From: Candidatus Peregrinibacteria bacterium CG10_big_fil_rev_8_21_14_0_10_36_19
GTDB lineage: Bacteria > Patescibacteriota > Gracilibacteria > UBA1369 > LOWO2-01-FULL-3
Direction: 5' to 3'
Length of the DNA stretch: 41,783 bases
Assembly: GCA_002772535.1 (NCBI GenBank)
Contig: PFDP01000006.1
Location: 1-41,783, forward strand
Of this stretch, positions 1 through 41,783 are shown one piece after another (positions within the stretch are counted from its first letter, which is position 1; every line of letters begins with the position of its first letter). The notes under the pieces were generated by a model that was given only the letters and a program-made list of their open reading frames with translations, did not search any database and was not told the origin of the DNA. The translations under genes were made by a program, and so were the position numbers.

Positions 1-480
1 ATTAAGGAAAAGTTGGGGCTTGATGGTGATGAAGAAACTCTAAAAGTTGTTTTTCAACAATTTTTGGAATCTGGCAAGAATATCCCCGGGGATGAAAAAT
101 CTAAAAACAAAAAACAGCTTTCCGAAGCCAAAAATACCGCAGACACACAGCCAACGAAAAGCCACCCCATCAAAGCCCCTTCGGGAGAACACATCCCAGT
201 TTCACGATATATCCCAGCAAAAATCCGCAAAGAAGCCATATCCAAAACCAACGGAAAATGCGCCTATCCAAACTGCACAAAATCCTATGAGCAGCTACAT
301 CATCAAGATTATTTCGCGCATACCCATAACCACAAAAACCTGATCCCTCTTTGCAAAATCCATCATGAGTTTATGCATAATGGGGTGGTGGCTGAAAGTG
401 GGCCGAAAAAGTGGCAGATAAAACTGGGCGTTCCGAAAAATAGCTTTGATATGAAGTATAGAAGGGCGCGGCAAAAGTAG
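1..480 (+). CDS. HNH endonuclease family protein (5' end outside the window)
   Basis: The frame is open from base 1, so the gene probably starts upstream; 159 codons are visible. The C-terminal half is an HNH zinc-finger nuclease domain: a conserved lead-in SRYIPAKIRKEA, a first cysteine pair CAYPNC, a central HH (QLHHQD), then NLIPLCKIHHEF supplying the last Cys and the catalytic/metal His residues. The N-terminal half is hydrophilic and rich in K, S and P, probably a linker. HNH domains cut or nick DNA; the target here is unknown. Base composition differs from its neighbours: many C-ending codons and GC-rich stretches such as ATCCCCGGGG near base 83, unlike the AT-rich genes that follow. 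A second copy about 90% identical lies inverted at 41630-41783. Confident for the HNH domain, not for a biological role. Confidence 0.85.
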   Translation: MKEKLGLDGDEETLKVVFQQFLESGKNIPGDEKSKNKKQLSEAKNTADTQPTKSHPIKAPSGEHIPVSRYIPAKIRKEAISKTNGKCAYPNCTKSYEQLHHQDYFAHTHNHKNLIPLCKIHHEFMHNGVVAESGPKKWQIKLGVPKNSFDMKYRRARQK

Positions 481-501
481 TGTCGGGAGGTAGGTAAAAA
501 A

Positions 502-530
502 TTGTATGGAATAAGTTATTACTGTAAAAT
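502..530 (+). promoter_or_regulatory. Predicted promoter of rlmH
   Basis: TTGTAT at 502-507, a 17-base spacer and TAAAAT at 525-530. The start site would fall near 537, giving a leader of about 14 bases before the ATG at 551. The leader holds an ATG directly followed by TAA (536-541). Confidence 0.5.
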
Positions 531-550
531 TTTTAATGTAATTAACTAAA

Positions 551-967
551 ATGTTGATAAAAATAATTCAAATCGGAAAAACTAAGGATGACTATTTGCG
601 CAGTGGAGAGTCGGAGTTTTTGAAGCGTTTATCCGCTTTTTGCAAAATTGAAGTTATAACTTTACAAGATGAAGAGCGTGCATTGAATCATATTGGGGAA
701 TCCAAATTTGTACTTTTGGATGAATTAGGTATTCAAAAAACTTCAGTTGAGTTTTCGGATTTTTTGAAAACTTATAAAGACTACGGAGAAACCCTTATTT
801 TTGTAATTGGTGGCGCTTTCGGTGTTAGTGATAGTATGAAAAAAAAGGCAGCACACATGATATCTCTTTCTAAAATGACATTCACTCATCAAATGATAAG
901 AATTTTTCTTTTAGAGCAACTTTACAGAGCTATGTGCATTTTAACAGGTAAGGACTACCATCATTAG
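551..967 (+). CDS. rlmH: 23S rRNA (pseudouridine-1915-N3)-methyltransferase RlmH
   Basis: A 138-residue SPOUT-class methyltransferase. The family methylates N3 of pseudouridine 1915 in helix 69 of 23S rRNA on the assembled ribosome, using S-adenosylmethionine. The C-terminal knot region is clear: FVIGGAFG (SAM-binding loop), then SLSKMTFTHQMIRIFLLEQLYRA and a terminal YHH, all hallmark residues. The protein is slightly shorter than the usual 155-160 residues; the shortening is in the N-terminal half. There is no Shine-Dalgarno sequence, and the start sits in the A-rich context TTAACTAAAATG that recurs before other starts in this window. Confidence 0.95.
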   Translation: MLIKIIQIGKTKDDYLRSGESEFLKRLSAFCKIEVITLQDEERALNHIGESKFVLLDELGIQKTSVEFSDFLKTYKDYGETLIFVIGGAFGVSDSMKKKAAHMISLSKMTFTHQMIRIFLLEQLYRAMCILTGKDYHH

Positions 968-975
968 GATTTTTG

Positions 976-984
976 TGTTATAAT
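976..984 (+). promoter_or_regulatory. Extended -10 of a leaderless promoter (capA-like gene)
   Basis: TGTTATAAT ends at 984 and is followed by exactly six bases (AGTGAG) and the ATG at 991. Transcription would start at or next to the A of the ATG. This decides the start at 991 rather than an upstream TTG/GTG. Confidence 0.65.
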
Positions 985-990
985 AGTGAG

Positions 991-2121
991 ATGAAAAAAT
1001 TATTATCACTATTATTTTTGGGACTTGGAGGGATTGTTTTGCTTTATTCGAATGGTAGCTCAAAAATAATGAGTGATGTTTTGAATATGGATTTTAAAGC
1101 TGAAGTTGCAGCTACAAAAGAAGAGTTGATAGAAAGAAATTTTACTAACTGGGTGCCTCAAATGTCTGAAACAGTAGAAGTGGTTCCAGAAAACAAGGAA
1201 CTTAAAATACTGGCATTTGGCGATGTAATGCTAGGAAGATATGTGAGAGTTTTAATGGACAGATTTGGACAAAATTATCCGTTTGAAAAAATATACAATG
1301 ACGGCTGGTTTTGGGATGCTGACGTAGTTCACGCAAATCTTGAAGGCCCAATAAAAGGAGAAGGTAAAAAAGGTGGCACTGCAATGGTGTTTTCATTTAA
1401 TGAAGATGTCGCACCTCTTTTAAAAGATCACGGTTTTGATATGGTTTCGATAGCTAATAATCATGCACTTGATCAAGGTCCAACTGGTAGAGATACCACT
1501 ATTGCAGCTTTAGATAGTGCTGGTGTTGGATGGTGTGGGCATCCTTCAGAAGAAGATCCTGAAAGTGTATATTATGGGGAAGCTAATGGTTCGAAATATG
1601 CATTTGTGTGCTTTCACGATATTAATACTAAAATTAATTCTGAAGATGCAGTGGATTTAATTTGGAATGTTAAAAAGAAAGTAGATTTTGTGATAGTTTC
1701 TGTACATTGGGGCTATGAATATAAGCATCAGCCAGACCAAAAAAGACAAGTAAAATTGGCACACTCTTTTATTGATGCCGGTGCGGATTTCATTATTGGT
1801 CATCATCCACATGTGGTTCAAAATTTTGAGGAATATAATGGAAGACTTATTTTCTATTCTCTGGGTAACTTTATCTTTGATCAATATTGGTCAAAAATGA
1901 CGCAAGAAGAATTATCGATAGGAATAACTATGAATAAAGAAGGTGATGAAATTCATACGCGGGTTGACCTGTTTCCTATGAAAAGTAAGATGTCACAATC
2001 ACAACTAATGAATGAAGATGAAAAAGCATCTTGGTTGAATGAATTTTTGAGTTATGGAACTTATGATGAGGAAACTGAAGAGCAAGTAAAAAATGGTTTT
2101 GTGGCAATATCGGGCAAATAG
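991..2121 (+). CDS. CapA-family metallophosphoesterase-like protein
   Basis: 376 residues with an N-terminal hydrophobic signal or anchor (residues 3-20), so the enzyme domain should be outside the membrane. The CapA/PgsA fold (poly-gamma-glutamate capsule synthesis proteins, calcineurin-like phosphoesterase superfamily) is marked by FGDVMLGR near the N-terminus, ANLEGPI, SIANNHALDQG, VSVHWGYEY, a GHHPHVVQ metal-ligand pair and FYSLGNFIFD. True PgsA works with PgsB and PgsC in making poly-gamma-glutamate; no such partners are visible here, so the substrate is unknown. It lies four bases after rlmH's last codon region but has its own TATAAT. The start at 991 gives a normal signal sequence (MKKLLSLLF). 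Confidence 0.85.
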   Translation: MKKLLSLLFLGLGGIVLLYSNGSSKIMSDVLNMDFKAEVAATKEELIERNFTNWVPQMSETVEVVPENKELKILAFGDVMLGRYVRVLMDRFGQNYPFEKIYNDGWFWDADVVHANLEGPIKGEGKKGGTAMVFSFNEDVAPLLKDHGFDMVSIANNHALDQGPTGRDTTIAALDSAGVGWCGHPSEEDPESVYYGEANGSKYAFVCFHDINTKINSEDAVDLIWNVKKKVDFVIVSVHWGYEYKHQPDQKRQVKLAHSFIDAGADFIIGHHPHVVQNFEEYNGRLIFYSLGNFIFDQYWSKMTQEELSIGITMNKEGDEIHTRVDLFPMKSKMSQSQLMNEDEKASWLNEFLSYGTYDEETEEQVKNGFVAISGK

Positions 2122-2153
2122 TGATAGGATCATAAAAAATAACTATTTTGCAT

Positions 2154-3560
2154 ATGAAGATTCTCTTTGGAGGGGCAGCGGGTGAAGTTACAGGATCAAA
2201 ACACCTTGTTACTTTTAATGGTAAAAAAATTCTTCTAGACTGTGGAATGTTTCAAGGCCACAGAAAAGAGTCAGAAGAAAAAAATAAGCATTTTTTCTGG
2301 GATCCAAAAGAAATTGATGCAGTTGTACTTTCACATGCTCACATGGATCATAGTGGAATATTACCTTTTCTATATAAAGAAGGTTATAGAGGTCCAATTT
2401 ATTGTACTCATGCTACGAGAGATCTTTGCGCCTATATGTTAGCAGATAGTGCTTATATTCAAGAAAGAGAAGTAGAATGGATGAAAGAGAAGAAAAAGTT
2501 TAAGGAAGGTGAAGATATGGAACCTTTATATGGAATTGAAGAAGCTGAGGCGGTAATGAAACAATTTGTCTCAATGGATTATGAAAAAGAATTTATTGTG
2601 GAAGATGGAGTGGCAGTATCTTTTCATGATGCTGGTCATATACTTGGATCAGCGTTGGTACATATCGTTTTTCATGACGCAAAAGAAAATAAGTACTTAA
2701 AATTTTGTTTTACTGGAGATCTTGGGCGTAGAGGTTTACCAATATTAAGAGACCCTCAACCAATACCGGAAACAGAATATTTAATTACAGAAACAACATA
2801 TGGAAACAGACTTCATGCATCAATTCAAACAATTGAAGAAGATTTGGCTGCTGTAGTGAACCAAGTTGCAGAAGCTGGTGGTAAATTAATTATTCCTGCC
2901 TTTGCATTAGAGAGAACTCAAGAAATTGTTTACCATTTGAATTTATTACAAAAGCAAAATATGATTCCGGATATACCGGTTTATGTAGATAGTCCTTTAG
3001 CTGGAAATGTAACAGAAGTGTTCCGCAGACACATGGAATGTTTTGACAAAAAAACTCAGGAAGAATTTTCGAATCAGGGGGATAATCCATTTGGTTTTGG
3101 AATGCTAAAATATACTCGTAGTGTTGAAGATTCCAAATCTTTGAATGAAAAAAGTGGCCCTATGATTATAGTTGCTGCTTCTGGAATGTGTGAACATGGA
3201 AGAGTTCTACATCACTTGAAAAATAATTTGGAAGATCCTAAAAATGTTGTTTTGATTGTTGGTTACCAAGCGGAAAATACGCTGGGAAGAAAATTGGTTA
3301 ATGGTCAAAAAGAAGTGAATATTTTTGGCGAGGCTTATCAAGTTAGAGCTTCGGTTTATGTAATGGATGCTTTTTCAGGACATGCTGATAGAAGTGATCT
3401 TCTAGATTATATTAGTCACGTAAAGGGAATAAAGAAAATATTCTTAGTACATGGTGAACAAACTCAACTTGAGGCATTTAAGGGTGCACTAGCTGAGAAT
3501 AACTATAATGACGTTTACATCCCTAAGTATGGAGAAGAAGTAGAAATTCCTTTTGAATAA
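2154..3560 (+). CDS. Beta-CASP metallo-beta-lactamase RNase/exonuclease
   Basis: 468 residues. The N-terminal metallo-beta-lactamase domain has the HAHMDH motif (near residue 60) and further ligands DAGHILGS and FTGDLG. The middle beta-CASP insert carries PAFALERTQE and VDSPLA, and the C-terminal part carries SGHADR and the late motif VHGE. This is the architecture of the bacterial and archaeal CPSF73/YSH1-like group, which cleave or degrade RNA with two zinc ions; no KH domains are visible. The start MKILFGGAAGEVTGS matches the family's usual N-terminus, so ATG 2154 is preferred over TTG 2148. It ends directly against the convergent gene at 3561 with no gap. Confidence 0.9.
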   Translation: MKILFGGAAGEVTGSKHLVTFNGKKILLDCGMFQGHRKESEEKNKHFFWDPKEIDAVVLSHAHMDHSGILPFLYKEGYRGPIYCTHATRDLCAYMLADSAYIQEREVEWMKEKKKFKEGEDMEPLYGIEEAEAVMKQFVSMDYEKEFIVEDGVAVSFHDAGHILGSALVHIVFHDAKENKYLKFCFTGDLGRRGLPILRDPQPIPETEYLITETTYGNRLHASIQTIEEDLAAVVNQVAEAGGKLIIPAFALERTQEIVYHLNLLQKQNMIPDIPVYVDSPLAGNVTEVFRRHMECFDKKTQEEFSNQGDNPFGFGMLKYTRSVEDSKSLNEKSGPMIIVAASGMCEHGRVLHHLKNNLEDPKNVVLIVGYQAENTLGRKLVNGQKEVNIFGEAYQVRASVYVMDAFSGHADRSDLLDYISHVKGIKKIFLVHGEQTQLEAFKGALAENNYNDVYIPKYGEEVEIPFE

Positions 3561-4022
3561 TTAGTTCCTCTTCTTTAAAAAAACAAATAGTCCTATAGCT
3601 GCGGTTGATATTAAAACTAGAGTTATGGGATTTTTTGTTACATCATTAGATTCTTTTATATTTTTTACATCTTGCTTGCCTATGGTAGTTTTTTGGATTT
3701 CCGTTTGAGGTATGTTGGCAAGATATTCTCTAATTGGGTTATTACCCTCTACATAATTATTGCCGTCAATAAGCAATGGCACTCCCCCTGCTGTGTAATT
3801 TAATTCTTTAGACTTTTTCAGATACAACTCTTGATTGTTTTTATTCTGATAAATTTCATATTCTTTAATGTCGTTAAGGTTGTAAAGATCGTTTGCTGAT
3901 AAGTAATCTTTGAGCTCTAAACAGTGAGAACATTTTTCACTTGTAAAAAGCATCATTTCGGCATAAGCAGTAGTGTTGAAAATTAGTAACAAAAAGGTAA
4001 ATAGAAATATTTTTTTAATCAT
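3561..4022 (-). CDS. Secreted, membrane-anchored thioredoxin/glutaredoxin-like protein
   Basis: 153 residues. Signal peptide of about 21 residues (MIKKIFLFTFLLLIF..., cleavage after AYA), then a thioredoxin-like fold with a CSHC active site (C31/C34), the cis-proline motif GGVPLLIDG, a Lys/Asn-rich linker and a C-terminal membrane helix (ITLVLISTAAIGLFVFL) followed by KKRN. The redox domain should face the outside, anchored at its C-terminus. The family suggests thiol-disulfide exchange on exported proteins; the partner is unknown. Its stop abuts the stop of the beta-CASP gene. It has its own leaderless-type promoter. Confidence 0.75.
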   Translation of the reverse strand: MIKKIFLFTFLLLIFNTTAYAEMMLFTSEKCSHCLELKDYLSANDLYNLNDIKEYEIYQNKNNQELYLKKSKELNYTAGGVPLLIDGNNYVEGNNPIREYLANIPQTEIQKTTIGKQDVKNIKESNDVTKNPITLVLISTAAIGLFVFLKKRN

Positions 4023-4028
4023 GTTTTT

Positions 4029-4037
4029 ATTATAGCA
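4029..4037 (-). promoter_or_regulatory. Extended -10 of a leaderless promoter (thioredoxin-like gene)
   Basis: Read on the minus strand: TGCTATAAT, then six bases (AAAAAC), then the ATG ending at 4022. No Shine-Dalgarno sequence is possible because the transcript would begin at the start codon. Confidence 0.65.
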
Positions 4038-4114
4038 GTTTTGTTTTTTTGTGCTTAATTTTCCTTATTTTTTTATATTTAGAAAAACTGTCAATAAATT
4101 TTTTGGGTAGTCGT

Positions 4115-4142
4115 TTGACATACAGGGGGGGTACTGTACAAT
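4115..4142 (+). promoter_or_regulatory. Consensus sigma-70 type promoter of the candidate large RNA
   Basis: Perfect -35 TTGACA (4115-4120), a 16-base spacer containing seven G in a row, and -10 TACAAT (4137-4142). Expected start near 4149. The same TACAAT with a 16-base spacer appears before tRNA-Gly (32923-32950), so it may be the stable-RNA promoter style of this genome. Confidence 0.7.
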
Positions 4143-4148
4143 CCATGC

Positions 4149-4898
4149 TCGATAGAGGGATTTAAAAAAATATTTTTCTCTATTTGTTCCTTGGGAAAAT
4201 AGGTCATTTTCTACCCAAAATAAAGGGCCTGATCTGATTATTTCCTTCTGAAAAATCTGTTGCACAATTGTGTATTCGGGAAATTTGTTTGTGAACCGTC
4301 GCCGGTAAACTTCCCCAATACATTAAGCTGCCAGTCAGAAGAGCAGCTTAAGAGGGAGGGTGCTATGCTATCTTGGTGTTAACAGCACTGGGCATACCAT
4401 CCAGAGAACCTCGTCAGGAAAAATTTTTGTTGGTTTTGATGCGTCTTAGAGTGAGTGCTTTGTGATAATTGAGCACTAGTGTGTTGCAGTGTTGATCGCC
4501 TTTCAGGCTTGATCCGCTCAACCATCTGGTTACCAATTTTCACTTCAGTGCCGTCTTTGGCTCGTTTTTTTCTTTTGGGATGGGGTCTTCCAGCATCGTA
4601 AGGTGCAAGGAGGAAGTATTGAGTGGTCCTTGCTGATCATTCAAAAACCCAACACCCCCCAATTCGGCATCGCGAAGATGCCAGAAAATCGGCACTTATA
4701 GTGCCAACCTACCAAGTGAAATCCCCGAAAAAGGGAGGCTTAAGTCGTGAGTTTCGCGGCAAAAAAGCTTCCCCTTTGGGTGGAAAGCGGCCAAAACCGC
4801 TTGCAACACTTCCCCTTAAGTCTTTATGGGAGGGGTGTCGCACACTCAAGGAATTTGGCCCCGGTTGATGTTGTTCTACAACTTCCCGGGGCTCTTTT
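4149..4898 (+). ncRNA. Candidate large structured RNA, about 750 nt, family unknown
   Basis: A stretch with no credible protein gene on either strand. By eye it is about half G+C from roughly 4290 on, against about a third in the genes on both sides, the usual sign of a structured RNA in an AT-rich genome. Perfect or near-perfect hairpins run along its length: ATAGAG/CTCTAT (4152-4183), TTGGG+AAAAT with partner ATTTT and CCCAA (4191-4218), TTAAGCTGC/GCAGCTTAA (4323-4351), AGTGCT/AGCACT (4454-4477), GGCATC/GATGCC (4666-4682), GGCACT/AGTGCC (4691-4705), AAGCGG/CCGCTT (4785-4802). It has its own promoter and terminator, so it appears to be a separate transcript. I compared it by eye with RNase P RNA, tmRNA, SRP RNA and 6S RNA and found none of their conserved cores in order. 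The 5' and 3' ends are inferred from promoter and terminator only. Confidence 0.6.
4857..4898 (+). terminator. Intrinsic terminator of the candidate large RNA
   Basis: Outer stem GCCCCGG (4858-4864) with CCGGGGC (4886-4892), inner stem GTTGT/ACAAC (4870-4882) with a three-base loop, then TCTTTT. It separates the RNA from the exonuclease gene at 4949. Confidence 0.7.
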
Positions 4899-4948
4899 CC
4901 ATTCATTTAACTTGTAGCTAATTTCTATGTAAGGTAGATTCTTTTGTG

Positions 4949-5551
4949 ATGAAAATTATAATTTTTGATACAGAAACAACGGGATTACCATCTACTCAGC
5001 TAGAGCTTGAGAAGCAGCCTCATGTATGCCAATTTGCGGCAATTATATATGAGTGTGATGGATATTCTTTGAGAGAAATTAGAAGGATTAATCATTTAAT
5101 AAAACCTCCTGTGAGTATCCCACAAGAGTGTGTTTATGTTCATGGAATTTCAGATGAAAAAGTAGCAAATTCCCCAAGTTTTTCAGAAGTTGCAGATATT
5201 ATTGTAGAAGCTTTTCATGGATCCGATGTAGCAGTTGCCCACAATATAAGTTTCGATGAACAAGTTATACAAGCGGAATTAAAGCGTTTGAATTATGGTA
5301 TAGATTTTTTACCATCTCAGACCTTTGATACCATGAAAGAAACAAAAGAACTTTGCAGACTACCTGGTAGAAACCCTGGTACATATAAATCTCCAAGGTT
5401 GCTAGAGTTATATCAACACCTTTTTGGTACACATTTTGAAGGTGCTCATGATGCCATGTATGATGTTGAAGCAACTGGAAAATGCCTTGCTGCACTTTTA
5501 TCGAAAGGTATTTTTAAGCCGCAAGAACCGGTACAGAATCAATTATTTTAA
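4949..5551 (+). CDS. DnaQ-like DEDDh 3'-5' exonuclease
   Basis: 200 residues. The four acidic motifs of the DEDDh family are visible: FDTETTG (D7, E9), HNISFDE in the middle and HDAMYDVEAT near the C-terminus, where the final His and Asp belong. Such proteins remove 3' nucleotides from DNA or RNA, as proofreading subunit (epsilon-like) or in repair. The extreme C-terminus is QNQLF, which fits the sliding-clamp-binding pentapeptide pattern QxxLF, so docking on DnaN is likely (inference). No polymerase domain is fused. A GTG three bases upstream (4946) is an alternative start. The next gene follows after nine bases, suggesting co-transcription. Confidence 0.85.
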   Translation: MKIIIFDTETTGLPSTQLELEKQPHVCQFAAIIYECDGYSLREIRRINHLIKPPVSIPQECVYVHGISDEKVANSPSFSEVADIIVEAFHGSDVAVAHNISFDEQVIQAELKRLNYGIDFLPSQTFDTMKETKELCRLPGRNPGTYKSPRLLELYQHLFGTHFEGAHDAMYDVEATGKCLAALLSKGIFKPQEPVQNQLF

Positions 5552-5560
5552 CCTCATTTT

Positions 5561-8287
5561 ATGTCTAGAGATTTTAAATATTATCCAGAGGATTTTGGTG
5601 CGCTAACTGTGAAAGTGAAGCACATGGATTTAACTTTTGATATGTATGAACAGGAAACATTTGTGAGTTCCGATCTACATTTAAAGGCATTAGAAAATAT
5701 TAAGAGTTTAGATTTGAATGCTAAGAATTTGGAAATTTTGAAAGTGCAGGTAGATATGGAAGAAAGCAAATTTGAGTACTTGAAAGACGAAGATATTTTA
5801 AGAGTATATTTTGCAAACGAAATTGAAGAAGGAGAAGATTTTGTAATTCATACAGAAAGCATTTGTAGACCAACTTCTAATATTCTGGAAGGTCTTTACT
5901 ATGATGAAACTCCGGCTGGATGTCCGTGTCAGCAGATTACTCAGTGCCAACAATGGGGATTCCAAAGAATTGTACCGTGTATAGATGACATGACCGCAAA
6001 ATGTACATATAAAACTGAAATTATTGCTGATGAAAGGTATACAAATTTGATATCAAATGGAGATGTTTCTCTAGAAATTGAAAGTGTGGGAGAAGGTAGA
6101 AAAAAAATAAAATACGACAACATTATTACTCCAATGGCCACCTATCTTTTCTTTTTAGGTGTTGGTACTTATGCAACTTTTAAGAAAGAGTTTACATATC
6201 CAGATGGAGATAAATTTATGTTGGAACTTTTGGTACCTCCAAATTCCGATGAAGAAATTGCAATGAAAGCCTTGGAGGTTTTGCATGATGCAATTATGTG
6301 GGTTTATTTATTTACCGGTCCTGATAAATATAAAAACTGGGATAAATCTATGAAAATTTGGAATGGCGAAAAAGTTGATATGAAGGGAATGACTTTTGGT
6401 TATAAATATACCGGAACTGTTTATAGGGAAATTGGAATGCAGAATAGCGATTTTGGTGGCATGGAGAATGTTGGAAATACAACTATTACCACAAATAGGA
6501 TAATGCCTTTTCCAGAAATGACAGATGGAAGTTTTGAATATATGGTGCGTGTGAAAGTTCACGAGTTTTATCATAATCTAAATGGTTCGGAGGTTACCGG
6601 AAGGAGCCCATTTGAAATTTGGCTTAACGAGGCTGTAACTGTTTTTATTGAGCAAGAATATCATGAGTTTGTTTTTGGGCGCGAGTATTCGCGTTTGGAT
6701 ACAGTTTTAACTTTGCTCGCGCCTGGTGGTGGAACTTTTGCTGGCGACGATAATGTTTCTGCCATGCCAATTGAGCCAGATGGATTTAACGACTGTAATG
6801 AACTTATTACCGGTGTTACTTATGTAAAAGCCCCGGAATTTGTAAAGATGATTGAGCGCTTAATGGGGCAAGAGGTTTTTGTGAAAGGCTTAGCTTTATA
6901 CCATGGTAGATATAAACACTCTAATGCCACTAGAGCACAATGGGTTGAGGCAATGGAGGAAGCTAGTGGGAAAAACTTTCAACGCATGGCACAAACTTGG
7001 CTTAAGCAGGCTTCATATCCGAAAGTAAATGTGGTAGGAGCTTATGATTCCACAGAGCGCACATATACTTTAAAACTAACTCAAAGTGGATTTAAAGATG
7101 GTATGCATTGGGAATTTCCATTTTTAGCAGCTATCTGTGATGCAGATGGAAAAGATTTAGATGAAAAATTATATTGGGTTAAAGATGTGAAAAGTGAGAT
7201 TGTCTTTGAAAATGTTGATGAACCAGCATTTGTATCTTTAAATAGAGATTACTCATTTTTTGGAAAAGTTTTCTATGAAGTAAGTGAAGATCAATTATAT
7301 TTACAGGTGAGAAAAGACTCTGATCTGATAAATAGATACATGGCTTTTTATAGACTTTCTGAAATAGAAAAAATGAATATTTTAAGTGGTGGTGATGTTA
7401 GTGAAAAATTTGTGGATTTATATTTTGAGATTCTAAATGATGAAAACTTGATGGCCAAAGTTAGTACAGAAATTTTAACAATTTTTGAAGCCGTAGAAGA
7501 TGAAAAATTTGCACATGCCTATAGAGATCTATATGAGGCTGTTAAGAAAATTAAAGTAGCTGTTGCTGAGAAATATAGGGATGAACTAATTTCATTGTAC
7601 AAAAAATATAGTCATACAAATATTAGTGGGGCTTATTTAGAGGTTGCAAATGCAAAAATAAAGGCTAGGCAGGTTAAAAATGTTTGCCTCTCCATTTTAG
7701 CAAAACTAGAAGAAAAAGAGGTGTGGGATATGATGCGTGAACAATTTCAAAATGCTGAATGCGCTACAGATAAAGTGGCTGCATTTAGTCTTTATATAAA
7801 CAGTGAAGCCCCTGATAAAATTGAAATTTTGGAGGCATATGAAAAAGAGGCTTCTCAAAATCTAGTAAGTTGGGAAAGTTTTCTAGGCTGTGTTTCGGGT
7901 AATGATAGCGATGATATGCTAGAAATAATTAAGAGAGTAGAAAAATCTGAATCGTTTAGAATTGATCAGGCAAATGATCAGAGGGCACTATACGCAAGAT
8001 TTGCGGGCAACAGAAAAAGATCACTTTTAACACCAGAAGGACGTGAGTTTTTAAAGGAATCTATTCTGAAACTCGCACCAATAAATGAATATAGTTGCTT
8101 ATATGTAATAAAACCATTTGGTAACATAGATAAAATTGCCGAAGAACATCAGGCTGATCTTGTGAGGGTTTTAATGGATGTAAAGGCTGCACTTGATCCA
8201 AAAAAAGTCCCTAGCGTATTTAATACAATTGAAAGAATTTTGAAGGGTTCACCGAATGGAGTAAAGAGATTTGAAAATTTACAATAG
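5561..8287 (+). CDS. pepN: M1 family aminopeptidase (aminopeptidase N type)
   Basis: 908 residues, similar in length to bacterial PepN. Gluzincin signature: FGGMENVGNTT (substrate N-terminus-binding GxMEN loop, about residues 299-303) and HEFYH at 334-338 with the third zinc ligand E357 (NEAVT), exactly the HExxH-18-E spacing of the family. The first ~190 residues form the beta-saddle N-domain; the C-terminal third is the helical cap. It removes N-terminal amino acids from peptides in the cytoplasm; there is no signal peptide. Of use to an organism living on scavenged peptides. It sits nine bases after the exonuclease gene and probably shares its transcript. Confidence 0.93.
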   Translation: MSRDFKYYPEDFGALTVKVKHMDLTFDMYEQETFVSSDLHLKALENIKSLDLNAKNLEILKVQVDMEESKFEYLKDEDILRVYFANEIEEGEDFVIHTESICRPTSNILEGLYYDETPAGCPCQQITQCQQWGFQRIVPCIDDMTAKCTYKTEIIADERYTNLISNGDVSLEIESVGEGRKKIKYDNIITPMATYLFFLGVGTYATFKKEFTYPDGDKFMLELLVPPNSDEEIAMKALEVLHDAIMWVYLFTGPDKYKNWDKSMKIWNGEKVDMKGMTFGYKYTGTVYREIGMQNSDFGGMENVGNTTITTNRIMPFPEMTDGSFEYMVRVKVHEFYHNLNGSEVTGRSPFEIWLNEAVTVFIEQEYHEFVFGREYSRLDTVLTLLAPGGGTFAGDDNVSAMPIEPDGFNDCNELITGVTYVKAPEFVKMIERLMGQEVFVKGLALYHGRYKHSNATRAQWVEAMEEASGKNFQRMAQTWLKQASYPKVNVVGAYDSTERTYTLKLTQSGFKDGMHWEFPFLAAICDADGKDLDEKLYWVKDVKSEIVFENVDEPAFVSLNRDYSFFGKVFYEVSEDQLYLQVRKDSDLINRYMAFYRLSEIEKMNILSGGDVSEKFVDLYFEILNDENLMAKVSTEILTIFEAVEDEKFAHAYRDLYEAVKKIKVAVAEKYRDELISLYKKYSHTNISGAYLEVANAKIKARQVKNVCLSILAKLEEKEVWDMMREQFQNAECATDKVAAFSLYINSEAPDKIEILEAYEKEASQNLVSWESFLGCVSGNDSDDMLEIIKRVEKSESFRIDQANDQRALYARFAGNRKRSLLTPEGREFLKESILKLAPINEYSCLYVIKPFGNIDKIAEEHQADLVRVLMDVKAALDPKKVPSVFNTIERILKGSPNGVKRFENLQ

Positions 8288-8307
8288 TGGTTGTTTTATG
8301 TTATAAT
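8279..8307 (+). promoter_or_regulatory. Predicted promoter with extended -10 (esterase gene)
   Basis: TTACAA at 8279-8284, 17 bases, TATAAT at 8302-8307 preceded by TGT. The first ATG downstream (8316) opens a five-codon frame, MINNK, whose TGA (8331-8333) overlaps the ATG of the real gene at 8330. Confidence 0.6.
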
Positions 8308-8329
8308 ATTGGGAAATGATAAATAACAA

Positions 8330-9421
8330 ATGAGTTTAGAAAGCGCTCCACAAATAACTGAAAATTTTTCTAGAAAGGCTAGGTATAGCCGCTCCTTTTT
8401 AGAAAAAAATGGCTTGGATTATGATTTGTTAATGGAAAAAACTAAAAAGTCAGTTGGCTTGGAAATTACTCAAGAGGATTTTGAAAATGATTCCAAATTA
8501 GTTGATTTTGTGAAGCAATTACAAACAGCATTAGGATTTCCAGATGTGGAAAACGCAAGAGGTAGAGATGGGATGCTTGGCCCATATACTTTAAAAAAAT
8601 TAATTGAAACATCTTCTAATGAGGAAAGAGATGAACTTAAAGATGAAATTAAGTCTAATCAGGAGATCGTTAATTCTGGGACGGAACAAAATATGAAAAA
8701 TATTATGGAGCAATATCAAGGTAAATATGAAATTGTTAGATTTTCTGGAAATGGAAATAGAACTGTTGCAATCTATATTCCTCCAAATTTTGATAAGAGT
8801 AAGCCTTCTGAAATAATTTATCATTTTCATGGAACACATAGTCATTTAGTTGGTGAAAAATTGCCGATTCTAGATGGTGGCTCTAAATACTATAATTCAA
8901 GAGCTGGGAAACTGTCTGTTGGAGAAAATAGGTTTACTCAAGCAATTTCAACAATTAACAATCAAGTTGCAAAGGGAGAAAGAAATACAATTATTATATA
9001 TCCACTTAGTGCTGGCAGAAGAGGCCCTGTCGGATCTGTTGGATATAAAAACGGTTATGATGAAAATTGGATGTCAAAAGATACCGGTGAAGATATGCAA
9101 ACGCTTCATGATCAGACTATGGCAGAGCTATCAAAACTGGGATATGGTTCAATAAAACCTTCTGTTACTTTAACTGGGCATAGTGCTGGTGGTAAAGCTT
9201 TAACAAATATCTTATTATCTGGATTTAAAGCAGATAAAGTAAAATATTTAGATGCAAGTTATGGTTACTGGTTAAATAGCGGTTCTAAAGCAGCAGACCA
9301 AAACACAATCATTGAAGCTTACTACAGACCTAATACAGAAACTGATCAAAAAGGTTTGAACAAGATTAAGTACATAAAAAGCTCAGAGGAGCATGGAGAT
9401 TTTATTTCCAAATTCATTTAA
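8330..9421 (+). CDS. Peptidoglycan-binding domain plus alpha/beta hydrolase (esterase-like)
   Basis: 363 residues. Residues ~55-100 match a PG_binding_1-type repeat (VDFVKQLQTALGF ... RDGMLGPYTLKKLIE). The C-terminal domain reads like an alpha/beta hydrolase: IYIPPNF, YHFHGTHSH (oxyanion region), nucleophile motif GHSAGG with S285, and a late acidic/His pair in EEHGDF. I see no signal peptide, odd for a cell-wall-binding protein; it may be exported another way or act on fragments inside. Substrate unknown; an esterase or deacetylase acting on wall or polysaccharide material is a guess. It has its own promoter. Confidence 0.6.
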   Translation: MSLESAPQITENFSRKARYSRSFLEKNGLDYDLLMEKTKKSVGLEITQEDFENDSKLVDFVKQLQTALGFPDVENARGRDGMLGPYTLKKLIETSSNEERDELKDEIKSNQEIVNSGTEQNMKNIMEQYQGKYEIVRFSGNGNRTVAIYIPPNFDKSKPSEIIYHFHGTHSHLVGEKLPILDGGSKYYNSRAGKLSVGENRFTQAISTINNQVAKGERNTIIIYPLSAGRRGPVGSVGYKNGYDENWMSKDTGEDMQTLHDQTMAELSKLGYGSIKPSVTLTGHSAGGKALTNILLSGFKADKVKYLDASYGYWLNSGSKAADQNTIIEAYYRPNTETDQKGLNKIKYIKSSEEHGDFISKFI

Positions 9422-9429
9422 AACCAGGG

Positions 9430-9473
9430 TTGATTTTTGTTTTGTGAAGAATATAATTTTTCACACAAAAATC
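9430..9473 (+). promoter_or_regulatory. htrA promoter with overlapping inverted repeat
   Basis: TTGATT (9430-9435), 16 bases, TATAAT (9452-9457). An imperfect inverted repeat flanks the -10: a left arm at 9432-9448 starting GATTTTTG and a right arm at 9459-9473 ending CAAAAATC, with a two-base bulge. It could be an operator for a stress regulator or a terminator of the esterase gene. It does not resemble CIRCE. Confidence 0.5.
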
Positions 9474-9489
9474 TTTAACCCAAGTAAAC

Positions 9490-10668
9490 ATGTTTAAAAA
9501 CATTGTTGTAGGAGGACTATCTGGTGCGGTAGTTGCAGGTATTGTTTTAGGTATTTTTGTAAGTTTTTATAACCCCTCGAGTGAGCTGCCTGAAGCAAAT
9601 AATGTAGCCGAATATTCCGATGATCACATTACACAAGAAGATTTGGTAATTGATGCAGTTAAGAAAAATAAGGATGCTGTAGTTTCAATTATTATTACTA
9701 AAGATGTTCCTGTATTGGAGCAATATTTTGATGAACAACCTTTAAATGATTTTTTTGGTTTTAATTTTCGAGTGCCAAAGTACAGACAAAATGGCACAGA
9801 AGAAAAACAAGTTGGTGGAGGTAGTGGGTTTATTGTAACCGAGGATGGTTATGTGGTTACCAATAAACACGTTGTTTCTGATGAAGAAGCATCATACACA
9901 GTTATTTTAAACAACGGAGAAAAATATGAAGCAAAAGTTTTGGCACGAGATCCTCTAAATGATGTAGCTATTTTGAAAATTGAGGCAAAGAATTTAGCTA
10001 CTCTAAAATTTGCAGATTCGGATTCAATAGTGGTTGGACAAACTACAATTGCAATTGGTAACCCTCTATTAGAATTTAGCAATTCTGTTTCTGTTGGTGT
10101 GGTATCCGGGCTTTCCAGATCTATAGTTGCAGGAACTGGGCAAGGCAAATCTGAACAACTTGATGGCGTAATTCAAACTGATGCAGCTATTAATCCAGGT
10201 AATTCTGGAGGCCCACTTCTAAATTTAAAAGGTGAAGTTATTGGTGTGAATGTGGCGGTAGCAAGTGCAGAAAATATTGGATTTTCCCTCCCATCAAATA
10301 TGGTAAAAAAAGTATTTGAATCTGTAAAAGAGCATGGAAAAATTGTGAGACCATTTTTGGGTATTAGATATGCTCCTATAACCAAAGAGCTCAAAGAAGC
10401 AAATAAACTGAGTGTAGATTATGGAGTAATAGTTTCACGCGGAGAAAAATCTACAGATTTAGCTGTTCTACCAGGATCTCCTGCAGATAAAGCAGGCCTA
10501 CTAGAAAATGATATTATTTTGGAAATTGATGATAAAAAAGTTGATGATAAAACATCACTTGCAAGAATAGTGGCAGAAAAAAATGTTGGCGATAAAATTA
10601 AATTAAAAGTTCTTAGCAAAGGCAAAGAGAAAACTTTGGAAATTAAATTAGAAGCAATTCCAGAGTAG
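9490..10668 (+). CDS. HtrA/DegP-like S1C serine protease with PDZ domain
   Basis: 392 residues. An N-terminal membrane anchor (residues ~5-27), then a trypsin-like domain with the catalytic triad in the usual motifs: VTNKHVV (H127), DPLNDVAIL (D158) and NPGNSGGPLL (S239). A single PDZ domain fills the C-terminus (SPADKAGLLENDIILEIDDKKV). This is the DegS/HtrA layout: a membrane-tethered envelope protease that degrades or senses misfolded exported proteins. The ~40-residue stretch between anchor and protease is acidic. Its TAG abuts the stop of the convergent YibE/F gene with no gap. Confidence 0.93.
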   Translation: MFKNIVVGGLSGAVVAGIVLGIFVSFYNPSSELPEANNVAEYSDDHITQEDLVIDAVKKNKDAVVSIIITKDVPVLEQYFDEQPLNDFFGFNFRVPKYRQNGTEEKQVGGGSGFIVTEDGYVVTNKHVVSDEEASYTVILNNGEKYEAKVLARDPLNDVAILKIEAKNLATLKFADSDSIVVGQTTIAIGNPLLEFSNSVSVGVVSGLSRSIVAGTGQGKSEQLDGVIQTDAAINPGNSGGPLLNLKGEVIGVNVAVASAENIGFSLPSNMVKKVFESVKEHGKIVRPFLGIRYAPITKELKEANKLSVDYGVIVSRGEKSTDLAVLPGSPADKAGLLENDIILEIDDKKVDDKTSLARIVAEKNVGDKIKLKVLSKGKEKTLEIKLEAIPE

Positions 10669-11802
10669 TTACTTTTTTTTGTGATAAACCGCAATAGCGA
10701 GCATTGTGGTTACTGGAACTGCTAAAATTAGTCCAACAGATCCAACCAGTGTGCGGATAACTTCTTCCGCCACTGGTTCTATATTTAGTATCTGATTTAA
10801 CGGCTGAGCATAGTCCACAAAGAGTAATAAAAGTGGTAATGCTGAACCGGCATAAATTAAAATAAGCGTATTCACCATTGAAGAAATGTGATCACGCCCA
10901 ACAGACATAGCCCTAGAATATAATTCTGATTTACTAATATTAGGATTAGCTCCCTTTAATTGTTTCACAATAGAGGCCTGAGAAATTGTAATATCATCTA
11001 GCACTCCCAAAAGTCCTAATAACATTCCAGAAAGTAACAGGCCTTTGAAATTTATTTTTTCGGCAGTTTCTACTTGTAGATACGATGCTTCTTCGGAAGA
11101 TAACCCTGTGAGATTCCCAAGTTTTGCGAAAAAAGTTGCAAGTAAACCTGCAAATATTAAAGTGGCAATCGTTGAAATGGCAGCAATAGTTGTTTTTTTA
11201 CTCATGCCATGTGAGGAATAAAAAGTTGCCGGAATAATTAACACCGCACTTAAAATTGCCGCTGTAATGGGATTTGTACCGTTAAGAATCAGTGGCAAAG
11301 TAATATTAAAAAGAATAATAAATGAAAGCAAAAGACCCACAACTGACCCAATTCCTTGCCAACCAGTAATAATAATTACTGTTAAAATAAATAGAAAAGC
11401 TAAGCCCATTAAAACTCCTGTACGCTTGTAGTCAGAAATATAATAACCTGCACTGTTTTCTGGGTTTAAGTCTTGCTGTAAAACAACTTCATCCCCCACC
11501 TTAAATTCACGACGATTAAGGTATAAACTTTGATCTTCTACTACTGTTATTTGTTTTCCTTTCTCTTCACCTGAATCGATTTTAAGTGTTAGCTCCATTC
11601 TTTCATCACCATAATCTGTAACTTCTTGTACTTCGGCTGATACTGCTTTTTGATTTTGGTCGTTAATTTGTGGCTGATTTTTGATTGCAAAAAAGCTGTA
11701 ACCTAAGCATAGAGCTAAGATGATTGAGAGTGAGATTTTGTATTTTTTTCCAGTTTGGTGGGTGTGAGAATGATCGTGTGTGTGGTCGTGATGATGTGAC
11801 AT
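10669..11802 (-). CDS. YibE/F-family membrane protein with histidine-rich N-terminus
   Basis: 377 residues from ATG 11802. The N-terminus is MSHHHDHTHDHSHTHQ, then one membrane helix, an extracytoplasmic beta-rich region (VQEVTDYGDERMELTLKI ... KVGDEVVLQQ), then about seven membrane helices with the conserved LLGLLGVLDDITISQAS and the stretch SRAMSVGRDHISSMVNTLIL typical of YibE/F. The function of the family is not established; efflux or permease roles have been suggested. The His-rich tail would bind Zn, Ni or Cu and may tie it to the nearby Fur/ZIP locus (inference). An in-frame GTG at 11829 lies six bases from a TATATC and may be the true, leaderless start. Confidence 0.8.
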   Translation of the reverse strand: MSHHHDHTHDHSHTHQTGKKYKISLSIILALCLGYSFFAIKNQPQINDQNQKAVSAEVQEVTDYGDERMELTLKIDSGEEKGKQITVVEDQSLYLNRREFKVGDEVVLQQDLNPENSAGYYISDYKRTGVLMGLAFLFILTVIIITGWQGIGSVVGLLLSFIILFNITLPLILNGTNPITAAILSAVLIIPATFYSSHGMSKKTTIAAISTIATLIFAGLLATFFAKLGNLTGLSSEEASYLQVETAEKINFKGLLLSGMLLGLLGVLDDITISQASIVKQLKGANPNISKSELYSRAMSVGRDHISSMVNTLILIYAGSALPLLLLFVDYAQPLNQILNIEPVAEEVIRTLVGSVGLILAVPVTTMLAIAVYHKKK

Positions 11803-11834
11803 AAAATTAAGATTGATTAAATAATGCACTTTGA

Positions 11835-11843
11835 TGATATACT
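11835..11843 (+). promoter_or_regulatory. Overlapping divergent -10 elements (lipoprotein / YibE-F genes)
   Basis: On the plus strand TGATATACT (11835-11843) is followed by six bases and the ATG at 11850. On the minus strand TATATC (plus 11836-11841) is followed by six bases and the GTG ending at 11829. The two -10s share four bases, so the two directions cannot be occupied at once. Confidence 0.5.
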
Positions 11844-11849
11844 TAAATC

Positions 11850-12290
11850 ATGAAATATTTAAGATTTTTATTGGTTTCGTTGGTTTTGTTTGTTTTTCAA
11901 GCCTGTGGTGAGAAGCCTGTGGATGTGAGCGTAGAGTTGCCACCTACACCAACCTTTGAAACAAATGAAGATATAAAACTTACTACCCCACAGCCTGGTG
12001 ATGTTTTATCTGGCTCAATTTCTGTAAAAGGAGAGGCAAAAGGTTTTTGGTTTTTCGAAGCCCAACTTGATGTGGAAATAGTAGATGAAAAAGGAAACTT
12101 AATTGCAAAAACTTTCGCTTCTAGTATGGAAGATTGGATGACAACCGATTTCGTACCTTTCGAAGCCTACTTCGGAGTGTTAGACTTTGGAGAAAGTAAG
12201 GAAGGTAAGCTAATTCTAAAAAAAGCCAACGCGTCTGGACTCCCTGAGAATGATGCTAGTTTTGAAATTCCTGTTAAGTTTGGGAATTAG
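11850..12290 (+). CDS. Lipoprotein with Gmad2-like immunoglobulin-type domain
   Basis: 146 residues with a lipoprotein signal: MKYLRFLLVSLVLFVFQAC, the Cys after FQA being the lipidation site. The mature part begins with a Pro-rich linker, then a beta domain with PQPGDVLSGSISVKGEAKGFWFFEAQLDVEI ending in GESKEGKLILKKANASG; spacing and the aromatic GFWFFEA resemble the Gmad2 immunoglobulin-like spore-germination-associated domain, often found on surface lipoproteins. A binding role on the cell surface is likely; no catalytic residues are apparent. Leaderless-type promoter. Its end overlaps the convergent gene at 12274 by 17 bases. Confidence 0.7.
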   Translation: MKYLRFLLVSLVLFVFQACGEKPVDVSVELPPTPTFETNEDIKLTTPQPGDVLSGSISVKGEAKGFWFFEAQLDVEIVDEKGNLIAKTFASSMEDWMTTDFVPFEAYFGVLDFGESKEGKLILKKANASGLPENDASFEIPVKFGN

Positions 12291-12495
12291 ATAGTAAATC
12301 ATCCCTTGTTGCTGAAGATAATTTGTCTATAGCATTAACTAAGTGTTCTTTTACTTCAGCATGCAAATTAGGATTTTTTTGCAATGCACGAAGTACTATT
12401 GCACTTTCTATTTTTAGCAATTGAAATTGCTTATCCCTGTCTGCTGTATTGGCTGCTAAATGTGCTAAATCTAAATTGCTTTGTCCTTTTTCCAT
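12274..12495 (-). CDS. Small hypothetical helical protein
   Basis: 73 residues, predicted mostly helical (LKIESAIVLRALQKNP ... VKEHLVNAIDKL), no membrane segment or motif. Its ATG overlaps the stop of the upstream gene by one base (TAATG), a classic coupling arrangement, so the two are translated together. No family recognised. Confidence 0.6.
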   Translation of the reverse strand: MEKGQSNLDLAHLAANTADRDKQFQLLKIESAIVLRALQKNPNLHAEVKEHLVNAIDKLSSATRDDLLSNSQT

Positions 12496-13124
12496 TATAA
12501 TATTTCAAATGATATATCTAGTTTATCGCAGGCTTGTTTAATTCTTTCTATGGGGAATCCATTGTATATCATGCCTTTGATATTATTCTTTATCCAAGCT
12601 TTGCTTGAGCTACTGGATAATGCTAGAAAATTTTCATATTCGTCAACCCATTTAGTGTGACTACCCGCCCCTTCGTCCTTAATTTGTACTAATCCACAAA
12701 CTACGTAGAAGTCTTCCAAATCTTTTCTAGTGAAAAGTAAATTTGGCATTCTAAAACGCATTAATTTTTCTTCAGATTCATAAACATCAAATTCTTCAAT
12801 TTGAAAATATTGGAATAATGGTTTGAGTGTATTAAATGTAACAGGATGTGTTTTTCTAAGTACATCATGTAGATCTTTGAGAATGTTAATTACTAAATCA
12901 GGGTCATCAAAATGTTTAAAGTAAGAGATAATTTCATTTATGTCATCATCTAGACCTTTTGGGAAACAATGACTAATCTGATCAGGATTTTCCCTATAAA
13001 AAGGCGTCTCAATTTCGTTAATCATATCTATGTAAAGAGATAAATATTCCTTACAATCAGGTGATACTGCTTCAATTGCCTCGTAGACACTATCTAAACT
13101 TTTTGTTTTTGTTTCTAAACTCAT
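12495..13124 (-). CDS. Hypothetical protein, weakly HicA-like C-terminus
   Basis: 209 residues from ATG 13124, chosen because an extended -10 lies exactly six bases upstream. The first two thirds are helical and acidic with no motif known to me. The C-terminal region has a GSHTKW element followed by a basic helix (KAWIKNNIKGMIYNG), which loosely recalls the GSH motif of HicA-type mRNA interferases, but there is no HicB partner and the match is weak. The downstream 73-residue gene overlaps its stop. A toxin-antitoxin pair is possible but not supported beyond gene arrangement. Confidence 0.6.
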   Translation of the reverse strand: MSLETKTKSLDSVYEAIEAVSPDCKEYLSLYIDMINEIETPFYRENPDQISHCFPKGLDDDINEIISYFKHFDDPDLVINILKDLHDVLRKTHPVTFNTLKPLFQYFQIEEFDVYESEEKLMRFRMPNLLFTRKDLEDFYVVCGLVQIKDEGAGSHTKWVDEYENFLALSSSSSKAWIKNNIKGMIYNGFPIERIKQACDKLDISFEIL

Positions 13125-13130
13125 TGTAAT

Positions 13131-13139
13131 ATTATACCA
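13131..13139 (-). promoter_or_regulatory. Extended -10 of a leaderless promoter (12495-13124 gene)
   Basis: Minus strand TGGTATAAT, six bases (ATTACA), then the ATG ending at 13124. It sits back to back with the Fur promoter, 40 bases away. Confidence 0.6.
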
Positions 13140-13178
13140 CAAATTTTACCACTAGTCATTATTTTTAAGAGCATTTTC

Positions 13179-13207
13179 TTGACCAAACACTCTTATTGCA
13201 ATAGTAT
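13179..13207 (+). promoter_or_regulatory. Promoter of the fur-ZIP operon
   Basis: TTGACC (13179-13184), 17 bases, TAGTAT (13202-13207), then seven bases to the ATG at 13215. A near-leaderless transcript is expected. The -10 lies in the centre of the palindromic operator. Confidence 0.6.
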
Positions 13208-13215
13208 TGCAATAA
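13193..13215 (+). promoter_or_regulatory. Perfect 23-bp palindrome: predicted Fur/Zur-type operator
   Basis: Two perfect 11-base arms, TTATTGCAATA and TATTGCAATAA, around a single central G. The 11-1-11 geometry is that of Fur-superfamily boxes. It covers the -10 and reaches the A of the start codon, so a bound repressor would block transcription: autoregulation of the regulator and its transporter. Confidence 0.75.
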
Positions 13216-13643
13216 TGAAATATGTGGAATATGCAAAACTGGTTTTGAAAAACAACTCTTACCGTCTCACTGGGGCGCGTTGTGGTGTTTTAAAAGTTAT
13301 TAGTGAGGCAATGTCCCCTCTTAACGCTTATGGGATAGCAGAAGCTGTTCGGGCGAGCGGTGATGAGGTTGATACGGTAACTGTTTATAGAATTTTGGAG
13401 GTTTTAGAAGAGTTAAAATTAGTTCATCAAGTGCGTGGTGGATATATGGCTTGTAAAGATTTTGAATGCTCTAATGCGAAACATTGTCATCACCAATTTA
13501 TTTGTGAAAAATGTAGCAATGTTAGAGAAATTCATATAAATGATGCTGATTTTTTGAATCTATTAAACATAAACTTTCCTGATCTGAATTTTCGATCTCA
13601 TTATTTTGAATTTTCTGGTCTTTGTGGAGGGTGTAAAAATTAA
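13215..13643 (+). CDS. Fur-family metalloregulator (probably Zur)
   Basis: 142 residues from ATG 13215, the start set by promoter position. An N-terminal winged helix with the family's recognition region (DTVTVYRILEVLEELKLVHQV) and a C-terminal metal domain with HCHHQFICEKC and a last pair GLCGGC, i.e. two CxxC motifs forming the structural zinc site. Fur proteins repress metal uptake genes when loaded with metal. The next gene, 10 bases on, is a ZIP transporter, so zinc (Zur) is the most likely signal, though iron or manganese cannot be excluded. The palindrome on its own promoter supports autoregulation. Confidence 0.9.
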   Translation: MKYVEYAKLVLKNNSYRLTGARCGVLKVISEAMSPLNAYGIAEAVRASGDEVDTVTVYRILEVLEELKLVHQVRGGYMACKDFECSNAKHCHHQFICEKCSNVREIHINDADFLNLLNINFPDLNFRSHYFEFSGLCGGCKN

Positions 13644-13653
13644 CTAAAATATT

Positions 13654-14406
13654 ATGTCTGAAGTTTGGATTTATTCGCTTGGTAGTGTGTTGCTTGTGAG
13701 TTTGGTGTCTCTTATTGGTATTTTTACAATTTCTTTAAGCTCTAAAACATTAAACAGGGTTCTTATTTATGTGATTAGCCTTTCTGCTGGCGCACTGATT
13801 GGAGATGCTTTTATTCATTTGTTACCGGAAATAGTGGAAGAAAATGGTTTTAACTTAAATATCTCTATATATGTAATTCTTGGAATTATTGGATCTTTTG
13901 CAATTGAGAAAATTATACATTGGAGACATTGTCATCACCCTACTACAAAGGATCATCCACATCCTTTTGCATTAATGAACTTGTTTGGTGATGCGGTTCA
14001 CAATTTTATTGATGGTCTAATTATTGGAGCTGCGTATTTGGTAAGCATTCCTGTAGGAATCGCTACAACTTTTGCAGTAATTCTGCATGAAATACCTCAG
14101 GAAATTGGAGATTTTGGAGTTTTACTACATGGTGGTTTTTCTAAAAAGAAGGCTTTGCTTTTAAATTTTGGGATTGGTCTTGTGGCTGTTTTTGGTGCTG
14201 TTTTAGCTTTGATACTTGGGGAGGCGGCTGAAAATTTTCATGTATTTTTAGTTCCATTTGCGGCAGGAAGTTTTATCTATATTGCAGCAGCAGATTTAAT
14301 TCCGGAATTGCATAAAGAAACCAAAGTTTCAAAATCGTTATTACAATTGTTTTGGTTTTGTATGGGAGTAGGAATTTTGGCACTACTTCTTCTTGTTGAA
14401 GCCTAA
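13654..14406 (+). CDS. ZIP-family metal (zinc) transporter
   Basis: 250 residues with about eight membrane helices. The signature sites of helices 4 and 5 are intact: DAVHNFIDGLIIG and HEIPQEIGDFGVLLHGG, which bind the metal in the transport path. The loop between helices 3 and 4 is His-rich (HWRHCHHPTTKDHPHP). ZIP proteins bring Zn2+ and related ions into the cytoplasm. It is the second gene of the fur/zur operon, 10 bases after the regulator, with the start in an A-rich context (AAAATATTATG) and no Shine-Dalgarno. Confidence 0.9.
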   Translation: MSEVWIYSLGSVLLVSLVSLIGIFTISLSSKTLNRVLIYVISLSAGALIGDAFIHLLPEIVEENGFNLNISIYVILGIIGSFAIEKIIHWRHCHHPTTKDHPHPFALMNLFGDAVHNFIDGLIIGAAYLVSIPVGIATTFAVILHEIPQEIGDFGVLLHGGFSKKKALLLNFGIGLVAVFGAVLALILGEAAENFHVFLVPFAAGSFIYIAAADLIPELHKETKVSKSLLQLFWFCMGVGILALLLLVEA

Positions 14407-14409
14407 AAT

Positions 14410-14436
14410 AAAAAAAACTCTCTGGCCAAGAGAGCG
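14410..14436 (-). terminator. Intrinsic terminator of the candidate small RNA
   Basis: Minus strand: CTCTC and GAGAG stem with GGCC in the loop region, followed by eight T (plus-strand A run 14410-14417). On the plus strand no T run follows, so it serves the minus strand. Confidence 0.7.
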
Positions 14437-14516
14437 ATTACTTTGTGGTTCGTATGAACTTACTTTGGATTATCTACGGAGTAAACTCGTAATCTGTAAT
14501 GTTCATATCTACGACC
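14410..14516 (-). ncRNA. Candidate small structured RNA, about 107 nt
   Basis: On the minus strand a promoter (14523-14552) and an intrinsic terminator with eight T (14410-14436) frame about 107 bases with no open frame. The interior folds: TATGAAC and TTAC on one side pair with GTAA and GTTCATA on the other (11 base pairs with one bulge), enclosing a bulged hairpin with a TTTA loop in the ATTACGAG region. Family unknown. It lies between the convergent ZIP gene and the divergent release-factor homologue. Confidence 0.55.
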
Positions 14517-14522
14517 GTGTTA

Positions 14523-14552
14523 ATTATATATCGAGGTTATTAAATTTGTAAA
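14523..14552 (-). promoter_or_regulatory. Predicted promoter of the candidate small RNA
   Basis: Minus strand TTTACA (plus 14547-14552), 18 bases, TATAAT (plus 14523-14528). No ATG follows at leaderless distance, which fits an RNA gene. Confidence 0.55.
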
Positions 14553-14589
14553 GTTTTTTATTTTGGATTACCTGCGGTAAAATATATTT

Positions 14590-14988
14590 ATGAACTTCCC
14601 AATAGATTTGTCACCAATTTTAATTAAAAAAGCTCAAGAACTTGGAGTTGAGGCATTTGATATTGAGGAAAAATTTATAACTGGAGGTGGTAGTGGAGGA
14701 CAAAAAATTAATAAAACTGCCAGTTGTGTTCAGCTAAAACATTTGCCGAGTGGTACTTTAGTAAAGTGTCAAAAGCATAGAGAGCAAAGCAAAAATAGGC
14801 TTTCGGCTTATAAAATGCTGATCCTTAAAATTGAGGAAAAAATAAAAGGAAAAGAATCGGAAAAAGCTAAGAAAATTTTTAAGCTAAAAAAGCAAAAAGC
14901 GAAACGCAGCAAAAGAGCCAAAGAAAAAATCCTCGCGGATAAAGCCCACAGAAGCGAAATTAAGGAGACTAGGAAGGATTTGGTTTAA
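14590..14988 (+). CDS. GGQ-domain ribosome-rescue factor (ArfB/YaeJ-like)
   Basis: 132 residues. The catalytic peptidyl-tRNA hydrolysis motif TGGGSGGQKINKTAS has its GGQ at residues 36-38; the family's CVQLKHLPSG and KCQKHREQSKNR follow. There is no codon-recognition domain, and the last ~50 residues are a very basic helix (KLKKQKAKRSKRAKEK...), the tail that ArfB and its mitochondrial relatives insert in the empty mRNA channel of stalled ribosomes. So it probably frees ribosomes stuck at the end of broken mRNAs, rather than acting as RF1 or RF2. A TAAAAT lies six bases before the ATG (leaderless type). Confidence 0.87.
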   Translation: MNFPIDLSPILIKKAQELGVEAFDIEEKFITGGGSGGQKINKTASCVQLKHLPSGTLVKCQKHREQSKNRLSAYKMLILKIEEKIKGKESEKAKKIFKLKKQKAKRSKRAKEKILADKAHRSEIKETRKDLV

Positions 14989-15046
14989 TCAGGGGTTGAT
15001 AAATTAGCACTTTAATGATCTAATATGCTCTTCTTAATAAACTTAC

Positions 15047-16258
15047 ATGTCTATTAAACTGGGTTGTAGAGACGAACATTTTGAGCAGAACTTTAAACTT
15101 CCTAAGATAGGAGAAGAAATAGAGGTTATAGAATTACAACATAGCCTATTTGATAGCTATTATAAACTAGGAATTTCAGAGTGCGGGGAGAATGATGAAA
15201 ACAATTATGTCGAATACTCTCAAAAACTTATATCAGAACTATGGTATGCACTACGTGATGTAGTAATGGATCACAGCGTAATAGTTTTAAACCCTGTATT
15301 TCCAGAAAAAGAAGAATTAATAATATCTGATGAAGAAGTGGGATTTATTTTAGATAGAATTTCTAAGATGGTACAAGCAATCTTAAGTGGTTCGTATAAT
15401 TCTATACTTGAGGTAAGGCCTAATCCAATACAAACTGTTAAAGATTATTTCCGTATATATTCAAGATCTGGAGATTCTTTTGTAAAGGTTAAAACTACTT
15501 CAAGAAGAAAACCAACTGAAATATGTGTTGATGAAGGTGAATATTTTTTAGGAGAAAATAACTATGTTGGTAATTTTAATGAAAAAAAACTTCAAGTAAC
15601 CATTTCTGATTTTAGAGAAAAATTAGAAACATTATTTGATCTACTTTATGATTGTAAAATAGAAGATCCAGAAATTTTGAAATTATTTAGAGATGCTGTA
15701 ATAGCAGTGAAAAATGGATTACACTCTGTTGGGGTGGTACATGGAGATTTTAAATTAACTAATATAGCTGTTATTGATAAGAAAGCTAAATTATTTGATC
15801 TAGAATCTTCATTTAAATCTGGTGAATTGGGAATTGTTCCACAAACAAAATCTTTTTCACTATTTTCATACCTACAGAAACCAATAGAAGAATTGAAAGA
15901 TATTTTTGCAGTAGATAATGTAGCGATAGCAATTAGTTTATTGGATATGTTAGCGGTTTTGAGCAATGATAATGATAAAATAAAACAATTCATGGAGAAC
16001 CTTCATCAATGTGCATGTGAGCCATGCGATTATGGAATTTACTCTAGAAAATCCCTTGCTGATACAATACAAAAAGATTTTTTCTGCTTCATTCCCGATA
16101 AATATGCAGATCTCAAACCTGTAATTTATTCGCTAATAGCTGGAGAAGATGAATATGGCATTGATGATGCCATAAAAGATTTAGATGCTTTTATAGCAAA
16201 AATTACTAGTACTCCTCCACCTCATCATAGTCTGCACCCGGTAGTTCAAGAGATTTAA
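15047..16258 (+). CDS. Hypothetical protein with kinase-like (phosphotransferase) fold
   Basis: 403 residues. The only clear motif is in the second half: GVVHGDFKLTNIAV (residues ~229-242, H232/D234/N) followed by AKLFDLESS, which match the catalytic HxDxxxxN loop and metal-binding DxE/DFG position of protein-kinase-like and aminoglycoside phosphotransferase families. The N-terminal ~200 residues show no obvious glycine-rich loop. So phosphotransfer is plausible but the substrate is unknown. Its 3' end overlaps the convergent DUF2130 gene by 53 bases, the largest overlap in the window. Confidence 0.6.
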   Translation: MSIKLGCRDEHFEQNFKLPKIGEEIEVIELQHSLFDSYYKLGISECGENDENNYVEYSQKLISELWYALRDVVMDHSVIVLNPVFPEKEELIISDEEVGFILDRISKMVQAILSGSYNSILEVRPNPIQTVKDYFRIYSRSGDSFVKVKTTSRRKPTEICVDEGEYFLGENNYVGNFNEKKLQVTISDFREKLETLFDLLYDCKIEDPEILKLFRDAVIAVKNGLHSVGVVHGDFKLTNIAVIDKKAKLFDLESSFKSGELGIVPQTKSFSLFSYLQKPIEELKDIFAVDNVAIAISLLDMLAVLSNDNDKIKQFMENLHQCACEPCDYGIYSRKSLADTIQKDFFCFIPDKYADLKPVIYSLIAGEDEYGIDDAIKDLDAFIAKITSTPPPHHSLHPVVQEI

Positions 16259-17417
16259 TGGTTGGTAAAGATGCACCAACAATTCCTTGAAGATCTCCGT
16301 ACATTCCAGAAGTGCTCATTACTACTCTTTCAATTTCCTTGCTGCGCTTTTTCCAGATTCTTTCCATTGATCGGCGTTCTGTGTCGAGATCTATTTGCAT
16401 GCTTGTGAAAGCTGAAACTATATTTTCGATGCGGTTTTTAAACTCGCTGCCGGATAAATAGTTGTAAAGTAGTTCCATTTTTTCGTCTTTCCCAACTAAA
16501 GATTGTTTTACTTGGCTTATTTGTGTGATGTGTAGCCTTAATACTGTAACTAAAGATAAAGCTGATTGGTAACTACAAATCCATACTCCCCCTTCAAATT
16601 TAAAATCTTTTACATCATCTGGAAGAGTTTGAGAAACGAGTAGGCAAACATCCGCTTTTGCAATGGCTTGGTCGTCCTTTAATTTTTTAATCCAATCGGC
16701 ACTCCATGCTTTTGTGTTTTTTGATTCCCACAAAATAACCCCTGCCTTTTGACCAAAACTAGAGTTTACAGTTTGCACCAGATCTGCCCCTTTTACACCA
16801 GTTGGAACATCGGAAATTGTGTCCATTGGGAAGGCGTTTTGTAGCATAATTTTAAGATCGTCTTCTTGAACATCTCCTTGAATTTGCATGGATCCTTGCT
16901 CACTTTTTCTTTTGGCATCTTCCAAAGATCTTCTCAATTGTTCCATTTGTTTATCTTTTTCTGCCATCTTTAAACGCATTTCTTCGGAGGCATCTTTTTT
17001 TGCTTCTTCTGAAATTCTTTTTCTTTCTTCATCAAGCTTGCGTTCGATTTCCAGTTTCATATTTTTCTTTTCCTCTTCAATCTCACGCTTTTCTTTTCTC
17101 AACTCTAACTGCTCCTCACGCATTTTTTCCAACTGAGCATTTTTTTCTTCGTTGGTTTTTTTAAGATCCTTAAGTTCAATATCCAATTTTTCCTCGGCTT
17201 TCTTTTGAGCAACTTCCCACATTTTTAATTTCTCTGATTCTAGTTTTTTGGCAACTTGGGCATCTAAATTTTTTTCTTTTTCGCTAATTAATTTCTCTCT
17301 TTCAGAAATCTCTTTTTCCATTTCGGACTTAAGTTGATTTTGAATTTTTTCAGTAAGAGCGTCATTTAATGTGATACTGGTTGCGCATTTTGGACAAGTG
17401 ATTGTTTGGTCTGTCAT
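16206..17417 (-). CDS. DUF2130 family coiled-coil protein
   Basis: 403 residues from ATG 17417. An N-terminal CPKC half zinc-ribbon (ITCPKCATSITLND), a long charged coiled coil (about residues 20-180, many EK/KE repeats), then the conserved DUF2130 domain (AFPMDTISDVPTGVKGADLVQTV, VILWESKNTKAWSADWIKKLKDDQ, ADVCLLVSQTLP). The conserved E and K in WESKNTKAW and the core's shape recall restriction-endonuclease-like nucleases, but function is not established. A longer start upstream (17480) is unlikely because the promoter lies there. Confidence 0.85.
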   Translation of the reverse strand: MTDQTITCPKCATSITLNDALTEKIQNQLKSEMEKEISEREKLISEKEKNLDAQVAKKLESEKLKMWEVAQKKAEEKLDIELKDLKKTNEEKNAQLEKMREEQLELRKEKREIEEEKKNMKLEIERKLDEERKRISEEAKKDASEEMRLKMAEKDKQMEQLRRSLEDAKRKSEQGSMQIQGDVQEDDLKIMLQNAFPMDTISDVPTGVKGADLVQTVNSSFGQKAGVILWESKNTKAWSADWIKKLKDDQAIAKADVCLLVSQTLPDDVKDFKFEGGVWICSYQSALSLVTVLRLHITQISQVKQSLVGKDEKMELLYNYLSGSEFKNRIENIVSAFTSMQIDLDTERRSMERIWKKRSKEIERVVMSTSGMYGDLQGIVGASLPTIKSLELPGADYDEVEEY

Positions 17418-17451
17418 GTGAGGAATTTTTAAAGACTTAAGGCTTGTGGAA

Positions 17452-17480
17452 AATATAGGTGAGTACAATCTCACCGTCAA
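17452..17480 (-). promoter_or_regulatory. DUF2130 gene promoter with operator-like inverted repeat in the spacer
   Basis: Minus strand TTGACG (plus 17475-17480), 17-base spacer, TATATT (plus 17452-17457). The spacer is almost filled by GGTGAG, six bases, CTCACC (plus 17458-17475), a perfect 6-bp inverted repeat between the promoter boxes. Confidence 0.55.
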
Positions 17481-17540
17481 GTCAAAGTTGTTGAGTTATT
17501 TTTGAGTTTCAATACTTATATTGTATATTTAAGCTCCTCA

Positions 17541-17546
17541 TAAAAT
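17541..17546 (+). promoter_or_regulatory. -10 element of a leaderless-type promoter (topB)
   Basis: TAAAAT, then six bases (GATCAA) and the ATG at 17553. No convincing -35. Confidence 0.4.
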
Positions 17547-17552
17547 GATCAA

Positions 17553-19514
17553 ATGAAACTATGTATTGCCGAAAAGCCGAGTGTTGCCAGAGAGATTGCT
17601 AAAATTCTGGGAGCTAATCTAAAAAGAAATGGTTACTTTGAAGGTAATGGTTATTTTGTGAGTTGGACTTTTGGTCATTTGTGTACGCTAAATGAACCAC
17701 ATGACTACAAAAAAGATTTTAAGCGTTGGCAGATAAATCATCTTCCTATCATTCCGGAAAAGTTTGGGATAAAACTTAAGGATAATCAGGGTATCGCTCA
17801 GCAATTTGCGGTGATTGAGGAATTGGTTGGAAAATCTGAAATGGTTATAAACTGTGGCGATGCCGGTCAGGAAGGAGAGCTTATTCAAAGATGGGTTTTG
17901 CAAAAGGCCAAATGCAAAATTCCTGTAAAAAGACTTTGGATTTCTTCACTTACAAACGAGGCGATTAAGGAAGGTTTTAGTAATTTAAAGCCTAGTGAAA
18001 ATTTTGATAATTTGTATGCCGCAGGAAGTTTGCGCGCCATTGGTGATTGGCTACTCGGATTTAATGCCACTCGCTTGTACACGCTCAAATATGGAGGTTA
18101 TAAACAGTTACTTTCTATTGGAAGAGTGCAAACCCCTACCCTTGCTTTGATTGTGAATCGTCAAAAAGAAATGGACAATTTTAAGCCTGAAAAATATTGG
18201 GAGTTAACCACTATTTATAAAGAAACTGTTTTTTCTAGTGTGAAGTTGAAATACAAAACTATTGAGGAAGCGCAGGCGGTTATTGATGATATTAAAGAAA
18301 AGGAATTTGAGATTACGGATTTTACAATTAAGAAGGGAAAAGAGCATCCACCAAAATTGTTTGATCTTACCTCTTTGCAAGTTGAGGCAAATAAGAAATT
18401 TAATTTTAGTGCCGACCAAACTTTGAAAGTAATTCAATCTCTTTATGAGAAAAAACTCACCAGTTATCCGCGTGTGGATACCACTTACCTACCAGATGAT
18501 GTGTATCCGAAAGTTGAGGCAATATTAAAAAAACTCACACCTTACAAGGAATTTATTGACCCGCTTTTGAAGAAAAAAATTCGCAAATCTAAAAAGGTTT
18601 TTGATGATAAAAAAGTCACAGATCACCACGCTATTATTCCAACAGGAAACTATCCGGAGCATTTGAATCAAAATGAAAAACTTGTTTATGATTTAGTGTC
18701 GCGTCATTTTATTGCGGCTTTTATGCCAGACGCTCAAATTTCGAATACTACTGTTTTAGGTAAAGTGGAAAAAGTAAAATTTAGTGCTAATGGAAAACAA
18801 ATTCTTGAACCTGGGTGGCGAGTAATTTTTCCTAAAAAATCTAATGCTCAAGACAAAATTCTTCCGCATTTTGAGAAGGGAGAAAAGGGTCCACACTTAC
18901 CTTCTGTACTGGAAAAAAACACCACTCCACCGAAAGCTTATACAGAAGCTACTTTGTTGAGAGCCATGGAAACTGCCGGAAAACATGTAACCAAAGAGGC
19001 CTTGAGGGAGGCGATGAAAGAGAACGGAATTGGAAGACCATCCACCCGTGCCGGAATTATTGAAACCCTTTTCAACAGGCATTACATTGAAAGACAAAGA
19101 AAAAATTTAGTACCAACAAAAACCGGAATTGAGCTAATTGGTGTGATAGAAAATGAGCTTTTAAAATCTCCTGAACTCACAGGTGTGTGGGAAAAAAAAT
19201 TGCGTGAAATTGAGAAGGGTGAATACGAACCGGCAAAATTTATGGAGGAACTTAAGGCAATGGTAAGTGAGCTTGTGAATACGGTTAAGCAATCGAGGGT
19301 GGCGCGTACAATTGCTCATGAGGTGGTTGAAGAAAAAGTGGTTAAAAAGTCGACTTCGGAAATTTTGTGTCCTAAATGCAAGGTTGGAAAAATTGTTAAA
19401 GGCAAAAGCTCTTTTGGTTGTGTGAATTTTAAAAATTGTGATTTTAAAGTGCCTTTTGAAATTGATGGAAAAAAAGTTACGACGAAGAAATTGAAGGAGC
19501 TTTGTGTGGGGTGA
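17553..19514 (+). CDS. topB: Type IA DNA topoisomerase III
   Basis: 653 residues. TOPRIM domain at the N-terminus (CIAEKPSVAREIAKILG; the acidic triad in NCGDAGQEGELIQ), RLWISSLTNEAI, then SIGRVQTPTLALIV and the active-site tyrosine in TSYPRVDTTYLPDD (Y305), followed by DHHAIIPTG and the late GIGRPSTRAGIIETL. The C-terminus has one zinc-finger-like module, CPKC...CVNFKNC. It relaxes and decatenates DNA by passing strands through a single-strand break. The order of motifs fits TopB better than TopA. Confidence 0.93.
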   Translation: MKLCIAEKPSVAREIAKILGANLKRNGYFEGNGYFVSWTFGHLCTLNEPHDYKKDFKRWQINHLPIIPEKFGIKLKDNQGIAQQFAVIEELVGKSEMVINCGDAGQEGELIQRWVLQKAKCKIPVKRLWISSLTNEAIKEGFSNLKPSENFDNLYAAGSLRAIGDWLLGFNATRLYTLKYGGYKQLLSIGRVQTPTLALIVNRQKEMDNFKPEKYWELTTIYKETVFSSVKLKYKTIEEAQAVIDDIKEKEFEITDFTIKKGKEHPPKLFDLTSLQVEANKKFNFSADQTLKVIQSLYEKKLTSYPRVDTTYLPDDVYPKVEAILKKLTPYKEFIDPLLKKKIRKSKKVFDDKKVTDHHAIIPTGNYPEHLNQNEKLVYDLVSRHFIAAFMPDAQISNTTVLGKVEKVKFSANGKQILEPGWRVIFPKKSNAQDKILPHFEKGEKGPHLPSVLEKNTTPPKAYTEATLLRAMETAGKHVTKEALREAMKENGIGRPSTRAGIIETLFNRHYIERQRKNLVPTKTGIELIGVIENELLKSPELTGVWEKKLREIEKGEYEPAKFMEELKAMVSELVNTVKQSRVARTIAHEVVEEKVVKKSTSEILCPKCKVGKIVKGKSSFGCVNFKNCDFKVPFEIDGKKVTTKKLKELCVG

Positions 19515-19524
19515 GTTGGAAAAA

Positions 19525-19563
19525 TGGGGAGGGGTGAGTAGATTTTCACACCCAATCCCCCCA
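19525..19563 (-). terminator. Intrinsic terminator between topB and the phosphate transporter
   Basis: A long G-rich/C-rich hairpin: TGGGGAGGGGTGA at 19525-19537 pairs with the stretch TCACACCCAATCCCCCCA. On the minus strand it is followed by ATTTTTCC, so it best serves the transporter; it may act in both directions. Confidence 0.6.
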
Positions 19564-19571
19564 CTCTAAAA

Positions 19572-21077
19572 TTATGCTGATCTTTTTTTATGAACTCTTG
19601 AAAGTTTGTATACTATGAGCGCTGCTGTTACTACCATTACTGCTAATCCTGCTGACTGTAAGTAGAAAATTACGGAGACGGTGATACCTGTCATGAGCAT
19701 TGCCATTATTGAAGTCATGAACCAGCCACTTACAACCGCTAAAACTCCAACAACCCTACTTGGTGCGCAATCTTTACCCCAAGCTCCATCGGCAAGTGCT
19801 GTTCCCATTGCCACCATGAATGTGACATAAGTGGTAGATAATGGAAGTTTTTGCGAAGTTGCAAAAGATATTAATGCAGCTGCTACCATAAGATTAACTG
19901 AGCCTCTTAATAGATCAAAATCTGCTTTTTCTGTTTCGTCATTGTGTTCCAATTCCCATTTTTCGTGCAGCCATGTTCTTATTCTTTTTGGTAATACATA
20001 TTTTCCTGACGAAATTACATAAATAATTCCTTTAGAAACTTTTTCAAAAAATTTATTTGTTTTCCATTGATTAATCGCATTATTGCCATGACTCGCAAGA
20101 TTGATTTGAGTTTTTGTTACTGTCTCCGCTTTTTTGGAAACAAACATTGCTACTGTCATAATAATTCCCGCTAGAAGTAAAACCCAAGTTGGAGTAGCTA
20201 GGTTGCCGGTAAGATCAGCTCCCAAATATGCGTAAACTCCACCAACTGCCACTCCTATAAAATTTGCTAAATCATTACCAGCAAAGGCCATGGCAAGTGA
20301 ACCGGTACCAATAAGAATTATTAGTTTGAGTATATTTACGCGTGCCTTAATTAGTATGAAGGAAATAACTGAAAATGCCGCAAACGACCATCCTAAAATG
20401 ATTTGAGTATTTTCAGCGATCCACTTTTTTGAATCCGCAGTTAAAAAAGATGCGTTACTTCCACCTTTTAGAAGTATGAAAAAGAGCAAACAAGTAAGTG
20501 CAATTCCACTCCAAAGGAAGCCAAATTTTTCCATGCGTTTTTTATAATTGAAACTAAAAATTAGTCTGGTAATAAATTGCACAATAAGTCCAACCGAAAA
20601 CGCAACGGCAATTGAAAGTAAAATTCCTGTAATTATTTTCATAGCAGATTCACTATTGATGGCTGTCCATGCAATATCCAAATCGCTGGTTTTTAAATAC
20701 GCCAAAAAAAGTGCGCCACCTAAGAGTTCGAAAACTACAGAAACCGTTGTTGAAGTTGGTAAACCAAATGTAGAAAAGAGATCCAGTAAAATTAAATCGG
20801 TTATGGCTACGGCAGTAAAAACCATAATAACCTCGGTAATGGTAAAAAATTCCGGATGAAAAATTCCTTTTCTTGCGACTTCAATAATTCCATCTGAAAA
20901 TGTAGCACCAATTAAAATTCCAACAGCAGCAACCATCATTATGGTTTTTCTGGTGCTAACTTTTGCCCCAATTGCAGAATTTAAAAAATTAACAGCATCG
21001 TTGACAACCCCCGCAATAAGATCGCCACACGCCATAATCACCAAGACAATTATGGCAAGTATTTCAAAACTTGGCAT
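19572..21077 (-). CDS. Inorganic phosphate transporter, PiT family
   Basis: 501 residues with about eleven membrane helices. The two PiT signature repeats are present: an N-terminal one with AGVVNDAVNFLNSAIGAKVS and a second with AGNDLANFIGVAVGG. This variant, with NDAVNFLNSAIGAKV, resembles the longer Bacteroidetes-type PiT. A cytoplasmic loop between repeats is charged (KKAETVTKTQ ... LHEKWELEHND). It would import phosphate with H+ or Na+. No PhoU neighbour is visible. Confidence 0.92.
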   Translation of the reverse strand: MPSFEILAIIVLVIMACGDLIAGVVNDAVNFLNSAIGAKVSTRKTIMMVAAVGILIGATFSDGIIEVARKGIFHPEFFTITEVIMVFTAVAITDLILLDLFSTFGLPTSTTVSVVFELLGGALFLAYLKTSDLDIAWTAINSESAMKIITGILLSIAVAFSVGLIVQFITRLIFSFNYKKRMEKFGFLWSGIALTCLLFFILLKGGSNASFLTADSKKWIAENTQIILGWSFAAFSVISFILIKARVNILKLIILIGTGSLAMAFAGNDLANFIGVAVGGVYAYLGADLTGNLATPTWVLLLAGIIMTVAMFVSKKAETVTKTQINLASHGNNAINQWKTNKFFEKVSKGIIYVISSGKYVLPKRIRTWLHEKWELEHNDETEKADFDLLRGSVNLMVAAALISFATSQKLPLSTTYVTFMVAMGTALADGAWGKDCAPSRVVGVLAVVSGWFMTSIMAMLMTGITVSVIFYLQSAGLAVMVVTAALIVYKLSRVHKKRSA

Positions 21078-21085
21078 ATGAAAAT

Positions 21086-21094
21086 TGTTATAAT
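21086..21094 (+). promoter_or_regulatory. Extended -10 of a leaderless promoter (small membrane protein)
   Basis: TGTTATAAT followed by six bases (ATAAAA) and the ATG at 21101. The exact repeat of the pattern seen at 976 and 35060 is the main support for the small gene. Confidence 0.6.
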
Positions 21095-21100
21095 ATAAAA

Positions 21101-21304
21101 ATGAGATTTAAAATTAGTAAAGTATTTGAAGATTTTAATATAAATACCTTTAGTAATGCTTTTATTGAAAAGTACTATATAAAGATACTGATATTTTCCC
21201 CAAGGGGCTTTTTCTCACTGTATAATTTGGATTCTCTAATTGTTAAGGAGCGTGTTTATGTAATTATGATATCATTAATATTTTTGATTACAACTTTTTT
21301 GTAG
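21101..21304 (+). CDS. Small hypothetical membrane protein (67 residues)
   Basis: Starts MRFKISKVFEDFNINTFSNAF; the last ~15 residues (VIMISLIFLITTFL) form a hydrophobic segment that could be a tail anchor. No family recognised. It is called mainly because an extended -10 stands exactly six bases before its ATG; the first half is basic and soluble, the middle mixed. Confidence 0.5.
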   Translation: MRFKISKVFEDFNINTFSNAFIEKYYIKILIFSPRGFFSLYNLDSLIVKERVYVIMISLIFLITTFL

Positions 21305-21375
21305 GTCTGGGTAAGTTGTATGAAGAAAAATGGTTATTCCTTTTTTAATTTAAAATTACATTATAGAATGGAACT

Positions 21376-21981
21376 ATGCTTTACATAATTAGACACGGTC
21401 AAACAGATTTTAATCGAGATGGAATAGCACAAGGTCAATTAAATGATCCCGTTTTGACTGAAAAAGGTAGAAGACAGATCTTGAAAGTTGCAGAGTACTT
21501 ATCCAAGAAGGGAATTAAATTTGATCAAGCAATATCTAGTGACTTACAAAGGGCGACACAGAGCTTAGAGATAATACAAAAAAATATTCACATTTCTAAA
21601 ATTAGTTTTGATAAAAATTTAAGAGAGAATGATCAGGGTGAATTAAATGGACAATCCTATGAATCAGAAAAATGGAAAAAATATCAGGAGCTACTATCTA
21701 ATGGAGAGATAAAGTTTCCTATATTTTCACCCCCACCAGAATCTCCAGTAAAAATAAGAGACCGAGTTTTAAGGTTTTTCAAAAAAATACCCCTATCAGA
21801 AAACATCTTAGTGGTAACCCATGCTGGCATAATTAGAAACTATTTAGCCATATTAAAAAATATAACTTTAGAGGACTATCTTACTTCAAAAAGACATGAG
21901 TTAAATGTTGATAATGGAGATTTGATTGTTGTAAATTTGAATACTAAGGAAGTTGATGTTATAAGAATAGATAATATTTAG
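21376..21981 (+). CDS. Histidine phosphatase superfamily protein
   Basis: 201 residues of the phosphoglycerate-mutase-like branch. The catalytic LYIIRHGQTDFNRDG (phospho-accepting His in RHG), SSDLQRATQS (second Arg region), LRENDQGELNGQ and the late VVTHAGIIRNYL (second catalytic His) are all intact. Members remove phosphate from sugars, nucleotides or proteins; the substrate cannot be read from the sequence. TAGAAT lies six bases before the ATG. It directly precedes the restriction island. Confidence 0.9.
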   Translation: MLYIIRHGQTDFNRDGIAQGQLNDPVLTEKGRRQILKVAEYLSKKGIKFDQAISSDLQRATQSLEIIQKNIHISKISFDKNLRENDQGELNGQSYESEKWKKYQELLSNGEIKFPIFSPPPESPVKIRDRVLRFFKKIPLSENILVVTHAGIIRNYLAILKNITLEDYLTSKRHELNVDNGDLIVVNLNTKEVDVIRIDNI

Positions 21982-22083
21982 AGCTTACACTCTTCTATCT
22001 TTTCCAAATTTCGAAGATGAAACGAAGTAGTTAATATTATCGTATTAATTTTTACAGTATTTAGCTGGTGTGCATAAAAATAA

Positions 22084-22112
22084 TTGACATTCAATTTTTA
22101 ATGCAGTACATA
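22084..22112 (+). promoter_or_regulatory. Promoter of the restriction island
   Basis: Perfect TTGACA (22084-22089), 17-base spacer, TACATA (22107-22112), then six bases and the ATG at 22119. This favours the start at 22119 over the in-frame upstream candidates. Confidence 0.65.
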
Positions 22113-22118
22113 ATATGC

Positions 22119-22691
22119 ATGCAAAGAAAAATCATTAAAGAAGTTTCAGAAATAATAGCAGGATTTACATTCCGTGGAGCCTTAAAAAGTGACCCAGATG
22201 GAGGGATGAGAGTACTGTTGGCAAAAAATATCAATGAGGACGGTACAATCTCTTACGACGATCTCACTAAGATAAGTCTAGAGGCTCCTAGAACAAATGC
22301 ATTTGTATCAAAGAATGATGTTGTACTATCCTCAAGAGGTGTTTTTCGAGCAGGTGTTTTTAGCGAAGATACTAATAATACTATCACAGCTTCATCTGTA
22401 TATATTTTAAGGATATCTGTAAAATATATTCTTCCAAAGTATCTAGCCATTTATTTAAACTCTAAAATAGGTCAAAATCGAATTAAAAATATCACTACTG
22501 GGAGCACTGTAAAGACGATATTGAGAGGAGCATTAGAAAATCTAGAAATCAATATTCCAAGCATAGATAGACAAAAAAAAATAATAGAAATCATGGAAAA
22601 TTGGCAAACCCGTGAAAAAATGTTAGTTAAAAAAATTGAGGTAAGTAAAAACATTACTGAGGGAGCTATCACACACTTATTAACCAACTAA
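22119..22691 (+). CDS. Half-length type I restriction specificity subunit (single TRD)
   Basis: 190 residues, about half a normal HsdS. It contains one target-recognition domain (EVSEIIAGFTFRGALKSDP ... VLLAKNINEDG, then DVVLSSRGVFRAGVF and TGSTVKTILRGALENLEINIPS) and one conserved helical spacer (DRQKKIIEIMENWQTREKMLVKKIE). Full HsdS proteins have two such units. Half-S proteins can work as dimers, giving a symmetric recognition site, or can be remnants. It stands first in the operon, five bases before hsdM. Confidence 0.8.
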   Translation: MQRKIIKEVSEIIAGFTFRGALKSDPDGGMRVLLAKNINEDGTISYDDLTKISLEAPRTNAFVSKNDVVLSSRGVFRAGVFSEDTNNTITASSVYILRISVKYILPKYLAIYLNSKIGQNRIKNITTGSTVKTILRGALENLEINIPSIDRQKKIIEIMENWQTREKMLVKKIEVSKNITEGAITHLLTN

Positions 22692-22695
22692 AATC

Positions 22696-24207
22696 ATGAG
22701 CGATTCAACAACACAAGAACATTTAAACAAAGTCCTCTGGAACGCTGCAGATTCATCTCGCACATCTTTAGATGCCGCAGTCTATAAAGACTATGTTTTA
22801 GCTATGCTCTTTTTCAAATACTTAAGCGATCTTGCAAAGAAAGAGCATGAAAAACTAAAAGAACGTTTTGGAAGTGATGAAAATCGTATACAGGAAAAAA
22901 TGAAATCTGGTCGTTTCTATTTACCTCCGAATTCTTCATTTGATTACATCTATTCAGTTCATGAAAAAGATAATATTGGTGAAGAGATGAACAAAGTGAT
23001 GCACAGAATTGAGGAAAATAATAAAGAGAAACTGGATGGGATTTTTAGCGGTTTGGATTTTAATTCTGAATCAACTCTGGGAAAGGTTGAACAGCGCAAC
23101 AAGATGATTCGCCACCTTATTGAGGATTTCCACAAAATTGATCTAAGCAATATGGATGATGATGTAATTGGGAATGCTTATATGTACATGATAGGTCAAT
23201 TTGGTTCGCAAGCTGGCAAGAAAGCGGGAGAATTTTTTACGCCGCGCCACGTTTCAAGACTATTATCAAAACTTGCTCAACCAAAGGATGGTGACAGAAT
23301 TTGTGATCCCGCTTGTGGTTCAGGTGGATTGCTTTTATTGGCTGGTGAAGAAATAGAAAAGGAAGGTTCAAAAAATTACGCACTGTATGGGCAAGAAAGT
23401 ACAGGCTCAACCTACCAATTAGCGCGTATGAATATGTTTCTCCATGGAAAAGATTCAACTAGGATTGAATGGGGTGACACTTTAAACAACCCATTACTTG
23501 TTGAAGATGACAGACTAATGAAATTTGATCTCGTTATAGCAAATCCCCCATTTTCTCTTAAAAAGTGGGGGGCTGAAAATGCCGAAAACGATAAATACAA
23601 TCGTTTTTTCCGAGGAATTCCGCCTAAAGACAAAGGTGATTTTGCTTTTATTACTCATATGGTTGAAACTGCAAAAGCAAAGAGCGGGCGTGTTGCCGTA
23701 ATTGTCCCTCATGGCGTTTTGTTTAGAGGTGGGGCAGAGGGGAAAATTAGACAATCATTAATTGAGGAAAACATAATTGATGCTGTTATAGGTCTACCGG
23801 CAGGACTTTTCCAAACTACAGGTATTCCGGTTGCCATTTTAATTTTGGACAGATCGCGAGAAGAAGGCGGAGCTAATGACAACAAAAAGGATGTTTTATT
23901 TATAGAAGCATCAAAAGAATTCAAGTCTGGTAAGGCTCAAAATACTTTGAGCAAAGAGAATATAGAGAAAATCTATAATACCTATGCAAATCGTGAAGAA
24001 ATCGACAAATTTTCACGCAAAGTAATGCCAGCAGAAATAGAAGAAAATGACTTCAACCTAAATATCACAAGGTATGTAGATACTTTTGAGGAAGAAGCGG
24101 AAATTGATATCTCTGCAAATTTAGCGGAGCTTAAAAAACTGGAACCGGAGCTTGAGAGACTTGAAAAGAAGATGGAAGAGCACTTGAAGACATTGAATAT
24201 TTCTTAA
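22696..24207 (+). CDS. hsdM: Type I restriction system N6-adenine methyltransferase HsdM
   Basis: 503 residues. An N-terminal helical domain (LWNAADSSRTSLDAAVYKDYVLAMLFFKY), then the GEFFTPRHV lead-in, SAM-binding motif I DPACGSGG (D204) and catalytic NPPF (N283) of N6-adenine methyltransferases. A C-terminal coiled coil ends the protein. It methylates the site read by HsdS and is needed with HsdS and HsdR for cleavage. Start in the context ACTAAAATCATG with no Shine-Dalgarno, typical of genes inside operons here. Confidence 0.95.
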   Translation: MSDSTTQEHLNKVLWNAADSSRTSLDAAVYKDYVLAMLFFKYLSDLAKKEHEKLKERFGSDENRIQEKMKSGRFYLPPNSSFDYIYSVHEKDNIGEEMNKVMHRIEENNKEKLDGIFSGLDFNSESTLGKVEQRNKMIRHLIEDFHKIDLSNMDDDVIGNAYMYMIGQFGSQAGKKAGEFFTPRHVSRLLSKLAQPKDGDRICDPACGSGGLLLLAGEEIEKEGSKNYALYGQESTGSTYQLARMNMFLHGKDSTRIEWGDTLNNPLLVEDDRLMKFDLVIANPPFSLKKWGAENAENDKYNRFFRGIPPKDKGDFAFITHMVETAKAKSGRVAVIVPHGVLFRGGAEGKIRQSLIEENIIDAVIGLPAGLFQTTGIPVAILILDRSREEGGANDNKKDVLFIEASKEFKSGKAQNTLSKENIEKIYNTYANREEIDKFSRKVMPAEIEENDFNLNITRYVDTFEEEAEIDISANLAELKKLEPELERLEKKMEEHLKTLNIS

Positions 24208-24217
24208 CTTAAAAATT

Positions 24218-24448
24218 ATGTCAAAAAAAACTTTAAAAACAATTAAAGAAACGCCAAAAGGGAAAAATGTAAAAAGCATTGATCTGAGAAATCTTACTAA
24301 GAAAGAGAATACTGAGCTTGTAAAAAAAGCTGATAAAGGCCAATTGCCTGGATATCATATAGTTAAGCAAAAGGGAAAAGCCAAATTTTTACGGTCAAAT
24401 CCAGATGTAAAAAAGAAAAATAATTTAGATCCTAAAATTAATTCATAA
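24218..24448 (+). CDS. Small basic hypothetical protein in the restriction operon
   Basis: 76 residues, strongly basic (about a quarter Lys), with MSKKTLKTIKETPKGKNVKSID at the start and YHIVKQKGKAKFLRSNPD near the end. No family recognised with confidence. It sits 10 bases after hsdM and is separated by nothing from the SIR2-like gene (ATG at 24449 immediately after its stop), so it is probably co-translated with it. It could be a DNA-binding helper or an inhibitor of the neighbour; that is a guess. Confidence 0.6.
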   Translation: MSKKTLKTIKETPKGKNVKSIDLRNLTKKENTELVKKADKGQLPGYHIVKQKGKAKFLRSNPDVKKKNNLDPKINS

Positions 24449-25690
24449 ATGGCTGCACTGCTTATAACATATGAAGATGTACTAAAAGGGCTTGATGAAG
24501 CACATTTGCTCTTAGGAAATGGTTTTAACGCCTCTTTAGGCATAATGACCGATTATAAGAGCATATTTAATGAAATGAAAAATGGATATTCTGGTTATCA
24601 GGATATAGAAAATTTATTTGAATCGAACGAATACGATCTTGAAAAATTATTAGGAGAACTGGAAGGCAATTTAAAAACCCCCGGGGGATTTTTAAATAGA
24701 TTTGTTAGCAATAAAATCAAGCTTGATTTTATGAAGGCAGCGAGCCACCTTGCCGCATCTCAAGTGAATAATGTCTATCAAGAAAAGAATGATGGAATAT
24801 ATTTACTGCTAAAAAACTTTAATAATTATTTCACACTTAATTACGATCCTTTCTTGTATTTACTGATGATGAAATTCAAGAAAAAAGACAATAAAAATGG
24901 TGCAGTAATTCTTCAAGGAGCTTTGCCATTTATAGAAGACGATCTAGACGAGGAGCAAAATGGAATTTACTCAAAAATAAAAGAAGCAAGAAATAATGGT
25001 GAATTAAGTATTCATGTAAATAAAAACGATACGAGAAAGGAGTTAAGTCAGTGTACAAAATCAACCTTTAATACTGTAGTTAAAGAGCACTTCAAAGCTG
25101 AAAATTGGAAGGCAAAGGATATAGATAAAGCTATTAACTTAGTATGGCAGGAAGAAAACGAATCCCATGAACTGAACATAAATGATGGATTCTTTAAAGA
25201 CAAGGATTTCGAACAGCCTGTTTATAAAGGAAAGCAAATGCTGAATCAAAATTTATTTTTTCTTCACGGAGCTTTTCATATTTATCAAAATAAAGACACT
25301 ATTTTCAAAATTACGCAAAAAAGTGATAAAGCACTCTATGAAAGGTTGACCGAAATTATCAATAATGGAGAAGAAAATATCGTTTGTGTTTTTAAAAGCG
25401 ATGAAAAGAAAGAAGAAATAGAAGCAAACACGTATTTAGCTTCCGCATATAAAAAATTGGCTGAATTGTCAGGATCCATTGTACTGATTGGCTGCTCATT
25501 ATCGGATAACGATAATCATGTTTTTGAACAAATCAATAAATCTAAAGTGGATACTATTTACATTTCCAGTAAAGAGAAAAATAAAGATGAAGACTATTCT
25601 AAAGCGAAGAAAATTTTTAGCAAAAAGGAAATAATTCTCTTTGATAGAGAAACAATTACTTATGAATTACCAAATAATGAAAATGAATAA
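24449..25690 (+). CDS. SIR2-like domain protein (DUF4917 type), likely defence effector
   Basis: 413 residues. Motifs match the SIR2-like Rossmann fold found in anti-phage proteins: LLLGNGFNASL (residues 20-30, nucleotide-binding GxGFN), FTLNYDPFLY (N131-Y-D, the SIR2 Asn-Asp catalytic region), FFLHGAFHIY (H273) and IVLIGCSLSDNDNHVFEQI near the end. SIR2-domain defence proteins destroy NAD+ on infection and so stop the cell from supporting phage growth; that this one does so is inference. It is nested between hsdM and hsdS and its 3' end overlaps hsdS, so it is expressed with the restriction system. Confidence 0.75.
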   Translation: MAALLITYEDVLKGLDEAHLLLGNGFNASLGIMTDYKSIFNEMKNGYSGYQDIENLFESNEYDLEKLLGELEGNLKTPGGFLNRFVSNKIKLDFMKAASHLAASQVNNVYQEKNDGIYLLLKNFNNYFTLNYDPFLYLLMMKFKKKDNKNGAVILQGALPFIEDDLDEEQNGIYSKIKEARNNGELSIHVNKNDTRKELSQCTKSTFNTVVKEHFKAENWKAKDIDKAINLVWQEENESHELNINDGFFKDKDFEQPVYKGKQMLNQNLFFLHGAFHIYQNKDTIFKITQKSDKALYERLTEIINNGEENIVCVFKSDEKKEEIEANTYLASAYKKLAELSGSIVLIGCSLSDNDNHVFEQINKSKVDTIYISSKEKNKDEDYSKAKKIFSKKEIILFDRETITYELPNNENE

Positions 25691-26921
25691 AATTCCGGCT
25701 GGCTGGAAACAGGTAAAACTCGGCGAAATTACTCAAAAAATTGGAAGTGGAATTACGCCTCGTGGTGGATCTTCTGTATATTCAGATGAAGGAATAATGT
25801 TTTTAAGAAGCCAAAATATCCAAAATGGTAAATTTAATTTATCTGACGTTAAGTATATTTCACCAGAGATTGATGAATCGATGAAGTCTAGTCGCGTAAA
25901 AAAAGACGACGTACTTTATAATATTACTGGGGCTTCAATTGGCAGGTCTGCCGTCTATTTGTTTGAAGCAAATTCGAATGTCAACCAGCATGTTTGCATT
26001 ATAAGATTAAAAAATGTTAATCCAAAATTTATAAATTCTTTTTTGTTATCTAAGCAAGGAGTTAGGGAACTTTATAGCTTTCAAGCTGGAGGAAACAGAG
26101 AAGGATTGAATTTTCAACAGCTAAGTTCATTCAAACTCCTCCTTCCACCCCTTTTAGAACAAGAAAAAATTGTTGAAGTCCTTGAGACTTGGGATAGTTA
26201 TATTGAAGGACTTAATAAAGCAATCAACCTTAAAAGGAAGGTTAGGAATGGTTTGATACATAAGTTGCTTACGGGACAGATCCGTCTGGCTGGTTTTGCT
26301 GATCCGTGGGAAGTCGTTCTTGTGTCAGATATTTGTGAAATCAAAAAAGGGTCTGGGCTATCTAAAGAAAAGCTATCAAAGAATGGCAAAAATAAATGTA
26401 TTTTATACGGTGAAATATATACGACATATGACAAATTCATTTTCAATATTATAAGTAAAACTGATGTAAATGAAGGCATTAAATCAAAAAAAGATGATGT
26501 GTTAATCCCGGCCTCAACAACAACTTCAGCACTGGACTTAGCAACAGCTACAACGTTACTAGAAGATGATGTTTTAATCGGTGGTGATGTAAATATTTTA
26601 AGAAAAAAAATGCCTGCCAGCTTTGACGGAATTTTCTTTGCCTACTATTTAAGTCATGTCAAAAAACATGAACTTGCAAGGTTAGCCCAGGGCATAACAA
26701 TAGTACATTTGTATGGTAAGGATTTGAAAAAAATTGCTATAGAAACACCGAAAATCGAAGAACAGAGAGCCATTGCTGACGTGTTGGTTAAAGGATACCA
26801 AGAAATCGAAGCCCTAGAAAAGAAAAAAGCACTAGTTGAAGACCAAAAGAAATTCCTTTTAAACAACCTAATTACAGGGAAAATCAGACTTCCTGAATTC
26901 ATAAAAAAAGACCCCCGGTAG
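25683..26921 (+). CDS. hsdS: Type I restriction specificity subunit HsdS (two TRDs)
   Basis: 412 residues. First target-recognition domain: KLGEITQKIGSGITPRGG ... FLRSQNIQNG, with the central conserved helix LEQEKIVEVLETWDSYI and LLTGQIRL. Second domain: VSDICEIKKGSGLS..., closing with EEQRAIADVLVKGYQEI and LLNNLITGKIRLPEF. So the full two-half layout of HsdS, which reads a bipartite DNA site. ATG 25683 (or 25677) overlaps the end of the SIR2-like gene by a few codons. Its TAG lies inside the stem of the terminator at 26907. Confidence 0.92.
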   Translation: MNKIPAGWKQVKLGEITQKIGSGITPRGGSSVYSDEGIMFLRSQNIQNGKFNLSDVKYISPEIDESMKSSRVKKDDVLYNITGASIGRSAVYLFEANSNVNQHVCIIRLKNVNPKFINSFLLSKQGVRELYSFQAGGNREGLNFQQLSSFKLLLPPLLEQEKIVEVLETWDSYIEGLNKAINLKRKVRNGLIHKLLTGQIRLAGFADPWEVVLVSDICEIKKGSGLSKEKLSKNGKNKCILYGEIYTTYDKFIFNIISKTDVNEGIKSKKDDVLIPASTTTSALDLATATTLLEDDVLIGGDVNILRKKMPASFDGIFFAYYLSHVKKHELARLAQGITIVHLYGKDLKKIAIETPKIEEQRAIADVLVKGYQEIEALEKKKALVEDQKKFLLNNLITGKIRLPEFIKKDPR

Positions 26922-26947
26922 GGACGTACCGCTACAAGGGCTCTTTT
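26907..26947 (+). terminator. Predicted terminator after hsdS
   Basis: AAAGA and CCC (26907-26914) pair with GGG and TCTTT (26938-26946) around a C-C mismatch; an inner stem CGGTA/TACCG (26916-26931) completes it; TTTT follows. On the minus strand the hairpin is followed by seven T, so it could work both ways. The left arm is inside the hsdS reading frame. Confidence 0.55.
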
Positions 26948-26982
26948 CATATTGAATCGACTATAGCTTAACCCAAAATATT

Positions 26983-27803
26983 ATGCAAAAAGACATTATC
27001 AAAAAACTACATAAATCATTTGAAGACTACCACCATGAAAAAGATGGCGTTGAATACTGGCTTGCCAGAGAATTACAAGAGTTATTGGAATATACTGAAT
27101 GGAGGAACTTTGAAAAAGTTTTAGAGAAAGCCAAAGAGTCATGTAAAAACGCTAAACAAAGCCATGTCGATCATTTTGTTGACGTCAACAAAACGATCAA
27201 GATGCCTAAGGAAGCCGAAAAAAAAGTGTCGGATATCATGCTAACACGCTATGCCTGCTACCTCATTGCCCAGAACGGTGATCCTCGCAAAGAAGTAATA
27301 GCTTTTGCCCAAAGCTATTTTGCTTTGCAAACTCGTAAGCAAGAACTTCTTGAAGAAAGAATTGCAATACAAGAAAGAATCGATGCTCGAAAAAAATTAA
27401 CAGAAACAGAAACTAAGTTTTCAAAACTAATTTTTGAACGAGGGGTTGATAACCAAGGTTTTGGGAGAATTCGCAGTAAGGGAGATAAAGCTTTATTCGG
27501 AGGGCATGGCACGACTCAAATGAAAAAGAAGCTAGGTATAAAAACTGGCCCTTTGGCTGATAAGCTACCCACATCACTATTAAAGCCAAAGACTTTGCAA
27601 CAGAGCTCACAAATTTCAATGTTGAGAAAGAAGATTTACAGGGTGAACCACCTATAACTCGCGAACATGTCAAAAACAATAGTGAAGTTCGTAAACTTTT
27701 AAACCAACGAGGCATAAAACCGGAGGAACTGCCACCGGAAGAGGATATTAAAAAACTTGAAAGGAAACTTAAAAAAGATGATAAAAACTTTATAGCCAAT
27801 TAA
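26983..27803 (+). pseudogene. dinD: dinD-like gene broken by a one-base frameshift
   Basis: The first ~198 codons encode a DinD-type (DNA-damage-inducible protein D) sequence: KSFEDYHHEKDGVEYWLARELQELL, YTEWRNFEKVL, YACYLIAQNGD, RGVDNQGFGRIRSKGD. Near 27574-27584 the frame is lost. Reading on in the -1 frame from 27585 restores the family's C-terminal part (AKDFATELTNFNVEKED, then PITREHVKNNSEVRKLL and a last IKKLERKLKKDD) up to the TAA at 27801-27803. The site (TCACTATTAAAGCC) is not slippery, so loss of one base is the simple explanation. Its stop is three bases before hsdR. DinD in E. coli is LexA-controlled and interferes with RecA; a role in this operon is not known. Confidence 0.8.
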
Positions 27804-27806
27804 ATT

Positions 27807-30800
27807 ATGATAATACAAGCAAACTTTGATGAAGCAAAACAATCCCAACTCCCTACCTTGGAGCTGCTAATCAATATGGGATACAAATACATATCTCCTA
27901 CAGAGGTAAATAACCAGCGTGGTAATGATAACTCTAAGTTCATATTGAAAGATATCGCTTTCAAAAAGCTTATGGAAATCAATTGGTATCATGATAAGGG
28001 TGAAGATTATAGATTCAGCGAAAAAAATGTTCGCATGGCTATTGATGAACTTGAGAATATTCAACTGGAAGGTTTACTTGATACTTCTAGGGATGTTTTT
28101 CATACTTTGATGTCTTCCAGTGGAAAAACTATAAGAGAATTTATTGATGGTAAATATGAGTCTTATGATTTTAAATTCATTGATTTTGAAAATCCTGCAA
28201 ACAATGATTTTCATGTAACAGTTGAATTTAGTGCAGAAGGAAAACAAAATATTCGTGCTGATATTGTGCTTTTTGTAAATGGTATCCCATTTACAATCAT
28301 AGAAAACAAGAAGTCTGGCACTAAAATTGAAGAAGCATTGAACCAATTAAATAAATATCAGGGGCCGGAATATTGCCCAAAACTGTTTATATTTTCCCAA
28401 ATATTGATTGGTGCAAATAAGACAGAATTATTATATGGGACAACTGGAACTCCTACTAAATTTTATGCAAAATGGAAAGAGAAGGGGCCTAATGAAAAAG
28501 AAACAAAGAAAAGAATTGATGCACTTGAGAAAAAAACAATAAACCTCATTTCAAAGCCTGTTGATAAAGATATTTATAAGCTGATTTGCGCTGATTTGAA
28601 CGGAGCTACTCTCAATCACAAGCAAGTGACCAAAAGACTTCCTACGGAGCAAGACAGGGGCGTTGTTGCTCTTCTAGAGCCTGAAAGGATGCTTGATCTG
28701 GCCAAGAACTTTATTCTCTATGATGGAGGAATAAAAAAGATTTCTCGTTATCAGCAATTCTTTGCGATAAAAGAGAGTTTAAAAACTATAGAAGCTGAGA
28801 AAGAAGGGCCCTTAGGCTTTAGAAGAGATGGTGGTTTGATTTGGCATACTCAAGGATCGGGTAAATCTTTAACGATGGTTATGTTTGTAAAAGCACTAAT
28901 TGAAGATGAGCGCATACAAAATCCTCGTATCATTATTGTTACTGACCGAAAAGATTTGAACAAACAAATCTCAGATACATTTAGAGATTGTAAGCTCAAA
29001 AAAGGAGTTATAGAAGCAACCAGTGGACAACATCTTTTAAAACTTATTAAAGAGAAAAATCTTAATGTCATCACTACGCTTGTACATAAATTTGAAAGCG
29101 CAAAAAAACATAGAGCCGGTTTTACTGATGAATCTAAAAACATCTTTGTTTTGATTGATGAAGCTCATAGAACTCAAGGAGGAATGGCTAATGCTGAAAT
29201 GACAAGAACCATTCCAAATGCTTGTTATATCGGATTTACAGGAACGCCATTAATGAAGAAAGAGAAAGCAAGCTGGCTTAAATTTGGAAAATACATAGAT
29301 AAATACACAATTGATGATGCATTGAGTGATGGTGTTATTTTGCCTCTAATTTACGAGGGTAGATATGTCGAGCTTGTCCAGAATAAAGAGCAAATTGACA
29401 GGCAAGTTGAGCGCATAACAAAAGAATTAAATCAAGAACAGAAGAAAGAACTTCAAAAATTTGCGGACAAACGAGTGATTCGCAACAACCCTCAAAGAAT
29501 AGGAGAAATTGCTTATGACATTCAGGAACATTTTATTAGAAACTTTCAAGGGACAGGACTAAAAGCTCAGATAGTTGCTCCTTCAAAATACTCAGCTGTC
29601 TTATTCCAAAGGTTTTTTGAAAATTTTGGAGAAAAAGTTAATACTGCTGTGATAATTTCTGAAACTACAACAGAAGATGACGAAAAAGACACTCACAAAA
29701 AAGAAGTTTCAGACTTCCTAAAAATGATAAGTCATAATTTCAGGGATTTATCTTCTTATGAGAAACAAAAGGTCAATAGCTTTAAAAAGAGTGACGATGG
29801 TGTAGAAATTTTGATAGTAGTAGATAAACTTCTTACTGGTTTTGATGCCCCTAGAAATACCGTTCTATACCTAGCAAAAGATCTTAAAGACCATAATTTA
29901 CTGCAAGCAATTGCTAGGGTTAATCGTATTTATGAAAATAAAAAATCTCCAAAAACTGCCGGCTTCATTATTGATTATTCAGAAAATGCCAAAAATATAG
30001 ATACTGCAATGAAATTATTTGGAAGCTATGACGATGAGGACGTTAAAAACACTCTTATTGATGTCATAGCCAAAAAGGCTGAACTGGAAGCAAGCTATGA
30101 TGCTTTACATGAGATGTTTAAGGAACTGAAAAATGTAAAAGATGATGAAGCTTATATTCAGAAATTTTCCGAAGAGCCAGAACGCATACTTTTCTACAAA
30201 TCGTTAAATACATTCATTAGACAATTCAATGAATGCCTTGCTTTACAAGATTTTTCAATTAGCTTTCCCCATTTGGACACCTATAAGCTAGATCTCAAAA
30301 AATTTCTCGAACTTAGGAAAACTATAAGGCTAAAATATGCTGATACAGATGATTTTTCGGAATATAAGTTACAACTTGTTAAAATTCTTGACCAATTTAT
30401 TGATGCAAAAGAGGTTGAAATCTTAACAAAGCAAATAAACATTAACGACACTGATGCCTTTTCTGAGGCAATTGCAAATTTGGGTTCGGATAAATCAAAA
30501 GCAGAGGCAATTGCTGCACAGACACAGAAAACAATTTCCGAGGAAATGGAAAAGGATCCTGAATTCTATCATCGTTTCTCTGAGAAGATTTCAAAGCTTT
30601 TACAAAAGCTAAGGGATGGGAAAATTGCTGATATTGAGGCTCTTAAAGAAATTAAAGCCATAAAGTCACAAGTTTTAACCAAAGAGGATGATGAAATCCC
30701 ATCTAAAATCCAAAACATTACTGGAGCTGATATTTTTTATAGAAATCTAAAAGATATCCTACTGCAATATGATGTAAAAGAAGATATGCTTATTGATCTC

Positions 30801-31016
30801 ATTTTAGATATTTTCAACATATTAAGAGAAGAAACTATTGTTGATTGGCATAAAAACAATGAGGTTAAAAGAGTTATAACAAACAAGGTAGATGACTACC
30901 TTTATGACATTGTTAAAATGAAAAAAGGCATTGATCTTAGTAATGAAGATTTACAAAGTCTACTTTCACTTATTATCGATCTAGCATGTAATAACCATGA
31001 AATTTTCTATTCATGA
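27807..31016 (+). CDS. hsdR: Type I restriction endonuclease/translocase subunit HsdR
   Basis: 1069 residues, typical HsdR length. N-terminal PD-(D/E)xK nuclease (RADIVLFVNG with D152, then ENKK with E166 and K168), then the two RecA-like motor domains of superfamily 2: Walker A TQGSGKS (K353), DEAH box LIDEAHRTQ (D451), motif III GFTGTPLM, and motif VI LQAIARVNR with LLTGFDAPR before it. A helical C-terminal domain follows. With HsdM and HsdS it translocates and cuts unmethylated DNA. No break is seen, so the complex should be functional. Its TGA overlaps the ATG of the next gene (31013). Confidence 0.95.
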   Translation: MIIQANFDEAKQSQLPTLELLINMGYKYISPTEVNNQRGNDNSKFILKDIAFKKLMEINWYHDKGEDYRFSEKNVRMAIDELENIQLEGLLDTSRDVFHTLMSSSGKTIREFIDGKYESYDFKFIDFENPANNDFHVTVEFSAEGKQNIRADIVLFVNGIPFTIIENKKSGTKIEEALNQLNKYQGPEYCPKLFIFSQILIGANKTELLYGTTGTPTKFYAKWKEKGPNEKETKKRIDALEKKTINLISKPVDKDIYKLICADLNGATLNHKQVTKRLPTEQDRGVVALLEPERMLDLAKNFILYDGGIKKISRYQQFFAIKESLKTIEAEKEGPLGFRRDGGLIWHTQGSGKSLTMVMFVKALIEDERIQNPRIIIVTDRKDLNKQISDTFRDCKLKKGVIEATSGQHLLKLIKEKNLNVITTLVHKFESAKKHRAGFTDESKNIFVLIDEAHRTQGGMANAEMTRTIPNACYIGFTGTPLMKKEKASWLKFGKYIDKYTIDDALSDGVILPLIYEGRYVELVQNKEQIDRQVERITKELNQEQKKELQKFADKRVIRNNPQRIGEIAYDIQEHFIRNFQGTGLKAQIVAPSKYSAVLFQRFFENFGEKVNTAVIISETTTEDDEKDTHKKEVSDFLKMISHNFRDLSSYEKQKVNSFKKSDDGVEILIVVDKLLTGFDAPRNTVLYLAKDLKDHNLLQAIARVNRIYENKKSPKTAGFIIDYSENAKNIDTAMKLFGSYDDEDVKNTLIDVIAKKAELEASYDALHEMFKELKNVKDDEAYIQKFSEEPERILFYKSLNTFIRQFNECLALQDFSISFPHLDTYKLDLKKFLELRKTIRLKYADTDDFSEYKLQLVKILDQFIDAKEVEILTKQININDTDAFSEAIANLGSDKSKAEAIAAQTQKTISEEMEKDPEFYHRFSEKISKLLQKLRDGKIADIEALKEIKAIKSQVLTKEDDEIPSKIQNITGADIFYRNLKDILLQYDVKEDMLIDLILDIFNILREETIVDWHKNNEVKRVITNKVDDYLYDIVKMKKGIDLSNEDLQSLLSLIIDLACNNHEIFYS

Positions 31017-31717
31017 AAATAAAGGAATTCAAATATGGAAAATATTCTTACGAGTACTATCTGGTGCTTCAAGACAGAAAAACAGTCGCCCTAACTGTGC
31101 AGCCAAGTTTGAATATAATTTTGAAATGCCCTCTTGATTACGATATTGATAAAATTGAAAGATTTTTGAAAAGAAAATGGTTGTGGCTGGAAAAACAAAT
31201 TCAATATTTTAAAAAGTACAAAAAGAAGATTGAGAAAAAGGAATATGTTTCAGGAGAGAGCTTCTTGTATTTGGGACGACAATATAAACTTTTAGTAAAA
31301 TCATCAAAAAAATCTGAGGTGAGGCTTGAGAATGGTGCAATTACTATATTTACAACTTCATCAACACAAGATAAAAACGCTAATAAAAAACTGCTTGATA
31401 ATTGGTTTGATAACCGGATTAAGGCGATTTTTTCTTCTAGGTTGAATGAAATGTTAAAGAAGTTTGATTATGATTTTGTTCCCACCCTTATTACACGGAA
31501 AATGCCAAAAAGATGGGGCAGTTATTTAGGAAAAAATAAAATAGTGCTCAATCCATTATTAATTAGAGCTTCTAAAGATTGTATCGATTATGTGATAGTT
31601 CACGAGCTTTGTCATATGAAACATACAAAACACAACAATTCTTTTTTTAAACTTCAAGAATCAATTATTCCAAATTGGAAAGATGTAAAAGAAAAACTTG
31701 AACTGAGGTTTTTGTAG
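31013..31717 (+). CDS. YgjP-like (DUF45/M48-related) metallopeptidase
   Basis: 234 residues. Zinc-binding signature VIVHELCHMKHTKHNNSFF: HExxH at 197-201 with a further His at 204/207. N-terminal part includes VALTVQPSLNIILKCP and RKWLWLEKQIQ, and before the zinc site RKMPKRWGSYLGKNKIVLNPLL, all usual in the YgjP family. ATG overlaps the stop of hsdR (ATGA), so translation is coupled. Genes of this family are often found next to type I restriction genes; the function there is not established. It is the last gene of the island. Confidence 0.87.
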   Translation: MKIKEFKYGKYSYEYYLVLQDRKTVALTVQPSLNIILKCPLDYDIDKIERFLKRKWLWLEKQIQYFKKYKKKIEKKEYVSGESFLYLGRQYKLLVKSSKKSEVRLENGAITIFTTSSTQDKNANKKLLDNWFDNRIKAIFSSRLNEMLKKFDYDFVPTLITRKMPKRWGSYLGKNKIVLNPLLIRASKDCIDYVIVHELCHMKHTKHNNSFFKLQESIIPNWKDVKEKLELRFL

Positions 31718-31760
31718 AATTTAAATTTAATAGACAAAAAATAGAAGTGTTTTAATTTCA

Positions 31761-31800
31761 TATAAGCTCCGTTGGCTCGTATTTGAACATACCACTGCTC
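31761..31800 (+). repeat. Imperfect intergenic repeat, copy A
   Basis: Begins TATAAGCTCCGTTGGCTCG. About 24 of the first 30 positions match copy B at 32671-32712. Function unknown; both copies flank the gene at 31949-32548 and lie near the tRNA. Confidence 0.45.
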
Positions 31801-31828
31801 CTCCCCTCCTCCTCACACCCTAAGCTTC

Positions 31829-31852
31829 AAAAAAACTGACCTATTGGTCAGT
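31829..31852 (-). terminator. Orphan intrinsic terminator on the minus strand
   Basis: A perfect 7-bp stem ACTGACC/GGTCAGT with a four-base loop, followed on the minus strand by six T. No minus-strand gene lies upstream of it, so it may end an unrecognised short RNA, or it acts weakly on the plus strand after the metallopeptidase gene. Confidence 0.55.
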
Positions 31853-31894
31853 GTGGGATTGTGGCTTTTTACTGTGAAAGGTTATTACCAAAAT

Positions 31895-31923
31895 TTGACA
31901 GGTTTAATAATGTGGTATATAAG
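31895..31923 (+). promoter_or_regulatory. Predicted promoter of the 31949 gene
   Basis: Perfect TTGACA (31895-31900), 17 bases, TATAAG (31918-31923). A second -10-like TAATAA (31937-31942) lies exactly six bases before the ATG at 31949, the window's leaderless spacing. Confidence 0.5.
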
Positions 31924-31948
31924 TACCGCCTGTTTTTAATAATTTATC

Positions 31949-32548
31949 ATGATGGACAATTTACAGACTTCTCCGCAAGTAACAAATAAACTCCCCCTAG
32001 CAGAATTACTACAAATGGATGGATTTATAGGAGTAAATCCGAATACTATTTTTGGTTTAGACTGTGAGGGAAATTTTGATAAATTACATCCCCTTGCAAA
32101 GAGTTATGCCGGTGTTGGAAGTGCTTTAAATGGCCAAGTGTTAGATTTCTGGGTTAATCATGGCATGTATCGTTTAAGCCGAGCACCTCATTTTTCTAAT
32201 TTTGGCTCTTTAACTGAAGGCCTCTCAATAGATGAAAAGGTCCGAGCTGTTGTGATATTACAACAATACCTAAATGACATTGCAAAGGGATTCCAACGCT
32301 TTAGAGGAAATATGTTTTATACTGAAACATTGTCGAACGCTCAAGAGTGGGTGTGTGATATGTTGTCAGGAGTAGATGACGAAACACATGTAGCATGTGT
32401 AGAAAATAACATTCCTGGCTTTGAGCCGAAAATAGCTTTATCAATTGAAATTGTGGATAATACTCCTACCGAGTCTAATTCTGTTGTCCCTACTCAACTT
32501 TCCATTGTTGAAAAGTTTACTAAATGGATGCAAAAGTTTATTAGTTGA
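31949..32548 (+). CDS. Hypothetical protein
   Basis: 199 residues, no signal peptide or membrane segment, no family recognised. The middle has a helical stretch (DEKVRAVVILQQYLNDIAKGFQRFRGN), the C-terminus an acidic linker and a short basic amphipathic end (VEKFTKWMQKFIS). It is a single gene with its own promoter and a hairpin terminator downstream, placed between the defence island and the tRNA junction, where accessory genes often sit. Confidence 0.65.
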   Translation: MMDNLQTSPQVTNKLPLAELLQMDGFIGVNPNTIFGLDCEGNFDKLHPLAKSYAGVGSALNGQVLDFWVNHGMYRLSRAPHFSNFGSLTEGLSIDEKVRAVVILQQYLNDIAKGFQRFRGNMFYTETLSNAQEWVCDMLSGVDDETHVACVENNIPGFEPKIALSIEIVDNTPTESNSVVPTQLSIVEKFTKWMQKFIS

Positions 32549-32593
32549 AGCTGATTAGTTTTCCTTTCTCGTCAGGTTAATTACATAAAAATA

Positions 32594-32622
32594 GCTTGTT
32601 TATGACATAAACAAGCCTTATT
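32594..32622 (+). terminator. Hairpin terminator of the 31949 gene
   Basis: A perfect 10-bp stem, GCTTGTTTAT (32594-32603) and ATAAACAAGC (32607-32616), three-base loop, followed by CTTATTT, a weak T tail. Confidence 0.6.
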
Positions 32623-32626
32623 TAAG

Positions 32627-32647
32627 TTTGGAGCGGGTGAGGGGAGT
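32627..32647 (+). repeat. Duplicate of the tRNA-Gly 3' end (21-bp direct repeat)
   Basis: Exact 21-base copy of 32817-32837, beginning TTTGGAGCGGGTG: the tRNA CCA, discriminator, 3' acceptor strand and part of the T arm (minus sense). The two copies are 190 bases apart. Each is preceded by a terminator hairpin. Such a duplicate is what integration at a tRNA 3' end leaves behind. Confidence 0.7.
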
Positions 32648-32670
32648 ATCCGTTTGCTGCGCAAGCTTTA

Positions 32671-32712
32671 TATAAGCTGCCTTGGCTCGGAAATGATCAT
32701 GCAAGCATGCTC
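32671..32712 (+). repeat. Imperfect intergenic repeat, copy B
   Basis: Begins TATAAGCTGCCTTGGCTCG; pairs with copy A at 31761. Apart from this repeat and the duplicated tRNA end, the stretch 32648-32770 shows nothing I can name. Confidence 0.45.
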
Positions 32713-32771
32713 ACTTCTCTCGCCTTCGTTGCTTATCGAACCCGTCGGGTTCTCCTCGTCCTTTACTGTCC

Positions 32772-32818
32772 AAGAAAAAATCCGACTACCCACTGTGTGG
32801 GCACTCGGATTTTTTCTT
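32772..32818 (-). terminator. Terminator of tRNA-Gly
   Basis: A 14-bp outer stem (32772-32785 with 32805-32818), an inner CCCAC/GTGGG stem, and T-rich flanks on both strands. Directly downstream of the tRNA on the minus strand; could also end plus-strand transcripts. Confidence 0.75.
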
Positions 32819-32894
32819 TGGAGCGGGTGAGGGGAGTCGAACCCCTCTCATCAGCTTGGAAGGCTGAGGTAATAAACCGATATACGACACCCGC
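32819..32894 (-). tRNA. tRNA-Gly (anticodon TCC) with encoded CCA
   Basis: On the minus strand a full cloverleaf: acceptor GCGGGTG/CACCCGC, D arm with GTAT...TTAC, anticodon stem TCAGC/GCTGA around the loop CTTCCAA (anticodon TCC, reads GGA/GGG), T arm AGGGG-TTCGACT-CCCCT, discriminator T and CCA encoded in the DNA. 76 bases. Its 3' end is duplicated at 32627-32647. Confidence 0.93.
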
Positions 32895-32922
32895 GCGATT
32901 AATATAAAACTAATGCCTGTGT

Positions 32923-32950
32923 ATTGTAGCGTGGTTATTTAAAATTTCAA
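32923..32950 (-). promoter_or_regulatory. Promoter of tRNA-Gly
   Basis: Minus strand TTGAAA (plus 32945-32950), 16 bases, TACAAT (plus 32923-32928). About 22 bases of leader precede the tRNA. Same -10 and spacing as the promoter of the candidate large RNA. Confidence 0.65.
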
Positions 32951-32997
32951 GGTTTTGTTTTGCAAAAGTATTTGGTTTGCAATAATATTGTCTAGCT

Positions 32998-35042
32998 ATG
33001 AGTGAAAATCAAAAACAAACTAAACGAGAAAGGCTTAAGGCCTACATTACAAAAAGGAACATAATCGTGACTGTTTTTGTGGCTTTTTTGGTTTTTCAGT
33101 ACATACAAATTCAAAGCATTTTGGGGACTTTTTCATTTTTGGAGGGTAAAGATAGCTCTTTGGTGGATGAGGTTGGTCAGTTGAGAGATTTTTATACTAA
33201 ATTTGGGAATGATCTTGTGGAAGTAAGAAGGTATTTGAGGCTTCCTGTAAACGATTATTTGGTAAATGATGATTTTGAGAAGTTTGAATCTAATGATGAT
33301 AGAAATCAGAATGAGTTGCAGTTGGCGATGTTTAGGTATGTGGAGTTTTTGGCTAATGATAGAAGGCTAGCTGATGGAATTGCTAAGAATCAGAGTTATT
33401 TGGCGGAACTATATAAAGATTCTTTTGCGGAATTTTTGAAAGAAAAAAAATTGAAGATTCTACCTTTGGCAAATAATGTCGCTCAAATTGTAAGTGCTAA
33501 TGATGAAAATCTTCTAAAACTCGAGGCGGACGATGAAGGCAAACTTTTTAGATCTACAATTCTTGGAAAAGATGAGGTGAAATACGATACTGTTGAAGAT
33601 TTTAAAACGGAGTTGGTGAGTTTTATTGAGGCGAATCAGCTTGGAATTGAGAAAGTTTCCAGAGGGGTGAAAAAACTAAATGCAGATATTGCTGCAGCGG
33701 TTGCAAGTGAAGAAACTAAAAAAGTAATGGGAGAGTTGGGAATAAAAATTGATGATAGTTTTAAGATTTTTAATAAAGTGGATGATCTAATAGGAGAAAT
33801 TGCTGTTGATGCTGAAAGTGTGAGTGTTTATTTTTATGATGAGGCAAATAAGAATTTGAAGATTAAAGTTGATGAGGTTGGAAAATCTTTGGTGCCTTTT
33901 TTGCAGAAATTAGATGCGCAGACGTATACCGAAAAAAAGGCGGCGGCAGCTCTGAAAAGTTTAGAGGCTACGCTTAATGATAAAGGATTTAAACTTTTGC
34001 TTAGTAGCGCTGGGCTTAAGATGCTCAATAAACCTCGTGAAGATGATTTGCGTTACTACTACGATATTTATAGTGGAAAAACTCATTTGAGCTCTATTGT
34101 TTTGGAAAAGAAAACCGGGGTGGTTAATATTGTGGATGCGGATGGGTCTAAGTCGGAAAATTTGTTGATGTTTGACGCGAAGCTAAAAAAAAAACTTTAG
34201 AGATACCTAAGGACATTCCTAAATACGGAGACACTCCCCTTTCTTCAAAAACATCGTTTAATATTTTAATTGCGGGTAAAAATGGGTCTCTTATAGATAC
34301 GATGATTGTTGCTCATATTGATGAGAATCGTAGAGATATTAGGATGATAAGTGTGCCAAGGGATCTTTATTATAACGGGAGGAAAATTAATTCTTTGGCA
34401 ATGTCATATGGTATGCCGGAAATGATTAGGGCGTTAAGCGATATTATTGGCTACAAGATTGATAAGTATGTTTTGGTTGATATGTATGCCTTTATTGATG
34501 TTATAGATTTGATTGGAGGAATTGATATTCATTTAGATACTCCTGTTGTTGATCCTACATATAGAACTGTTGATAAAGGTGTGGAAGGCACCTTGCATTA
34601 TGAACCCGGCGATTACCATCTTGGAGGAAAAGAGGCCTTAAGACTGGCAAGAAGTAGGCATACTACTTCGGATTTTGCGAGAGCTCAAAGGCAGCAAATG
34701 ATACTAAAATCTATACAAGCTAAAGCCCAAGGATTTGGATTTGGAGATGCAACTACTATTTATGAAATTGCAAAAACGGTTATGGAAAAAGTGGAAACGG
34801 ATGTTTCTTTGGATGACGCGATGGCATATTATTTCCGTTATCAGGGCTTTGATATTAATTTGAATGATGTAATGTCTAGCGCTAATGTCCTCTACTCTCC
34901 CCCATATATGCCTCAGGAGGAATGCGTGGCAACGGGTCAAGAAGCTACCGGTTGTGGAGGTCTTGGCAATGCTTATACTTTGATACCAAAAGATAATAAC
35001 TGGGATGTTATTAAGTGGTTCTTTAGGGAGCGATTTCAATAG
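32998..35042 (+). CDS. LCP (LytR-CpsA-Psr) family protein, split by a -1 shift at an A10 run
   Basis: Two overlapping frames form one gene. Part one (32998-34200) has a membrane anchor (residues ~21-43) and ~350 residues of extracytoplasmic, helix-rich sequence, and would end KLKKKL at the TAG 34198-34200. At 34185-34194 there are ten A in a row; stepping back one base there opens a frame continuing TLEIPKDIPKYG and then directly into a complete LCP domain: SFNILIAGKNGSLIDTMIVAHID, MISVPRDLYY, LIGGIDIHLD, GKEALRLARSRHTTSDFARAQRQQ, ending at 35042. The joined product is about 681 residues. LCP enzymes attach glycopolymers to peptidoglycan at the membrane surface. The shift may be programmed frameshifting, transcript slippage, mutation or a sequencing error. 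Confidence 0.8.
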
Positions 35043-35059
35043 ACTTTTTGGCTTGTTTT

Positions 35060-35068
35060 TGGTATAAT
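35060..35068 (+). promoter_or_regulatory. Extended -10 of a leaderless promoter (metallopeptidase gene)
   Basis: TGGTATAAT, then six bases (AGAGTG) and the ATG at 35075. A possible -35, TAGACT, lies 17 bases upstream, overlapping the end of the LCP gene. Confidence 0.65.
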
Positions 35069-35074
35069 AGAGTG

Positions 35075-35782
35075 ATGTTAGAACCAAAAAATGAACAACT
35101 AGGAGAACTTGGTATTGATGAGGCTGTAGAAAGTACTGCTGTTTCTGTGCATGATGCTATTTCAAAACTTGAAGCAAGTAACGATAATGTGGAGATTGCC
35201 GGTGAGGTTTTTGATGATAAAACTACAGTTTATTTAAATCTAAAAGCTGCGATGGAGGCTGTTCAAGAAATTCATCCTAATGCTAATTTAGACAAAATTT
35301 ATCTGCAAAAATTTAATGGTGGTATTCGTGGAGAGTCTAGAGAAAATGGCACATACATAGATCCTCGTGAGGCTTTGAACTTATCTCGTTTGATTCATAC
35401 AATATTGCATGAGGTTTCTCATCAAGATGGTCGCTTAGCGAGTGAACCTGTGGTAGACGCATACGCCAGAGCAAAAGCTGCTGTACTTGGATACAATATA
35501 GCTGGCGATGTTTCGGAAGAATATAAAGCAGATTTAGATTCTTATTATGAGTGGTTGGAAAATGTAAAAGATCCTAATGAAAGCGTGCAAGATGCTGCAA
35601 TTAGGTTTTATGAAATGTATGATTTAGAAAACTATGAAGGCATTTTTGAAGCGCATGAAAGGATTTATAAAAATATGGATGCAGCTGCTCAAGATGCAGC
35701 GTTTGAAAAATTTCAAAAAGCTTTTCCAGATTTGGATTGGAAAGGCGATGGTAGATTTCATTTGGTTGATAAAGCGGCATAG
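35075..35782 (+). CDS. Predicted zinc metallopeptidase, family unknown
   Basis: 235 residues from ATG 35075. The single clear motif is ILHEVSHQDGRLASEP: HExxH at 112-116 with an acidic residue at 124 as possible third ligand. The rest is acidic and helical, with no signal peptide and no membrane helix. Start chosen because it lies six bases from a TATAAT; the frame also runs upstream to 35048, into the promoter. A regulated intracellular protease is possible; substrate unknown. Confidence 0.65.
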   Translation: MLEPKNEQLGELGIDEAVESTAVSVHDAISKLEASNDNVEIAGEVFDDKTTVYLNLKAAMEAVQEIHPNANLDKIYLQKFNGGIRGESRENGTYIDPREALNLSRLIHTILHEVSHQDGRLASEPVVDAYARAKAAVLGYNIAGDVSEEYKADLDSYYEWLENVKDPNESVQDAAIRFYEMYDLENYEGIFEAHERIYKNMDAAAQDAAFEKFQKAFPDLDWKGDGRFHLVDKAA

Positions 35783-35801
35783 AAATGCTAGTTTCTAGGC
35801 T

Positions 35802-37187
35802 ATGAATATCAGAAAAGGTGACATTGTAGAATTTAAAGTTGAGTCTATTGCATTTGGTGGACGTGGTGTTGGCAAATACGATGGCAAAACTATTTTTGTG
35901 GATGGAGTTATGCCGGGAGATAAAGTGAAGGTGAGTTTATCAAAAATTAAGCATAAATTTTTTGATAGTGATCTTGTAGAAGTGGTTGAAGAATCTGAAC
36001 AAAGAGTAAAAAGTAAGTGCAAATATTTTGGAAAATGTGGCGGCTGCCAATTGCAGTTTATGAAATATGAAGATCAGCTCAAACTTAAGAAAAGGTTTGT
36101 GAGTGATTCTTTTGAGAGAATTGGCGGTTTGAAAAATGTGAATATTTTAGATGTGGTGGCTGGTGAAGAAGAATATTTTTATCGTAATAAAATGGAATTT
36201 TCATTTGGTTATGATGAAGATTTTAATTTTACTTTAGGCTTTCATGTACCTGGTAGGAAGTATGATATTTTAGATATTGATGAGTGTCATTTGCAGTCTT
36301 ATGAGGCGGTGGAAATTTTAAATGCAACGAGGGATTTTATGAAAAAATTAAAATGGCCTCCGTTTAAATATTCTGATGGCACAGGGTTTTTAAAGCATTT
36401 GACTATACGAGAGGGAAAAAGAACAAATGAAATTATGGTGTGTTTGGTAACCTCTGCAAAACTGCCTGATAATGCAAAAATGGAAATTGAAAAATATGCT
36501 GAACTTTTAAAAAGTTTTGATTTTGGAGAGAAAAAAATCACTTCAATTTATTGGTTAAGAAAAATTGCCGAAAGAGGAAAACCAACAAGAATTGAGCAAG
36601 ATCTTTTGTTTGGCAATAAAGTTTTGAATGAAAAAATGATTCTTGAAAATGGAGACGAACTTAAGTTTGAAATTTTACCTCAGGCGTTTTTTCAAGTGAA
36701 CACTTTTCAAGCTGAAGCCCTTTATAGTGAAGTTATAAATCTTGCATCTGAAAGTAATGGAGTCGCCTTTGATCTTTTTTGTGGAACTGGGACAATCGGT
36801 CTTTTTTTGGCTAAACATTTGGAACAAGTTTTTGGAATTGAAATGAATGAATCGGCTGTAAAATCTGCCAAAGAGAATGCAAAAAACAACAATGTTTTTA
36901 ACATAGATTTTTATGTTGGTGATGTGGCAAAACTTGTGAAAAGTATTCCTGAAAAACCAAATTTAGTTGTGGTAGATCCACCAAGAGCTGGTTTAACCCA
37001 AGATACAATTTCCCATCTCAATGAGTTTTCTCCTGAGAAGATAATTTATGTTTCATGTAATCCAGCGACACTTGCACGCGATTGTGCACTACTTTCTGAG
37101 TATGGATACAAAATAAAAAGTGTGAAACCTTTTGATCTCTTCCCTCAAACTTATCACATAGAAAACGTTTGTTTGCTTGAAAGGTAG
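35802..37187 (+). CDS. rlmD: 23S rRNA (uracil-C5)-methyltransferase, RlmD/TrmA family
   Basis: 461 residues. An N-terminal TRAM domain (FKVESIAFGGRGVGKYDGKT, KVKVSLSKIKHKF), the Cys cluster that holds a 4Fe-4S centre (CKYFGKCGGC, C73/C79/C82), then the SAM-binding domain (FDLFCGTGTIGLFLAK), VDPPRAGL, and the catalytic Cys in YVSCNPATLARD (C419). RlmD methylates U1939 of 23S rRNA; RlmCD or TrmA-like specificity cannot be excluded. A TTGATA/TAGTTT promoter with a 17-base spacer may lie at the end of the previous gene, seven bases before the ATG. Confidence 0.9.
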   Translation: MNIRKGDIVEFKVESIAFGGRGVGKYDGKTIFVDGVMPGDKVKVSLSKIKHKFFDSDLVEVVEESEQRVKSKCKYFGKCGGCQLQFMKYEDQLKLKKRFVSDSFERIGGLKNVNILDVVAGEEEYFYRNKMEFSFGYDEDFNFTLGFHVPGRKYDILDIDECHLQSYEAVEILNATRDFMKKLKWPPFKYSDGTGFLKHLTIREGKRTNEIMVCLVTSAKLPDNAKMEIEKYAELLKSFDFGEKKITSIYWLRKIAERGKPTRIEQDLLFGNKVLNEKMILENGDELKFEILPQAFFQVNTFQAEALYSEVINLASESNGVAFDLFCGTGTIGLFLAKHLEQVFGIEMNESAVKSAKENAKNNNVFNIDFYVGDVAKLVKSIPEKPNLVVVDPPRAGLTQDTISHLNEFSPEKIIYVSCNPATLARDCALLSEYGYKIKSVKPFDLFPQTYHIENVCLLER

Positions 37188-37201
37188 GTTTTACATATAA
37201 T
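37173..37201 (+). promoter_or_regulatory. Predicted promoter of the polymer-forming protein gene
   Basis: TTGCTT (37173-37178), 17 bases, TATAAT (37196-37201), seven bases to the ATG at 37209. It makes ATG 37209 a better start than 37200, which lies inside the -10. Confidence 0.6.
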
Positions 37202-37208
37202 GGGTTTA

Positions 37209-38330
37209 ATGAAAAAACTCATTTCACTCATTCTAAGTTCATTTTTGATTTTGCCAGTATTTGCAGGTAATGCTATGGCGGCAAATTTTGACATGGGTTT
37301 ACAGCTAAATGTAAGGCAAAACACCTTAGGTGATAGCTATTATTTTGGTGGAAAAAATGAAATCGATGGTGATGTTTTTGGAGATTTATATGTACTGGGA
37401 GGACAAGTAACAATTAGTGGAGATGTGCATGAAGATTTAATTATTATTGGAGGAAGAGTAATAATAACAGGTAATGTTGGTGGAGACATACGGCTAATAG
37501 GAGGGCAAGTGGCAATTTATGGAAATGTTGGTTCGGATGTTGTGGCTGGCGGATATCAACTTGATATTGGAAAAAGCTCTGTTGTTGGTGGAGACATAAC
37601 AGCCTTTGTTTCTTTGATGACAATAGATGGCGTTATAGAAGGTGGAGTAAGTGGAAATATTGGAGCTTTCTTACTCAATGGCACTGTGGAAAAAGATGTG
37701 GATATTAGCATTCAAGATGCATTAAACATGGCAGCAGAATCAAGCATAGGCGGTGATCTTGCTTACTCTGCACTTTTGGAAGTTGTGCTGGATAAAAGTA
37801 ATGTTGACGGTAGAGTTATATTTAAGAAATTCCAGTTTGAGCCGGTACATTTTTTGTATGAATTTGGAGTGATGCTTGCGGCACTAATTTTGGCTGCATT
37901 TTTTGCAGTACTGTTCCCTAAATACCTTTCAAGATTTGCAAACATTACGAGAGATAATATGTTTAAATCTTTTGGTGTTGGACTTTTAACCGCGATGCTT
38001 TTTGTTATAATTCCATTGATTTTAATGCTTACGCTGGTTGGAATTCCTATTGCAATGATAGGATTTGGAATGATTTTAATTTTTTGGTTTAGCATGGAAG
38101 TTTTTGTGGCAGCACTTTTGGCAAGTTACTTTTTAAATCTAAAAAAGAAAACTTCAGCAAGAAAACTTTTTATTGTGATGGCTGGAATGATATTTGCTTA
38201 CCATGTTTTTGCGCTTGTTCCTTATTTAGGAATAGCTGTGAAATTTGTACTTCTTGCAATAGCTTTAGGAGGGGTGACTCGTACTGAATTTGATTATTGG
38301 AAAATGCTAAGATCAAAGAATATTCTTTAA
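37209..38330 (+). CDS. Membrane protein with bactofilin-like beta-helix repeats
   Basis: 373 residues. A cleavable signal peptide (MKKLISLILSSFLILPVFAGNAMA), then ~150 residues of short imperfect repeats built around GGxxxIxGxV (FGDLYVLGGQVTISGDVHEDLIIIGGRVIITGNVGGDIRLIGG in pieces), as in bactofilin-type right-handed beta helices, and a C-terminal part with about four membrane helices. The repeat domain should lie outside. Similar proteins are annotated as polymer-forming cytoskeletal family, but here the export signal points to an envelope role. 3' end overlaps the CCA-enzyme gene by 18 bases. Confidence 0.8.
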   Translation: MKKLISLILSSFLILPVFAGNAMAANFDMGLQLNVRQNTLGDSYYFGGKNEIDGDVFGDLYVLGGQVTISGDVHEDLIIIGGRVIITGNVGGDIRLIGGQVAIYGNVGSDVVAGGYQLDIGKSSVVGGDITAFVSLMTIDGVIEGGVSGNIGAFLLNGTVEKDVDISIQDALNMAAESSIGGDLAYSALLEVVLDKSNVDGRVIFKKFQFEPVHFLYEFGVMLAALILAAFFAVLFPKYLSRFANITRDNMFKSFGVGLLTAMLFVIIPLILMLTLVGIPIAMIGFGMILIFWFSMEVFVAALLASYFLNLKKKTSARKLFIVMAGMIFAYHVFALVPYLGIAVKFVLLAIALGGVTRTEFDYWKMLRSKNIL

Positions 38331-39653
38331 AAATTCTTTGGCATCTTCTGGAGTTTTTACCTCACCTGAAAGTTGTTTTTCTCTTATTTGCTCTAAAATT
38401 TCACCAACTTTTTCTCCTGGTTTTAGCCCTGAAATTTCCATAACCTCTTCGCCTGTAATAATTTGTTTAGGCATAAGTTTAAGCTCGGCGATTTCGTGAT
38501 GGTAAAGTTTTTTGAGTTGGTGATAGAGATCCAAATTTAGAGGAACAATTCCCATTGAATCTGCCCTATAAACCTCTAAAAGCTCTTCAAATCCAGGATT
38601 TAAAAACCAATGCCTTCTTCTACCTTCTGGCATTTCTAGAAGTTGAACTATCATCATGTGGTGCTCAATTAACCAAACAATTCTTTCAATAGATTTTTTA
38701 GGGAATTTTAATCTTTGAAGAATGTTTTTTGCTGTATTGGCGCCGACAGAGGCGTGATTGTCGTAGCGAATGCGTTCGGCGTCGGCGCCAAAGGTTTCGA
38801 ATTTACCAATGTCGTGCATTAGAGTTGCCCATTTAAGTTCTATGGAAGGAGGCGTTGCTGGTAGTGGGTTTGGATCTGATTCTTCGTCTGTTAGGGCTGA
38901 GAGAGCTCTTAAAGAATGATCCCAAACATCACCTTCTTGATGATACATTAGTGGCTGAGCCAGCCCCTTAAGTTTGCAAAGTTCTGGCATAAGGATTTCT
39001 AGGGCTCCGATTTCGAAAAGCTCTTCGAAGGCTTGGGCAGGATTTGCTCCGGTAATCATTTTATTTAGTTCGTCCCGTATTCTTTCGGGAGAAACTTTCT
39101 CAACAAGATGAACATATTTCTTAATTGCTTGATAAGTGTCGGGGTGGTACTGCATTCCATAGGCATTTTTAAACCTAACTGCTCTTAAGATTCTTAAGTG
39201 ATCTTCTAGGATGCGTTTTTCTGGTTCTCCTATGAAGCGAATGAGTTTGTCTTGCATGTCTTTTTGACCTCCAACATAATCAAAAATTTCTTCTGTGAGT
39301 GGGTCATAAAAAATTGCGTTGATAGTAAAATCACGACGCTTGGCATCTTCCTCGGCGTTGGTAAATTCTATGGCGTCCGGTCTTCGTCCATCGGAATATC
39401 CACTGTCTGAGCGGAAAGTTGCAATTTCAAAATGATGACCATTATTAATACTCAAAATTACTCCGTACTCTTTACCGATTGGAATGGTGTGATCTAAGAG
39501 AGCCTCTATTTCGTCTGGTTTCGCTGAGGTAACAATGTCAAAATCTTTTGGTTTGATACCAATCAGCATATCTCTAACACATCCACCTGCCCAAAAAGCC
39601 TGATGACCTGCATTTTTTAAGATTTCTATAATTTCAATTGAAGTTGATTTCAT
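38313..39653 (-). CDS. cca: CCA-adding tRNA nucleotidyltransferase with HD domain
   Basis: 446 residues. Class II nucleotidyltransferase head: FWAGGCVRDMLIG, the metal pair in KDFDIVTSA, RRDFTINAIFYD, and the neck/body ERIRDELNKMI. A C-terminal HD phosphohydrolase domain follows (TLMHDIGKF). It builds or repairs the CCA end of tRNAs; an A-adding enzyme or poly(A) polymerase of the same fold cannot be excluded. The one tRNA gene in this window already encodes CCA, so repair may be the main task. TATACT lies six bases before the ATG (plus 39660-39665). Confidence 0.9.
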   Translation of the reverse strand: MKSTSIEIIEILKNAGHQAFWAGGCVRDMLIGIKPKDFDIVTSAKPDEIEALLDHTIPIGKEYGVILSINNGHHFEIATFRSDSGYSDGRRPDAIEFTNAEEDAKRRDFTINAIFYDPLTEEIFDYVGGQKDMQDKLIRFIGEPEKRILEDHLRILRAVRFKNAYGMQYHPDTYQAIKKYVHLVEKVSPERIRDELNKMITGANPAQAFEELFEIGALEILMPELCKLKGLAQPLMYHQEGDVWDHSLRALSALTDEESDPNPLPATPPSIELKWATLMHDIGKFETFGADAERIRYDNHASVGANTAKNILQRLKFPKKSIERIVWLIEHHMMIVQLLEMPEGRRRHWFLNPGFEELLEVYRADSMGIVPLNLDLYHQLKKLYHHEIAELKLMPKQIITGEEVMEISGLKPGEKVGEILEQIREKQLSGEVKTPEDAKEFLKNIL

Positions 39654-39737
39654 AAATACAGTATAGATTCTTTGGAAGATAAAAAAAAGTTTGCTTTTGG
39701 CTTTGTTTTTAGAGAGAATTTAGCCTTAATCATATAT

Positions 39738-40640
39738 ATGGCAGAAACAAATAGAGTTTTAGTGAATGAATTAGAAGTTTTATTCCCAAAAATGCGCGGG
39801 GTTTTGGGTGAGAAAATGAATGTTGGAAATGAACTTGATAGAGCAATAGAGATTGTCGCAACTTTATGTATGAACACTAAAGGTTTACTTGAGAATGTAG
39901 AGCCTAGTTATCGTGAACCTGTTTTGGATAGTTTAGGAATTAAAGGATATGTATTGCCTGAAGGTTTTACTTTTTTAGAATCTAATGAATGCGATACAGT
40001 GCAAGCGGTTTTATGGGCAACTAGAAAACATTTTTCTGGTGTATCAAATCACATTCTATATGGTCACTTAAGCCATGTAGGCAAATTAGCAAAATTGATA
40101 GGAAGAGAGCTTGGTATGAGTGAGGCAGATTTATTATCTCTATATCTTGCTGGCGCTATGCATGATACTGGAAAAGTTGATCCTATTGTGGATTATATAG
40201 TGAGTAAACCAAGAAAACTTTCCACAGAAGAAAAAGAGCCAACTCAAGTTCATGCAATGCTGAGCTATTTGGTAGCAACAATTTTAAATGCTTCTGACAC
40301 TACAAAAAGGGTGGCATTGGCTCATCATGAAAAACTTGATGGTAGTGGTTATCCACTTGGACTTATGGCAGATAAAATTTGTGCATTTACTAGAATTGTA
40401 ACTTTAGTAGATATTTTTGATGCAATGACCGATAATAGGCCTGGCCTTATACCAAAAAATCTACCTGAAGCAATGGGAGAAATTCGAAAATGGGAAAATA
40501 GAGGAGCGTTGGATAAAGATGTGGTAAAAGCATTTTTTGATATATGTAAAAAAATAGGATTAATAGAGGGAGAAATTGAGTCAGATTTAAAGGTCAAATC
40601 TAGCCATTTGGTAAATTCATATGATAATATTTCGCCATGA
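39738..40640 (+). CDS. HD-GYP domain phosphohydrolase
   Basis: 300 residues from ATG 39738. A helical N-terminal domain of about 100 residues, then an HD-GYP domain: AMHDTGKVD (H142-D143), VHAMLSY and the hallmark HHEKLDGSGYP (196-206), then DIFDAMTDNRP. HD-GYP enzymes degrade cyclic-di-GMP or related dinucleotides; whether this organism makes one is unknown, and no GGDEF protein is in the window. Its TGA overlaps the ATG of tsaD (ATGA), so the two are translationally coupled. Confidence 0.82.
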   Translation: MAETNRVLVNELEVLFPKMRGVLGEKMNVGNELDRAIEIVATLCMNTKGLLENVEPSYREPVLDSLGIKGYVLPEGFTFLESNECDTVQAVLWATRKHFSGVSNHILYGHLSHVGKLAKLIGRELGMSEADLLSLYLAGAMHDTGKVDPIVDYIVSKPRKLSTEEKEPTQVHAMLSYLVATILNASDTTKRVALAHHEKLDGSGYPLGLMADKICAFTRIVTLVDIFDAMTDNRPGLIPKNLPEAMGEIRKWENRGALDKDVVKAFFDICKKIGLIEGEIESDLKVKSSHLVNSYDNISP

Positions 40641-41635
40641 GAATTTTAAGTATAGAAACTTCCTGTGATGAAACTGCCTGCGCTGTTGTTGAAGATGGAG
40701 TAAAAGTTTTGGCTAATATAATTTCCTCTCAAATAGATTTGCATGCAAAAACCGGAGGAGTGGTTCCCGAAGTAGCTGCTCGTGAGCATGTTTTAAATAT
40801 GATACCTGTTTTAGAGGAGTGTTTAGAGGCTTCTGGCTCAAATTGGAGTAATATTGATGCCTTGGCTGTTACTCAAGGGCCTGGCCTAATAAGTTCACTA
40901 ATTATTGGTACAGAAACAGCTAATGTTATTTCATATGTGAAAAATTTACCTTTAATTCCTGTACAACACATTGTTGGGCATATTTACTCAAATTGGCTGG
41001 ATACAGAAGATGAAATTGAATTTCCTGTTTTGATTCTTACAGTTTCCGGAGGTCACAACGAATTAATTTTAATGAGAGGTCATCATGATTTTGAAGTATT
41101 AGGAGCAACTCGTGATGATGCTTCCGGAGAAGCTTTTGATAAAGTAGCCCGCATTCTTGGCCTTGGTTATCCCGGTGGCCCTGCCATTTCTAAAATTGCA
41201 GTAGAAGGTAATAATGAGGCCTATAAATTTCCAAGAAGTTACTTGGACAAAGGTAGTTTTGATTTTAGTTTTTCAGGCTTAAAAACAGCAGTTCTAAATG
41301 AAGTTATGAAAGGTGAAGTAAATAAGGCGGATGTGGCCGCCAGTTTTCAGGAAGCTGTCTGCGAAGTGTTGGTTTTTAAACTGGCGGCCGCCTTTGAAAA
41401 ATATGGTGCTAAAGAAGTACATTTAGCCGGTGGAGTTTCAGCGAATTTGAGACTTAGAGAACTAGCAAAAGAAAAACTTGGAGAAAAAGTTAAACTAAGA
41501 CATCCAGCATCAATAAAATATTGTACCGACAATGCAGCTATGATTGGCTCTGCAGCTTATTATCTTTGGAAAAAGAATCCAGATAAATATACCCCTTCTT
41601 CCAATTTTGTGCCCTACAGTGATTTTTCATTATAA
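40637..41635 (+). CDS. tsaD: tRNA N6-adenosine threonylcarbamoyltransferase TsaD
   Basis: 332 residues, normal for the Kae1/TsaD family. ASKHA fold start LSIETSCDETACAVVEDG, PGLISSLIIG, the metal-binding HIVGH (H111/H115), ILTVSGGHNELILM, FSFSGLKTAV and LAGGVSANLRLRE with the late DNAAMIG. It transfers threonylcarbamoyl to A37 of tRNAs that read ANN codons, with TsaB, TsaC and TsaE. The last codon TTA is shared with the stop of the convergent HNH gene (six-base overlap). Confidence 0.96.
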   Translation: MRILSIETSCDETACAVVEDGVKVLANIISSQIDLHAKTGGVVPEVAAREHVLNMIPVLEECLEASGSNWSNIDALAVTQGPGLISSLIIGTETANVISYVKNLPLIPVQHIVGHIYSNWLDTEDEIEFPVLILTVSGGHNELILMRGHHDFEVLGATRDDASGEAFDKVARILGLGYPGGPAISKIAVEGNNEAYKFPRSYLDKGSFDFSFSGLKTAVLNEVMKGEVNKADVAASFQEAVCEVLVFKLAAAFEKYGAKEVHLAGGVSANLRLRELAKEKLGEKVKLRHPASIKYCTDNAAMIGSAAYYLWKKNPDKYTPSSNFVPYSDFSL

Positions 41636-41783
41636 TTTCCGCGCCCTTCTATACTTCACATCAAAGCTATTTTTTGGAACTCCCAGTTTTATCTGCCACT
41701 TTTTCGGCCCATTTTCAGCCACCACTCCATTATGCATAAATTCATGGTGGATTTTGCAGAGAGGGACGAGATTTTGATGGTTA
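41630..41783 (-). CDS. HNH endonuclease family protein, inverted second copy (5' part outside the window)
   Basis: On the minus strand the last 50 codons of an HNH gene: NHQNLVPLCKIHHEF, GPKKWQIKLGVP, FDVKYRRARKL and stop at 41630-41632. About nine in ten bases match the end of the gene at 1-480; most differences are in third positions. Its last bases overlap tsaD by six. The rest of the gene lies past the window edge, so nothing can be said of its N-terminus or start. Confidence 0.85.
   Translation of the reverse strand, partial: NHQNLVPLCKIHHEFMHNGVVAENGPKKWQIKLGVPKNSFDVKYRRARKL

Follow-up and report, generated by a model that had tools for sequence, protein, structure and literature searches.

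OLE, ROOL and GOLLD are free-standing bacterial RNAs of several hundred nucleotides with many hairpins, whose partner and role are mostly unknown (PMC12286853). Another long bacterial RNA, the 520-nt lncRNA of Lactobacillus salivarius, is borne on a megaplasmid and was proven to be abundant; it is lineage-restricted, apparently non-coding, and has no assigned function (PMC5643018). In this study we focus on a locus of a 41,783-nt stretch of DNA (hereafter the window), which is contig C7 of a Candidatus Peregrinibacteria genome (the source genome, G000) of 1.07 Mb and 99% completeness. We read this locus, with moderate confidence, as a gene, present in one copy, for a structured RNA of about 750 nt that stands free and is restricted to its lineage. 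Bacteria of the candidate phyla radiation have small, stripped genomes, and to our knowledge RNA biology is almost unexplored in this lineage; here, a stripped small genome would nonetheless devote 750 nt to an RNA without known relative.

The locus is housed in a 923-nt spacer (4023-4945) and stands free between intact genes (Table 1). Its neighbours are chromosomal household genes, the closest tRNA being 28 kb away, and the exonuclease and aminopeptidase genes that follow it (4946-8287) probably form an operon. The preliminary description had seen no credible gene in the spacer and the analysis agrees: codon statistics are flat in every frame over 4023-4945, the 18 ORFs of at least 30 amino acids have scores between -0.5 and +0.1 bits per codon, when long ORFs reach about 0.35, and no Pfam family is reached at its cut-off by the ORFs of the locus. 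The protein-coding reading was rejected on these two grounds. Since no open frame is present, the product would work as RNA.

Two other features of the window were recorded. An HNH-type gene fragment lies at 13-480, and it or its near-copies are also found at the ends of contigs C3, C8, C11 and C13; this distribution at several contig ends makes a repeated element the probable cause of the breaks in the assembly. Positions 22068-31717 contain a type I restriction-modification-like cluster in which, as read from the translations, M- and S-like ORFs and an R-like helicase ORF are accompanied by a SprT-like metalloprotease-like ORF and an extra 413-aa ORF.

Table 1 Features of the RNA locus and its surroundings (window coordinates, except in the last row, where positions are those of the named loci); helices are predicted, with their pair probabilities.
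Feature	Position	Strand	Remarks
Small membrane protein gene	3561-4022	minus	Convergent; bounds the spacer on the left
Sigma-70-type promoter, TTGACA-16-TACAAT	4115-4142	+	TTGACA 4115-4120, 16-nt spacer, TACAAT 4137-4142; 11/12 consensus match
Putative structured non-coding RNA, about 750 nt	4149-4898	+	Fold z, no coding signal, no Rfam match, single copy
5' hairpin, 12 bp	4151-4184	+	Mean pair probability 0.95
Closing helix, 5' strand, 10 bp, long-range	4186-4195	+	Pairs with 4845-4854; 0.97
Three-way junction	4243-4357	+	Helix 4243-4249/4351-4357, hairpins 4270-4323 and 4324-4350; 0.86-0.95
Hairpin, 11+7 bp	4358-4402	+	0.81-0.96
Long extended hairpin, 9 + 23 bp	4462-4543	+	0.90-0.95
Four-hairpin cluster	4581-4705	+	4586-4614, 4619-4644, 4663-4686, 4691-4705; 0.87-0.97
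Stacked hairpin	4733-4773	+	4733-4741/4765-4773, inner 4744-4750/4754-4760; 0.96-0.97
Hairpin, 16 bp	4802-4842	+	0.92
Closing helix, 3' strand	4845-4854	+	Pairs with 4186-4195, joining both RNA ends
Terminator-like hairpin with short U-tract	4857-4898	+	15 pairs; 0.96; -21.4 kcal/mol
RNase_T/DnaQ-like 3'-5' exonuclease gene	4946-5551	+	PF00929, E 7e-23; start 48 nt past terminator
M1-family aminopeptidase gene	5561-8287	+	PF01433/PF17432; 9 nt after exonuclease gene
R3-class loci	L022 703-1245; L016 1969-2350; L008 1917-2281	minus (L022)	About 15 further loci

The promoter announced in the preliminary description is present. A scan of the whole source genome for the sigma-70 consensus (at least 11/12, spacing 16-18) returned 95 sites, 70 of which fall within the intergenic DNA that makes up about 8% of the genome (about 92% is coding), a roughly 30-fold enrichment. 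The site at 4115-4142 is thus unlikely to be due to chance and is probably real, and its position would place the transcription start near 4149. The -10 element and 16-base spacer are shared, as had been noted, with the promoter that precedes tRNA-Gly (TTGAAA-16-TACAAT). At the opposite end, the hairpin first described as a strong intrinsic terminator does have a strong stem (4857-4893), followed by the tail CUCUUUUCC, but the word overstates the element as a whole, with its interrupted stem and modest U-tract, and it is not among the entries of a consensus terminator scan. Base composition had been given as about half G+C. It is indeed raised, at 45.2% over 4149-4898, when the spacer on either side has 22% and 28% and intergenic DNA averages 34.8% (sd 7.1), yet only the 3' half comes close to that value (49%, against 41% in the 5' half).

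The fold of the RNA, predicted from one sequence, has an energy of -270 kcal/mol, while 20 shuffles gave -216 +/- 6.5 (z -8.3, 0/20 as good); a second run with 12 shuffles gave z -7.2, and the reverse strand -4.7. As both shuffle samples were small, these z values are approximate. Among the 300-1100-nt intergenic stretches of the source genome, the folding surplus of this locus ranks with that of the RNase P gene. At least ten local helices are predicted with a mean pair probability of at least 0.86, where at least seven hairpins had been claimed. In the isolated 3' domain, 4774-4782 competes for pairing with the 3' strand of the closing helix. Furthermore, three copies of the palindrome CUUAAG are present (4347, 4739 and 4815), a number equalled in 2 of 2000 shuffles, an observation made post hoc; that these repeats may form loop-loop contacts is only a lead.

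The main rival to a free-standing RNA is a 5' leader of great length, in which case the exonuclease-aminopeptidase pair would be driven from the promoter at 4115, and the RNA would control read-through of the hairpin at 4857-4898 by attenuation or through an unknown ligand- or tRNA-sensing element. As in an attenuator leader, a gene (that of the exonuclease) follows the hairpin on the same strand, 48 nt further on; the U-tract is modest, and the two possible partners of the closing helix 3' strand are switch-like. Within 200 nt before the exonuclease gene, moreover, no promoter-like site exceeds 8/12, when 107 of 148 divergent genes (72%) reach at least 9/12; the other 41, however, also have just 7-8/12, and the missing good promoter is for this reason weak evidence. 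A length of 750 nt is well beyond that of known leaders, and Rfam gave no match at E<=10 to a known aptamer, riboswitch or T-box core. Furthermore, a distant orthologue of the exonuclease, from a different family of the order, lacks an adjoining RNA of this kind, which indicates that the RNA is not tied to this gene. Altogether we regard the leader as unlikely. The closest relative found for the exonuclease (56%) belongs to a Candidatus Peregrinibacteria genome of the same order (G080), and the gene was seen in one other genome of the order only. In the complete relative G040, the beta-CASP, rlmH, tsaD and cca genes are present, with neither the RNA nor the exonuclease gene adjoining.

Searches for relatives of the RNA returned nothing meaningful by blastn in 89 genomes of the order, in a sample of 380 genomes of the phylum, in phages or in plasmids. 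Covariance models of the subdomains 4243-4402 and 4733-4854, which have a limited reach since each was built from a single sequence, matched only the query itself in the 89 genomes of the order, as did the first of them in 288 sampled genomes of the class. Short blastn matches in G013 and G080/G453 (those in G013 and G080 appear inside protein-coding sequence) and a lone 36-nt match in G430 were rejected as chance, none having a second collinear match. The source genome is the only one of its genus among those searched, and the absence of homologues thus points to an RNA that is genus-restricted or diverged past recognition, not to one that is unreal. The same absence, together with the GC above that of the genome and the rarity of the neighbouring exonuclease in the order, would also suit a decayed or horizontally acquired segment, such as a dead gene or the remnant of a mobile element, whose GC and palindromes mimic an RNA. 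We consider this improbable: promoter, paired-ends fold and terminator follow each other in the proper order, the segment is single copy with no residual frame or Pfam match, nothing like it was found in phages or plasmids, and five of six probes of 18-23 bases had no exact match in viral contigs. Probe hits in viral contigs came down to a single 17-mer, at loci sharing at most 31 nt, and were taken as chance.

Known RNA families were addressed by the Rfam covariance-model scan that the preliminary description had proposed; it gave no match in the locus at gathering score or at E<=10, including with the OLE, ROOL and GOLLD models. RNase P RNA and tmRNA, to which the first reading could not fit the locus, were both found elsewhere in the source genome (RF00010, G000:C3:352355-352711, 148 bits; RF00023, G000:C10:26637-27042, 91 bits), so that the RNA is not a diverged form of either. 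The same lack of fit had been stated for SRP and 6S RNA and is borne out by the absence of any covariance-model match at E<=10 in 4000-5000, the source genome's own SRP and 6S copies not being located. A housekeeping RNA was rejected from these results, while group I and II introns gave no covariance-model match and no host gene is interrupted. Although the size and paired-ends architecture resemble those of large ornate RNAs, and the source genome carries elsewhere the 5' end of a new Peregrinibacteria class (model R3), the empty Rfam scan and an unfiltered R3 search without match at E<=10 within 4149-4898 make it very improbable that the RNA is a strongly diverged RNase P, tmRNA, SRP, 6S, intron, OLE/ROOL/GOLLD or R3-class RNA, a reading that is largely refuted.

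The R3 class is separate from the window RNA and was discovered via a scan of G040 for structured spacers. Its gene lies upstream of a large exonuclease-domain gene, to which it is divergently oriented, and spans about 340-550 nt from a TTGAC-/TATA- promoter to a terminator. It contains AAACAAAAACAAAA linkers and also a block, ACAGGCGGCCGGUGGUGCGGCUGAAAACAACACC, with the potential for a pseudoknot. In an alignment of 13 sequences, 27 of the 54 consensus pairs have compensatory changes; the core has 98% of its cells paired, compared to 85% in shuffles and 30-44% with partners slid, and reaches a covariation score of 0.48 versus 0.20, values partly favoured by a core structure derived from the same alignment. 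The core model matches 26 of 30 genomes of the family, often twice per genome, and extends to other families of the order, strongly in f9, more weakly in f10 and f14, and marginally in f16; in 288 sampled genomes of the class, all matches at E<=0.001 are inside the order. None of the R3-class loci tested matched Rfam 15 at gathering score, and a narrow literature search found no published description. The source genome carries the 5' end of an R3-class RNA at a contig edge (G000:C5:1-94, minus). That the window RNA could be a displaced copy of this family RNA from beside the large exonuclease gene was rejected, since no profile or covariance-model match was found and also because of this 5' end on C5. 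The R3-class motif CGCCCTAGAAAAGC occurs alone at G000:C3:14656 near tRNA-His, where it possibly belongs to a small RNA or is a remnant. The class is better supported than the window RNA: it is conserved, backed by covariation, and testable in any Peregrinibacteria metatranscriptome.

Further orphan loci were observed. On contig C3 of the source genome, a structured RNA-like locus of about 420 nt (G000:C3:210982 to about 210560, minus, in L160) has a TTGACA-17-TATATT promoter, adjoins a gyrA-looking gene and has a fold z of about -10; another, of about 360 nt (G000:C3:309779-310147, +, in L165), has a TTGAAA-17-TATAAT promoter, two A-rich linkers and a fold z of about -8. Neither matches Rfam, and the other orphan RNAs of the source genome have no strong match in G040. 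G040 itself contains an RNA-like locus of about 320 nt with promoter and terminator (G040:C1:962842-963287, minus, in L104), with a fold z of -14.5 (12 shuffles) and no Rfam match, as well as a dispersed family of spacer inverted repeats (G040:C1 256898, 420554, 885682, 338201, 493011 and 924876; arms e.g. GGGCGTATCGGAGCCTTTGCGGGCCGGTGCC) that is MITE-like.

For the window locus, transcription, termination and non-coding nature are each probable. As a free-standing RNA gene, it would work as follows: RNA polymerase probably starts from the consensus promoter, transcribes 4149-4898 and stops at the terminator-like hairpin, and the transcript is predicted to fold as one compact domain in which the 10-bp end-to-end helix encloses the three-way junction and some ten stable hairpins. 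It may then be a stable structural RNA that acts in trans, serving as a scaffold or an assembly as large ornate RNAs do, and would be restricted to its lineage or evolve very fast in it. The presence in the source genome of further uncatalogued RNA-like loci that have promoters of their own was counted in favour of the free-standing RNA; the lack of a homologue, the competing partner of the closing helix and the z of the reverse strand were counted against it. Thus, what the preliminary description proposed stands as regards a free-standing, non-coding, structured RNA gene with promoter and terminator, but a conserved class of the OLE/GOLLD/ROOL sort goes beyond what the searches, which found no homologue, support. 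Tentatively, the RNA could represent a new class of large structured RNA of one Peregrinibacteria lineage, working as a folded, trans-acting scaffold or assembly, which is quite possible though short of what we would assert; the reduced genome, of about 1.07 Mb, would then encode several uncatalogued structured RNAs, this class among them. If the transcript is real and stable, an RNA without catalogued relative adds a large RNA to this lineage.

Compared to OLE, ROOL and GOLLD, the window RNA is alike in being free-standing, several hundred nucleotides long and rich in hairpins, and differs in having no sequence or covariance-model match to them. ROOL and GOLLD are set in phages, prophages or tRNA islands, which is not the setting of the window RNA, and formation of a homo-oligomeric complex is a feature of the three known RNAs. 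With RNase P RNA and tmRNA, which are encoded elsewhere in the genome and do not match it, it shares a structured nature, a promoter of its own and a GC above the genome average. The R3 class is from the same bacterial family, is likewise uncatalogued and has its own TTGACA/TATAAT promoter and terminator, but also A-rich linkers and a conserved GGCCGGUGGUGCGGCUGAAAACAACACC block that the window RNA does not have. Finally, whereas the lncRNA of L. salivarius is megaplasmid-borne and abundant and the window RNA is chromosomal and a putative transcript, both are long, apparently non-coding and, as far as the genomes searched suggest, lineage-restricted.
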